This document shows positions 1 to 54,721 of a stretch of 54,721 bases of DNA, piece by piece (position 1 is the first letter of the stretch; the number at the start of each line of letters is the position of its first letter). Location: the NCBI GenBank assembly GCA_945889015.1, contig CAMDBL010000005.1, positions 1-54,721 of the forward strand, read 5' to 3'. Source of the DNA: Devosia equisanguinis. Its GTDB lineage: Bacteria > Pseudomonadota > Alphaproteobacteria > Rhizobiales > Hyphomicrobiaceae. The translations under genes and the position numbers were made by a program. The notes under the pieces are model-generated. The model ran no database searches, was not told the origin of the DNA, and saw only the letters and a program-made list of their open reading frames with translations.

Positions 1-336
1 GCCGTCGGGGTCGTAGACGTTGACCTGCACGAGGTTCGCCTCGCTCACGGCGATGAGCTCGTACTTGACGCCGTGCTGCTTGCAGCGCTCGACGCACGAT
101 CTCATGCCCGAGGCCGAGAACGCGAAATGCTCCAGCCTGAGCCCGACCGGCGGCGGTTCGGCGACCTCGACCAGATGGACGGTCGGCTTGTTGTCGCCGG
201 AGTACATCCAGGCCCCGCCGAAGGGGAAATTGGGCCGCCAGCCGTTGCGCATGCCGAGCACATTCTCGTACCAGGCGATCATCTGGGGCAACTGCGCGGT
301 GCGGACGTTGACGTGCTCGAGCGAGCCGATGTTCAT
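1..336 (-). CDS. VOC/glyoxalase-bleomycin resistance family protein (partial, runs off window start)
   Basis: Reverse-strand reading MNIGSLEHVNVRTAQLPQMIAWYENVLGMRNGWRPNFPFGGAWMYSGDNKPTVHLVEV... is typical of VOC proteins; open to the window edge. Confidence 0.8.
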   Translation of the reverse strand, partial: MNIGSLEHVNVRTAQLPQMIAWYENVLGMRNGWRPNFPFGGAWMYSGDNKPTVHLVEVAEPPPVGLRLEHFAFSASGMRSCVERCKQHGVKYELIAVSEANLVQVNVYDPDG

Positions 337-466
337 GAGAGTCTCCTCGCGATCGATGATGGCTGACGGCGAGTATCGAGCCTCCGGTCCCGCTTGTCAG
401 CAGACACAACGCTGCAGGCGACGCATGGCACGCCCACGCGAGACATCGGCCGGCCGCAAACTGCCC

Positions 467-715
467 TCAACGCCGCGGATTGCCACTCAGTGCGGCGCGC
501 GCCCAGCAGGGATAGTTCCTGTAGTTGCCACCGGGGTCGAGCGAGCGGGCGCGTATGCACTCGTGTGAACTGGGGTTCTCGTAACCGCGGACGGAGCGCT
601 CGTAGGGATAAGGCGGGACCGGCTGCTGCTTGCGTTTGCTGCGCGCATCCGCCGGCGTCGCCGCAGCCGACAGGGCGACCGCTGCTGCCAGCCCCGTGAT
701 CGTCGATCGTCGCAT
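467..715 (-). CDS. Small secreted hypothetical protein
   Basis: MRRSTITGLAAAVALSAAATPADARSKRKQQ... has a signal-peptide-like N-terminus; short ORF, start chosen inside the longer listed ORF. Confidence 0.5.
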   Translation of the reverse strand: MRRSTITGLAAAVALSAAATPADARSKRKQQPVPPYPYERSVRGYENPSSHECIRARSLDPGGNYRNYPCWARAALSGNPRR

Positions 716-878
716 TTCATCGTCTCCCGCTCGGTTCGATTGTCCCCTCCATATAGGCGGCATCGGCAGGATAGCGCAGGCGGCCTCGCTTCACGCTCGC
801 TGACGATGGCGTGAGCCACGCGAAAGGGGCAGACCCGGCGGCCTGCCCCTCGGTTGAAACGCTGCTTGGGTCGCGAGG

Positions 879-2063
879 CTACTTGAGCATCTTCTGTGCG
901 ACGCGGATCTGTTGCACCGTGTCGCCGGCGAGATGGCTCCAGATGAAGCTGTCGCGGACGAGCTTGTCGGCGTGCTCGTCGAGCTCCACACCCGGCTGGT
1001 CGCAGACGTCCAGATACAGCTCCGTCACCTCCTGGCCGACGAACGTCGAGTAGTTCATGACGAGGCCGGCATTGGTGCCCTTGATCTTCTGATCGTGCTC
1101 CCAGGCAGTGCGTAACACGTAGGAGCGCAGCGCCTCCGTCAGCATCGCCATCTTGTTGATCTTGAGCTGGATGTTCTGCTGCTCCTTGAGCAGCTTGCCA
1201 CCCTGCGTCCGCGTCTTGGCGAGCTTGATCGCGGTCTCGACCGCGTCGTCGCAGAAGCCGAGCGCATTCGCGGCGAGTTCGAGATCACCGAACATGTCGC
1301 CCGAGTTGTCGCCGACGGAGCGCTTCATCGCACCGTTGACCTCGCCCAGGATGTTCGACTTGTGCACGCGCGCGTTCGTGCAGACGAGCTCGGCGTTCTG
1401 GTAGAAGCGCCAGCCGCTCTTGTTGAAGACCTTGCCGATGCTGAAGCCCGGCGTCTTGTCCTTCTCGATGACGAAGGTTGTGACGCCGTCGCGCATCATC
1501 ACGTTGGGATCGGTGCGGACGTTGAGGAAGAACAGCTTGCCGACGCTGCCGTTGGCGATGAACGCCTTCTCGCCGTTCAAGATCCAGTAGTCGCCGTCCT
1601 GCACGCCGGACAGGCGCATGCCCGACTTGATGTTCTCAGGCGGCAGGCGGTTGTCGGAGCCGCCGATGTGCTCGGTCGAACCCATGCCGAGCACATAGGT
1701 GTCGTCGGACATGAACGGCTTCAGGTAGCGCTCCTGCTGCTCTGGGGTGCAGGCCTGTGAGATCAGGTGGCTCCACTTCCAGCACTGGCTGAACGCCTTC
1801 GACATGGCGCTGTCGGCTTTGGCCAGCTCGGCCATGACCACGGCCTGCGTGACGAAGTCAATCTCGTGCCCGCCGAACTTCTTGGGCACGCAGGAGGTGC
1901 GGAAGCCGAGCTTGGAGCCGGCCTTGATGATGTCCCAGTCCCAGGTGCCGAACGCGTCGGTGATCCGGTCGCGTTCGAGCGAGCGGGGCCGCAGAACCTC
2001 GGCGGCGAACTTGCGCGCCTTCATCTGCCAGGCGGTTTGCTCTTCGTTGAGCTTGAAGTCCAT
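879..2063 (-). CDS. Acyl-CoA dehydrogenase family protein
   Basis: 394 aa; ACAD fold signatures (DYWILNGEKAFIANG, GFCDDAVETAIKLAKTRTQGG). Confidence 0.9.
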   Translation of the reverse strand: MDFKLNEEQTAWQMKARKFAAEVLRPRSLERDRITDAFGTWDWDIIKAGSKLGFRTSCVPKKFGGHEIDFVTQAVVMAELAKADSAMSKAFSQCWKWSHLISQACTPEQQERYLKPFMSDDTYVLGMGSTEHIGGSDNRLPPENIKSGMRLSGVQDGDYWILNGEKAFIANGSVGKLFFLNVRTDPNVMMRDGVTTFVIEKDKTPGFSIGKVFNKSGWRFYQNAELVCTNARVHKSNILGEVNGAMKRSVGDNSGDMFGDLELAANALGFCDDAVETAIKLAKTRTQGGKLLKEQQNIQLKINKMAMLTEALRSYVLRTAWEHDQKIKGTNAGLVMNYSTFVGQEVTELYLDVCDQPGVELDEHADKLVRDSFIWSHLAGDTVQQIRVAQKMLK

Positions 2064-2083
2064 GTGGTGATCCTTCGTGTGCG

Positions 2084-2166
2084 GAGGTGTCCGACATCCT
2101 GTCAGGCACCATTGAACGGACTATCGAAAGGGTGGAGCCACGGTGTCTGACACGACGTCAGACACC
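2084..2166. repeat. Two tandem hairpins of a GGTGTCTGAC/GTCAGACACC dispersed repeat
   Basis: ggtgtctgac-acgac-gtcagacacc at 2142-2166 is a perfect 10-bp stem; a degenerate ggtgtccgac-atcct-gtcaggcacc precedes it. Confidence 0.75.
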
Positions 2167-2171
2167 TCCTC

Positions 2172-3383
2172 TCATGCTCCTTCGCGCCGGAAGCCCGAGA
2201 TGGCCTCGGCAATGACCAGCTTGGCGTCGGAGACGCCGGCGCCGGAGTGCAGGCACATGCGCGCGTCGCGGATGTACTTCCACAGCGGCATGTCGCGCAT
2301 CACGCCCATGGCGCCGAAGCACTCGGCGCAATCCTTGGTGGCGCGATGGATGTGCTCGGCGACAAACACCTGCGAGACCGCCTCGATCGGCAAGCCCGAG
2401 GACATGTCGTCGGTCAGAGCCTCCGGGTGATCCGACAGCCAGGCCGCTTTCCAGATGGTGTTGCGGGCGACCTCCAGCCGGATGGCGGACTCGGCGAGCT
2501 TGGTGCCGATGGGCTGGTGCTCGATGATGTTCTTGGCGCCCTGAACGCGGATCTTGGCATAGTCCACGGCCGTCTCGTAGGCGGCCCGGCCGATGCCGAG
2601 ATTGATCGCCTGCAGCGACAGTGTCGAGCCGTTGAGCATGACGCCCTCGCCACCCTTGCCGAGCAGCTGGTCAGCGGGAATGCGGCAATCCTTGAACGTC
2701 ACCTCGCCCATCGAGCCCATGTAGCGGCCGAGCGGCAGCTCCTTGACGCTCATGCCCTTGGTGCCGGCGGGCACGATGAAGGTCGAGATGCCCTTGGCGC
2801 CGTCGACTTGGGCCTCGACGGCGATCAGCTTGGCGAGCGGCGCGTTGGCGACCGCGGCGGCCGTGCCGTTGATGATGAAGTCGCCACCGGATGCCTTGGC
2901 GGTGACGGTCGCGGTCGGCGCCGCGGAGGCCCGGTGATAGTTGATGCCGAGCTCGTTGGCCGGCGCGGCGGCGGCGTGCGCCAGATGATAGCGATCGTCG
3001 CTGATGAAGGCCGGCAGGTACTTGTCGCGCTGCGCCTTGCTCATCGCCTTGCCGAACAGCACGCGGGCGACGGCGGAGGTCTCGGCCAGGATCGCGGCCG
3101 CGTCGGGGTCACCGACCGCCAGCTCCTCCGACACGATCGCGGCCGTCAGCGCATCCGCGCCCGAGCCGCCCAGCTCCTCGGCGAGCCGCAGCGTCCTCAG
3201 GCCCATTTGCGAGGCCTGGTCGATCTGCGCCCACAGCGGCGTGTGGTCGAGAGCTTCCATGCGCGCCGACTTGATGGCGACCGGCTTCAGCTCCTTGGTG
3301 ACGAAATCGCGAACGGTGTCGCGGATCTCGACTTGCTCTGCGCTGAGTTGGAGATTGTACATTGGGGCTCCTTTCGGATGCAA
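2172..3383 (-). CDS. Acyl-CoA dehydrogenase family protein
   Basis: 403 aa; MYNLQLSAEQVEIRDTVRDFVTKELKPVA... with typical ACAD blocks. Confidence 0.9.
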   Translation of the reverse strand: MHPKGAPMYNLQLSAEQVEIRDTVRDFVTKELKPVAIKSARMEALDHTPLWAQIDQASQMGLRTLRLAEELGGSGADALTAAIVSEELAVGDPDAAAILAETSAVARVLFGKAMSKAQRDKYLPAFISDDRYHLAHAAAAPANELGINYHRASAAPTATVTAKASGGDFIINGTAAAVANAPLAKLIAVEAQVDGAKGISTFIVPAGTKGMSVKELPLGRYMGSMGEVTFKDCRIPADQLLGKGGEGVMLNGSTLSLQAINLGIGRAAYETAVDYAKIRVQGAKNIIEHQPIGTKLAESAIRLEVARNTIWKAAWLSDHPEALTDDMSSGLPIEAVSQVFVAEHIHRATKDCAECFGAMGVMRDMPLWKYIRDARMCLHSGAGVSDAKLVIAEAISGFRREGA

Positions 3384-3487
3384 AAGTCGGAAGGTCAGAA
3401 ATCAGACGTCAGAATGGCCTGATCCCGGTTTCTGTCCTTCGCCGACCTCGTGCTTCTGATTTCTGAGTTCTGGCTTCGGATTTCTGC
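3384..3487. repeat. GTCAGAAATCAGA-type inverted repeat between two CDSs
   Basis: Left arm aagtcggaaggtcagaaatcagacgtcagaa; right arm gcttctgatttctgagttctggcttcggatttctgcc is close to its reverse complement; fills the intergenic gap. Confidence 0.65.
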
Positions 3488-4480
3488 CTACTGCTTCAGC
3501 TGGATTCCGGCGTCGTCGATGATCTTGGTCCACTTGGGGATCTGCTCGGCCATGTACTTGCCCAGCTCCTCGGCCGGCATCGGCCACGGAACGGTGGTCT
3601 GCTTCTCGAGCAGGGCGACCACCTCGGGCTCCTTCAGGATCGAGACCAGCTCGTCCGACAGGCGCTTGATGATGGCGGGCGGCGTGCCGGCCGGCGCGAT
3701 CACCGCCGTCCAGGCGGCCATGTCGAAGCCGGGGATCGTCTCGGCGATCGGCGGCAGATCGGGTGCGTTCTTCAAGCGTGTCAGCTCGGCGACGCCGAGG
3801 CCGCGGACGTACCCGCCCTGCATCTGCGGCAACAGGCTCTGCAGATTGTTGAGGTGGACCTGCACGGCGCCTTGGACCACGGCCTGAACGGCCGGTGCGG
3901 TGCCCGTCGTCGGCACGTGAGTCATCTTGATGCCGGCGCCCTTCATGAAGAACTCGGTGGCGATATGGCCGAAGTTGCCGAATCCGGGCGACGAATAGTT
4001 GAGCTCGCCAGGCTTGTCCTTGGCGAGCTTGATCAGCTCCGCGAGCGTCTTCACGGGCACGGAGGGATGCACGACGATCATCGCCGGCAGCTTCATGATC
4101 ATGCCGACCGGCGCAAAGTCCTTGAGCGTGTTGTACTGCAACCGCTCCTTGTAGAGGCCGTGATTGTAGATCAGCGGCCCGTCGGACGCGGTGCCGAGCG
4201 TATAGCCGTCGGGGGCTGCGTCCTTGACGGCGCGCAGTCCCACCTGGCCGTTGGCGCCGGCGCGGTTCTCGACAATGATATTGGCCTTGAGCCGTGTCGA
4301 CAGATGCTGCGCCACCAGCCGGCCGGCGAAGTCGGTGCCACCGCCGGCCGGGAACGGGACGATCATCTTGATCGGCTTGTCGGCCGGCCATTCGGCGCGT
4401 GCCGCCGTCGACAGCGCCGCGGTCGAGGCCAGGGCCATGACCGCGAGCGTCAGCACCGCGCGTCCGTTTTGTCTCAGCAT
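3488..4480 (-). CDS. Bug/TctC family tripartite tricarboxylate transporter substrate-binding protein
   Basis: 330 aa; signal peptide, WPADKPIKMIVPFPAGGGTDFAGRLVAQHLS, ENRAGANGQVG. Confidence 0.92.
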   Translation of the reverse strand: MLRQNGRAVLTLAVMALASTAALSTAARAEWPADKPIKMIVPFPAGGGTDFAGRLVAQHLSTRLKANIIVENRAGANGQVGLRAVKDAAPDGYTLGTASDGPLIYNHGLYKERLQYNTLKDFAPVGMIMKLPAMIVVHPSVPVKTLAELIKLAKDKPGELNYSSPGFGNFGHIATEFFMKGAGIKMTHVPTTGTAPAVQAVVQGAVQVHLNNLQSLLPQMQGGYVRGLGVAELTRLKNAPDLPPIAETIPGFDMAAWTAVIAPAGTPPAIIKRLSDELVSILKEPEVVALLEKQTTVPWPMPAEELGKYMAEQIPKWTKIIDDAGIQLKQ

Positions 4481-4529
4481 TCCATTTCCTCCGTCTAGCC
4501 TTGGGCCGGTTCGGCCACTGGTTGTGTAT

Positions 4530-4567
4530 CGGTCGTGTTGTGCGGTCGTGTTGTGCGGTCGTGTTGG
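4530..4567. repeat. Tandem repeat, 13-bp unit cggtcgtgttgtg, about 2.9 copies
   Basis: Read directly: cggtcgtgttgtg cggtcgtgttgtg cggtcgtgttgg. Confidence 0.8.
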
Positions 4568-4588
4568 TCGGCGAGGGAGCGTGCGACC

Positions 4589-5650
4589 TCAGAGCTTCGC
4601 CACCGCGTTGGCGAGGGCGTCACCCATCTCGGCCGTCTTCGCGTTGCCGCCGATGTCTCCGGTCAGAACCTTGCCGTCGCCGATCACCTTCTCGGCGGCG
4701 GCGAGCATCAGCTCGGAGGCCTTGATCGCCTTGTCGTTCTTGTGCTTGCGGCCGAGCCAGCCGAGCAGCATCTGGGTCGAGATGGTCATGGCATAGGGAT
4801 TGGCGATGCCCTTGCCGGCGATGTCGGGTGCCGAGCCGTGCGTGCACTGCGCCATCGCCTGCTTCTCGCCGACGCACAGTCCCGGGGCGAGCCCGAGGCC
4901 ACCGACCACGCCCGCGCCGATGTCGGAGAGGATGTCGCCGAACTGGTTGGTGGTGACGATAACGTCGTAGCGGTGCGGGTCCATCGCGATCTTGGAGGCG
5001 ACGGTGTCGATCAGCCCTTCGTTGTACTCGATGTCCGGGTACTCCTTGGCGACCTTGCGGCACTCCTCCGCGAACATGCCACAGACCTGTTTGTAGACCG
5101 GCTCCTTGTGGGCGGCCGTGACCATCTTGCGCTTGCGGGTGCGAGCGTACTCGAAGGCCTCGCGGGCGACGCGGTTGGCGCCCTTGCGGGTGACGACGCG
5201 CATGCCGATGGCTATCTCGTCGTTGGGGCGGAACTCGCCGGCGCCGGCGATCACCTTCTCATTGTACATCATGCCTTCGCTGATCTCGCGGACGGTGGCG
5301 AGATCGACGTCCTTGTGCACCGACTTGTTGTTGGGGAACGACTTCGAGGGTCTGAGCGCGGCGAACAACTCGTACTTCTTGCGGATCGGCGGAAAGAACC
5401 AGGTCGGATTGTTACGCGGGTAGGCGTTGTGGCCGACCGGGCCGAGGATCCATCCGTCGAGATCGTACAGCGTCTTCTGCGTGATCTCGGGGAACGTCGT
5501 GCCGTGCTCTTCGTGCCCCTTCTTGGCGATCGGCAGCGGCCGCCAATCGATGTCGAGCCCAGCCTTCGAGGCGGCGGCCTTGGCCACCTTGACCGCCTCG
5601 GGAACCACCTCGAGGCCGATGTCGTCACCCAGCAGTATTCCGATCTTCAC
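4589..5650 (-). CDS. Isocitrate/isopropylmalate dehydrogenase family protein (tartrate dehydrogenase-like)
   Basis: GTG start VKIGILLGDDIGLEVVPEAVKVAKAA...; TTNQFGDILSDIGAGVVGGLGLAPGLCVG motif. The listed 455-aa ORF has a non-homologous-looking N-terminal extension. Confidence 0.85.
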   Translation of the reverse strand: MKIGILLGDDIGLEVVPEAVKVAKAAASKAGLDIDWRPLPIAKKGHEEHGTTFPEITQKTLYDLDGWILGPVGHNAYPRNNPTWFFPPIRKKYELFAALRPSKSFPNNKSVHKDVDLATVREISEGMMYNEKVIAGAGEFRPNDEIAIGMRVVTRKGANRVAREAFEYARTRKRKMVTAAHKEPVYKQVCGMFAEECRKVAKEYPDIEYNEGLIDTVASKIAMDPHRYDVIVTTNQFGDILSDIGAGVVGGLGLAPGLCVGEKQAMAQCTHGSAPDIAGKGIANPYAMTISTQMLLGWLGRKHKNDKAIKASELMLAAAEKVIGDGKVLTGDIGGNAKTAEMGDALANAVAKL

Positions 5651-5982
5651 GGACGTCTCCCCGATGATGTGTTGTCGTTTTGCTTGGCCGTCTTTCGACG
5701 GTGTCGTGCTTTCCACGGTGTCGTGTCGTGATGCGGTCGAGCGCGTTACACCGTCTGACCGCATGCCATCCGCGTCAAGTCGGTCGACGTGCGTCTGCCG
5801 GGAGGCTGGTCTGCGCTCCCGGGCTTGGCGTGCAAAAGCACCAGATTGACGTCGAGCTGGCCTTCCGGTAAACGGAACGCCGTATCGTTGGCTGAAACGG
5901 TACCGAATGGCCCCCCTCTTGTCAAACGGTCCGCCCGACAACGAGGCCCGCGACACGGGGCCTAGACAGGGCAGGGAGTGGA

Positions 5983-6798
5983 ATGTCGACGGAGACGGGC
6001 ACGGTCGCGCGGACGCTGCAGTTGCTCGCCTGTTTCTGCGAGCAGGCGGAATGGCCGCTGGCCGCCCTCTCGCGCCGTCTCGGACTGCCGCGGAGCACCG
6101 TGCACCGCCTGCTGAACCTGGCCCGCGCCGAGGGGTTCATCGACAGCGACGGGCAGGGCGTCTACCGGCCAGGTCTCGGCCTCTACCGCATGGCGGGGCG
6201 ACTGTCGGTGGAGATGCCGTTGCGGCGCATCGCCCAGCCCCTGCTCGACGAGTTCTCGCGCACCTACGGCGAAACCTCGCTGCTGACCGTGCTCGACCGC
6301 GCCCAGCTCAAGATGTTTTTTGCGGCCAAGGCGGATGCGCCCGCGCAGATGCGCTACGTCATCGCCATGAATACGCTCGGCACGCTCGCCTGGGGGGCAT
6401 CCGGTCGCGCGCTGCTGGCGTTTCTGAGCGCCGACGAGATCGCCGAGGTGGTGGCACGCGCCGAGCCCTCGCCCGCCAACGGCAAGCCGCTCGACCCCGA
6501 CGAGCTCGCCCAGTCCCTCGCCGAGATCCGCGCCAAAGGTTACGCCCTCACCCATCATCAGCGGACGAACGAAGGCGTCGGCATCGCCGTGCCGTTTTTC
6601 GACGCCGGGGGGCGCGTCGCGGGCAACGTCACCGTCACCGTCCCGAGCTTCCGATTCCGCAAGCAGGACGAGCCGGCGTTCGTACGTTCTCTGACCGAGA
6701 TGGCGGGGCGGGTGTCGGAGGCACTGGGGTCCGCCGGATTCGTGCCAGCGTCACCCGTGTCCGGCCATCCATTGCCCGCCCGGCCCGTTGCGTCATAG
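5983..6798 (+). CDS. IclR family transcriptional regulator
   Basis: N-terminal HTH (LAALSRRLGLPRSTVHRLLNLARAEGFI) and C-terminal effector domain. Confidence 0.9.
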   Translation: MSTETGTVARTLQLLACFCEQAEWPLAALSRRLGLPRSTVHRLLNLARAEGFIDSDGQGVYRPGLGLYRMAGRLSVEMPLRRIAQPLLDEFSRTYGETSLLTVLDRAQLKMFFAAKADAPAQMRYVIAMNTLGTLAWGASGRALLAFLSADEIAEVVARAEPSPANGKPLDPDELAQSLAEIRAKGYALTHHQRTNEGVGIAVPFFDAGGRVAGNVTVTVPSFRFRKQDEPAFVRSLTEMAGRVSEALGSAGFVPASPVSGHPLPARPVAS

Positions 6799-6838
6799 AG
6801 TGCGGCAAAGCGAGACCCACCACGAGGAGACGCCCTGA

Positions 6839-7564
6839 ATGTCGCCCGAACTTCGCGCCGAGCTGGCGCCGACCGGCGTCCTGCGCGCCGGCATCAATTT
6901 GTCGAACTTCCTGCTGGTGACGGGCCAGGCCGCCAACGGCGATCCCATCGGCGTCTCGCCGGACATGGCCGCCGCCATCGCCGGCCGCCTCGGCGTGCCG
7001 TTGAAGCTCGTGCCGTTCAAGTCGCCGGGCGAACTCGCGGACCAGGTGGGCAAGAACGTCTGGGACATCGGCCTGATCGGGGCCGAGCCGCAGCGCGCCG
7101 AAACCATCGCCTTCACCGCGGCCTATGCCGAGATCAAGTCGACGTACCTCGTCCCGGCCGGCTCGCCGATCAAGACCATCGACGAGGTCGACCGGCCCGG
7201 TATCCGCATCGCCGTGACCGGGCGTGCCGCCTACGGGCTCTGGCTCCAGCGCAACATCAAGCAGGCGGAACTGGTGGGGACCGACACCATCGATGCGGCC
7301 TACGAGGTGTTCGTGCGCGACAAGCTCGAGGTGCTCGCGGGGCTCGAGACGCGTCTACTCGAGGACCAGGCCAAGCTGCCGGGATCGCGCATTCTCGATG
7401 GCCAGTTCACGGCGGTGCAGCAGGCCGTCGGCACGGCACGGAAGAATATCGCCGGTGCGAAGTTTCTCGCAGCCTTCGTGGAGGAGGCGAAGACCTCGGG
7501 CCTGGTCGCGGGCTTCATCGCCAAGCACAAGCCCAAGGGACTGTCCGTCGCCCCGTCGGCGTAG
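6839..7564 (+). CDS. Solute-binding protein family 3-like domain protein without signal peptide
   Basis: LAPTGVLRAGINLSNFLLVTG...ISPDMAAAIAGRLGVPLKLVPF-type SBP fold; in-frame TGA immediately before the ATG. Confidence 0.8.
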   Translation: MSPELRAELAPTGVLRAGINLSNFLLVTGQAANGDPIGVSPDMAAAIAGRLGVPLKLVPFKSPGELADQVGKNVWDIGLIGAEPQRAETIAFTAAYAEIKSTYLVPAGSPIKTIDEVDRPGIRIAVTGRAAYGLWLQRNIKQAELVGTDTIDAAYEVFVRDKLEVLAGLETRLLEDQAKLPGSRILDGQFTAVQQAVGTARKNIAGAKFLAAFVEEAKTSGLVAGFIAKHKPKGLSVAPSA

Positions 7565-7606
7565 ACGTGTCGCGACGCTTTTAAAGACCAATACCGCGAG
7601 GCAACC

Positions 7607-8452
7607 ATGCAACCGGCCAAGGCATTCACGATCAACGCACGCGGCGCGGCCATTCCCGTCGTCGGCTATGGCACGATGGAGTTTCCCGAGCCAGGCAAGG
7701 CGGCAGGCCTTGTCGCGCATTCTATCCAATGCGGCTATCGCCATATCGACACGGCGCGCAAGTACGGCTCCGAGCAATGGGTCGGCGAGGGCATCCGGGC
7801 CAGCGGCATCGCGCGCGGCGAGTTGTTCGTCACGACCAAGGTCACCGAGGACAATGCGAAGGCGGACGATTTCGCCCGCTCGGTCGACACCAGCCTGAAG
7901 ACGATGGGGCTCGACTACGTCGACATGCTGTTGGTCCATTGGCCGCAGCCGCGCGTGCCTCTCGCCGAGACACTGGGTGCGCTCGCCAAGGCGAAGCGGC
8001 AGGGGCTGGCGAGGAACATCGGCGTGTCGAACTTCACCGTCGCGCTGCTCGACGAGGCGATGAAGATCTGCCCGGAGATCTCCAACAACCAGATCGAGTA
8101 TCACGCCTACATCCGGCAGGATAAGCTTCTCGCTGCCTGCCGCAGGCATGGCCTGCTCGTCACTTGCCATGTGCCGCTGGCGCGCGGCGTGCTGTTGCAA
8201 GACCCTGTGGTCGTCGAGATCGCGCGCGGCCACAAGAAATCCGCGGCACAGGTCGCGCTGCGCTGGCTGATCCAGCAGGAGAACGTCGGCGTCGTCCCAC
8301 GCGCGCTGCAGAACTGGGAGATCGAGGAGAACATCGACATCTTCGATTTCGCGCTGAGTGCGGACGAGATGGCCCGCATCGACGGGCTGCGCGACCGCAA
8401 CCTCCGCGTCGTCGACCCCGAGGTCCGCCGCCCCGTATGGGACGTGGGGTGA
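7607..8452 (+). CDS. Aldo/keto reductase
   Basis: 281 aa; GYRHIDTARKYGSE, VDMLLVHWP, GVSNFTVALLDEA, VVPRALQ. Confidence 0.92.
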   Translation: MQPAKAFTINARGAAIPVVGYGTMEFPEPGKAAGLVAHSIQCGYRHIDTARKYGSEQWVGEGIRASGIARGELFVTTKVTEDNAKADDFARSVDTSLKTMGLDYVDMLLVHWPQPRVPLAETLGALAKAKRQGLARNIGVSNFTVALLDEAMKICPEISNNQIEYHAYIRQDKLLAACRRHGLLVTCHVPLARGVLLQDPVVVEIARGHKKSAAQVALRWLIQQENVGVVPRALQNWEIEENIDIFDFALSADEMARIDGLRDRNLRVVDPEVRRPVWDVG

Positions 8453-8480
8453 TCCGTATAAATTTCTAGCGCCGAACGTG

Positions 8481-9376
8481 TCAGCCGATGCGCTCGGCAA
8501 TCGCGAGAATGCGGTGCATGTCGCGCAGAACCGGCTTCTCGATCAGCTTGCCGTCGATGACGACGAGGCCGGTGTCCGCCTCCGCGAAGGCCTGGATCAC
8601 CCGGCGCGCCCTGGCGATTTCTGCCGCGCTCGGGGTGAACACCTCGTTCAGGATCGCGATCTGCTTGGGGTGAATGGATCCCTTGCCGCCAAAGCCGAGA
8701 TCGCGCACCAGCTCGGCTTCGCGCCGCATGCCGGCGGGATCCTCGAGATCCAGGTAAGGGACGTCGATCACGTCGAGGCCGGCTGACGCGGCGGCATGAA
8801 CGACGCGCGAGCGCGCGTACAGCAGGGGCTCGTAGGCGTTCTTGCATCTGAGTTCCGCGGCCATGTCGACGCCGCCGAAGAACAGCGCATCGATGCGGCT
8901 GCTGGCCCGGGCGATATCGTGGACCGCCTCGAGCCCGGCGTTGGTCTCGATGATGATGTGGAGGCGCGTCGGGTGTCCGCGTTCGGTCAGCAGGGCGTCG
9001 AGCAGCCGGATCTCGTCGGGTGTCCGGACCTTGGGCAGCATGAGTGCGGGGGGCGGGGTATCGGTCGCCAGGATCGCCTGCACGTCGGCGATGCCGAACT
9101 GCTCGCGCAGGCAATTGATGCGGACGATCCGCTCGACGCCATCGTCGGGCTGCGGCTCGGCGAACAGTGCCATCGCACGGGCGCGAGCGACGTGCTTGTC
9201 CTTCGGCGCGATGCCGTCCTCGAGCTCCACGCAGACGATGTCGGCACCCGATGCCAGCGCCTTCGGAAACATCTCCGGCTTCAGGCCGGGCGAGAAGATG
9301 AAGCTGCGGCGAGGACGGACCACTCTGTCGTTGCTCAAGATCAGTACTCCTCCCATGCGATCGGTCGGACAGGCTG

Positions 9377-9380
<4 letters not shown>
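8481..9380 (-). CDS. HpcH/HpaI aldolase/citrate lyase family protein (CoA ester lyase)
   Basis: [39 protein letters not shown]..., [16 protein letters not shown]. Candidate starts at 9380 (4-bp overlap with upstream gene) or 9356. Confidence 0.87.
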
Positions 9381-11491
<2,111 letters not shown>

Positions 11492-11711
11492 TGGAGTCCT
11501 GAGGGTCGGGATATGACGGGGCCGGGGCGCCGGCGCGGTTCGGTCGCGGTTTGTCTAGCAGGCGCGGCGGTTTGGCTCAACCCGAGTCCGCAAGTCGGGA
11601 TGGATACGGGGGCGGGGCGCGGACATCTCCGGATTGATCTGCAGCAACGACGGCGGCGGGCGGCCGATGCCATGCTTCCGGCTGCGAGATTTCACCACGT
11701 CAGGGGCACCC

Positions 11712-11975
11712 ATGAACCACCGGCATCGCAAGGTCCTTCATTCGCTGTTCGCCCATCCGGTCTCCGCCAACATCGACTTCAAGGAGGTCGTGCACGTGCT
11801 GGAGGCGCTGGGCGCCGAGATCGACAACAAGTCCGGCAACCGCGTCGGCGTGAAGCTGAACGGCCATTCCGCGGCCTTCTCCCACGTCCACCACAGTCTG
11901 CCGAAGGAGGAGGTTGTGCAGATCAAGCACTTTCTCGAGACGTGCGGGGTGAAGGCCGAGCAATACCCGGAGTGA
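11712..11975 (+). CDS. HicA-like family protein (putative type II toxin), no adjacent HicB
   Basis: 87 aa MNHRHRKVLHSLFAHPVSANIDFKEVVHVLEALGAEIDNKSGNRVGVKLNGHSAAFSHVHH... resembles chromosomal HicA-like proteins. Confidence 0.7.
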   Translation: MNHRHRKVLHSLFAHPVSANIDFKEVVHVLEALGAEIDNKSGNRVGVKLNGHSAAFSHVHHSLPKEEVVQIKHFLETCGVKAEQYPE

Positions 11976-12082
11976 GCGCTTCCCCGCGGGAAGGCGCGCG
12001 AGGCCGGCAGCCATCGGCTACGCGACCGGTGGCTGTTTGCGTTCCCGGCGTGTACTAGAGGGGTTCGACGCCTCAATCCCGG

Positions 12083-12568
12083 ATGCCGCAGATGCCCGAG
12101 TTCAAGCCGCCTCGCCCTGGCGAAGTCGCCATCACCCTGCCGCCCGCGACCGACGCCGGGTTGGTGTTCATCGGGCGGATTCGCTCGCCGTGGCCGACAC
12201 CAGACGACTGCCCAAAGAACATTCGTGAGCGGAATGAGATCGGAATCGTCGAGATCTCCGAGCCTTACGTCCAGGGATTGAAGGATATCGAGCGCTGCTC
12301 GCACGTCATCCTGCTCTATTGGCTGGATCGATCGCGCCGTGATCTGATCGTCCAGTCTCCCAGTCACGCGCCCGAGCCGCGGGGCGTGTTCGCGCTGCGA
12401 TCGCCGGTCCGGCCCAACCCGATCGGGCTTGCCGTGGTCGAACTCTTGAAGGTCGAGGGCGGCACCCTCACTGTGCGCAGCGTCGACTGCGCCGACGGCA
12501 CGCCCCTGATCGACGTGAAGCCCTATTTCGCCTCGATCGACAGCGTACCGGATGCCCGCCGTCCCTAG
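12083..12568 (+). CDS. trmO: tRNA (N6-threonylcarbamoyladenosine-A37) methyltransferase TrmO/TsaA family
   Basis: RNEIGIVEISEPYVQGLKDIERCSHVILLYWLDR...GVFALRSPVRPNPIGLAVVELLK is the TsaA/TrmO signature. Confidence 0.9.
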   Translation: MPQMPEFKPPRPGEVAITLPPATDAGLVFIGRIRSPWPTPDDCPKNIRERNEIGIVEISEPYVQGLKDIERCSHVILLYWLDRSRRDLIVQSPSHAPEPRGVFALRSPVRPNPIGLAVVELLKVEGGTLTVRSVDCADGTPLIDVKPYFASIDSVPDARRP

Positions 12569-12823
12569 CGTTCCGTCTCAGACATTTGCTTCCGCTAGCG
12601 GCTGATCCGGGCACATGTGAGACGTCAGCAACACTAGGGAATCTATGCTCTTCGTGTTGCTCTTGACACTGACGCTTGGCAGCCCGCTCTGCAGCAACCG
12701 GGGGCCAAGCTTCGGTGACGCAACACGAGCGTCCGTAGGGGGCCGACCGGAGGCGCTGCGACCCGATCCGAAGCGCGGGCGCCTGCCATCAGCAGCGCCT
12801 CAGGTCAAGTCATTTTCGACTTG

Positions 12824-12870
12824 CCGTAGTGACGCGGGCGCTTCATATTCCCCGCGTCAACTCACTACGG
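12824..12870 (+). promoter_or_regulatory. Strong hairpin upstream of the cold-shock gene (possible leader structure or terminator)
   Basis: ccgtagtgacgcggg...cccgcgtcaactcactacgg: reverse-complementary arms with one 5-nt bulge. Confidence 0.45.
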
Positions 12871-12976
12871 TTGCCCTATCGACGATCCTGTAGACGCCGA
12901 ATACGGACTGCCACTTCGCGTGAATTGATTCGGAGTCGGCACGACTTGCCGATATGAAGTGCCATGGAGAAGAACG

Positions 12977-13183
12977 ATGTCGACCGGTACGGTTAAGTGG
13001 TTCAACGCGACGAAGGGCTACGGCTTCATTCAGCCGGACGAGGGCGGCAACGACGTGTTCGTGCACATTTCGGCCGTCGAGCGCGCCGGCATGAGCAATC
13101 TCCGTGAAGGTCAGAAGCTGTCCTACGAGCTCGAGCGCGGCCGCAACGGCAAGACCGCTGCCGTCAATCTCAAGGCTATCTGA
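12977..13183 (+). CDS. Cold-shock protein (CspA family)
   Basis: [38 protein letters not shown], canonical CSD. Confidence 0.95.
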
Positions 13184-13217
13184 TACATTCGACCTGTCGA
13201 TAGGGCTCGAAACGTTT

Positions 13218-13244
13218 GGGGTTGGGATTCGGCGTCCCAACCCC
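13218..13244 (+). terminator. Hairpin after cold-shock gene (candidate terminator, no U tract)
   Basis: ggggttggga-ttcggcg-tcccaacccc: perfect 10-bp stem. Confidence 0.5.
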
Positions 13245-13327
13245 GGTGCATTATGGGGTAATGCGAGCAACGGGTGATTCATGGCGATCGACCGGTGGCG
13301 AGACCCCTCAACCGAGAAGGAGAGAGC

Positions 13328-13615
13328 GTGGCAAAAGAAGAGATGCTGGAGTTCGAAGGCGTGGTGGCCGAGGTGTTGCCGGATGCGCGCTGCAAGGTGG
13401 CGCTGGACAACGGCCACGAGGTGATCGCCTACACGTCCGGTCGCATGAAGAAAAACCGCATCCGCATTCTGGCCGGCGACCGCGTCACCATCGAGATGAC
13501 GCCGTACGACCTGACCAAGGGACGCATCAACTTCCGCCACAAGGACGCCCGTGCAGCGCCCCCGGGGGCGACCGGTCCTGGTGGTGGTCAGCGCCCGCCG
13601 TCGCGCAAGCGCTGA
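13328..13615 (+). CDS. infA: Translation initiation factor IF-1 with C-terminal extension
   Basis: GTG start; [71 protein letters not shown] plus a Pro/Gly/Arg tail. Confidence 0.93.
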
Positions 13616-13656
13616 CGGCGAACGAAGATCACGCGCGCGGCCTTGGACCGCGCGAG

Positions 13657-13687
13657 ACGGGCGCCTCGTGCGCCCGTTTTGTTTTTG
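13657..13687 (+). terminator. Rho-independent terminator after infA
   Basis: acgggcgc-ctcgt-gcgcccgt followed by tttgttttt. Confidence 0.85.
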
Positions 13688-13736
13688 TGTCGAGCCCACA
13701 TCGTGCCCGCGCGCGGCCCGGTTGTCGGGCAGTTCT

Positions 13737-14714
13737 TCACATCGTCACGACGACGTTGCCGATGTGCTTGCCCTGCTCCACCGCCTCGTGTGCGTCGGCG
13801 ATGCGGTCCAGCGGGTAGGTCGCGGCGATCGCGTGCTGCAGCGTGCCGGCCTCGAGCAGCCGCGTCAGGTGCGCCTCGGCCGCGCGGCGGCTGTCGCTCG
13901 CCAGCTCGTAGACGATGAAGAAGCGGATGCCGATCCCCTGCACGATCATGCGCGTGAACTCGACGCCGACCTGCTGGTTGTTGGTGCCGTAGGCGGCGAC
14001 GAAGCCGTCCTTGGCGATGATGTCGGGCAGCAGCTTGCCGTGTCCGGCGATGTCGAGGTCGACGAGGCGGTCGACGCCGCGCCCGCCGGTGATCTCGCGC
14101 ACGCGCTCGACCAGGTTCTCCGTCTTGTAGTTGATGCAGTGGTCGGCGCCGGCAGTTTTTGCATGGGCGGCCTTCGCGTCACCGCTGATCGAGGTCAGGA
14201 TCTGGCGCGCGCCGAGCAGGCGGGCGAGTTGGATCGCATAATGGCCGACGCCGCCCGCGCCGCCGGATACCAGCACGCTCTTGCCGGTGACGCCACCGTC
14301 CGTCGTCAGCGCGCGATAGGCGGTCAGCAGCGGAATGCCGAAGCAGGCGCCGGCCTCGAACGGGGTGCTGGCGGGCAGGCGGACGGCCTGCTCGTCGGCC
14401 ACCGTGATCATGGTGGCGCAGGTGCCGAACGGGCGCTTCCACTGGCCATTCCAGACCCAGACCCGCTCGCCGACGCGGCCGGGCGCAACACCCGCGCCGA
14501 CTTTGTCGATGACGCCGGCACCGTCGCTGTGGGGAATGATGCGAGGGGCGATCATCGGGCGCGAGCCCATGCGCGCCTTCCAGTCGGACGGATTGACGCC
14601 CGATGTGGCGAGCTTGACCCGCACTTCGCCCGGACCCGGCTCCGGATCGGCCATGTCGCCGACCACCAGCGTCTCGCGTGCTGCTCCCGTGCGCTCGTAC
14701 CATGCGGCCCGCAT
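13737..14714 (-). CDS. MDR family NADPH:quinone reductase / zinc-binding dehydrogenase
   Basis: MRAAWYERTGAARETLVVGDMADPEPGPGEVRVKLATSGVNPSDWK...GGAGGVGHYAIQLARLLGA. Confidence 0.9.
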   Translation of the reverse strand: MRAAWYERTGAARETLVVGDMADPEPGPGEVRVKLATSGVNPSDWKARMGSRPMIAPRIIPHSDGAGVIDKVGAGVAPGRVGERVWVWNGQWKRPFGTCATMITVADEQAVRLPASTPFEAGACFGIPLLTAYRALTTDGGVTGKSVLVSGGAGGVGHYAIQLARLLGARQILTSISGDAKAAHAKTAGADHCINYKTENLVERVREITGGRGVDRLVDLDIAGHGKLLPDIIAKDGFVAAYGTNNQQVGVEFTRMIVQGIGIRFFIVYELASDSRRAAEAHLTRLLEAGTLQHAIAATYPLDRIADAHEAVEQGKHIGNVVVTM

Positions 14715-14752
14715 GTCTCTCTCCCTGGATGTGCGTTGAGTTGTGTGGCGAT

Positions 14753-14817
14753 GGGGCGAGACCCCTCGCCCAAACGGTGCATGCCTTTTGAAACCTTCAG
14801 GCGAGGGGGCTGACCCC
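14753..14817. repeat. GGGGTCAGMCCCCTCGCC-type palindromic intergenic repeat, copy 1
   Basis: ggggcgagacccctcgccc...ggcgagggggctgacccc arms; matches copies at 34829 and 36029. Confidence 0.75.
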
Positions 14818-14977
14818 CTGCTGCGTGTGCGGCACCGTATCAGGTTCGGCGGGGGCGGCAACGCCGTCGTGCGCGCCGGCCCGAGGCTGGTCGCTCTTCC
14901 TCGGTCCCGGCTTTTCCTTTACCTCGAAGAGGGCGGCGCCGCGGCCGCACCAGCCCAGACCGGGAGCAGGATGCCCG

Positions 14978-16348
14978 ATGCCGAAAGAGATCCGCCTCAA
15001 CGCTTTCGACATGAGCTGCGTCGTGCACCAGTCGCCGGGATTGTGGACGCATCCGCGCGACCGTTCGCTCGGCTACAACACGCTCGACTATTGGGTCGAC
15101 CTCGCCCGCATCGCCGAGCGGGGACTGTTCGACGCGGTGTTCATCGCCGATGTGCTCGGCATCTACGACGTGTACCGTGGCGGCGCGACGACGGCGCTCG
15201 AGCATGCGGTGCAGGTGCCGGTCAACGATCCGATGATGTCGATCTCGGCGATGGCAGCGGCGACGGAGCACTTGGGCTTCGGCGTCACCTGCGGCATCTC
15301 CTACGAGCATCCCTATCCGTTCGCGCGCCGCATGAGCACGCTCGACCATCTGACCAGGGGGCGGATCGGCTGGAACATCGTCACCGGCTATCTCGACAGC
15401 GCCGCGCGCGGCATGGGTGAGCCGGGCCAAACCGAGCACGACACCCGCTACGACATGGCCGAGGACTACATGGAGGTGGTCTACAAGCTGTGGGAGGGAA
15501 GCTGGGAGGATGGGGCAGTGCTGCGCGACCGGACGAGCCGGCGTTTTGCGGACGCCACGCGCATCCACCGCATCACCCACGACGGCCCCTATTTCCGTAC
15601 CGACGCCGTGCACCTGTGCGAGCCCTCGCCGCAGCGCACGCCCGTGCTCTATCAAGCGGGCTCCTCGGGACGCGGCCGCACGTTCGCGGCTGATCACGCG
15701 GAATGCGTCTTCATCAACGGCCCGACGCAATCCGTGATCGGCCGCACCGTATCGGCCTTGCGCGGCAGCGCGGTCGATGCGGGTCGCGATCCGGCGGAGC
15801 TGCTGATCTTCACGATGATGACGGTCATCACCGGGCGGACCGGCAAGGAAGCGCACGACAAGCTCGCGGAGTACCGGGCTCACGTCGACGAGGACGGCGC
15901 ACTGACGCTGATGTCGGGCTGGACCGGGCTGGACTTCTCCAAGCTCGATCCCGATGCGCCCCTTCAATTCCAGAAGACCGATGCCCAGATCTCGGCTCTG
16001 CAGGCCTTCACCACCAATGCCGATCCCGGACGCGTGTGGACGGCGCGCGAGATCGCCCGTCACGCCTGCATCGGCGGTCGCGGGCCGATGCTCGTCGGCT
16101 CGGCGGAGGAGGTGGCAGACGGTCTGCAGGACTGGGTGGAGAAGACGGGTGTCGACGGCTTCAACCTCGCGTATGCGCTGGCACACGAGTCGGTGGCCGA
16201 CATCGCCGATCTGGTGGTGCCGATCCTGCAGGAGCGCGGCGTGTTCAAGCGGGTGTATGCGCCGGGCACGCTGCGCGAGAAGCTCTATGGACTTGGGCGG
16301 GCGCGGCTCGGCGAGCGCCATCCGGCGGCGCGCTATCGGCGGGGATGA
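14978..16348 (+). CDS. NtaA/SnaA/DszA-type LLM class flavin-dependent monooxygenase
   Basis: MPKEIRLNAFDMSCVVHQSPGLWTHPRDRSLGYNTLDYWVDLARIAERGLFDAVFIADVLG..., RIGWNIVTGYLDSAARGMG. Confidence 0.92.
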   Translation: MPKEIRLNAFDMSCVVHQSPGLWTHPRDRSLGYNTLDYWVDLARIAERGLFDAVFIADVLGIYDVYRGGATTALEHAVQVPVNDPMMSISAMAAATEHLGFGVTCGISYEHPYPFARRMSTLDHLTRGRIGWNIVTGYLDSAARGMGEPGQTEHDTRYDMAEDYMEVVYKLWEGSWEDGAVLRDRTSRRFADATRIHRITHDGPYFRTDAVHLCEPSPQRTPVLYQAGSSGRGRTFAADHAECVFINGPTQSVIGRTVSALRGSAVDAGRDPAELLIFTMMTVITGRTGKEAHDKLAEYRAHVDEDGALTLMSGWTGLDFSKLDPDAPLQFQKTDAQISALQAFTTNADPGRVWTAREIARHACIGGRGPMLVGSAEEVADGLQDWVEKTGVDGFNLAYALAHESVADIADLVVPILQERGVFKRVYAPGTLREKLYGLGRARLGERHPAARYRRG

Positions 16349-16369
16349 ATGCAAGTTGCGAGAAATGAC

Positions 16370-17404
16370 ATGACACACCCCATCGAACTCGGCCTCGATA
16401 CCTTCGGCGATCGCACTACGGATTCGGCCGGCGCGCTGGTGCCCTATGCGCAGGTGATCCGCAATCTGGTCGAGCAGGCCGTGCTTGCCGACGAGACCGG
16501 CGTTGATTTCATCGGCGTCGGCGAGCATCACCGCGACGACTTCGCGGTCTCCGCGCCCGAGGTTGTTCTGGCGGGGATCGCCACGCGCACCAAGCGCATC
16601 CGGCTCGGCTCGGCCGTCACCGTTCTTTCGTCGGACGATCCGGTTCGCGTCTATCAGCGCTTCGCCACCGTCGATGCCCTCTCGAACGGACGCGCGGAGG
16701 TGATCCTGGGACGCGGCTCGTTCACGGAGTCGTTTCCACTCTTCGGGTTCGATCTCAGGCAATACGAGCAGCTGTTCGACGACAAGCTCGATCTGTTCGC
16801 GCGCCTGCTCCCGCAGGAGCCGGTGACCTGGAGCGGCAAGACGCGCGCACCGCTGACCAACCAGCGCGTTTTCCCGACGATCGAGACCGGCACGCTCAAG
16901 ACCTGGATCGGCGTCGGCGGCAGTCCGGAGTCGATCGTGCGGGCGGCGCGCTACGGGCTGCCGCTGATGCTCGCGATCATCGGCGGGGCGCCCGCGCGTT
17001 TCGCGCCGTATGCGGAGATGTATCGCGAGGCGTCGGCGCAGCTCGGCCAGTCGGCGACGCTCCCGATCGGCGTGCATTCGCCGGGGCACGTGGCGGAAAC
17101 CGACGAGCAGGCGCGCGACAGGATGTGGCCGGCCTACAAGGGCATGCACGACCGGATCGGCCGCGGGCGTGGCTGGGGGCCGATGAGCCGGGCTGATTTC
17201 GATCGCGAGGTCGAGCGCGGCTCGCTCTACGTTGGCGCGCCCGAGACGGTGGCGCGTAAGATCGCCGCGACCGTAAAGGCGCTGGGGCTCGCCCGCTTCG
17301 ATCTCAAGTACAGCGCCGGTACGCTCTCGCACGACAGCATGATGCACTGCATCGAGCTCTACGGCCGCCGCGTCATCCCGCTGGTGCGCGAGATGCTCGC
17401 GTAG
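16370..17404 (+). CDS. LLM class flavin-dependent oxidoreductase (luciferase-like)
   Basis: MTHPIELGLDTFGDRTTDSAGALVPYAQVIRNLVEQAVLADETGVDFIGVGEHHRDDFAVSAPEVVLAGIA. Confidence 0.92.
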   Translation: MTHPIELGLDTFGDRTTDSAGALVPYAQVIRNLVEQAVLADETGVDFIGVGEHHRDDFAVSAPEVVLAGIATRTKRIRLGSAVTVLSSDDPVRVYQRFATVDALSNGRAEVILGRGSFTESFPLFGFDLRQYEQLFDDKLDLFARLLPQEPVTWSGKTRAPLTNQRVFPTIETGTLKTWIGVGGSPESIVRAARYGLPLMLAIIGGAPARFAPYAEMYREASAQLGQSATLPIGVHSPGHVAETDEQARDRMWPAYKGMHDRIGRGRGWGPMSRADFDREVERGSLYVGAPETVARKIAATVKALGLARFDLKYSAGTLSHDSMMHCIELYGRRVIPLVREMLA

Positions 17405-17407
17405 GGC

Positions 17408-18610
17408 TCAGGGCAACGGTTCGGTCGTGTACAGCGTCACGCGCAGGCCGCCGTGCGAGACCGGCGGTCCTGGAGGCTTGAACGGCAGACCGGTCGCCTT
17501 CGCCAGCGCCGCCTCGCTGGTGATCAGGCCGACGCGCCAGCCGTGGAAGCGCGACTTCAAGCTCTGACCGAGCGCCTGATAGAGCGCGTGCAGGCCTTGT
17601 TTGTCGCCGATGCGCGCGCCGTAGGGTGGATTGACGATGACGAGGCCCGGAGGGCCCGCCGGCGCGACGAGATCGTTGACCGAGAGCTGCTGAAACTCCG
17701 TCGTCGCGGCAACGCCGGCGCGCTCCGCATTGGCACGGCTCATCGCGACCGCGCCCGCGTCCCAGTCGCTGCCGTAGAAGCCCAAGGTTGCAAACTCCCC
17801 CCTCGTGGGGGAGGGTTGGGGAGGAGGGGATCGCAGACCGTCGGCCGCGGGGGCTCCCCCCACCCCTAACCCCTCCCCACGGGGGGGAGGGGGAGAATCC
17901 CGCATCGCCTTCCACGCCACCGGATCGAAAGTGGCGAGCTGCTCGAACGCGAACGACCGCGCCCGTCCCGGCTTCAGGCCGGCTGCGATCTCGGCCGCCT
18001 CGATGACGAAGGTGCCCGAGCCGCACATCGGATCGAGCACCGGCTCGTGGCCGTCGTAGCCGCACTGGCGCAGGAACAGCGCTGCCATCGTCTCGCGCAT
18101 CGGCGCCTTGGCGACGGCTTCCTTGAAGCCCCGCTTGTGCAGCGGCTCGCCTGAGGTGTCGATCCCGATCGTGCACAGATCGTCCTCGATGCGGACCCGC
18201 ACGCAGACGGCGGCGTCCGGCGAGAACGGAGCGCCGAGTTCCTCGCGGATGGCGCGCTCGATGCGCTCGGCGGCAGCCCCCGAATGATAGATGCGGGAGG
18301 TGGCGCACGTCGCCTCGACGCGGAAGGCGACGTCCTTCCGCAACACGTTCGCCCACGGCACTTTACGGGCCCGCTTGTCGAGCTGCGACAGGTGCACGGC
18401 ATGGAAGGCTGCAAAGTGCGCGACGACGCGACCGGCGCCGCGCAAGGCGAGGTTCGCCCGCCAGACGTGGGACCAGCCGCCGCGCACCATGACGCCGCCG
18501 GGCCGCGTCATCGGCTTCGTGAAGCCGATCTCGCGGGCCTCGTAGGCGAGCCATCGCTCCTGCCCCGGCGTCGTCATCAGGAAGATCTCGAACGCGTCAT
18601 CCATGCTCAT
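17408..18610 (-). CDS. THUMP domain class I SAM-dependent RNA methyltransferase (RlmL-like)
   Basis: 400 aa; LDPMCGSGTFVIEAAEIAAG and VIVNPPYGARIG motifs; contains a repeat-encoded insertion (see findings). Confidence 0.9.
   Translation of the reverse strand: MSMDDAFEIFLMTTPGQERWLAYEAREIGFTKPMTRPGGVMVRGGWSHVWRANLALRGAGRVVAHFAAFHAVHLSQLDKRARKVPWANVLRKDVAFRVEATCATSRIYHSGAAAERIERAIREELGAPFSPDAAVCVRVRIEDDLCTIGIDTSGEPLHKRGFKEAVAKAPMRETMAALFLRQCGYDGHEPVLDPMCGSGTFVIEAAEIAAGLKPGRARSFAFEQLATFDPVAWKAMRDSPPPPRGEGLGVGGAPAADGLRSPPPQPSPTRGEFATLGFYGSDWDAGAVAMSRANAERAGVAATTEFQQLSVNDLVAPAGPPGLVIVNPPYGARIGDKQGLHALYQALGQSLKSRFHGWRVGLITSEAALAKATGLPFKPPGPPVSHGGLRVTLYTTEPLP
17795..17895. repeat. Palindromic ccccacccctaacccctcccc-type repeat embedded in the methyltransferase CDS
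   Basis: ctcccccctcgtgggggagggttgggg...ccccacccctaacccctccccacgggggggaggggga; same family as 36858-36962. Confidence 0.8.
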
Positions 18611-18619
18611 GAGAGGTTA

Positions 18620-19849
18620 TCACCGTCCATCGCCTAGGGCCTTGGCGAGGTCGGCGAGGCTCGTCAGGTTGTGGCAGGGCTTCAAGTCGGTGATGTGGGC
18701 CGCGAGCGCCCGAGCCCCGGCCGCGATCGGCTCGTAGCGGTCGTAGCGCAAGAGCGGATTGAGCCAGACCAGGCGGCGGGAGTTGGCGCGCAACTTCCGC
18801 GCCGCCCGCTCGATGCCCTCGCCGCCCTCGCGATCCAGACCGTCCGTGAACAGCAAGACGGTGGCGTTTTGACCGAGCACGCGGCGCGCCCAGTGCTTGT
18901 TGAAGTCGTCGAGCGCGGCGCCGATCCGGGTGCCGCCGGACCAATCCGTGACTTGGTGCGCGACCTTGGAGATGGCCGCGTCCGGGTCGCGATTGGAGAG
19001 CTCGCGGGTGACGTTGGAGAGGTGCGTGCCGAACAGGAAGGCCGAGACGCGGTCGCTCTCGTTGGTCAACGCGTAGAGGAAATGCAGGAACACGCGCGCG
19101 TAGGTGTCCATGCTGCCGGAGATGTCGCACAGCACTACGATCGGCGGCCGGCGCCAGCGGCGCTGCTTCCATGCGGGCTGCAGGCTGTCGCCGCCCTTGG
19201 CCGCGGTCTCGCGCATCAGCCGGCGCAGGTCGAGGCGCTCGGGGCGGTGTCCGCGCTCGAAGCGCCGGGTCCGGATCGGCCGTGTCGTCAGCATCAGGTT
19301 GCGGATGGCGCGGCGCGCCGCGACCTGCTCCTCCGCGCTCATCTGCTCGAAGTCCTTGGTCTGCGAGACGTCGGAGTCGGAGAACGTGCCGATGGTGTCG
19401 AACTCGATCTCTTGCTGCTCGGGTTCGGGCGGCTTGCGGTCATTGCCGGCGAGCAGGCTTTCGGACAGGCGCCGGGACAAGGTCTGCTGCGGTGGCGCGC
19501 CGGGCTCGGGCGACGACGGCAGCATCAGCGACATCATCTGCTCGAGATACCCCGGGTCCTTCCAGAACATCAGGAAGGCCTGGTTGAAGATGTCGTGCTC
19601 CGAGCGGCGGTTCACGAACACCGCGTGCAGTGTCCAGTACAACACCTTGGGGCTCTCGATGCCGGCCGCGATCACCGCGCGCGTCGCCGTGACGATCTTG
19701 TCCGGCCCGACCGGCAGGCCCGAGGCCCTCAGCAGGCGGCCGAAATGCAGGATGTTCTCCGCGATCCGCCCGCCATCCACCTCCGACGCGATCAGATTGG
19801 GCGCGAGGCGGGTGGCGGTGGGGGGTGGGCTGCTCGGTGTTGCGATCAA
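18620..19849 (-). CDS. VWA domain-containing CoxE-like protein
   Basis: Domain includes RRWRRPPIVVLCDISGSMDTYARVFLHFLYAL (MIDAS DISGSM). TTG start at 19849 overlaps the upstream stop (TTGA); the 937-aa listed ORF is over-extended. Confidence 0.85.
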   Translation of the reverse strand: MIATPSSPPPTATRLAPNLIASEVDGGRIAENILHFGRLLRASGLPVGPDKIVTATRAVIAAGIESPKVLYWTLHAVFVNRRSEHDIFNQAFLMFWKDPGYLEQMMSLMLPSSPEPGAPPQQTLSRRLSESLLAGNDRKPPEPEQQEIEFDTIGTFSDSDVSQTKDFEQMSAEEQVAARRAIRNLMLTTRPIRTRRFERGHRPERLDLRRLMRETAAKGGDSLQPAWKQRRWRRPPIVVLCDISGSMDTYARVFLHFLYALTNESDRVSAFLFGTHLSNVTRELSNRDPDAAISKVAHQVTDWSGGTRIGAALDDFNKHWARRVLGQNATVLLFTDGLDREGGEGIERAARKLRANSRRLVWLNPLLRYDRYEPIAAGARALAAHITDLKPCHNLTSLADLAKALGDGR

Positions 19850-20805
19850 CCCACGCTCCCCGCCACGCTGCGGGCATCCGATTTCACCTTCTCGATCAGG
19901 CGGGCGGCCTCGCTGCCTTTTATCCGGGAGATGTCGTCCTGGTACTTGAGCAGCGTGCCGAGGGTGGAATCGACCTTCTGCGGATCGAGCGCGACGGTGT
20001 TGAGCGACGACAGCGCCTGCGCCCAGTTGATGCTCTCGGCGATGCCGGGATTCTTGTAGAGGTCCATCTGCCTGAGCGCCTGGATGAAGGCGACGATCTG
20101 CCGGGTCAGCTCTGCGGGGGCTCCGGGCACCTTCAAGTGCAGGATCGCCTTCTCGCGCTCCGCGTTCGGGTAATCCACCCAATGATAGAAGCAGCGGCGG
20201 CGCACCGCGTCGTGCACCTCGCGGGTACGGTTCGACGTCAGGATGGTGATCGGCGGCTCGACGGCCTTGATGGTGCCGAGCTCGGGGATCGTCACCTGGT
20301 AGTCGGCGAGAATCTCGAGCAGGTAGGCCTCGAACGGCTCGTCGGCGCGGTCGAGCTCGTCGATCAGCAGAACCGGGGCCGCGCCCGACGCCGACAGCTC
20401 GAGCGCCTGCAGCAGCGGCCGCTTCATCAGGTAGGCGGCGGTGTAGATGTCGCGCTCCATCGCGGCGACGTCGCCACGCCCGCCTGGACCGGCGGCGTGC
20501 GCGGCCTCGGCGGCGCGGATATGCAGGAGCTGGCGCGAGTAGTTCCATTCGTAGACGGCCGAGGACACGTCGAGGCCCTCGTAGCACTGCAGCCGCACCA
20601 GCGGACGGCCGAGGACGGCGGCGAGCACGCGCGCGATCTCGGTCTTGCCGACGCCGGCGTCGCCCTCGAGCAGCAGTGGCCTCTGCAACTTGATCGCCAG
20701 AAAGACGGAGGTCGAAAGTGCCTCGTCGGCGAGGTAGCCGCCGGATTCCAGCAGGGCGCGGGTCTCGGCGACGGAGGTGGGGATCTTGGTCGGGTGTGCG
20801 GTCAT
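19846..20805 (-). CDS. MoxR family AAA ATPase
   Basis: RPLLLEGDAGVGKTEIARVLAAVLGRPLVRLQCYEGLD, APVLLIDELDRADEPFEAYLLEIL. Confidence 0.93.
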   Translation of the reverse strand: MTAHPTKIPTSVAETRALLESGGYLADEALSTSVFLAIKLQRPLLLEGDAGVGKTEIARVLAAVLGRPLVRLQCYEGLDVSSAVYEWNYSRQLLHIRAAEAAHAAGPGGRGDVAAMERDIYTAAYLMKRPLLQALELSASGAAPVLLIDELDRADEPFEAYLLEILADYQVTIPELGTIKAVEPPITILTSNRTREVHDAVRRRCFYHWVDYPNAEREKAILHLKVPGAPAELTRQIVAFIQALRQMDLYKNPGIAESINWAQALSSLNTVALDPQKVDSTLGTLLKYQDDISRIKGSEAARLIEKVKSDARSVAGSVG

Positions 20806-20913
20806 GCGCGGACCATAGCGAACGCAGGCGCGGCTGTCGCGGGGGGACGGGTGCGACAGGCGCGGACTTATCGTCCCCGTCTGGCTCGCACGCTCGAGGA
20901 CCCGCCGCGCGGC

Positions 20914-21243
20914 TCAGTCGTCGATGAACAGCCGGGCGCCGGCCGTGGTGCGGGACCGGTGCGGCTCGGCGCCGTCGGCGACCTGGTAGCTCTGGCCGGT
21001 GGTCATCGTGAAGCGGCGCCCGTCCTCCAGCTCGGTCTCGAGTTCGCCCGAGAGCACCAACAGGATGTGCCCCTTGGAGCACCAGTGGTCGGCGAGGTAG
21101 CCCGGGCTGTACTCGACCATACGGACGCGGATGCCGCCGAACTCGCGCGTGCGCCAGTTGGCGACGCCGGTCTCGCCCCGATGCTCGCTCGCGGGGACCG
21201 TGGACCAGTCCGTGGTGCCGAATGGGATGTCGTGCATCTGCAT
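20914..21243 (-). CDS. DHCW-motif cupin fold protein
   Basis: MQMHDIPFGTTDWSTVPASEHRGETG...GYLADHWCSKGHILLVLSGELETELEDG. Confidence 0.88.
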   Translation of the reverse strand: MQMHDIPFGTTDWSTVPASEHRGETGVANWRTREFGGIRVRMVEYSPGYLADHWCSKGHILLVLSGELETELEDGRRFTMTTGQSYQVADGAEPHRSRTTAGARLFIDD

Positions 21244-21524
21244 GGTGTCGTCTGCTCCCTTTGTGACTGGAGGTCGGATTGTCTTGCGATCGGTGGAGCA
21301 CGAGGTCAAACGGGCAAGGACCACTCCTCCGCAATAGGCCTGCCGTCTCGTCTTGCCAACCCGGCTGGACGTGGTGGCGGATGGACTGGAACATTCCACG
21401 CTGCCGGGCATAGCGGATTTCGCCGGGCTGCACTAAATTGTCGGCATCGTGTGTGATGGGTCAGCGACGGCATATCCCCACACGCGGGAATGCCGCAGGG
21501 CAGCCACCAGAGGTTGAACGCACC

Positions 21525-22466
21525 GTGCAGCCGAAGCCCCAGGACTACAGCTTCGATCTCGATGCCGCGCTCGCGGCCGTGGTCGGTCTCAAGGTGACGG
21601 TGTCGAGCGACGCCTTCACCGCCGAGACGCTCGGGACCGAGCGTGCCGGCAACGGCGTGATCATCCGCAAGGATGGCCTCGTCCTGACCATCGGCTATCT
21701 GGTGATCGAGGCCGAGACCATCTGGATCCAGCTCGCCGACGGGCGGGCCGTGCCGGGACATCTGCTGGCCTACGATCACGAGACCGGCTTTGGCCTGGTG
21801 CAGGCGCTGACCCGCACCGATTTCCCGTTCCTGGAGCTCGGCAGCTCGCTCGAAGCGCGCATCGGTGACGACGTCGTCGTGGGCGGCGCTGGCGGCGCTC
21901 AGCATTCGCTGGCGGCGCGTATCATCGCCAAACAGGAGTTCGCGGGCTACTGGGAGTATCTGCTGGATCAGGCGCTGTTCACGGCGCCCTCGCATCCCAA
22001 CTGGGGCGGCACGGCGCTGATCGATCTGCAAGGCAAGCTGATCGGCATCGGCTCGCTGCAGCTCCAGTACACCAAGTCCGACAACTCGACCGACAACCTG
22101 AACATGATGGTGCCGGTCGATCTGCTGAAGCCGATCCTCGTCGATCTCGTCAAGCGCGGACGCGCCGATCGTCCGGTGCGGCCCTGGCTCGGTCTGTACG
22201 CGACCGAGGTCGGCAACCGTTTGGTGATCGCGGGGCTTTCCAGCCGCGGGCCGGCCCGCGCGGCCGACTTGCGCGGCGGCGATGTCGTGCTGGACGTGGC
22301 GGGCGTCGAGGTGGCGACGCTGGCGGCGTTCTACCGGCGGGTATGGTCGATGGGGGCGGCCGGCGTCGATATCCCGATGCGGGTGTATCGCAAGGGCAAG
22401 ACGCTGAGTATCAATGTCCGCTCCGGCGATCGCGCCAGCTTCTTCAAGCCGCCGACGTTGCATTGA
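21525..22466 (+). CDS. HtrA/S1C-like protein with PDZ domain, catalytic triad apparently lost
   Basis: GNGVIIRKDGLVLTIGYLV..., HPNWGGTALIDLQGKLIGIGSLQ, PDZ-like RPWLGLYATEVGNRLVIAGLSSRGPARAADLRGGDVVLDVAGVEV. GTG start assumed; start uncertain. Confidence 0.82.
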   Translation: MQPKPQDYSFDLDAALAAVVGLKVTVSSDAFTAETLGTERAGNGVIIRKDGLVLTIGYLVIEAETIWIQLADGRAVPGHLLAYDHETGFGLVQALTRTDFPFLELGSSLEARIGDDVVVGGAGGAQHSLAARIIAKQEFAGYWEYLLDQALFTAPSHPNWGGTALIDLQGKLIGIGSLQLQYTKSDNSTDNLNMMVPVDLLKPILVDLVKRGRADRPVRPWLGLYATEVGNRLVIAGLSSRGPARAADLRGGDVVLDVAGVEVATLAAFYRRVWSMGAAGVDIPMRVYRKGKTLSINVRSGDRASFFKPPTLH

Positions 22467-22514
22467 GGCCGTGAGGCGACCAGGAACCGCGGCGTCCGCC
22501 GCGCGCGCTCCACG

Positions 22515-23186
22515 TCACACCGGCAAGCCGGACTTGGTCTCGCGCGCCACCTTGTAGTAGGCCCACAGCATTCGCGCCGCGACGCCGCGCCAGGGTCGCC
22601 AGCGCGCGGCGATCACCTCGAGTTCGAGCGGTGTGGGGCGCTCGGGCAGCGCCAGCGCCATCTGGGCTGCGACCTGCAACGCAAGATCTCCCGGCGCGAA
22701 CGCGTCGCGGCGGCCGACACAGAACATGTCGAAGATATCGGCGGTCCAGGGCCCGATGCCGCGGACCGAGACCAGCGCCTCGCGCAAGGCCGGCTCCGGT
22801 GCGCGCGCCAGCATGTCGAACGCAAGCCGACCGTCGGAGACGGCTTCGGCGGCGGCACGTAGTGTCAGAACCTTGCCGCGCGACAGGCCGGCCCCGCGCA
22901 AGGTCGCGTCGTCCAGCGCCAGCAGGCCCGCCGCGCCGAACGGCTGCACCAGCGCGAGCGTGCGTCCCCAGATCGCCTCGGCGCTCGCGACCGACAACTG
23001 CTGGCCGACGATGATCCGGGCGAGGCCCTCGAAACCCGCCGCGCGCCGCCTCAGCGGTGGATCGCCGGCGAGGTCGTGCGCCAGCCGCATCCCCGCGCAC
23101 TTGCGGCGCAGCGCCTTCATGCCGAGGCGGATGTCCGCCTCCGACTGGATGAAACCCGAGTGCCTGGTGCCTCGTACCTCGGACAT
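22515..23186 (-). CDS. DNA-3-methyladenine glycosylase family protein (HhH-GPD)
   Basis: FEGLARIIVGQQLSVASAEAIWGR, VRGIGPWTADIFDMFCVGRRDAFAPGDLALQ (HhH-GPD with catalytic Asp). Confidence 0.9.
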   Translation of the reverse strand: MSEVRGTRHSGFIQSEADIRLGMKALRRKCAGMRLAHDLAGDPPLRRRAAGFEGLARIIVGQQLSVASAEAIWGRTLALVQPFGAAGLLALDDATLRGAGLSRGKVLTLRAAAEAVSDGRLAFDMLARAPEPALREALVSVRGIGPWTADIFDMFCVGRRDAFAPGDLALQVAAQMALALPERPTPLELEVIAARWRPWRGVAARMLWAYYKVARETKSGLPV

Positions 23187-23282
23187 CGACCACCGATCTC
23201 GTGCTTCCTGTCGCCGCCCGAGGGCGCTAACGTGAGGAGCAGGATGACGGTAATCGCACACTCTCGTCCAGAGGTCTCCGCC

Positions 23283-23807
23283 ATGTCCCGCTCGCGTTCG
23301 CTCATCGTGATCACCGCCGCCGCCCTGCTCGCGGCCTCGCCCGTCCAGGCTCTCAGCCAGCAGGCCGGCGACTGGACCAGCTATCGCAACGCCCGCTACG
23401 GCTTCATGATCGCCTATCCGACCGCGCTGTTTGCGCCCGATCCTGAGAAGGAGAGCGACCAGGGCCGCGCCGTGGTGTCGGGAGACGGGCGCGCGCGGCT
23501 TCTGGTCGGCGCCTTCGAAAACGCCGATCAGACGAGCCTCGCCGCGTATCGTGCGTTCCTGCTGAAGGAGAGCTACGCCGACGCCGCCATCGACTACGCG
23601 CCGGTGCGCGACAAGTGGTTCGTGCTGTCGGGCACGCGCGACGGGAACATGTTCTACGAGCGGGTGACGTTCACCTGCGGCGGGCGGATCATCAACAGCT
23701 GGGCGATGGTCTATCCCGCGGCCGAGCGGCGGGCCTACGACCGCGTGGTCGAGCGGGTCGCGCGCAGCTATGCTGCGGGCGCCGGTGCCAAGGGCCAGTG
23801 CGAGTAG
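23283..23807 (+). CDS. Secreted hypothetical protein
   Basis: MSRSRSLIVITAAALLAASPVQALSQQ signal peptide; YRNARYGFMIAYPTALFAPDPEKESDQGR. Confidence 0.75.
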   Translation: MSRSRSLIVITAAALLAASPVQALSQQAGDWTSYRNARYGFMIAYPTALFAPDPEKESDQGRAVVSGDGRARLLVGAFENADQTSLAAYRAFLLKESYADAAIDYAPVRDKWFVLSGTRDGNMFYERVTFTCGGRIINSWAMVYPAAERRAYDRVVERVARSYAAGAGAKGQCE

Positions 23808-23813
23808 CGCCAC

Positions 23814-24689
23814 GTGCGACCCGTCTTGCGCTTCGCGCCTAGCCCCAACGGTGAGCTGCACCTCGGTCACGCCCTGTCGGCGATCATCGGCTTCGAGATG
23901 GCGCGCGGGCTCGGTGGCCGGTTCCTGGTCAGGATCGAGGATATCGACACGGGGCGCACGCGCGAGACGTTCGTCGAGGGCATCCTCGAGGACTTGGCGT
24001 GGCTCGGGTTGACGTGGGAGCAGCCGGTGCTCAGGCAATCCGAGCATTTCCCGGAATATGCGGCGGCGGGGGCCCGGCTGAAGGCGATGGGCGTGCTCTA
24101 CCCCTGCTTCGCCACGCGCGCCGAGATCCTGGCTGCGGCCAAGCCCGGCGCGATCGATCCCGACGGCGCGCCGCTCTACCCTAGGCTGCACCGGCATCTG
24201 CAACCCGTCGAAGTCGCCGACCGCAAGGGCCGCGGCGAGCCGTTCGCGCTGCGCCTCGACATGGCCAGGGCGATCGCGGCGGCGCGGTACAAGCTCGGTG
24301 GCGCGCCGCTGACCTTCACCGAGTTTTCCCCGTCGGGCACTCGGGAGGACGGACGGACGGTGGAGGTCGAGGCTCATCCGGAACGCTGGGGGGATGCCGT
24401 CGTCGTACGTAAAGACGTGCCGTCGAGCTATCATCTCGCGGTCGTCGTCGACGATGCGCGGCAGGGCGTCACGCACGTCACCCGTGGCCGCGACCTGTAC
24501 GCGGCGACCGACCTGCATCGGCTGCTGCAGGTGCTGCTCGGGCTGCCCGAGCCGCTGTATCATCATCACCGTCTGCTGACCGACGGGGAGGGACGCAAGC
24601 TGTCGAAGAGCGCCCGCGATACGTCGCTGCGAAGCCTGCGGCAGGCAGGAATCTCCCCCGCCGAGATCCGCCGCCGGATCGGGCTTTGA
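23814..24689 (+). CDS. gluQ: Glutamyl-Q tRNA(Asp) synthetase (GluQRS)
   Basis: GTG start; LRFAPSPNGELHLGHALSAI (HIGH), EGRKLSKSARDTSL (KMSKS-like), short aaRS lacking anticodon-binding domain. Confidence 0.92.
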   Translation: MRPVLRFAPSPNGELHLGHALSAIIGFEMARGLGGRFLVRIEDIDTGRTRETFVEGILEDLAWLGLTWEQPVLRQSEHFPEYAAAGARLKAMGVLYPCFATRAEILAAAKPGAIDPDGAPLYPRLHRHLQPVEVADRKGRGEPFALRLDMARAIAAARYKLGGAPLTFTEFSPSGTREDGRTVEVEAHPERWGDAVVVRKDVPSSYHLAVVVDDARQGVTHVTRGRDLYAATDLHRLLQVLLGLPEPLYHHHRLLTDGEGRKLSKSARDTSLRSLRQAGISPAEIRRRIGL

Positions 24690-24820
24690 GGGCGTTCGGC
24701 CCCGCTGCCACACGGCGTCAAGCGATTAGTCACCATATTGGTATTTGCTTGTCGGAACCGGCATTTAGGTCTTAGACTTCCCATCTCTCACTGCCGTCGG
24801 CCGGGTTAACGGGGTTCAGC

Positions 24821-26650
24821 GTGAAGAAGCCGAAAAAGCCGAAGGCGAAGCGCCCGGCGCCCGCCGATACGGGGCGTGGAGCGCGCTCGGCCGGCGACGG
24901 CGGCGCGCAGCTCGGCGCGGCCGCGACGGCGTTTCTGCGCCGCGGATCCCCTCCGCCGGCTGTGACGCCTTCCGCGCGCGATATGCAACCCGGGCCGGGC
25001 AAGATCCTCGAGACAAGCCGGGGAAGCGGGGCACTGGGCGCGTCCGCGCGCGCTTTCCTGCGCAGCACGCCGGCGTCCCGGCCGGGTCCGTCCAGCCGCC
25101 TGACGCGGTCGTTGACCTCGGCGGTGTCGGATACCTTTGACCAGCGCGAGCTGTTGACGCTGCTGGTGCTGCCGTTCTTCCTGTTGGCGTTCGCATTGGC
25201 CCTGAGCCAATCCTGGCGGCACCCTGTGCGCACCGCGCTCGAGACGCCGGTGGCGCCGCGCGGCACCGAGACCGCGATCGCACCGCCGGCAGCTGTCGTG
25301 GCACCGGCTCCACGGCCGGCCCTGCCGACGCCCCCAGTCATCGCCGCGCTGCCGCCTGAGGCACCTGCCGCCGCATCGCCGCCCGCAGTGCAGGCTCCAA
25401 TGGAGCTGGCCCCGCCCGTGGTGCGGCTGCCGGGAACGCCGCCGATTGTCGATACCCCGGTCCCGGTCGAGCTGGCGAAGCCGGTGCCGGTGCTCCGCAC
25501 GGCTCCCCCCGCGATCGCGCTGCCGGAGATCGCGCTCACCGCGCCTGTGCCGGCGCTGCCGACCGCTGCGCCCGAGATCGCGAGGCCCCAGACGGCAAGG
25601 TCGGAGACGGCGTTGCCGCAGATCGCGCTGGCGCCGCCCGCGTTCGTCCTGCCGGCCACGCCCCCGGCGATCACGGCCCCGCCCATGATCGTCGCCTCAC
25701 CGAGTCTCGCGATGCCGGTGACGGCGCCGGCGGTGACGCCTCCGGTCGAGCCGTCGGCCCTACCCGCATGGCCTCGCGCGGCCACGCCGCCTCCGCCGCC
25801 GCCCGCGCAGCGCGAGGCGAAGCTCGCACCCGTGTTGCCACGCTTCGACACCGAGACATCGCCACTGGACGGCCCTCAGGCTTGCCTCGCCACGCCCGGC
25901 TTCGGCCGCCCCGCCTACTCCGTTCGCCCGGTCGCGGCGGGAGAGGATTTCGGCGAGCGGCTCGCCGTCGCCGCGCGCGAGCAGACCGGCGAGTTCGTCG
26001 TCTACAACGACGCCTACCGCCGCATGTCCTTCCCGATGGGCGACGTCCATCCGATGTACGGCGTGTGCACGGACGTGCTCATCCGCGCCTATCGCGCCGT
26101 CGGCGTCGATCTGCAGGAGCTGGTGGCGAAGGCGCGCGTCGGCTCGGGCGACACCAGCATCCAGCACCGCCGCGTCGATACGCTGCGCAAGTTCTTCGCC
26201 GCGAAGGGCGCCTCGCTGCCGATCACGACCTTCCCCGAGGACTACAGGCCCGGCGATGTCGTTTCCTATCACCGGCCGCAGAACGCGCACTCGCGCACGC
26301 ACATCGCCATCGTCAGCGACGTGGTGGCGCCGTCCGGCCGGCTGATGATCGTGCACAATCGTGGCTGGGGCCCGCAGCTCGAGGACGCGCTGTTCGTCGA
26401 CCAGATCACCGGGCATTACCGCTATCTGCCGCAGCCCACGACGCCGCTCGTGGCCGGCACGCGCCGGCCCGCCGAGGCGGCTGCCGGTGTGGCGGCTGCC
26501 TCGCGCAAGCCGGTGGCACGGCCCACGGTGGCCAAGCCCGCGGCGACGACCAAGCCTGTGGTCAAGGCTGCGTTCACGCCGGCCGGCCGTCCGCAGGCGA
26601 CGGCGAGCGCGAAGCCCGCCCGCACCGGCCTGCCGACCGGCCCGCAATGA
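24821..26650 (+). CDS. DUF1287 family protein with N-terminal TM segment and long Pro/Ala-rich linker
   Basis: GTG start; TM LLTLLVLPFFLLAFALALS; about 210 aa Pro/Ala/Val linker; C-terminal VYNDAYRRMSFPMGDVHPMYGVCTDVLIRAYRAVGVDLQELV...GDVVSYHRPQNAHSRTHIAIVSD. Confidence 0.85.
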   Translation: MKKPKKPKAKRPAPADTGRGARSAGDGGAQLGAAATAFLRRGSPPPAVTPSARDMQPGPGKILETSRGSGALGASARAFLRSTPASRPGPSSRLTRSLTSAVSDTFDQRELLTLLVLPFFLLAFALALSQSWRHPVRTALETPVAPRGTETAIAPPAAVVAPAPRPALPTPPVIAALPPEAPAAASPPAVQAPMELAPPVVRLPGTPPIVDTPVPVELAKPVPVLRTAPPAIALPEIALTAPVPALPTAAPEIARPQTARSETALPQIALAPPAFVLPATPPAITAPPMIVASPSLAMPVTAPAVTPPVEPSALPAWPRAATPPPPPPAQREAKLAPVLPRFDTETSPLDGPQACLATPGFGRPAYSVRPVAAGEDFGERLAVAAREQTGEFVVYNDAYRRMSFPMGDVHPMYGVCTDVLIRAYRAVGVDLQELVAKARVGSGDTSIQHRRVDTLRKFFAAKGASLPITTFPEDYRPGDVVSYHRPQNAHSRTHIAIVSDVVAPSGRLMIVHNRGWGPQLEDALFVDQITGHYRYLPQPTTPLVAGTRRPAEAAAGVAAASRKPVARPTVAKPAATTKPVVKAAFTPAGRPQATASAKPARTGLPTGPQ

Positions 26651-26708
26651 TGGGGTAGGCTGCTATCGCCGGTCGCACGTGCGCAGCGCCCGTGCAACCC
26701 GTAGCGGA

Positions 26709-27917
26709 CTAGAACCCGTATTCCTGGCTCTCCCGGCCCGCCGCGATCGAGCGGACCGCCCTGAGCAGGCAGAGCTGCTGGGTGCCGTCCGAGTGCATGA
26801 AGCTCGTCGCGTCGCGCAGGTATTTCTCGATCGGGTGCTCGTGCATGATTGAGGCGCCGCCCAGGATCTCGCCGGCGAGCTTGCAGCACTCGAACGCGAC
26901 CTCCGCCGCCATCACCTTGCAATAAAGGCCGAGCACGCGGGCCTCGCCGATCCGCTGGTCGGCCATCCACGCCGTCTTCCAGATCTGCGCGCGCGCCGCG
27001 TCGAGTTTCATGCCCATGGTGCCGAGCATCAGCGCCACGGCCTGGTGCTCGATGATCGGCTTGCCGCCCTGTTTGCGGTCCTTCGCATACTGCAGCGCGT
27101 ACTCGTAGGCGGCGCGCCCGACACCGAGCACGGTCGCGGCCGCCTCCGGCTTGGAGCCCGGCAGGTACTTGGAGCGCAGGTCCGCCAGCATGCCCTCGCC
27201 GACCAGCAGGTGCGACTTGTGCACCCGCATGTTCTCGAAGTGGAAGGTGCCGTTGGTGGCGAGGCGCTGCGCGCTCTTCTCGTGGAAGAAGCCGGTCTTG
27301 AAGCCCGGCATGTCGGAGGTGACGAAAAACACCGCGCCGCTCTCAGACAGCTTCTTTTTCGGGTCCAGCCGTGTGCAGACGAAATAGATCTTGGCCATGC
27401 AGCCGTTCGACACGTAGCGCTTGGTGCCGTTGATGATGAAGTGGTCGCCGTCGCGGACCGCGGTCGTCTGGAAGTCGATGTCGGGCTCGTCGTAGTAGCC
27501 CTGGTGATCGGAGCCGGTGCCGGGCTCAGTGAATCCGAGTGCCGTGACGCAGGTCGGATCGTCCATGAAAACGGGGATGAATTTCTTCTGTTGCTCGGGC
27601 GTCATCGCCTCGGAGAACATGTGGTTGAACTTCCAGCACTGGTCGAGGATGACCGCGAAGCCGAGATCGCCGACGCCCAGCTCCTCACCGACGATGCTGA
27701 GCGTCAGGATGTCGGCGCCGCCGCCGCCGTAGGCCTTCGGCATGGCGAGCGTGCGCAGCCCGAGCTTGTCGGCCTGCTTGATCCAGTCCCAGGGAATGCG
27801 CTCTTCCGCCGTCGGCAGGCGGTCGCGGCGCAGCACGTCGGGCTGGATCACTTCCTTGACGAACGTGCGCGCGATGTCGCGCCACTTGATCGTCTCGGGC
27901 GAGAGCGTGAAATCCAT
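26709..27917 (-). CDS. Acyl-CoA dehydrogenase family protein
   Basis: 403 aa from MDFTLSPETIKWRDIARTFVKEVIQPDVLRRDRL...; TALGFTEPGTGSD, ACAD blocks. Confidence 0.9.
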   Translation of the reverse strand: MDFTLSPETIKWRDIARTFVKEVIQPDVLRRDRLPTAEERIPWDWIKQADKLGLRTLAMPKAYGGGGADILTLSIVGEELGVGDLGFAVILDQCWKFNHMFSEAMTPEQQKKFIPVFMDDPTCVTALGFTEPGTGSDHQGYYDEPDIDFQTTAVRDGDHFIINGTKRYVSNGCMAKIYFVCTRLDPKKKLSESGAVFFVTSDMPGFKTGFFHEKSAQRLATNGTFHFENMRVHKSHLLVGEGMLADLRSKYLPGSKPEAAATVLGVGRAAYEYALQYAKDRKQGGKPIIEHQAVALMLGTMGMKLDAARAQIWKTAWMADQRIGEARVLGLYCKVMAAEVAFECCKLAGEILGGASIMHEHPIEKYLRDATSFMHSDGTQQLCLLRAVRSIAAGRESQEYGF

Positions 27918-28025
27918 CTGTCTCCTCCATTTTTGCCGCTGGCCGACCGCTGGTCGATCGGCGTCGCCGCGCTCGTTTCTCGAAGCGCTCGCTTTTTGAA
28001 CCCCAGTATCGCACCATCGCGCGAG

Positions 28026-28050
28026 GGTGTCTGACAAGATCTCGGACGCC
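28026..28050. repeat. GGTGTCTGAC-type imperfect hairpin repeat
   Basis: ggtgtctgac-aagatctc-ggacgcc; left arm identical to the element at 2142. Confidence 0.45.
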
Positions 28051-28084
28051 GCTGCAAAGCTCATCCGCATTTTCCGAGGCACTC

Positions 28085-28651
28085 ATGGCGCGCATCCCCT
28101 ATCCCGACCTCGACAAGCTGCAGCCGGAAGCGCGCGAAATGCTGGCGCGGCTGCCGGCGCCGACCAACATCTTCAACATGATCTCGCACGCGGAGAGCTG
28201 CCTCAAACCGGTGATGAAGCTCGGCGGCACGCTGCTCGGCAAGCTGACGCTGGACCCCAAGCTGCGCGAGATGTGCCTGCTGCACGCGGTCAATCTGGTG
28301 GGGGGCGAGTACGAGTGGGTGCAGCACGAACCGATCGCGCGTGACCTCGGGGTCAGCGATGCGCAGATCGCGGCGCTGCGCATCAACGACGGGGCGGCCT
28401 TTTGCTTCGCACCGGCCGAGCGCGCGGCGCTGCGCTTCACGCGCGAGGTTGCGATGGACGTGAAGGCGTCCGAAGCGACGCTGGCGACGGCGCGCACGCA
28501 TTTCGGCGACCGTGAGATCGTCGAGCTGATCGTGCTCGCGGGCTTCTATACGATGCTGGCGCGGGTGACCGAGACGCTCGGTGTCGAGAACGATCCGCCG
28601 ATGGGCAGCGCGCTGGTCAAGGGGATCGAGGCGAGGGTGAAGAAGACGTAG
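28085..28651 (+). CDS. Carboxymuconolactone decarboxylase family protein
   Basis: LREMCLLHAVNLVGGEYEWVQHEPIARDLGVSDAQIAAL...FGDREIVELIVLAGFYTMLARVTETLGVE. Confidence 0.88.
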   Translation: MARIPYPDLDKLQPEAREMLARLPAPTNIFNMISHAESCLKPVMKLGGTLLGKLTLDPKLREMCLLHAVNLVGGEYEWVQHEPIARDLGVSDAQIAALRINDGAAFCFAPAERAALRFTREVAMDVKASEATLATARTHFGDREIVELIVLAGFYTMLARVTETLGVENDPPMGSALVKGIEARVKKT

Positions 28652-28688
28652 GGTGCAATAACGCCAGTCGGCGGATCGCACCCTACGT
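28646..28688. repeat. ACGTAGGGTGC inverted repeat overlapping the preceding stop codon
   Basis: acgtagggtgcaataacgcc-agtc-ggcggatcgcaccctacgt: near-perfect inverted arms; TAG stop at 28649-28651 lies in the left arm. Confidence 0.75.
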
Positions 28689-28737
28689 GTCTGGGGTTGT
28701 CGGTGGTTCCGTAGGTGTCTCTAGCGCACCTGGGGGA

Positions 28738-29736
28738 TCACTTCAGCTTCACGCCGGCCTTCGCCACCACGTCCTTCCACATCGGCACCTCCTTGGCGAT
28801 GACGGCGGCGAGCTCTTCGGAGCTGGTGGCGAGCACGTCGTGGCCGCCCTTCTGCAACCTGTCCTTCATCTCCGGCTTTTTCAGCAGGTCGATTGCCGCC
28901 TTGGCCAGCCGGTCGACGATCTCCTTGGGCGTGCCTTTGGGCGCGGCCATCAGCTGCTTGGTGTCGAGCACGAAATCCGCAAAGCCGAGCTCCGCCATCG
29001 TCGGCACGTTGAGATCGGGCCAGCGCTTCGAGGCGGTGACCGCGAGGCCCTTCAGCGCGCCGGCCTGGATCTGGGGATGCGCCGGCGGCAGCGCCACGCA
29101 ACCGACCTGGGTCGTCTTCGACAGCACGGCCTGCACGGCCGGGCCAGCGCCAGGGAACACCACTTGCGTCGCCTTGATACCGGCGCGGATCTTCAACAGC
29201 TCGAAGGCCAGCATCGGCGTGGTGCCGATGCCGGGGCTCGCGTAGTTGAGCTTGTCGGGATCCTTCTTGGCTGCGGCGATCAGCTCGGCGATCGAATTGA
29301 TGCCGGCGTCGGGATGGGCGATGAAGGCGTTGGGCGAGGTGGTCAGCAGGCTGATCGGGACAAAATCTTTCAGCGGATCGTAAGGGACGGTCGCGTACAG
29401 GCTGGGGTTCAGCAGGAAGGCGCTGGAGGAGACCAGTATGGTGAAACCGTCCGGATCGGCTCGCGCGACGCTGCCGATGGCGATGTTACCGCCGGCGCCG
29501 GCCTTGTTCTCGACGACCACCGTCGCGCCGCCGAGCCCCTCACCGAGCACCTGCGCTACAACGCGGGCGACGATGTCGCTCGGGCCGCCCGGAGCGAACG
29601 GCACGACGAGCTTGATCGGCTTGTCGGCGGGCCAGGCTGCATGGGCTCCGGTCGAGATGAAGGGAGCGGCCAGAGCCACTCCGCCGAGACCGGCAAGCGC
29701 CTTGCGGCGCGTGATGGGGGTGCGTTTGCCGCTCAT
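28738..29736 (-). CDS. Bug/TctC family tripartite tricarboxylate transporter substrate-binding protein
   Basis: 332 aa; WPADKPIKLVVPFAPGGPSDIVARVVAQVL, VENKAGAGGNIAIGSVARADPDG. Confidence 0.92.
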   Translation of the reverse strand: MSGKRTPITRRKALAGLGGVALAAPFISTGAHAAWPADKPIKLVVPFAPGGPSDIVARVVAQVLGEGLGGATVVVENKAGAGGNIAIGSVARADPDGFTILVSSSAFLLNPSLYATVPYDPLKDFVPISLLTTSPNAFIAHPDAGINSIAELIAAAKKDPDKLNYASPGIGTTPMLAFELLKIRAGIKATQVVFPGAGPAVQAVLSKTTQVGCVALPPAHPQIQAGALKGLAVTASKRWPDLNVPTMAELGFADFVLDTKQLMAAPKGTPKEIVDRLAKAAIDLLKKPEMKDRLQKGGHDVLATSSEELAAVIAKEVPMWKDVVAKAGVKLK

Positions 29737-29910
29737 GAGTGCGTTCTCCTGGTTTGTTCTGCCGAGCTTGTACTCCCTATAGCAGGAAGCGTCCGCCGCG
29801 CGCAGGTGGATGCGACGAGACGCCGGAGTGCAAGTAGGGGGCGCATCTCCTCTCCCGGCCTCGGTGCACGGGACAGGGAGAAGGAGAAAAGGAGAGGAAA
29901 GAGTGATTTC

Positions 29911-31560
29911 CTACGTCATGTACGCCGTGAACTTGGTCTGGGCGGCGCGGGCGCCCCAGAACGTCTTCACGTTGATGATGGCGACGCGGCCCTTGTCGAC
30001 CTCGGCCTGTCCGCGTTTCAGCGCCGGGGCGATTCCCTCGATCGTGTCGACGAACTCGCCGTAGGCGCCCAGGCACTTGAACATCTCGTGGTAGGGGGTG
30101 TAGCCGAGCTCGCGGCCCGCCTTCTCGCGCTTGGGGTCGCCGGTCCAGCCGCCGTTCAGCGAGATCACGACGAGCAGCGGGATGTTGTGGCGGATCGCGG
30201 TGTCGATCTCCATCGCGTTGAGCCCGAACGAGCCGTCGCCATGCAGCACGATTACCTGCTTGTCGGGCCGGGCGAGCTTGGCGCCGAGGCCGAACGGCAG
30301 GCCGACGCCCATGGTGCCGAACGGTCCGGAGTTGAGGCGGTGGCCCGCTTCGAAGGTCGGAATCCACTGGCGGCCGTAGGTCAGGATCTCCTGGCCGTCG
30401 ACGCACAGGATGGCGTCGCGCTTCATGAATTTCTTCACCTCGTCGCACAGGTGCAGCGGGTGGATCGGATCGCCGTCCGGGAAGGTGTTGCCGCCGGGAC
30501 CCTTGCGCTTGGCGTCGGCGCCGGTCTCGAGCCGCTTGCGCCAGGGCTCGTAGGTCTTCTTGGTGATCTTGCCGCCGATCGCCTCGAGCAGCTGCTGCAG
30601 AACCGCCTTGCAGTCGCCGAGCACGGGATAGTCGATGTGACGCGGCGAGGCGGCCATCTCGGCGGCGTCGATCTCGATGCGGGCGACCTTGGCGTCGGCG
30701 TTGAAGCGCGGCGGCTCGAGATGGCCCATGACGTAGTTGAGGCGGGTGCCGACGACGAGGAAGAAGTCGGCCTCCTTGAACGCCGCCGAGCGCATCGACA
30801 GGTAGGAGTGGTCATGGTCGTCGGGCACGGTGCCGCGACCCTGGGGCGTCGTGTAGAAGGGGATGCCGGTCTTGTCGACGAGCGCCGTCAGCTCCTCGCC
30901 GGCGCGGCTGTAGATCACGCCCGAGCCCGACAGGATGACCGGATTTTTCGCTTTCGACAGGCCCTCGACCAGCCGCGCGATCGACTTGGGATCGCCCATC
31001 GGCCGCTCCGGCTCGAACGGCTGGCACATCGAGAAGTCGATCTCGCTCTCCTCCATCTTGGAGAACAGCACGTCGCCCGGCAGGTCGAGATAGACGGGGC
31101 CCGGCTTGCCGGACATGGCGATGCGGAAGGCGTTGGCGATCTTCTCGGGGATGCGGTCGATGCGGTTGATGCGCTCGGCATGCTTGGTCATCGGCCGCAT
31201 GATGGCGACCTGGTCGATGTCCTGGAACACGCCGCGGCCGAAGCCGTGCAGCGGGCTCGCGCCGCCGACCACGACGAGGGGCGCGCAATCGATGTAGGCG
31301 TTGGCGACGCCGGTCGTCAGATTGATGACGCCGGGGCCGGAGGCCGCCATGCAGACCGCGGGGCGCTGGGTGAGGCGGGCGTAGGCCGTCGCCGACATCG
31401 CGGCGGCTTGCTCGTGGCGTACATCGAGCGGGCGGATGCCCTCCTTCACGCAAAAGCCCTCGGTCTCGATCATGGGCCCGCCCATGATGAAGAACAGGAT
31501 CTCGGTGCCCTGCTTTTTCAACGCCTTAGCGACAACCTCTGAGCCCGTGATCTCGGCCAT
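29911..31560 (-). CDS. Thiamine pyrophosphate-binding protein (acetolactate synthase/oxalyl-CoA decarboxylase-like)
   Basis: MAEITGSEVVAKALKKQGTEILFFIMGGP...; VRHEQAAAMSATAYARLT; GDGSFGLNAMEIDTAIRHNIPLLVVISLNGGW (TPP motif). Confidence 0.9.
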   Translation of the reverse strand: MAEITGSEVVAKALKKQGTEILFFIMGGPMIETEGFCVKEGIRPLDVRHEQAAAMSATAYARLTQRPAVCMAASGPGVINLTTGVANAYIDCAPLVVVGGASPLHGFGRGVFQDIDQVAIMRPMTKHAERINRIDRIPEKIANAFRIAMSGKPGPVYLDLPGDVLFSKMEESEIDFSMCQPFEPERPMGDPKSIARLVEGLSKAKNPVILSGSGVIYSRAGEELTALVDKTGIPFYTTPQGRGTVPDDHDHSYLSMRSAAFKEADFFLVVGTRLNYVMGHLEPPRFNADAKVARIEIDAAEMAASPRHIDYPVLGDCKAVLQQLLEAIGGKITKKTYEPWRKRLETGADAKRKGPGGNTFPDGDPIHPLHLCDEVKKFMKRDAILCVDGQEILTYGRQWIPTFEAGHRLNSGPFGTMGVGLPFGLGAKLARPDKQVIVLHGDGSFGLNAMEIDTAIRHNIPLLVVISLNGGWTGDPKREKAGRELGYTPYHEMFKCLGAYGEFVDTIEGIAPALKRGQAEVDKGRVAIINVKTFWGARAAQTKFTAYMT

Positions 31561-31698
31561 CTGCGCTTCTCCCACTCATAGCTCGGGGCCGGACCCTTGG
31601 GACCGACCCCTTGTTTTCTCTGCCCTCATATCAGCAGGTTGTGGGCCGGCCGGCAATCCGGCAGCGAGCGTCCGAGCTATGCGATCGGTAAAAGGCCC

Positions 31699-32592
31699 TT
31701 AGCGCCGTCCGGTGATCCAGGAGAAAAAGCTCGCAGGGAATTCGGCGGCGTAGTGCGGCGGGCGCGACTTCACCTCGATCGGGGGGCGCGGACCCGGATC
31801 CGGTTCGACCGCGAACCGATAGAGATGCCAGGTCGCGTGGCCGAGTACGGGCAGCACCACGGCGAGGCCGAGGACCAGCAACGCGAAGCCTGCCGCCAAT
31901 AGCGTCGCGACCACGACGCCCCACAGCGCCATCACCAGCGGATTGCGCAGCACCACCTTGATCGACGTCAGCACCGCCGCGGACACGCCCACCTCGCGGT
32001 CGAGCAGCAGCGGGAACGCAATCACGCTGACCGTCATGGCGATCACGGCGAACACCGCGCCGACTGCGTTGCCGATGAAAATCATGCCGATGCCTTCCGG
32101 CGTGGTGAACACCCGGCGCAGGAAAGCAGTCGGCGAGGCGGGCTCGTAGGCACCGAAATGAGCGGTATAGACGCCGTCCGCGATCGCGATCCAGGCGATG
32201 AACAGCGCCAGCAATAGCCCACCGAGTGCGAGGATGGACGGCAGCGAAGGCGAGTGGAAGACGTCGGTCAGGTGCTTCCAATGCATGTCGAGACCCATCT
32301 CGCGGCGCCGGCTCATTTCGTAGAGTCCGATCGCGGCGAACGGGCCGATCAGCGCGAAACCGGCCGCCAGCGGATACATCAGCGGTAGCAGGTCGTAGCC
32401 GAAGGCCAGCCGCCAGATCAGCAGCCCGGTGATCGGGTAGAGCATGTAGATGAACACCAGATGGGTCGGCATCGCGCGGAAGTCGTCGAGGCCACGGCGG
32501 AGCGCGGTGACGAGATCGGCTGGGTGGATCGTGCGCACGGCGGGCAGGGCTTCAGTCGGCTTGATCGGCGCGATGATATCGTAAGTCGACAT
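31699..32592 (-). CDS. DUF2189 domain integral membrane protein
   Basis: 298 codons, multiple TM helices; FIYMLYPITGLLIWRLAFGYDLLPLMYPLAAGFALIGPFAAIGLYEMSRRRE is typical of DUF2189. Confidence 0.85.
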   Translation of the reverse strand: MSTYDIIAPIKPTEALPAVRTIHPADLVTALRRGLDDFRAMPTHLVFIYMLYPITGLLIWRLAFGYDLLPLMYPLAAGFALIGPFAAIGLYEMSRRREMGLDMHWKHLTDVFHSPSLPSILALGGLLLALFIAWIAIADGVYTAHFGAYEPASPTAFLRRVFTTPEGIGMIFIGNAVGAVFAVIAMTVSVIAFPLLLDREVGVSAAVLTSIKVVLRNPLVMALWGVVVATLLAAGFALLVLGLAVVLPVLGHATWHLYRFAVEPDPGPRPPIEVKSRPPHYAAEFPASFFSWITGRR

Positions 32593-32979
32593 GCAGGGCC
32601 TCCTCGACCACCGGTTCGAGGTGTCAGCCTCGACGCGGTGGGGATCGCTACCGGCGCGCCCCGCGACAGTCATCCAAGATAGACCAGTCTCCATCCGAAT
32701 TCCATCGGAAAATCAGTAGGATATGCGCCAGACCCCGGATGTGGTCACTGCAGCACCCGTCCGTTCGCCCGTGCCCGGTATCGTCGCCGTAGCAACAGAG
32801 TTGCTCCACACTCACGTGGTGCCGCGTGTTTGCAAATGCCGATGCAACAGGTCAAATGCCGGGGTGGCCCTGCTCGATTCGGGGGCTGCGGCCATGGTCA
32901 GAGGGTCGGTTCTGCGTCCGGTTTCAGCGTGCAAACTCCAGCTGCGGTCGTGCGCCGCGGGATATTCGAGGAGCCAGGG

Positions 32980-34407
32980 ATGGCGGATACCACCGGTAGC
33001 GTTCCCCATGCGAGCCCGACCGACTATGTGCAGGATGGCGCCGTGTTGCTGGGCGCCAGCAAGCAGGGCCGCGACCTCGTCCCCGAGGTGATCGAGCTGA
33101 AGCTCGCCAACCGCCACGGCCTCGTCACCGGCGCCACCGGCACCGGCAAGACGGTGACACTGCAGGTGCTGGCGGAAGGCTTCTCGGCAGCAGGTGTTCC
33201 CGTGTTCGCCGCCGACATCAAGGGCGACCTCGCCGGCATCGCGGCGGTCGGCTCAAAGAAGCCCATGCTGGTCAAGCGGGCGGACGAGATCGGGCTCGGC
33301 GCGCGCTATGGCAATTGCGCGTTCCCCGTCGCCTTCTGGGATCTGCTCGGCCAGAACGGTCATCCGATCCGCACCACCATCCAGGAGATGGGGCCACTGC
33401 TGATCTCGCGGCTGCTGGAGCTGTCGGAGCCGCAGGAGGGCGTGCTCAACATTGCCTTCCGCTGGGCCGCCGATCAGCGCGCGGCGGGCGATACCAAGAT
33501 GGAGATCGTGGATCTCCAGGATCTCAGGACGCTGATCGACGAGATGGGCCGGCGCGCGGCCGAGCTGCGCTCGACGTACGGCAACATCGCGCCGGCGACC
33601 GTCGGCGTGCTCCAGCGCCGCCTGCTGGTGCTGGAGGAGCAGGGCGCCACCCACTTCTTCGGCGAGCCCGCGCTCGACATCCTGGATTTCCTGAAGACCT
33701 CCCAGGACGGTCGCGGTGTCATCAACATTCTCGCCGCCGAGAAGCTGATGGAGACGCCGCGGCTTTACTCGACTTTTCTGCTGTGGATGCTCACCGAGCT
33801 CTTCGACAAGCTGCCCGAGGTTGGCGATCTCGAGAAGCCCAAGCTGGTGTTCTTGTTCGACGAGGCGCATCTGCTGTTCGACGGCGTCTCGTCCGCGCTG
33901 CTCGACCAGATCGAGCGCGTCACGCGCCTGATCCGCTCCAAGGGCGTCGGGATCTACTACGTGACGCAGAGTCCGGGCGACGTGCCCGACCGGGTCTCGG
34001 CTCAGCTCGGCAACCGGATCCAGCATGCGCTGAGGGCGTTCACGCCGAAGGAGCAGAAGGCCGTGCGCGCGGCAGCCCAGACCTTCCGCGCCAATCCCGC
34101 CTTCGATGCCGAGCGCGTCATCCAGGAGATGGGCGTCGGCGAGGCGCTGGTCTCGGTGCTGGTCGGCAACGGCCAGCCCTCGATGGTGCAGCGGACCCTG
34201 ATCCGGCCGCCGATGTCGCGGGTAGGCCCGCTGACGCCCGAGGAGCGCGTGAGCTTCGTCAAGGCCGATACGGTCAATCGCGACAAGTACACGAAGCTCG
34301 TCACCCGCGACACCGCGCATGAGCGCATCACAGAGCTCAACACGCCCGTCGGGCAGGTCAAGGACAAGATCCGCCGCTTCGGTAGCTTGTTGGGGTTGGG
34401 CAGCTGA
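32980..34407 (+). CDS. HerA-like helicase domain (DUF853) ATPase
   Basis: LVTGATGTGKTVTLQVLAEGF (Walker A), KLVFLFDEAHLLFDG (Walker B), YYVTQSPGDVPDRVSAQLGNRIQHALRAFTPKEQKAV. Confidence 0.92.
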   Translation: MADTTGSVPHASPTDYVQDGAVLLGASKQGRDLVPEVIELKLANRHGLVTGATGTGKTVTLQVLAEGFSAAGVPVFAADIKGDLAGIAAVGSKKPMLVKRADEIGLGARYGNCAFPVAFWDLLGQNGHPIRTTIQEMGPLLISRLLELSEPQEGVLNIAFRWAADQRAAGDTKMEIVDLQDLRTLIDEMGRRAAELRSTYGNIAPATVGVLQRRLLVLEEQGATHFFGEPALDILDFLKTSQDGRGVINILAAEKLMETPRLYSTFLLWMLTELFDKLPEVGDLEKPKLVFLFDEAHLLFDGVSSALLDQIERVTRLIRSKGVGIYYVTQSPGDVPDRVSAQLGNRIQHALRAFTPKEQKAVRAAAQTFRANPAFDAERVIQEMGVGEALVSVLVGNGQPSMVQRTLIRPPMSRVGPLTPEERVSFVKADTVNRDKYTKLVTRDTAHERITELNTPVGQVKDKIRRFGSLLGLGS

Positions 34408-34453
34408 TTCAGAAGTCGGAAGACTGACGTTGCTTCTGACTTCTCACTTCTCA
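34408..34453. repeat. CAGAAGTCGGAAG/CTTCTGACTTCTC inverted repeat
   Basis: attcagaagtcggaagactgacgttgcttctgacttctcacttctcacg; same family as 3384-3487. Confidence 0.65.
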
Positions 34454-34508
34454 CGTGTTCCAGTGGCGTTGCGTCCGCTTTCATCCGCATACGACAAGGA
34501 CGTTTGCC

Positions 34509-34814
34509 ATGGCCTTCCTCAAAGGCGTTCGCTTCCGCAAGTCGATCGGCGTCCTCCCGGGCGTCAAGTTCAACATGTCGAAAACCGGTGTGTCGACCAG
34601 CCTCGGCGGTCACGGGGCAACGGTCAACCTGGGCACCAAGACGCGTTCGATGACGCTCGGCATTCCCGGCACCGGCCTCAGCTACCGGGTGCCGCTGAAC
34701 GCTTCGGCCGCGATACTGGTGGTGGCGCTGGTGCTCGCGGTCGGCATCGCCTACCTGATCGCGCCCAACCTGGTGATGACGCTGCTGCACGCCTGGCAGC
34801 CGCAGTGGTTCTGA
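34509..34814 (+). CDS. DUF4236 domain-containing small membrane protein
   Basis: MAFLKGVRFRKSIGVLPGVKFNMSKTGVSTSLGGHGATVNLGTKTRSMTLGIPGTGLSY is a clear DUF4236 signature; one C-terminal TM segment. Confidence 0.9.
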   Translation: MAFLKGVRFRKSIGVLPGVKFNMSKTGVSTSLGGHGATVNLGTKTRSMTLGIPGTGLSYRVPLNASAAILVVALVLAVGIAYLIAPNLVMTLLHAWQPQWF

Positions 34815-34828
34815 GGCAGGTCGCGCTG

Positions 34829-34892
34829 GGGTCAGCCCCCTCGCCTACACCTCTCAGTTCTCTGTAGCGGCGGGGCGAGGGGTCTGACCCCT
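34829..34892. repeat. GGGGTCAGMCCCCTCGCC-type palindromic repeat, copy 2
   Basis: ggggtcagccccctcgcc ... ggcgaggggtctgacccc, 17/18 pairing. Confidence 0.8.
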
Positions 34893-35019
34893 TTGGTGCC
34901 CCCGCCCGGCTCCCATGCACGCGCGGTCGTTGACGGCTGGCCGCGCATCCTCTTATCTCCCGCCTCGGCTGGTCGTGCGCCGCGCACCCGGCTCCCGCAG
35001 TCATTTCCGAGGCAGCGCA

Positions 35020-35520
35020 ATGATCACACCGCCGACGGCCCCCGATGGCCTGTGGTACTGGGAGGACATCAATCCGGGGGACACGATGGACCTCGGCACC
35101 TCGACGATGACCCGCGACGAGTTGCTCGCGTTTGGCCGCACCTACGATCCCCAGCCTCACCATGTCGACGAGGAGGCGGCGGCACATTCGATGTTCGGCA
35201 AGCTGTTCTCGTCGGGCTGGCATTCCTGCTGCATCTTGATGCGTCAGTACGTCGACGTGATGCTGAACAAATCCGCGAGTCTCGGCGCCGGCGGCGTCGA
35301 GGAGGTCCGCTTCATGAAGCCGGTGTTCATCGGCGACGAGCTGATGGGCAAGGCGACCTGCAAGGCCAAGCGCGCGCTCAACTCCAAGCCCGACGTCGGC
35401 ACCATGCACATGGTGCTCGAGCTGTGGAACAGCCGTGGCGAGCAGGTGCTGGCCTGGGAGGCGCACCAGTTCATGCGCCGGCGCCATCCCGGAGCCCCGG
35501 TTGCTGGAGAACGGGCATGA
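35020..35520 (+). CDS. MaoC family dehydratase
   Basis: MITPPTAPDGLWYWEDINPGDTMDLGTSTMTRDELLAFGRTYDPQPHHVDEEAAAHSMFGKLFSSGWHS. Confidence 0.9.
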   Translation: MITPPTAPDGLWYWEDINPGDTMDLGTSTMTRDELLAFGRTYDPQPHHVDEEAAAHSMFGKLFSSGWHSCCILMRQYVDVMLNKSASLGAGGVEEVRFMKPVFIGDELMGKATCKAKRALNSKPDVGTMHMVLELWNSRGEQVLAWEAHQFMRRRHPGAPVAGERA

Positions 35521-36017
35521 GCAACTATTTCGAGGACGTGCCGCTCGGCATGACGGTCGAACTCGGCCAGACCACGTTCACCCGCGAGGACATCCTGGCC
35601 TTTGCCGGCAAATGGGATCCCCAGCCGTTCCATCTGGACGAGGAGGCGGCGAAGAAATCGCTGTTCGGTGGCTTGTGCGCGTCGGGCTGGCACACCGCGG
35701 CGATGTGGTTGCGTCACAACATCGACCACCGCAATCGCATCAACAGCCAGATAACCTATCGCGGCGGCAAGCTCGCGAAGTGGGGGCCCTCGCCCGGCTT
35801 CGAGAAGATCCGCTGGCTGAAGCCGGTTCTCGTCGGCGACACCATCCGCTATACGCAGCGGGTCAAGGAGAAGATCGAGAGCAAGTCACGCCCGACGCTC
35901 GGTCTCGTCGTCGCCGACAACGAGGGCCACAACCAGAACGGCGAATTAGTGTTCGCGGTTGTGAGCAAAATCTTCGTCGAGCGCCGCAATCCCGGTCCAC
36001 CGGTAAAGAAGGACTGA
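35517..36017 (+). CDS. MaoC family dehydratase (tandem paralogue)
   Basis: MSNYFEDVPLGMTVELGQTTFTREDILAFAGKWDPQPFHLDEEAAKKSLFGGLCASGWHT; ATGA overlap with upstream gene. Confidence 0.9.
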   Translation: MSNYFEDVPLGMTVELGQTTFTREDILAFAGKWDPQPFHLDEEAAKKSLFGGLCASGWHTAAMWLRHNIDHRNRINSQITYRGGKLAKWGPSPGFEKIRWLKPVLVGDTIRYTQRVKEKIESKSRPTLGLVVADNEGHNQNGELVFAVVSKIFVERRNPGPPVKKD

Positions 36018-36028
36018 TGTTGGCCGAC

Positions 36029-36087
36029 GGGGTCAGACCCCTCGTCCTGGCGTAAGGTTCGAAACATCACTCGAGGGCGAGGGGCTG
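36029..36087. repeat. GGGGTCAGMCCCCTCGCC-type palindromic repeat, copy 3
   Basis: ggggtcagacccctcgtcctggcgtaaggttcgaaac...gagggcgaggggctg. Confidence 0.65.
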
Positions 36088-36142
36088 CCGCGTGTTGCTT
36101 CCGCCCAACCTCAATCGAACAAGAACGATAACGGAGGAAGTC

Positions 36143-36847
36143 ATGGCCGTCGTCAGGATCATCGGCACGATCGCGCTCAAGGGCCTGATCGGCGAGCACG
36201 AGCCCGCGTTCAAGGAAAAGACCGGCGCCGACATCGAGGCGGTGTGGGGCCCGACCGGCCCGCTGCTCGAGCGCTGCCGCGCGGGTGAGTCGTTCGACAT
36301 GCTGATCGGCATTCCCGACGCGATCGACACGCTGACCAAGGAAGGCCATGCGGTGGCCGGCACGCGCGTCGATGTGTGCAAGTCCATCGTCGGCGTCGCG
36401 GTGAAGGCCGGCGCCCCGCATCCCAAGCTCGACACGGTCGAGGACGTGAAAGCGGCGCTGCGCGCGGCCAAGCGCGTCACCTACACTGATCCCGCCACCC
36501 AGGCGCCGAGCGGTCTGCATGTCGCCAAGTTATTGGCGCAGTGGGGCATGACCGAGGAGATCAACGCCAAGACCAAGTTCGGCGTCGGCATTCCGGTCGC
36601 GCAGTATCTCGTCAGCGGCGAGGCCGATCTCGCCCTCCAGCAGTTCTGCGAGCACAAGCTGGTCAAGGGCGTCGACGTCGTCGGCGGCATCCCGATGGAG
36701 GTGCAGGCCATCTCCACGTTCTCGGTGGCGCTGGGCGCGAAGGCTCCCAATCCGGCTGCCACCAAGGAACTGATCGCCTGGCTCGGCAACCCCGCCACGC
36801 GCGCCCGCTTCAAGACCCATGGCCTGTTCGCGCTCGACGAGGTCTAG
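36143..36847 (+). CDS. ModA-like substrate-binding domain protein without signal peptide
   Basis: MAVVRIIGTIALKGLIGEHEPAFKEKTGADIEAVWGPTGPLLERCRAGESFDMLIGIPDAIDTL...; periplasmic-binding-protein type 2 fold. Confidence 0.8.
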   Translation: MAVVRIIGTIALKGLIGEHEPAFKEKTGADIEAVWGPTGPLLERCRAGESFDMLIGIPDAIDTLTKEGHAVAGTRVDVCKSIVGVAVKAGAPHPKLDTVEDVKAALRAAKRVTYTDPATQAPSGLHVAKLLAQWGMTEEINAKTKFGVGIPVAQYLVSGEADLALQQFCEHKLVKGVDVVGGIPMEVQAISTFSVALGAKAPNPAATKELIAWLGNPATRARFKTHGLFALDEV

Positions 36848-36857
36848 GGAAGTTCGA

Positions 36858-36962
36858 TCCCCCTCCCCTTGACGGGGAGGGGTTAGGGGTGGGGTGAGGG
36901 CCAACAACAGGCTTATCGTTTGTTTATCCCCACCCCTACCCCCTCCCCACATGGGGGAGGGA
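36858..36962. repeat. ccccctccccttgacggggaggggttaggggtgggg double-hairpin intergenic repeat
   Basis: Inverted arms ccctccccttgacggggaggggttaggggtgggg / ccccacccctaccccctccccacatgggggaggg. Confidence 0.85.
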
Positions 36963-36984
36963 ATCTCCACCAGGAGGACAGGCC

Positions 36985-37767
36985 GTGAAATGGTGCCGCT
37001 TCGAGCGTGACGGACGTCCCTCCTACGGGATCGTCGAGGGCGACCGGATCACCGCGGTCGACGGCCTGCCTTGGGGCGAGCACACGACCACGACCGCGAC
37101 CTACGCGCTCGCCAAATCCAAGCTGCTGATCCCGACCGTGCCCGGCACGTTCTTCTGTGCCGGCATCAATTATGCCGAGCACGTCCGGTTGATGGCGGCC
37201 AAGCGCGGCGCCGAGCCCGACTATCCCAAGCGCGCCGAGATCGGCTATCGCGCCAACAACGCGCTGTGCGCCCACGACGAGCCGATCGTCAAGCCGAGGG
37301 AGAGCGGTCCCAACTTCCAGTACGAGGGCGAGCTCGTCGCCGTGTTCGGCAAGCGCTGCCGCAACGCGACCAAGGAGAACGCGCTCGACCACGTGTTCGG
37401 CTGGACCATCGGCAACGACGTCTCCGAGCGCGATTGGCAGAAGTCCGACCGCACCATGTACCGCTCCAAGAACGCCGACACGTTCAAGCCGATGGGGCCG
37501 TGGATCGAGACCGACGTCAATCTCGACGCGATGGTCACGACGATCCGGCTCAACGGCAAAGTCGTGGACGAGTTCAAGACCAACAACATGATCTTCGACG
37601 CTCCGACCTTCATCGCCGAGGTGTCGAGATACTGCACCATCGTGCCCGGCGACGTGATGTGGCTCGGCACCGATCTCGTCCCCGTCAACATGACCGTCGG
37701 CGACGTCTGTGAGATCGACATCACCGGCATCGGCACACTCAGGAACAAGGTGGTGGCGGAGGCCTAG
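36985..37767 (+). CDS. Fumarylacetoacetate hydrolase family protein
   Basis: GTG start; NYAEHVRLMAAKRG..., YEGELVAVFGKRCRNATKENALDHVFGWTIGNDVSERDWQ, GDVCEIDITGIGTLRNKV. Confidence 0.93.
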   Translation: MKWCRFERDGRPSYGIVEGDRITAVDGLPWGEHTTTTATYALAKSKLLIPTVPGTFFCAGINYAEHVRLMAAKRGAEPDYPKRAEIGYRANNALCAHDEPIVKPRESGPNFQYEGELVAVFGKRCRNATKENALDHVFGWTIGNDVSERDWQKSDRTMYRSKNADTFKPMGPWIETDVNLDAMVTTIRLNGKVVDEFKTNNMIFDAPTFIAEVSRYCTIVPGDVMWLGTDLVPVNMTVGDVCEIDITGIGTLRNKVVAEA

Positions 37768-39227
37768 CCGCCCCGCCCCCTCAAGGGCTTGTCCTCGATC
37801 AGCATCAGGCAGGCGAGGCCGATGAGGGCGCCGACCGCGGCGAGCGCGAAGATCGGGCCGAAACCGATGGTGTCGCGGGTAGCAGCCGGGATGCCAGTCG
37901 CTGCCGCCCCACGCATGCCCAGGTTGGCGGCGATGCCGGATACGGCCGCCGCTGCACCCAGCGTGGCGATGCCGATGGCGCTACCGAGCGAGCGCAGGAA
38001 CTGCAGCAGGCCGGTCGCAGCACCGAGATCGCGCACGTCGACGGCATTCTGCACCGCGACGGTGGTGATCGGAAAATTTGCGCCGAGGCCCGCGCCGATC
38101 ACCAGCATCAGCAACTCGGCCACCGCCAGCGGCACGCGTCCGCCGGTCGCCGCCATGATCGCGAGGCAGCCCGCGGCCGCGGCGAGGCCGACGACTGCGC
38201 TGATTCGATAGTTCCGGATGCTGGTTCCGCGCCGGCCGACGATCAGCGAGCCCAGCACCGCGCCGGTCATGAACGCGATCAGCGCGAGGCCGGCAAGCGA
38301 GATCGACAGGCCCTGCACGAGGTGCAGGTAGATCGGCAGGAACACGGTGAGGCCGGTGTAGGAGGCCATCACGAAGAATGAGCCGGCGGTCGCGGCGGCG
38401 ACGGTGCGGTCGCGAAGGATCGGCAGCGGGATCAGCGGCTCGGCCGCGCGCAGCAGCCGCGCGACGAACACTGCCCCCGCGAGTACCGCCGCCGCCAGCA
38501 GTCCCAGCGTCTCGGGCGAGGTCCAGCCGGTGCGCGGTCCGCCCCAGGTCAGGGCCAGCATCAGCAGCACCGTCGTCGTCACCACGAGCGCCGCGCCCGC
38601 GAGATCGAGGCTGTGCTCGCGCCGTTGCCATTTCAGCCGCTTCAGCGGGCCGTTGCAGATCAGCAGTGCGGCGAGGCCCAGCGGCAGGTTGACGAGGAAG
38701 ATCGCGCGCCAGTGCACATGTTCGGCGATGAAGCCGCCGGAGACGGGACCGGCGACGCTGGCGAACGCCCATGCACCCGAGATGTAGGCGACGTAGCGGC
38801 CGCGCTCGGCCGGCGGCACCACGTCGCCGATGATGGTCTGGGCGAGCACCAGCAGACCGCCGCCGCCGAGGCCCTGGATGGCGCGGCCGGCGATCAGCGT
38901 GGCGAGGTCGGGTGCGGTCGCCGAGACCACCGATCCGAGCAGGAACGTGCCGATCCCCGCATACAGCGTGAAGCGGCGTCCCTTCAGGTCGGCGATCTTG
39001 CCGTAGAGTGTGGTGACGGCGGTGGCGGTGACGAAGTAGGCCGACACCACCCACGACAGGAACGCGGTGTTGCCGAGGTCGGCGCCGATGATGGTGATGG
39101 CTGGTGCGATGCTGGCCTGGTCGATGGCGGCGAGCAGCATGGCGACGAGCGCGCCGACGACGGTGATACGCCGCTCGCGCTCCGCCGCCGGCGGGTGTGC
39201 CAGGGGTGTGGGCCCGGTCGTGTTCAT
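37764..39227 (-). CDS. MFS transporter, DHA2/EmrB-type multidrug permease
   Basis: 487 aa, about 14 TM segments; LLAAIDQASIAPAITIIGADLGNTAFLSWVVSAYFVTATAVTTLYGKIADLKGRR. Confidence 0.92.
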   Translation of the reverse strand: MNTTGPTPLAHPPAAERERRITVVGALVAMLLAAIDQASIAPAITIIGADLGNTAFLSWVVSAYFVTATAVTTLYGKIADLKGRRFTLYAGIGTFLLGSVVSATAPDLATLIAGRAIQGLGGGGLLVLAQTIIGDVVPPAERGRYVAYISGAWAFASVAGPVSGGFIAEHVHWRAIFLVNLPLGLAALLICNGPLKRLKWQRREHSLDLAGAALVVTTTVLLMLALTWGGPRTGWTSPETLGLLAAAVLAGAVFVARLLRAAEPLIPLPILRDRTVAAATAGSFFVMASYTGLTVFLPIYLHLVQGLSISLAGLALIAFMTGAVLGSLIVGRRGTSIRNYRISAVVGLAAAAGCLAIMAATGGRVPLAVAELLMLVIGAGLGANFPITTVAVQNAVDVRDLGAATGLLQFLRSLGSAIGIATLGAAAAVSGIAANLGMRGAAATGIPAATRDTIGFGPIFALAAVGALIGLACLMLIEDKPLRGRGG

Positions 39228-39484
39228 GCCTTGCCCCGTCGCCCGCTCACGTCATGCTCCCGCAAGTTTGTTGTGGTTACAGTCGGCGAGGCCGGTGACC
39301 CGGTCAACGGCCAAGTGACCCGAACGCCCGGCGGGCAGGGGTGAGGCGTGCGCCGCGCAGGGCTCGGAGGAACCGGCCGTGCACGGTGCTGGTTTAGCGG
39401 CAGACGCCGGCGCTGGTGGCCGGTCGGAGAATCGCCCAGGTTAGGACACCGTTCACGGGCGAGATCATGAGTGAGGATACAGAC

Positions 39485-39907
39485 ATGACGCGCAGAGCCA
39501 CTCGGCTTTTCCTTCCCGCCCTGGCCTCTCTCACGATCATCGCCGCGGCCTGCCTCGCCGGCACGCCTGCGAGTGCCCAACGCGCGTCGGGGCTCGAGGG
39601 GAGCTGGAGCGGCAGCGGTCGCGTGGTGCTGCCGTCCGGAGATACGGAGCGCGCGCGCTGCCGGGTGACGTTCCGCAAGCAGTCGCGCTCCAGCTACGCC
39701 ATGACCGCCACCTGCGCCACGCCCTCAGCGAAGGCCTCGCAGACCGGCAGCATTCGGCTCGTGGCGGGCTCGACCTATGCCGGCCGGTTCTACAATGCGG
39801 AGTACGACGTCTCCGGCAGCGTGCGCCTCACCAAACGCGGCAGCCGCATCACCGCGGCGCTCAACGGCACCAACGGCGCTTCAGCCGTGATGACCTTGGG
39901 ACGCTGA
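39485..39907 (+). CDS. Secreted hypothetical protein
   Basis: MTRRATRLFLPALASLTIIAAACLAGTPASAQ signal peptide; GSWSGSGRVVLPSGDTERARCRVTF. Confidence 0.75.
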   Translation: MTRRATRLFLPALASLTIIAAACLAGTPASAQRASGLEGSWSGSGRVVLPSGDTERARCRVTFRKQSRSSYAMTATCATPSAKASQTGSIRLVAGSTYAGRFYNAEYDVSGSVRLTKRGSRITAALNGTNGASAVMTLGR

Positions 39908-39981
39908 CCCCGCGCGGCTCTTGACGCTGCCCGCGCACGGTCCTACCGGTCGAAGAAGCAAGATCCGACCGGAGGGAACCC

Positions 39982-40917
39982 ATGGCCGCGCCGCATCGCA
40001 TCGACGTGCATCATCATTTCGCGCCACCGGCCTGGCTCGCCGAGGTGCGTGGACGTGACCTCCTCAACAAGAATGCCGCCGACTGGACGCTGGAGCGCTC
40101 GCTCGAGGACATGGACAAGACCGGCGTCGCCTCGTCGGTTCTCTCCATCACCAACCCCGGCCTGTGGTTCGGCGACGCGGCGGTGACGACGCGGATCTCG
40201 CGCGCCTGCAACGAGTACGGCGCCGCCCTCGTCCAGAAGCATCCCGACCGCTTCGGATTGTTCGCTGCCCTGCCGATGCCCGACCCGGACGCCGCGCTGC
40301 GCGAGATCGAGTACGCCTACGACGTGCTGAAAGCCGACGGCATGCACCTGTTCACCAGCTACGGCGACATCTGGCTCGGCAACGCGAAGTTCGAGCCGGT
40401 GATGGCCGAACTCAACCGCCGCAAGGCGATCGTGCACGTGCACCCGACGCTGGCCGACTGCTGCAAGAACCTGATCCCGGACGTGCAGCCGAGCATTCTG
40501 GAGTACGGCACTGATACGACGAGGGCGATGCTCGGCATCCTGTTCTCGGGCCAGGCCGTGCGCTATCCCGACATCACGTTCATTTGGAGCCATGCCGGCG
40601 GCACCGCGCCGTTCCTCGCCGGACGCATCGAGTCGCTGCTCCGCTCCCTGAAGGAGCGCGAGACGCGGCTGCCGAAGGGCGCGATCCACGAGATGAAGCG
40701 CTTCTACTACGACATCGCCGGCGCCAGCTCAAAGCCGACGCTGTCGTGCCTGACGCAGATCGTGGCGGTGAGCCAGGTTCTGTATGGCACCGATTTCCCC
40801 TCCGCCGGTCCGAGCCTGCCGGTGCTGAACGAGCTGCTCGGCTGCGACTTCTCGGCCGCCGACCTCCGTGCCATCGAGCGCGACAACGCCGTGCGCCTGC
40901 TGCCGCGACTGGGTTGA
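39982..40917 (+). CDS. Amidohydrolase family protein (ACMSD-like)
   Basis: RIDVHHHFAPPAWL, ITFIWSHAGGTAPFLAGRI, VLYGTDFPSAGPSLP metal-ligand motifs. Confidence 0.92.
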   Translation: MAAPHRIDVHHHFAPPAWLAEVRGRDLLNKNAADWTLERSLEDMDKTGVASSVLSITNPGLWFGDAAVTTRISRACNEYGAALVQKHPDRFGLFAALPMPDPDAALREIEYAYDVLKADGMHLFTSYGDIWLGNAKFEPVMAELNRRKAIVHVHPTLADCCKNLIPDVQPSILEYGTDTTRAMLGILFSGQAVRYPDITFIWSHAGGTAPFLAGRIESLLRSLKERETRLPKGAIHEMKRFYYDIAGASSKPTLSCLTQIVAVSQVLYGTDFPSAGPSLPVLNELLGCDFSAADLRAIERDNAVRLLPRLG

Positions 40918-41015
40918 AATCCGTGGGTGGCCGTCTGAAACGCTGTCGTAGGTCGGAGCGAGGGCACCCTTGCCCCGAGGTCCGACGAGCCCGGTGATGC
41001 CTCGGAGACGTCCTC

Positions 41016-41846
41016 ATGCCGCCAGCCGCAGAAACCTCCGTCATCAGCCATTATGGCACTCCCGGGTTGGTCGAACGGGTGATCCGTGCCGTCGACGAGG
41101 CGTGCGGTGCGGGGCCTATCGATCCCAAGGCGCTCTCGGCCATCGACGAGTTCCACGTCGGCGGTCGGGCGGCGACCGCTTACGTGATCGCCACGCTCGG
41201 CCTGACGCCTGACATGGCCGTGCTCGACATCGGCTGCGGGCTCGGTGGTGTCGCGCGCTATCTCGCAAAGGCGTGCGGATGCCGGGTCGCCGGGATCGAT
41301 CTGACACCGGAATATATCGAGATCGCACGCGCGCTGAACGAGCGCACGGGGCTCGCCGATCGCATGGAGATGGTCACCGGCAGCGCGCTCGACCTGCCAT
41401 GGCCGGATCGGCATTTCGACGCGGCTGTCACCTTCCACGTCGCCATGAATATCGAAGATCGCGACCGAATGTACGCGGAGGCCTACCGCGTGCTGAAGCC
41501 CGGTGGCGTCCTCGCCGTCTACGACATCACCAAGGGGCCGACGGAGGGCCTGCGCTATCCCGTGCCGTGGGCCGAGACGGCGGCGACGAGCTTCCTGGTG
41601 ACGCCGACGGAGACGCGCCGGCTCGTCGAGGCTGCGGGTTTTCAGATCGTGACGGAGGAGGATCGCCGCGCCGTGGCGATGGAGCATCACCGCTCCCGCG
41701 TGGCGGCGCTCTCCACGGCCGGTCCCCCGGTGCTCGGCATGCACTTGCTGCAGGGGACGACGATGAAGCAGAAGTCCCAAAACATGATCGCGATGCTGGA
41801 GGGCGGCCAGATCACCATCACGCTGCTGGTGGGGCGGCGGGTGTGA
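41016..41846 (+). CDS. Class I SAM-dependent methyltransferase
   Basis: MAVLDIGCGLGGVARYLAKACGCRVAGIDLTPEYIEIARALNERTGL. Confidence 0.92.
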   Translation: MPPAAETSVISHYGTPGLVERVIRAVDEACGAGPIDPKALSAIDEFHVGGRAATAYVIATLGLTPDMAVLDIGCGLGGVARYLAKACGCRVAGIDLTPEYIEIARALNERTGLADRMEMVTGSALDLPWPDRHFDAAVTFHVAMNIEDRDRMYAEAYRVLKPGGVLAVYDITKGPTEGLRYPVPWAETAATSFLVTPTETRRLVEAAGFQIVTEEDRRAVAMEHHRSRVAALSTAGPPVLGMHLLQGTTMKQKSQNMIAMLEGGQITITLLVGRRV

Positions 41847-41950
41847 TCCAACAACCTCTTTCGGACCTGCTTCGGCTGACCTTGCCAGCGCATGGCCGGC
41901 CGTCGTCGTCCCGTCTACAGTGAAGTCTGATTTGGAGCGGTGGGGGGATT

Positions 41951-42877
41951 ATGGACGTTTATGTGGCCTTGTTGCTGGGGCTGGCGTGCGCGGGCAGTGG
42001 CGGTGAGCTGTTCGTCAAAGGCACCGTCGGCCTCGCCCGCGCCGCGCGCATCTCGCCCGGCGTCATCGCCGCAACCGTCGCGGCGTTCGCGACGTCGAGC
42101 CCCGAGCTCACCGTCGCGATCAGCTCGGCCCTCGACGGAACCCCCGAAATCTCACTCGGTGATGCGCTCGGCAGTAACGTCGTCAACGTCGCCGTCATCC
42201 TGGCCGTCGCCCTGTTGATCGCACCCATCCAAGCCTCGCGCGGCAGTCTGCGCCGCGATTTTCCCGTCGCCCTGATCGTTCCCGTCATTCTTGCGGTGTT
42301 GCTGATCGACGGACGCCTGTCCCGGCTCGATGCCGTGGTTATGTTGGGTGGTTTCGGGGCTTGGCTGCTGGCCGTCATCCACGAGGTGCGCAAGGAACGC
42401 TCCTCGGCCGCCGAGGTCCTGGGCGACACCACTTCCATGCGCGCCATGATCGATGGAGGGCTGGGGCTCGCCTTGTTGATCGCGGCGGGGAAGCTCATCG
42501 TCTTCGGCGCGACGGGGATCGCGAAAACTTACGGCCTCAGCGAGTTCGTCATCGGAGCAACCATCGTCGCGGTCGGAACCTCGGTACCCGAGCTGGCGAC
42601 CGCGATCATCTCCCGCATGCGCGGACACGACGAGGTCGGGCTCGGCACCATCCTCGGCAGCAACATCTTCAACGGCCTGTTCATCGTCGGCGTGGCAGCG
42701 TCCATCGCGCCGATCGAGGTGCCGTTTCGAACGGCGGCACCGGCTCTGTTGCTGGGCCTTGCCGCCGTGGCCATGACCTATCCGCCCAAGAGCGGCGTCA
42801 TCGATCGCTGGCGGGGAGGGATATTGCTCGGGATCTACGCGGCCTATCTCGTCGCGGTGTTCCAGACCGGCGGCTAG
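41951..42877 (+). CDS. Sodium/calcium exchanger family antiporter (YrbG-like)
   Basis: Two inverted alpha repeats: AATVAAFATSSPELTVAISSALDGTPEISLGDALGSNVVNVAVIL and GATIVAVGTSVPELATAIISRMRGHDEVGLGTILGSNIFNGLFIVG. Confidence 0.93.
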   Translation: MDVYVALLLGLACAGSGGELFVKGTVGLARAARISPGVIAATVAAFATSSPELTVAISSALDGTPEISLGDALGSNVVNVAVILAVALLIAPIQASRGSLRRDFPVALIVPVILAVLLIDGRLSRLDAVVMLGGFGAWLLAVIHEVRKERSSAAEVLGDTTSMRAMIDGGLGLALLIAAGKLIVFGATGIAKTYGLSEFVIGATIVAVGTSVPELATAIISRMRGHDEVGLGTILGSNIFNGLFIVGVAASIAPIEVPFRTAAPALLLGLAAVAMTYPPKSGVIDRWRGGILLGIYAAYLVAVFQTGG

Positions 42878-42901
42878 TGCGCGGCGGTGGATGGGCGCGG
42901 C

Positions 42902-43885
42902 TCACGGCTCCACCACCACCGTTCCGGCCTTGCCGCCCTGCTCGACCAGCTCGTGTGCGGCGGCCGTCTCCTCGAGCGTGAAGCGGGCCGCGACTGGCAG
43001 CATGCGGCGGCCCGAGGTCAGCCACGCCGTGATGTCGGTCTGTGCGCGCTTGCGGGCGGCGTGCGGGTGGGTCGCCAGATAGACGCCCTGGAAGGTCAAG
43101 TTGCGACGGATCAGGGCGTAGATCGGCACCGTCGGCTCGCGCGCCCCGGCCGAGGCGTAGGCCGCGATCGAGCCATTGTCGCGCACGCATGCCAGCGTGG
43201 CGGCGAGGTTTCCCCCCGCATCGACCTCGACGGCATGATCGACGCCGGCCCCGTCGGTGATCGCCATGACCCGGACGGCGACATCCTCTCGCTTGTAGTC
43301 GATCACCGCGTCGGCGCCGCCGGCCCTCGCCTTCTCGGCCTTGTCCTCCGAGCTGACGGTCGCGATGACGCGGGCGCCGGCCCATTTGGCGAGCTGCACC
43401 GCATAGTGGCCGACCGCGCCCGCGCCGCCCGTCACCAGCACCGTGCGGCCCTGCACGGGGCCAGCCGCGAGCAAGCAGCAATGCGCGGTCATGCAGGGAA
43501 TGCCGAGCGTCGCCCCTTCCGCGAACGAGACGCCGTCGGGCAACACGGTGACGAGGTCGGCCGACAGCGTGATGTACTCCGCCGCGGTGCCGAACGCGCG
43601 CCCGCCGCGCTGGCCGTTGTAGAGCCAGACCCGCTTACCGACGAGCGCGGCCGACACGCCGGGGCCGACCTTGTCGACGAGGCCAGCGCCGTCGCTGTTG
43701 GGAATGACGCGCGGATGGGCGATCGCGGCGTTGGTCCCGGCCCGCCAATAGGTGTCGGCGGGGTTGACGCCCGATGCCTTGAGCCGCACCCGCACCTCGC
43801 CGAGGCCGGGCTCGGGATCGGGCATCTCGCCGACCACCAGCACGTCGCGTGCGGCGCCGTTCCGCTCGTACCAGACTGCGCGCAT
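42902..43885 (-). CDS. MDR family NADPH:quinone reductase (paralogue of 13737-14714)
   Basis: [50 protein letters not shown]...[23 protein letters not shown]. Confidence 0.92.
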
Positions 43886-44086
43886 CACCCTCTCCTGTCG
43901 TTGCCGGATCGATCTGCGATAGCATCTCGGGCCGGCACCCTCAAACGGTGCATCGGGCATTGCTGCCCACCGGGGCGACGGTGGCGACGCGCGGCGGATC
44001 GCTGTAAAGGAGAAACCGGAAACGCTGGCACCGCAGCTGTCGGCGGCCGGCTCCCCCTCGAACCTTTCGCAAGCGAGACCGACGCC

Positions 44087-45337
44087 ATGGCCAGCTCCGC
44101 GCACAAGTCCCCGTTCGCTCCCGCCAAGCTGGCGCGGCTCCCCGCCATCGACGGTGTAACGTTCGCTACCGCCGAGGCCGGCATCAAGTACAAGAACCGC
44201 ACCGACCTGATGGTGGCCGTGATGGCGCCAGGCACCGTCGCGGCCGGCGTGCTGACCCAGTCGAAGACCCGCTCGGCGCCGGTCGACCATTGCGCGGCGA
44301 GCCTTTCTGCCGGCGGCACCGCCCGCATCCTCGTCGTCAACTCGGGCAACTCCAACGCTTTCACCGGTGCCAAGGGCCGCCAGGCCGTCGAGACTACGGT
44401 GAGCGCCGCCGCGACCGCCGCGGACTGCCGCCCCGCCGACGTCTACGTCGCCTCGACCGGGGTGATCGGCGAGCCGATGGACGCGGGCAAGTTCGCGCCG
44501 CTGCTCACCGGCATGGCCAAGGACGCCAAGCCCGACATGTTCGAGCCTGCGGCGCGCGCCATCATGACCACCGACACCTATCCCAAGCTCGTCACGCGGA
44601 CGGTCGAGATCGGCGCGACCAAGGTGACGATCAACGGCTTCTGCAAGGGCGCCGGCATGATCGCGCCGGACATGGCGACGATGCTGTGCTTCATGTTCAC
44701 GGATGCCGCCATCGCTCAGCCCGTGCTGCAACGGCTGGTCTCCGCCCACACAAAGACCACGTTCAACTGCATGACGGTCGACGGCGACACCTCGACCAGC
44801 GACACCTGCCTGCTGTTCGCGACGGGTACGGCGGCCAAGCGCGGGCAGGCGCCGGTGACTGACGCGGCCGATCCGAGACTCGCCGGATTCGAGGCGGCGC
44901 TGCATGACATGATGCGCGAGCTCGCCATCCAGATCGCGAAGGACGGCGAGGGGCTTTCCAAGTTCGTCACCTTCGAGGTGGCCGGTGCCGAGGACTGGGC
45001 CGCCGCCCGGCGGATCGCGCTCGCCTGCGCCAACTCGCCGATCCTGAAGACCGCGATCGCGGGCGAGGATCCGAACTGGGGCCGCGTCGTCATGGCGGTC
45101 GGCAAATCGGGTGAGGCGGCCGATCGCGACAGGCTCTCGATCTGGTTTGGTGATCACATCGTCGCGCGCAACGGCGAGCGCGCGGCCGAGTATGTGGAGA
45201 AGACGGTCGCGGAATACATGAAAGGCCGCGACATCGTCATCCGCGTCGATGTCGGAGTCGGAGCGGGCAAGGCGACGGTGTGGACCTGCGACCTGACCCA
45301 CGACTACGTCTCGATCAACGCCGATTACCGCAGCTGA
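44087..45337 (+). CDS. argJ: Bifunctional glutamate N-acetyltransferase / amino-acid acetyltransferase
   Basis: [40 protein letters not shown] (cleavage Thr), [13 protein letters not shown]. Confidence 0.95.
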
Positions 45338-45351
45338 GGACGGCGACCGGC

Positions 45352-46848
45352 ATGGCCTCGCACATCCTCGCCATCGACCAGGGCACCACCTCCTCGCGCG
45401 CGCTGGTGTTCGACGCTGAGCTGAACGTCGTCGCCAGCGCCCAGCAGGAGTTCCAGCAGCACTATCCGCAGCCGGGCTGGGTGGAGCACGATCCCGACGA
45501 CATTTGGCGGACGGTGTTGGCGACGGCGCGGGCAGCTCTTGCCGACGCTGGGCTAGGCGCTGCCGAGATCGCGGGTATCGGCATCACCAACCAGCGCGAG
45601 ACGACGCTGGTCTGGGATCGCGGGACCGGCCAGCCGATCCATCGCGCCATCGTCTGGCAGGACCGCCGGACCGCTGAGGTCTGCGCGAGGTTGAAGGCGG
45701 AGGGGCACGAGGCCGCCGTCTCCGCGCGCACCGGCCTGCTTCTCGACCCCTATTTCTCCGCCACCAAGATTGCCTGGATGCTAGACGCCGTGCCGGGCAC
45801 GCGCCAGCGGGCGGAACGGGGTGAACTCGCCTTCGGCACGGTCGACACCTACCTGTTGTGGCGCCTCACGGGGGGCAAGGTGCACGCCACCGACGCCACC
45901 AACGCCTCGCGCACCCTGCTCTACGATATCCGCGCCAACACCTGGAGCGACGGCCTGTGCCACTTGTTCCGCGTGCCGCGCGCGCTGCTGCCTGAAGTCC
46001 GCGACTGCGCCTCCGAGTATGGCCGATCGCTGCCCGAGTTGCTGGGTGCGGCGATCCCGATCCGGGGCATCGCCGGCGATCAGCAGGCGGCCCTCGTCGG
46101 CCAGGCCTGCTTTGCGCCGGGCATGATGAAGTCGACCTACGGCACGGGATGTTTCGCCGTGCTCAACACCGGCGACACCCCGGTCGCCTCCAAGCACCGG
46201 CTGCTGACCACCATCGGCTACCGCTTGGCCGGCAGGACGACCTACGCGCTCGAGGGCTCGATCTTCGTCGCCGGCGCCGCCGTGCAATGGCTGCGCGACG
46301 GCCTGCAGATCGTTGCCAGCGCGGCCGAGACGGGCGCGATGGCGGCCGCCTCCGACGAGGCGCAGGACGTGGTGCTGGTGCCGGCCTTCACTGGCCTCGG
46401 CGCACCGCATTGGGATGCGGAGGCGCGCGGCGCGATCTACGGGCTGACGCGCGGCACGGGCCGCAACGAACTGGTGCGGGCGGCGCTGGAGAGCGTTTGC
46501 TTTCAGACCGAGGATCTGATCGCGTCCATGCGCGGGGATTGGCCGGGCATGGGGCAGGCCGTGTTGCGCGTCGACGGCGGCATGGTGGCCTCGGACTGGA
46601 CCATGCAGCGGCTCGCCGACATCGTCGATGCCCCGATCGACCGGCCGAAGATGCTCGAGACGACAGCGCTGGGGGCGGGTTATCTCGCTGGACTGCAGGC
46701 GGGACTCTATCCCGTGCCCGAGGATTTCTCGGCCCGCTGGCGGATCGAGCGCCGTTTCACTCCGGGGATGAGGCCGGACCTGCGCACACGCAAGATCGCC
46801 GCTTGGCGCGATGCCGTCCGCAGGACGCTGACGGCGGCAGGGACGTGA
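45352..46848 (+). CDS. glpK: Glycerol kinase
   Basis: [82 protein letters not shown]. Confidence 0.95.
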
Positions 46849-46853
46849 GGCCG

Positions 46854-46880
46854 CTGGACAACGCTGTCACTTTTGTCCAG
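46854..46880 (+). terminator. Hairpin after glpK (candidate terminator)
   Basis: ctggacaa-cgctgtcactt-ttgtccag, perfect 8-bp stem, no U tract. Confidence 0.35.
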
Positions 46881-47048
46881 CAGGTCACTGTTGCTGCGTG
46901 TGCAGAACGGTGGATAACCACGGTTTGTGGTAGAATGGCCACGGTGGTCTGTCTCCGGACGGCAGGCGGTGGACCGCCGGTGAGCACCGGAGTACGTTCC
47001 GCATCGTTATGATTTCCGGTCGAGCCGCCTGATTCGGGGAGTGGCGAC

Positions 47049-49007
47049 ATGCGAAGAATGGGCATTGCTCTGGCGGCGCTTCTCGCAGCGGTGCTCCCCG
47101 TGCGTGCCCAATCCGATTGGGCGCAGGATATTTTCCGTAGCTTGCAGAGCAAGCCGCCCTTGGACGCCGCCGAGCCCGGTGCGAAGGCGCGCTCACCCAC
47201 CGGCAAGCCAACGCGAACTGCGCGAGGCGCCAGAGCCGATGATACGGAGGACGATCAGGACGCGGCCGCCGGCGCCAAGAAGGAAAACGTGTGGGTGCGG
47301 CCCGATCTGCCGCCTGGCAAGGGCCAATGGCAGTGGCGTATCCTGAAGGCTGAATGGTCGGAGGAGGATACGCGAGGCTTCGAGGCGTTCATCACCGCGA
47401 TTGGCGAGAGCGAATGCAAGACGGTGCATGAGTGCATCACCTCGTCCGCATCCAATCCGAACTATCACGCGACCAACCCGCCCTACACCGAGTTCCGCGC
47501 CGATTGCGCCGATCTGCCGGGCTTCTTGCGCGGCTACTTCGCCTGGAAGAACGGTCTGCCGTTCTCGTTTTCCATCAAGTACGGCGCGCATCCACGTGCC
47601 ACCGGCAATAAGAACGGCATCACCGGCAACCAGATCACCGAACGCTTCGACATCGTAGGCCCAGGTCCCGATGGCCGCCGGGCCTTGCCAGTGATCGGTC
47701 AGTATGTCTCGACCGAGCATTTCCGCGTGCCGCCGGCCTATGCCGGCAAGCTGCTGCCCGATTATTATCCGGTGAAGCTCACCCGTGAGAGCATCCGAGC
47801 GGGCACCGTCATCTTCGATCCCGACGGGCACGTCGCGGTGGTCTACAAGGTGTCGGACGACGGTCTCATCCATTACATCGACGCTCACCCCGACAACTCG
47901 CTGACGCGGGGCATCTACGGGCGGGATTTTGCCCGCGCGCTGCCCGAGATGGGCGCCGGGTTCAAGCGCTGGCGTCCGCAGAGGCTGGTCGGGGCCAAGC
48001 GCGGTGGTGACGGTCAGCTCGTCGGCGGGCGGATCGAACTCAGCTCGGACAGCTCCCTCGCCGACTGGTCGGACGAGCAATATTACGGCACCGCGACGCC
48101 GCGTTCTCGGGTTTGGAGCGACGGCAAGTTTCCGGTGTCGAGCGGCAGCGAGGCTGACTACTACGACTACCTGCGCCTCAGCCTCGCGGGACCGGACTTC
48201 AAGTACAAGCCGCTGGAGGAGACGCGGACCCGCATCCGCTCGTTGTGCGACGATCTCAAGGAGCGGGTGGAGGCCGTCGATCTCGCGGTCAAAGCCGGCT
48301 ATCCGCGCAAGCCGCAGCCGTCGAAGTTGCCACCGAACATCTACTCCACTACCGGCGACTGGGAGATCTATTCCACGCCCTCCCGGGACGCCCGGCTCAA
48401 GACCTCGTTCGAGGAATTGCGCGACGAGGTGCTGCGGTTCATCCTGATGAGCGGCCAAGACAACACGCTGCTGGACTATTCGGGCAAGGATCTCAGGGCC
48501 GAGCTGCGGCACGTCTACGACAAGGAAGCCAGTGCCTGCACGATCACCTACGTTCAGACAGGCGGGATCAGTCGCTCGTTCGGTTTCACCGAGGCCATGC
48601 GGCGGCTGTTCCACATGTCGTTCGATCCGTATCACTGCGTCGAGCTGAGGTGGGGCGCGACAACGGTCGAGGAGCTGAGAACCTGCCCGGACGGCGCCGA
48701 GAAACGTGCCTGGTACAAGGCCCAGGCCCGGCTGCGCAACCAGCTGACGCGCACTTATGGCGAGCCGATGGGCTGGACGCTCGCCCAGTTGCAGAACCCG
48801 CAAGTCGATATCGGTATCGCCGAGGTTCCCGACGTCGATGTCGAGAAGGTGCTGGACGGTATCGTGGAGCCCGGGCCGGTCGCAGGCGGGGAGACGGCGG
48901 GTGTGACCCCGGGTCGCAATCGGCGTGGCGGCGCCCGTGCCGGTCAGCCGGCGCCTAGACGCGGGACGACCGAGCGAATGCTGGTTCCGGCGGGCCACAG
49001 GCCTTGA
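47049..49007 (+). CDS. Secreted protein of unknown function, possible Cys/His (NlpC/P60- or papain-like) N-terminal half
   Basis: 652 aa; signal peptide MRRMGIALAALLAAVLPVRAQS; FRADCADLPGFLRGYFAWKNGLPF ... GTVIFDPDGHVAVVYKVSDDGLIHYIDAHPDNS. Confidence 0.75.
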   Translation: MRRMGIALAALLAAVLPVRAQSDWAQDIFRSLQSKPPLDAAEPGAKARSPTGKPTRTARGARADDTEDDQDAAAGAKKENVWVRPDLPPGKGQWQWRILKAEWSEEDTRGFEAFITAIGESECKTVHECITSSASNPNYHATNPPYTEFRADCADLPGFLRGYFAWKNGLPFSFSIKYGAHPRATGNKNGITGNQITERFDIVGPGPDGRRALPVIGQYVSTEHFRVPPAYAGKLLPDYYPVKLTRESIRAGTVIFDPDGHVAVVYKVSDDGLIHYIDAHPDNSLTRGIYGRDFARALPEMGAGFKRWRPQRLVGAKRGGDGQLVGGRIELSSDSSLADWSDEQYYGTATPRSRVWSDGKFPVSSGSEADYYDYLRLSLAGPDFKYKPLEETRTRIRSLCDDLKERVEAVDLAVKAGYPRKPQPSKLPPNIYSTTGDWEIYSTPSRDARLKTSFEELRDEVLRFILMSGQDNTLLDYSGKDLRAELRHVYDKEASACTITYVQTGGISRSFGFTEAMRRLFHMSFDPYHCVELRWGATTVEELRTCPDGAEKRAWYKAQARLRNQLTRTYGEPMGWTLAQLQNPQVDIGIAEVPDVDVEKVLDGIVEPGPVAGGETAGVTPGRNRRGGARAGQPAPRRGTTERMLVPAGHRP

Positions 49008-49191
49008 GCCGATTTTTGATCGCAGGAGCCCGCAATCTTGTAGCTGCCATACGGATGTGTCAGTGCGTCGGGGTTGGTGAGTCTGCCCGCAGTCGAGTTT
49101 CGATCGCCGCGCCACCGACGGTATCTTGACCACTTCGAGGTCGTGGCCCGCGGTGGCCACATCCATGTGATGCCACGCGAGACCGGACGCA

Positions 49192-52100
49192 ATGACCACC
49201 GCGACCAGCGACACGGCGCAGGCGATCCTGCTGGGCGAAACGCGCCCGGATCTGATCCGCGACGAGACGCTTTCTGCACTGTTCCGCGCAACGGTCGCGC
49301 GGACGCCGGACAAGGTTGCCCTTTCGCTGATCGGCAGCGACGAGGCGCTCAGCTACCGTGAGCTCGATCGGCGCTCGGACCTCGTCGCCGCGGCACTCGC
49401 CGCCCGCGGTATCGGCCGCGGCGAATTCGTCGGGCTCTGGTTTCGCCGCTCCATCGACCTTCATGTCGGATTGCTGGGGATCGTCAAGACCGGCGCAGCC
49501 TTCATTCCCTTCGACGCCGACATTCCCGCCGACCGCGTCTCGGTCAGCCTCGGGGACTGCGGAGCGCGGGTTTTGCTCACCCACGACGCGATGGCTGGCC
49601 GCGCCACCGGCGTCGGGGTCGAGGTGCTGCCGCTGGAGCAGTGTCTGACCGGTCCCGTCGGCGCGGCGCCCCGCGACACGGCCGGGCCGGGCGATCCGGC
49701 CTATGCGATCTACACTTCGGGCACCACGGGCAAGCCCAAGGGCATCGTCATCTCGCAGCGCAACGTCTGCCACTACCTGCGCGCGGGCAACGAGCTGCTC
49801 GGAATTTGCGACACTGACGTGGTGCTGCAGCAGGCCTCCGTCGCCTTCGATCTGTCGATCGAGGAGATCTTCATTCCCTATCTCGTCGGCGCCACCATGA
49901 AAGTGGCGACGCTGGAGACGCTGCGCCAGACCGACCGCCTCGCCGATTTTCTCGAGGCCGAGGGCATCACTGTCATAGACACGGTGCCGACGCTGCTGAC
50001 GATGCTGGAGCGCGACGTGCCGGGTGTGCGCCTGATCATCGTCGGCGGCGAGGCCTGTCCGCCCGCGCTCGTCGAGCGGCTGGCGCGGCCCGGCCGGCGG
50101 ATCGTCAACACCTATGGTCCGACCGAGACGACGGTGGTCGCGACCGCGATCGACTTGGTGCCGGGCGAGGCCGTGACCATCGGCCGGCCGATCGCCAACT
50201 ACACCGCTTACGTGGTCGACGACGAGTTGCGGCTGGTGGCGCCGGGCGCGACCGGAGAACTGTTGATCGGGGGGCCGGGTGTCGCCGGTGGCTATATCAA
50301 CCAGCCGGGTCTCACCGCGCAGAAATTCATCGCCAATCCGTTTGCCGGCCGCTCCGGCGCCGACCCTGTGCTCTATCGCAGCGGAGATGCCGTCAGCCTC
50401 GACGGTAACGGGCTCATCCGCTTCCACGGTCGCATCGACACTCAGGTCAAGATCCGCGGCTTCCGTATCGAGCTCGGCGAAATCGAGACGCTGATCGCCG
50501 ACGAACCCGGGGTGCAGTCGGCGGTCGTCACCGTATCGCAGGGTGTCGCCGGCGACGCGCTCGTGGCCCACGTGGTTGCGAAGGGTGGAGAGACGTTCGA
50601 CAGCGCCGCCGCGAAATCCTCGATCAGTGGCAAGTTGCCCCCCTACATGGTGCCGGCACACTGGCGCGTGCACGACAGTCTGCCGCGCCTCACCTCCGGC
50701 AAGATCGACCGCAAGTCGCTGGCCGAGGAGCCGATCGCGGCGACCATGACCGCCGGTGAGCAGGAGCCGCCGCGCTCGCTGACGGAAGCGCACCTGCTGA
50801 AGGCGGCCAAGGACGTGATGGGCCTGCCGGCGCTGAGCTTCGACGCGGATTTCTTCAACGATCTCGGTGGCAATTCGCTGATCGCGGCACGCTTCGTCTC
50901 GGAGGTCAGGCGCATCCCACATCTGTCGGGGATCGCGCTGCAGGACATTTACAACGAGAAGACGTTGCGCCGGGTCGGTGCCGTGCTCGACCAGCGCGCC
51001 AAGAGCGAGCCTCTCGGCCGCGCCGACCTCTCTTTCGAGCCTGTGCCGCTGCGCCGCCGATTCCTGTGTGGACTCGGCCAGGCGATCGCGCTGCCGTTCA
51101 TCATCGCGGTGGTGACCACCCAGTGGATCGGCCTTCTGCTGGCCTCGATCTATCTGGTCCGCGACGGGACGCCTTTGTGGCTCGAGATCGTGATCCTGTG
51201 CCTCATCTACCTCATGCTCAACCTTGGCACCAAGGTCATGGTGGTGGCCTTGAAATGGCTCGTCATCGGCCGCACGAAGCCGGGCATCTACCCGTTGTGG
51301 GGCTGGTATTATTTCCGCATCTGGATGATGCAGCGCGTCGTGCATCTGACCGCGCACAAGTTCCTGCAGGGCACGCCGCTGATGCGCCTCTACCTGCGCG
51401 CGCTCGGCGCCAGGATCGGAAAGGATGCGATCATCAACGAGTTCGAGGACGGCGCCATCGACCTGATGACGATCGGTCCGCGCTCCAGCCTCGGCTCAAA
51501 GGTCAAGCTCGCCAACGTCGAGGTGGTCGGCAATCTGGTCTATGTCGGCGTGATCAACGTCGGCGCCGACGTATCTATCGGCAACGGCTGCGTCATCGGC
51601 TACGACACCCACATCGGCGACAACGCCGAGATCGGCGACCTGACCTGCGTCCCGCCAGGCGCCCGTGTCGGTGCCTGCGAGATCTGGGACGGCGCCCCGC
51701 CGCGCTGCATCGGCAAGGTGGACGTCGCGGCGCAGCCGGCACATCCCGAGGCCGGCCCGCTCAAGCGCGCGTGGCAGGGCCTGTGCTACTTCATGGCCTA
51801 CAACATAGTGATGATGGTTGGTCTGCTGCCGATCTTCCCGGCGTTCTACGTGCTGTCCTACATCGACGACAGCACCTCCGGCGACCGCGACCACTACCTG
51901 CCGTGGGGCTGGGTGTTCGTCTACGCTTGGCCCGCCGCGCTGGTGCTGGTGTTCGTGTCGATGGCGATCGTCATCGCGATGCGTTGGATGATCATCCCCG
52001 AGCGCGTGAAGCCTGGACGCTACTCCATCTTCAGCAACTTCTACTACCGCAAGTGGGTGATGTCGCTGGCCACCGAGACCATGCTGGAGACGCTGAACTC

Positions 52101-53247
52101 GCTGTATGCCACCGTGTTCATGCGCAACTGGTACCGGATGATGGGCACCAAGGTCGGTCGCGGCACGGAGATCTCCTCCAACTTCGCCGGGCGCTACGAC
52201 CTGATCGAACTCGGCGAGAACAACTTCCTCGGTGACGAGGCGATCTTCGGTGACGAGGACTTGCGCCGTGGCTGGATGATCATGGACCGCGTGAAGACCG
52301 GCGATCGCTGCTTCTTCGGCAACCTGTGCGTGATCTCGAAGGGCTCGACCATCGACAGCGACGCGCTGATCGGCGTCAAGACGCGGATGCCGGAAAGTCT
52401 GCACGTCAAGTCGGGGGAGACCTGGTTCGGCAGCCCGGCGATGCCGATGCCCAACCGGCAGCGCGTCTCGCTGACGGCGGACGCAACCTATCAGCCACCG
52501 CCGCAGATGCGCTGGCTGCGCACGCTGTTCGAGGCCGCGCACACCTCGCTACCAACCGCGGTGCTGATCACGCTCGCCTACATCACGGCCGACATCATGG
52601 AATTTCCGATGGACGCCGGCAACTGGGGCATGGCGTTGGCGATCTTCATGGCCGCCGGCGTCGTCACCTCCGCGATCATGTGTCTGGTCTCGATCTTCGT
52701 GAAATGGTCGATGATGGGCATCTATCGCCCGATGATGAAGCCGATGTGGTCGTGGTGGGCGATGCGGACCGAGGCGGTGGCCGTGCTCTATGGCGGCCTC
52801 TCCAGCAAGGTGCTGCTCGACTACCTGCGCGGCACGCCGTTCCTGCCCTGGATGCTGAGGTTGTACGGCACCAAGATCGGCAAGGGTGTCTGGCTGAACA
52901 GCGCCGACCTCACCGAGTTCGATTGCGTGACGATCGGTGATCATGCCGTCGTCAACATGCAGTCGAGCCCGCAGACGCACCTCTACGAGGATCGGGTGAT
53001 GAAGGTCGGCCGCATCGAGATCGGCAAGGGGGTCACCGTCGGCACCGCCGCGATCATCCTCTACGACAGCGTCATCGGCGACTATGCGCGGCTGGGACCG
53101 CTGACGGTGGTGATGAAAGGCGAGTACATTCCGCCGCACACCGTCTGGAGCGGCGCGCCGGCGCGACGGGCGACGGCACAGGACGCGGCGCTGATCGCCG
53201 GCGGTGCCGGTGTCCAGACCGCGGAGGTGGCGGCGTCCGTCGCCTGA
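49192..53247 (+). CDS. Pls/PosA-like single-module non-ribosomal peptide synthetase (A-T-TM/hexapeptide-repeat domains)
   Basis: 1351 aa; A-domain motifs YTSGTTGKPKGIVISQ, NTYGPTETTVVAT, YRSGDAVSLDGNGLIRFHGRIDTQVKIRGFRIELGEIE; T domain FFNDLGGNSLIAARF; six TM segments alternating with three hexapeptide-rich domains; no condensation or thioesterase domain. Confidence 0.93.
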   Translation: MTTATSDTAQAILLGETRPDLIRDETLSALFRATVARTPDKVALSLIGSDEALSYRELDRRSDLVAAALAARGIGRGEFVGLWFRRSIDLHVGLLGIVKTGAAFIPFDADIPADRVSVSLGDCGARVLLTHDAMAGRATGVGVEVLPLEQCLTGPVGAAPRDTAGPGDPAYAIYTSGTTGKPKGIVISQRNVCHYLRAGNELLGICDTDVVLQQASVAFDLSIEEIFIPYLVGATMKVATLETLRQTDRLADFLEAEGITVIDTVPTLLTMLERDVPGVRLIIVGGEACPPALVERLARPGRRIVNTYGPTETTVVATAIDLVPGEAVTIGRPIANYTAYVVDDELRLVAPGATGELLIGGPGVAGGYINQPGLTAQKFIANPFAGRSGADPVLYRSGDAVSLDGNGLIRFHGRIDTQVKIRGFRIELGEIETLIADEPGVQSAVVTVSQGVAGDALVAHVVAKGGETFDSAAAKSSISGKLPPYMVPAHWRVHDSLPRLTSGKIDRKSLAEEPIAATMTAGEQEPPRSLTEAHLLKAAKDVMGLPALSFDADFFNDLGGNSLIAARFVSEVRRIPHLSGIALQDIYNEKTLRRVGAVLDQRAKSEPLGRADLSFEPVPLRRRFLCGLGQAIALPFIIAVVTTQWIGLLLASIYLVRDGTPLWLEIVILCLIYLMLNLGTKVMVVALKWLVIGRTKPGIYPLWGWYYFRIWMMQRVVHLTAHKFLQGTPLMRLYLRALGARIGKDAIINEFEDGAIDLMTIGPRSSLGSKVKLANVEVVGNLVYVGVINVGADVSIGNGCVIGYDTHIGDNAEIGDLTCVPPGARVGACEIWDGAPPRCIGKVDVAAQPAHPEAGPLKRAWQGLCYFMAYNIVMMVGLLPIFPAFYVLSYIDDSTSGDRDHYLPWGWVFVYAWPAALVLVFVSMAIVIAMRWMIIPERVKPGRYSIFSNFYYRKWVMSLATETMLETLNSLYATVFMRNWYRMMGTKVGRGTEISSNFAGRYDLIELGENNFLGDEAIFGDEDLRRGWMIMDRVKTGDRCFFGNLCVISKGSTIDSDALIGVKTRMPESLHVKSGETWFGSPAMPMPNRQRVSLTADATYQPPPQMRWLRTLFEAAHTSLPTAVLITLAYITADIMEFPMDAGNWGMALAIFMAAGVVTSAIMCLVSIFVKWSMMGIYRPMMKPMWSWWAMRTEAVAVLYGGLSSKVLLDYLRGTPFLPWMLRLYGTKIGKGVWLNSADLTEFDCVTIGDHAVVNMQSSPQTHLYEDRVMKVGRIEIGKGVTVGTAAIILYDSVIGDYARLGPLTVVMKGEYIPPHTVWSGAPARRATAQDAALIAGGAGVQTAEVAASVA

Positions 53248-53275
53248 GCAGCGGCCGGCTGTCGGAGCGTGTGCG

Positions 53276-53884
53276 ATGGTGGTGTTGCGACTGGGACCGG
53301 CGATCGCCCTGCTGCGCTCGGGAGTCGGGCCGAGGCGCCCGGAACATGATCGCATCGCCACCGCCGACCTGATCGCTGCGACAGGGCGCTTCGACATCGC
53401 GGTCGAGCGCCGGCCGAGCGGCCGGCCGCGCCTCGCGCCACCCTATCCCGAGCTCGGCGTTTCGTTCTCCTGGCGCGATGGACTGCTGCTCGCGGGTTTC
53501 GATCCGGAGGGTGCCGTCGGCGTCGATATCGAGCCCGCGGACACGTCCGGCAGGCTGGAGCCGGGACGACTCGCGAGCGATCACTTCGCGCCCGGCGAAG
53601 CGGCGGCGGTGATGGCGAGGTCCGGTGACGACGCGCTGGATCTGTTTCTGCGCCTGTGGGTCGCCAAGGAGGCCGTGCTCAAGCTGACCGGGCGGGGCGT
53701 CTACGACGGCCTGCACAGGCCCGATCTCGGCTGGTGCATCGCCTCGATCTCGGGTGATGGCACGCCGATACGCCTGCAGGGGACGCCAGGGCATACAGCC
53801 GTCGAGGTCGCCGTCGCCCGCCCCGCGGTCCCTGGCCGGCCGGCGCCGCCCTATTGCGCGCTAGCCCGGCTCCTGCAGGAGTGA
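53276..53884 (+). CDS. Sfp-type 4'-phosphopantetheinyl transferase
   Basis: AVGVDIEPADTSGRLEPGRLASDHFAPGEAA...LDLFLRLWVAKEAVLKLTGRGV (GVDIE and W..KEA..K signatures); 28 bp after the NRPS stop. Confidence 0.88.
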   Translation: MVVLRLGPAIALLRSGVGPRRPEHDRIATADLIAATGRFDIAVERRPSGRPRLAPPYPELGVSFSWRDGLLLAGFDPEGAVGVDIEPADTSGRLEPGRLASDHFAPGEAAAVMARSGDDALDLFLRLWVAKEAVLKLTGRGVYDGLHRPDLGWCIASISGDGTPIRLQGTPGHTAVEVAVARPAVPGRPAPPYCALARLLQE

Positions 53885-53942
53885 AAGCCCCGGCAACGCC
53901 GCCGTTGCGCGCGCGCATCGAAGCCCGCATAAAGCCCCGCGT

Positions 53943-54029
53943 GCGGACGTGGTGGAACCGGTAGACACACAGGACTTAAAATCCTGAGTTCGTAAGAGCG
54001 TGCGGGTTCGAGTCCCGCCGTCCGCACCA
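53943..54029 (+). tRNA. tRNA-Leu (anticodon UAA), CCA encoded
   Basis: gcggacg...cgtccgc acceptor stem, cttaaaa anticodon loop with taa, long variable arm, ggttcgagtcc T arm, 3' acca. Confidence 0.96.
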
Positions 54030-54241
54030 ATGATTGGCCGGCATTGCCGCGCCCTTCCTCTTTCGGCCGGCTTTCAGGTGATCCTGGAGGGCTTTAGGGC
54101 AGCACGCGATCCCACGCCACTTCCGGGATGGCGCCGTATCGTGGGAATGGCTAGGGTTACGTCGGTACGGATCCTGTGTCCTGCACCAGCCATCCAACAG
54201 AGAGGGCGCTGCGGGACGGATCGAGGATGGGGAGGACGACC

Positions 54242-54721
54242 GTGCAGTCACGCATTTTGAGCCCAAAGGACTTTTGGACAGGGCTCATCTATATCGCTTT
54301 CGGCGGGGCGGCAGGTTGGATCGGCTCTGCATACAACATGGGCACCGCGGGCCGCATGGGGCCTGGGTATTTTCCCAAGGTTCTCGCAGGAATGCTGATC
54401 GTGCTGGGCTTGATCTCGCTCGGCCGCAGCTTTGTCTCGAAGGGCGAGCCGATCTCCAGGATCGCCTTCAAGCCGCTGGTGTTGGTGCTGCTGGCATGTG
54501 CCTCGTTCGGTTTCCTCGTCAACCGTGCCGGGCTGATCGTGGCGCTGGCGGCCCTGGTGCTGGTCAGCGCGGCGGGCAGCCGCGAGTTCAAGCTTGATTG
54601 GATGGCGCTCGGCGGGCTCGTCCTCTTGATCACATTCTGCTCGCTGGTGTTCGTCAAGGGGCTCGGGATTCCGATGCCGCTGCTCGGCACCTGGATCGAG
54701 CCGTACGCCGGCCCTCTCGCC
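54242..54721 (+). CDS. Tripartite tricarboxylate transporter TctB family protein (partial, runs off window end)
   Basis: GTG start (or in-frame ATG at 54227): VQSRILSPKDFWTGLIYIAFGGAAGWIGSAYNMGTAGRMGPGYFPKVLAGMLIVLGLISLGRSF... Confidence 0.85.
   Translation, partial: MQSRILSPKDFWTGLIYIAFGGAAGWIGSAYNMGTAGRMGPGYFPKVLAGMLIVLGLISLGRSFVSKGEPISRIAFKPLVLVLLACASFGFLVNRAGLIVALAALVLVSAAGSREFKLDWMALGGLVLLITFCSLVFVKGLGIPMPLLGTWIEPYAGPLA

Follow-up and report, generated by a model that had tools for sequence, protein, structure and literature searches.

Organisation of the locus

The window, by which we mean the whole 54,721-nucleotide stretch of Devosia equisanguinis DNA that was analysed, carries on its forward strand an ATG-initiated open reading frame (positions 49192-53247) encoding a single-module non-ribosomal peptide synthetase (NRPS) of 1351 aa, in which an adenylation (A) domain and a thiolation (T) domain are followed by a membrane polymerisation domain. 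The enzyme is of a known kind, the Pls/PosA family, which takes in the delta-poly-L-ornithine synthetase PosA of Acinetobacter, Pls of Streptomyces and the antiSMASH 'NAPAA' class. The NCBIfam model TIGR02353 ('Pls/PosA family NRPS') matches residues 630-1324 over its full length (3-695) with 565.3 bits against a cut-off of 423.1, and the protein is 36% identical to PosA. A Pfam scan returns AMP-binding (269.6 bits), AMP-binding_C (34.9), PP-binding (25.9, cut-off 20.8) and Hexapep (47.2); it thus finds one A and one T domain, as is typical of the family, and no condensation or thioesterase domain. The A domain (49249-50730) retains its core motifs YTSGTTGKPKG, NTYGPTE, YRSGD, GRIDTQVKIRG and LTSGKIDRK, and the carrier serine of the T domain (50794-50976) is Ser562 (codon 50875-50877), within an LGGNSL motif at residue 558. 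The C-terminal polymerisation domain occupies 51079-53163. The synthetase with all its parts, the PPTase gene and the CHAP-like gene described below lie on the forward strand.

A second gene starts with ATG 28 bases past the synthetase stop (53276-53884) and encodes a 202-aa Sfp-type 4'-phosphopantetheinyl transferase (PPTase). It belongs to the ACPS superfamily, matching PF01648 with 49.6 bits (cut-off 25), and its translation shows the motifs GVDIE and W-x-x-KE-x-x-x-K (WVAKEAVLK). The original prediction, made from the letters alone, had proposed the same A-T arrangement and carrier serine, a C-terminal part of six transmembrane segments alternating with three left-handed beta-helix-like domains, the lack of condensation and thioesterase domains, an architecture like that of Streptomyces albulus Pls and an Sfp-type PPTase 28 bp downstream, all of which agree with our results. 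A domain search and trees against Pls and PosA, which it had suggested as a check, confirm the family. The features of the synthetase and the PPTase are far beyond chance, and those of the synthetase are kept across more than 100 homologues. The draft genome (4.8 Mb) holds one full-length synthetase copy.

A tRNA-Leu(taa) gene lies at 53943-54029, about 60 bases past the PPTase gene. We considered it as an island boundary and set it aside: 10 of the 11 related loci scanned have no tRNA gene, the other has a tRNA-Ser on its upstream side, and in none does a tRNA follow the PPTase. Elsewhere in the window, the open reading frame at 24821-26650 has a DUF1287 domain towards its C terminus.

The C-terminal polymerisation domain is a pseudo-trimer

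An AlphaFold2 model of the C-terminal part, built on 15 sequences (mean pLDDT 83.1, pTM 0.84), shows long helices in three pairs, with a left-handed beta-helix after each pair. Pair 1 (residues 620-691, 51049-51264) and pair 2 (residues 856-934, 51757-51993) coincide with hydropathy peaks; in pair 3 (residues 1104-1174, 52501-52713) the hydropathy threshold is passed by the second helix only. Foldseek matches of the model are serine, maltose and galactoside acetyltransferases and gamma carbonic anhydrases; a profile search of solved structures finds single beta-helix relatives and none that spans the whole domain. HHalign comparisons show the three acetyltransferase-like repeats (C1, C2 and C3) to be homologous to one another (99.6-99.9%), so that the domain is a covalent pseudo-trimer mounted on six membrane helices, in agreement with the published model of PosA.

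Among 113 aligned homologues, which fall into separate pocket code classes, the sole invariant histidine of the C-terminal domain is His1263 (codon 52978-52980), in repeat C3; N1044 and Q630 are the remaining invariant polar residues, and all three are conserved in every class. His1263 aligns with the histidine of the TATHPL motif in SACOL2570, a galactoside O-acetyltransferase of S. aureus, which we take to be the catalytic histidine of that acetyltransferase family. The equivalent position is Val in C1 and Glu in C2. On this pattern of residues, we infer that the pseudo-trimer would have one working active site, in C3, with His1263 as the putative catalytic base and the pantetheine arm of the carrier domain taking the place of CoA. 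His1263 is accordingly offered as a concrete candidate for the catalytic centre. All three repeats are cited as essential in Pls in a passage of PMC4668381, in keeping with one active site within a pseudo-trimer.

Pocket code and likely monomer

Mapping on PosA (D217/M218/E221/H260/N280/G282/T304/V312/S313) gives the pocket residues of the A domain as D220, L221, E224, D263, I283, G285, T307, V315, V316 and K504, that is, the code DLEDIGTVVK. The Asp at position 1 (D220) and the Glu at position 3 (E224) are those of a pocket for a basic amino acid and are shared with PosA, the delta-poly-L-ornithine synthetase of Acinetobacter baumannii (PMC10522769), in which E221, the equivalent of E224, binds the side-chain amine of the substrate. 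PosA also shares the A-T arrangement and the C-terminal domain of six helices and three beta-helices, and its structure (8g95) is, together with that of epsilon-poly-L-lysine synthase (7wew), among the PDB relatives of our A domain. The code, however, is neither that of PosA proper (DMEHNGTVS against DLEDIGTVV) nor that of Pls, the epsilon-poly-L-lysine synthetase of S. albulus, which has the same architecture but a DAES-type code with Ala at position 2 (PMC10522769), where the window synthetase has Leu221.

The code itself has been seen before. Patel and Gulick report 'D L E D I G T V T/V/I K' for Archaea, rhizobia and Methylobacterium and list its substrate as unknown (PMC10522769), and the nearly identical DLEDLGTVVK is carried by the same class of protein in a NAPAA cluster found in all complete Bosea genomes (PMC10508160). 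The non-actinobacterial system of the original prediction is therefore not new, since PosA is published and the code already noted.

Neighbouring genes, identified from their translated sequences, offer a further clue to substrate in several classes. Synthetases of the DFEC class adjoin a class III aminotransferase, those of the DGES class a lysine-2,3-aminomutase-like gene and those of the DGSF class an SbnB-like gene. Four DGES-class (poly-beta-lysine-like) loci within the same order combine the lysine-2,3-aminomutase-like gene with a second conserved gene, taken as an acyltransferase-type hydrolase. Near DLED-class synthetases we found no recurrent diamino-acid biosynthesis gene among the neighbours annotated, an annotation that is partial and could miss one; this suggests a common primary metabolite as the monomer. 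An argJ gene of ornithine biosynthesis, 4 kb upstream in the window, was discarded as a substrate clue because it is in no cluster shared with other DLED loci.

PosA is the nearest characterised enzyme to the window synthetase. In a tree of the C-terminal domain it is sister to the whole DLED class (support 100/99), and in a tree of the A domain it falls inside the class with weak local support (88/48). Because of this proximity, and because no special diamino-acid gene was found alongside, L-ornithine is our best guess for the monomer, with about an even chance of being right. The Asp263 at code position 4, where PosA has His260, means that the monomer may differ from ornithine. The DLED code might thus select a monomer new to the Pls/PosA family, such as an analogue of arginine or an ornithine that is hydroxylated or N-modified, and yield an undescribed polymer. 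In favour of this, the pocket has two acids, E224 and D263, the latter kept in 88 of the 89 DLE-type loci; the code stands in the substrate-unknown list of Patel and Gulick; and a divergent member of the family, from the Bdellovibrionales, preferred arginine. We nevertheless consider a new monomer possible but somewhat doubtful, given that the nearest characterised enzyme uses ornithine, that H260 of PosA makes no contact with its substrate and that the annotated neighbours include no recurrent gene for making an unusual amino acid.

Distribution of the synthetase and its PPTase

The window synthetase belongs to a large alphaproteobacterial group. Its best matches among public sequences come from Devosia-type, Rhizobium and other Hyphomicrobiales loci, followed by Bosea, Methylobacterium and Azospirillum, and TIGR02353 proteins occur in 38 of the 103 genomes of the bacterial family of the window. 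With 88 of the collected loci carrying it, the DLED code marks a common type of poly(amino acid) synthetase in alphaproteobacteria. In 25 of 89 loci the DLED-class gene is flanked by fabI and aroC, often with dnaJ beyond them on the upstream side and a ribB-type gene on the downstream side; this arrangement suggests that the gene has long been inherited vertically at a single chromosomal position. The Azospirillum gene adjoins fumarate hydratase.

An adjacent PPTase orthologue is present in the window subclade (Devosia-type), in Rhizobium and in one other Rhizobiales locus, and directly downstream of the synthetase in the Devosia-type and Rhizobium loci. It is absent beside the synthetases of Bosea, Methylobacterium and Azospirillum and from most of the 89 DLED-class loci, so that linkage to a PPTase is a trait of the subclade and is ruled out as one of the whole class. 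PosA likewise differs from the window synthetase in having no adjacent PPTase, posA forming a single-gene operon, and the Bosea loci examined are unlike the window both in this respect and in the frequent placement of the gene between fabI and aroC. As the genome holds two further PPTase-family matches, the description of the pair as a self-sufficient cassette was too strong. A plasmid locus of Rhizobium sp. CCGE531, annotated as 'Pls/PosA family' and '4'-phosphopantetheinyl transferase', provides a close counterpart, with 61% identity, an identical code and the PPTase gene directly downstream; it is preceded by two-component regulators and lacks a CHAP-like gene, whereas the window has one.

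An upstream CHAP-like gene

Upstream of the synthetase, positions 47049-49007 encode a putatively secreted, CHAP-like (papain-fold amidase) protein of 652 aa with a hydrophobic N terminus and conserved C153, H261 and D278 as candidate catalytic residues. Weak CHAP matches were obtained for five of nine members of its family (best E 0.0038), and the window protein itself scores 12.5 bits, below the Pfam CHAP gathering score of 26. Both fold searches place CHAP proteins at the top of their lists, though below significance: Foldseek gave no significant match, its top PDB match being 5t1q, a CHAP amidase, and the sequence profile found no relative in the PDB. Members of the family, of about 550-650 aa and without a Pfam match over the cut-off, reach up to three copies per genome in other alphaproteobacterial families. 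At three loci of one genus the CHAP-like gene is divergent to a pair of aminotransferase and DFEC-class synthetase genes, with a GNAT acetyltransferase nearby.

Could the CHAP-like protein work together with the synthetase, by shortening or breaking down the polymer or by protecting the cell that makes it, in the manner of the metallopeptidase PldII, the neighbour of Pls in S. albulus? The gene adjoins synthetases of two code classes, DLED and DFEC, in seven genomes of three genera, and in the bacterial family of the window a synthetase occurs in 11 of 13 genomes with the CHAP-like gene and in 27 of the 90 that lack it (p = 2.5e-4 uncorrected, 0.04 by genus). Against this, the gene is found in 12 genomes of other families, none of which has a synthetase, and so it is not a dedicated partner; several copies lie in a housekeeping stretch with nuo, birA, rnj (RNase J), a class II tRNA synthetase, an FtsX-type ABC exporter and dnaE (DNA polymerase III); and the CHAP assignment is weak. 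We regard the CHAP-like gene as a linked neighbour of uncertain role, for which a partnership is a tentative reading at most.

Discussion

We propose that the window very probably encodes a membrane-bound synthetase of the Pls/PosA family that makes a cationic homo-poly(amino acid), by the following mechanism. The PPTase would load a 4'-phosphopantetheine arm on Ser562. The A domain would adenylate one basic amino acid, most likely L-ornithine, or failing that lysine or some other basic amino acid from primary metabolism, and hand it in activated form to the T domain. The C-terminal domain, in which acyltransferase repeats with a left-handed beta-helix fold form a covalent pseudo-trimer carried by six membrane helices, would then accept the aminoacyl-S-pantetheine arm in the position that acetyl-CoA has in related acetyltransferases. 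At the single complete site, at His1263 in C3, the side-chain amine of the free monomer or of the growing chain would attack the thioester, so that units may be added one by one as isopeptide bonds, and the short polycation would probably exit through or along the membrane helices.

The placement of the DLED gene between fabI and aroC in 25 of 89 loci is an odd site for an antibiotic gene, and an acyltransferase fold in the membrane could also serve to decorate an envelope lipid or glycan with single basic amino acids or very short chains, much as Dlt does with teichoic acid, and with no free polymer released; this is improbable, since the characterised homologues described in the literature consulted make free polymer and the same conserved residues are found throughout all substrate classes. 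A more speculative picture, which we hold to be unlikely, would have the alphaproteobacterial DLED class, fixed in many genera between fabI and aroC, make, from a monomer new to the family, a polymer that serves as a resident part of the envelope rather than as an antibiotic, the window subclade having moved out with its own PPTase.

For a homopolymer synthetase of the Pls/PosA family, the details that are new here are the invariance of His1263, the subclade-specific linkage of the PPTase and the occurrence of a CHAP-like gene beside synthetases of two classes. An assay of the A domain would yield the first substrate for the DLED class, and, with the proposal for His1263, a single mutant would put the poorly understood polymerisation step of the C-terminal domain to the test.
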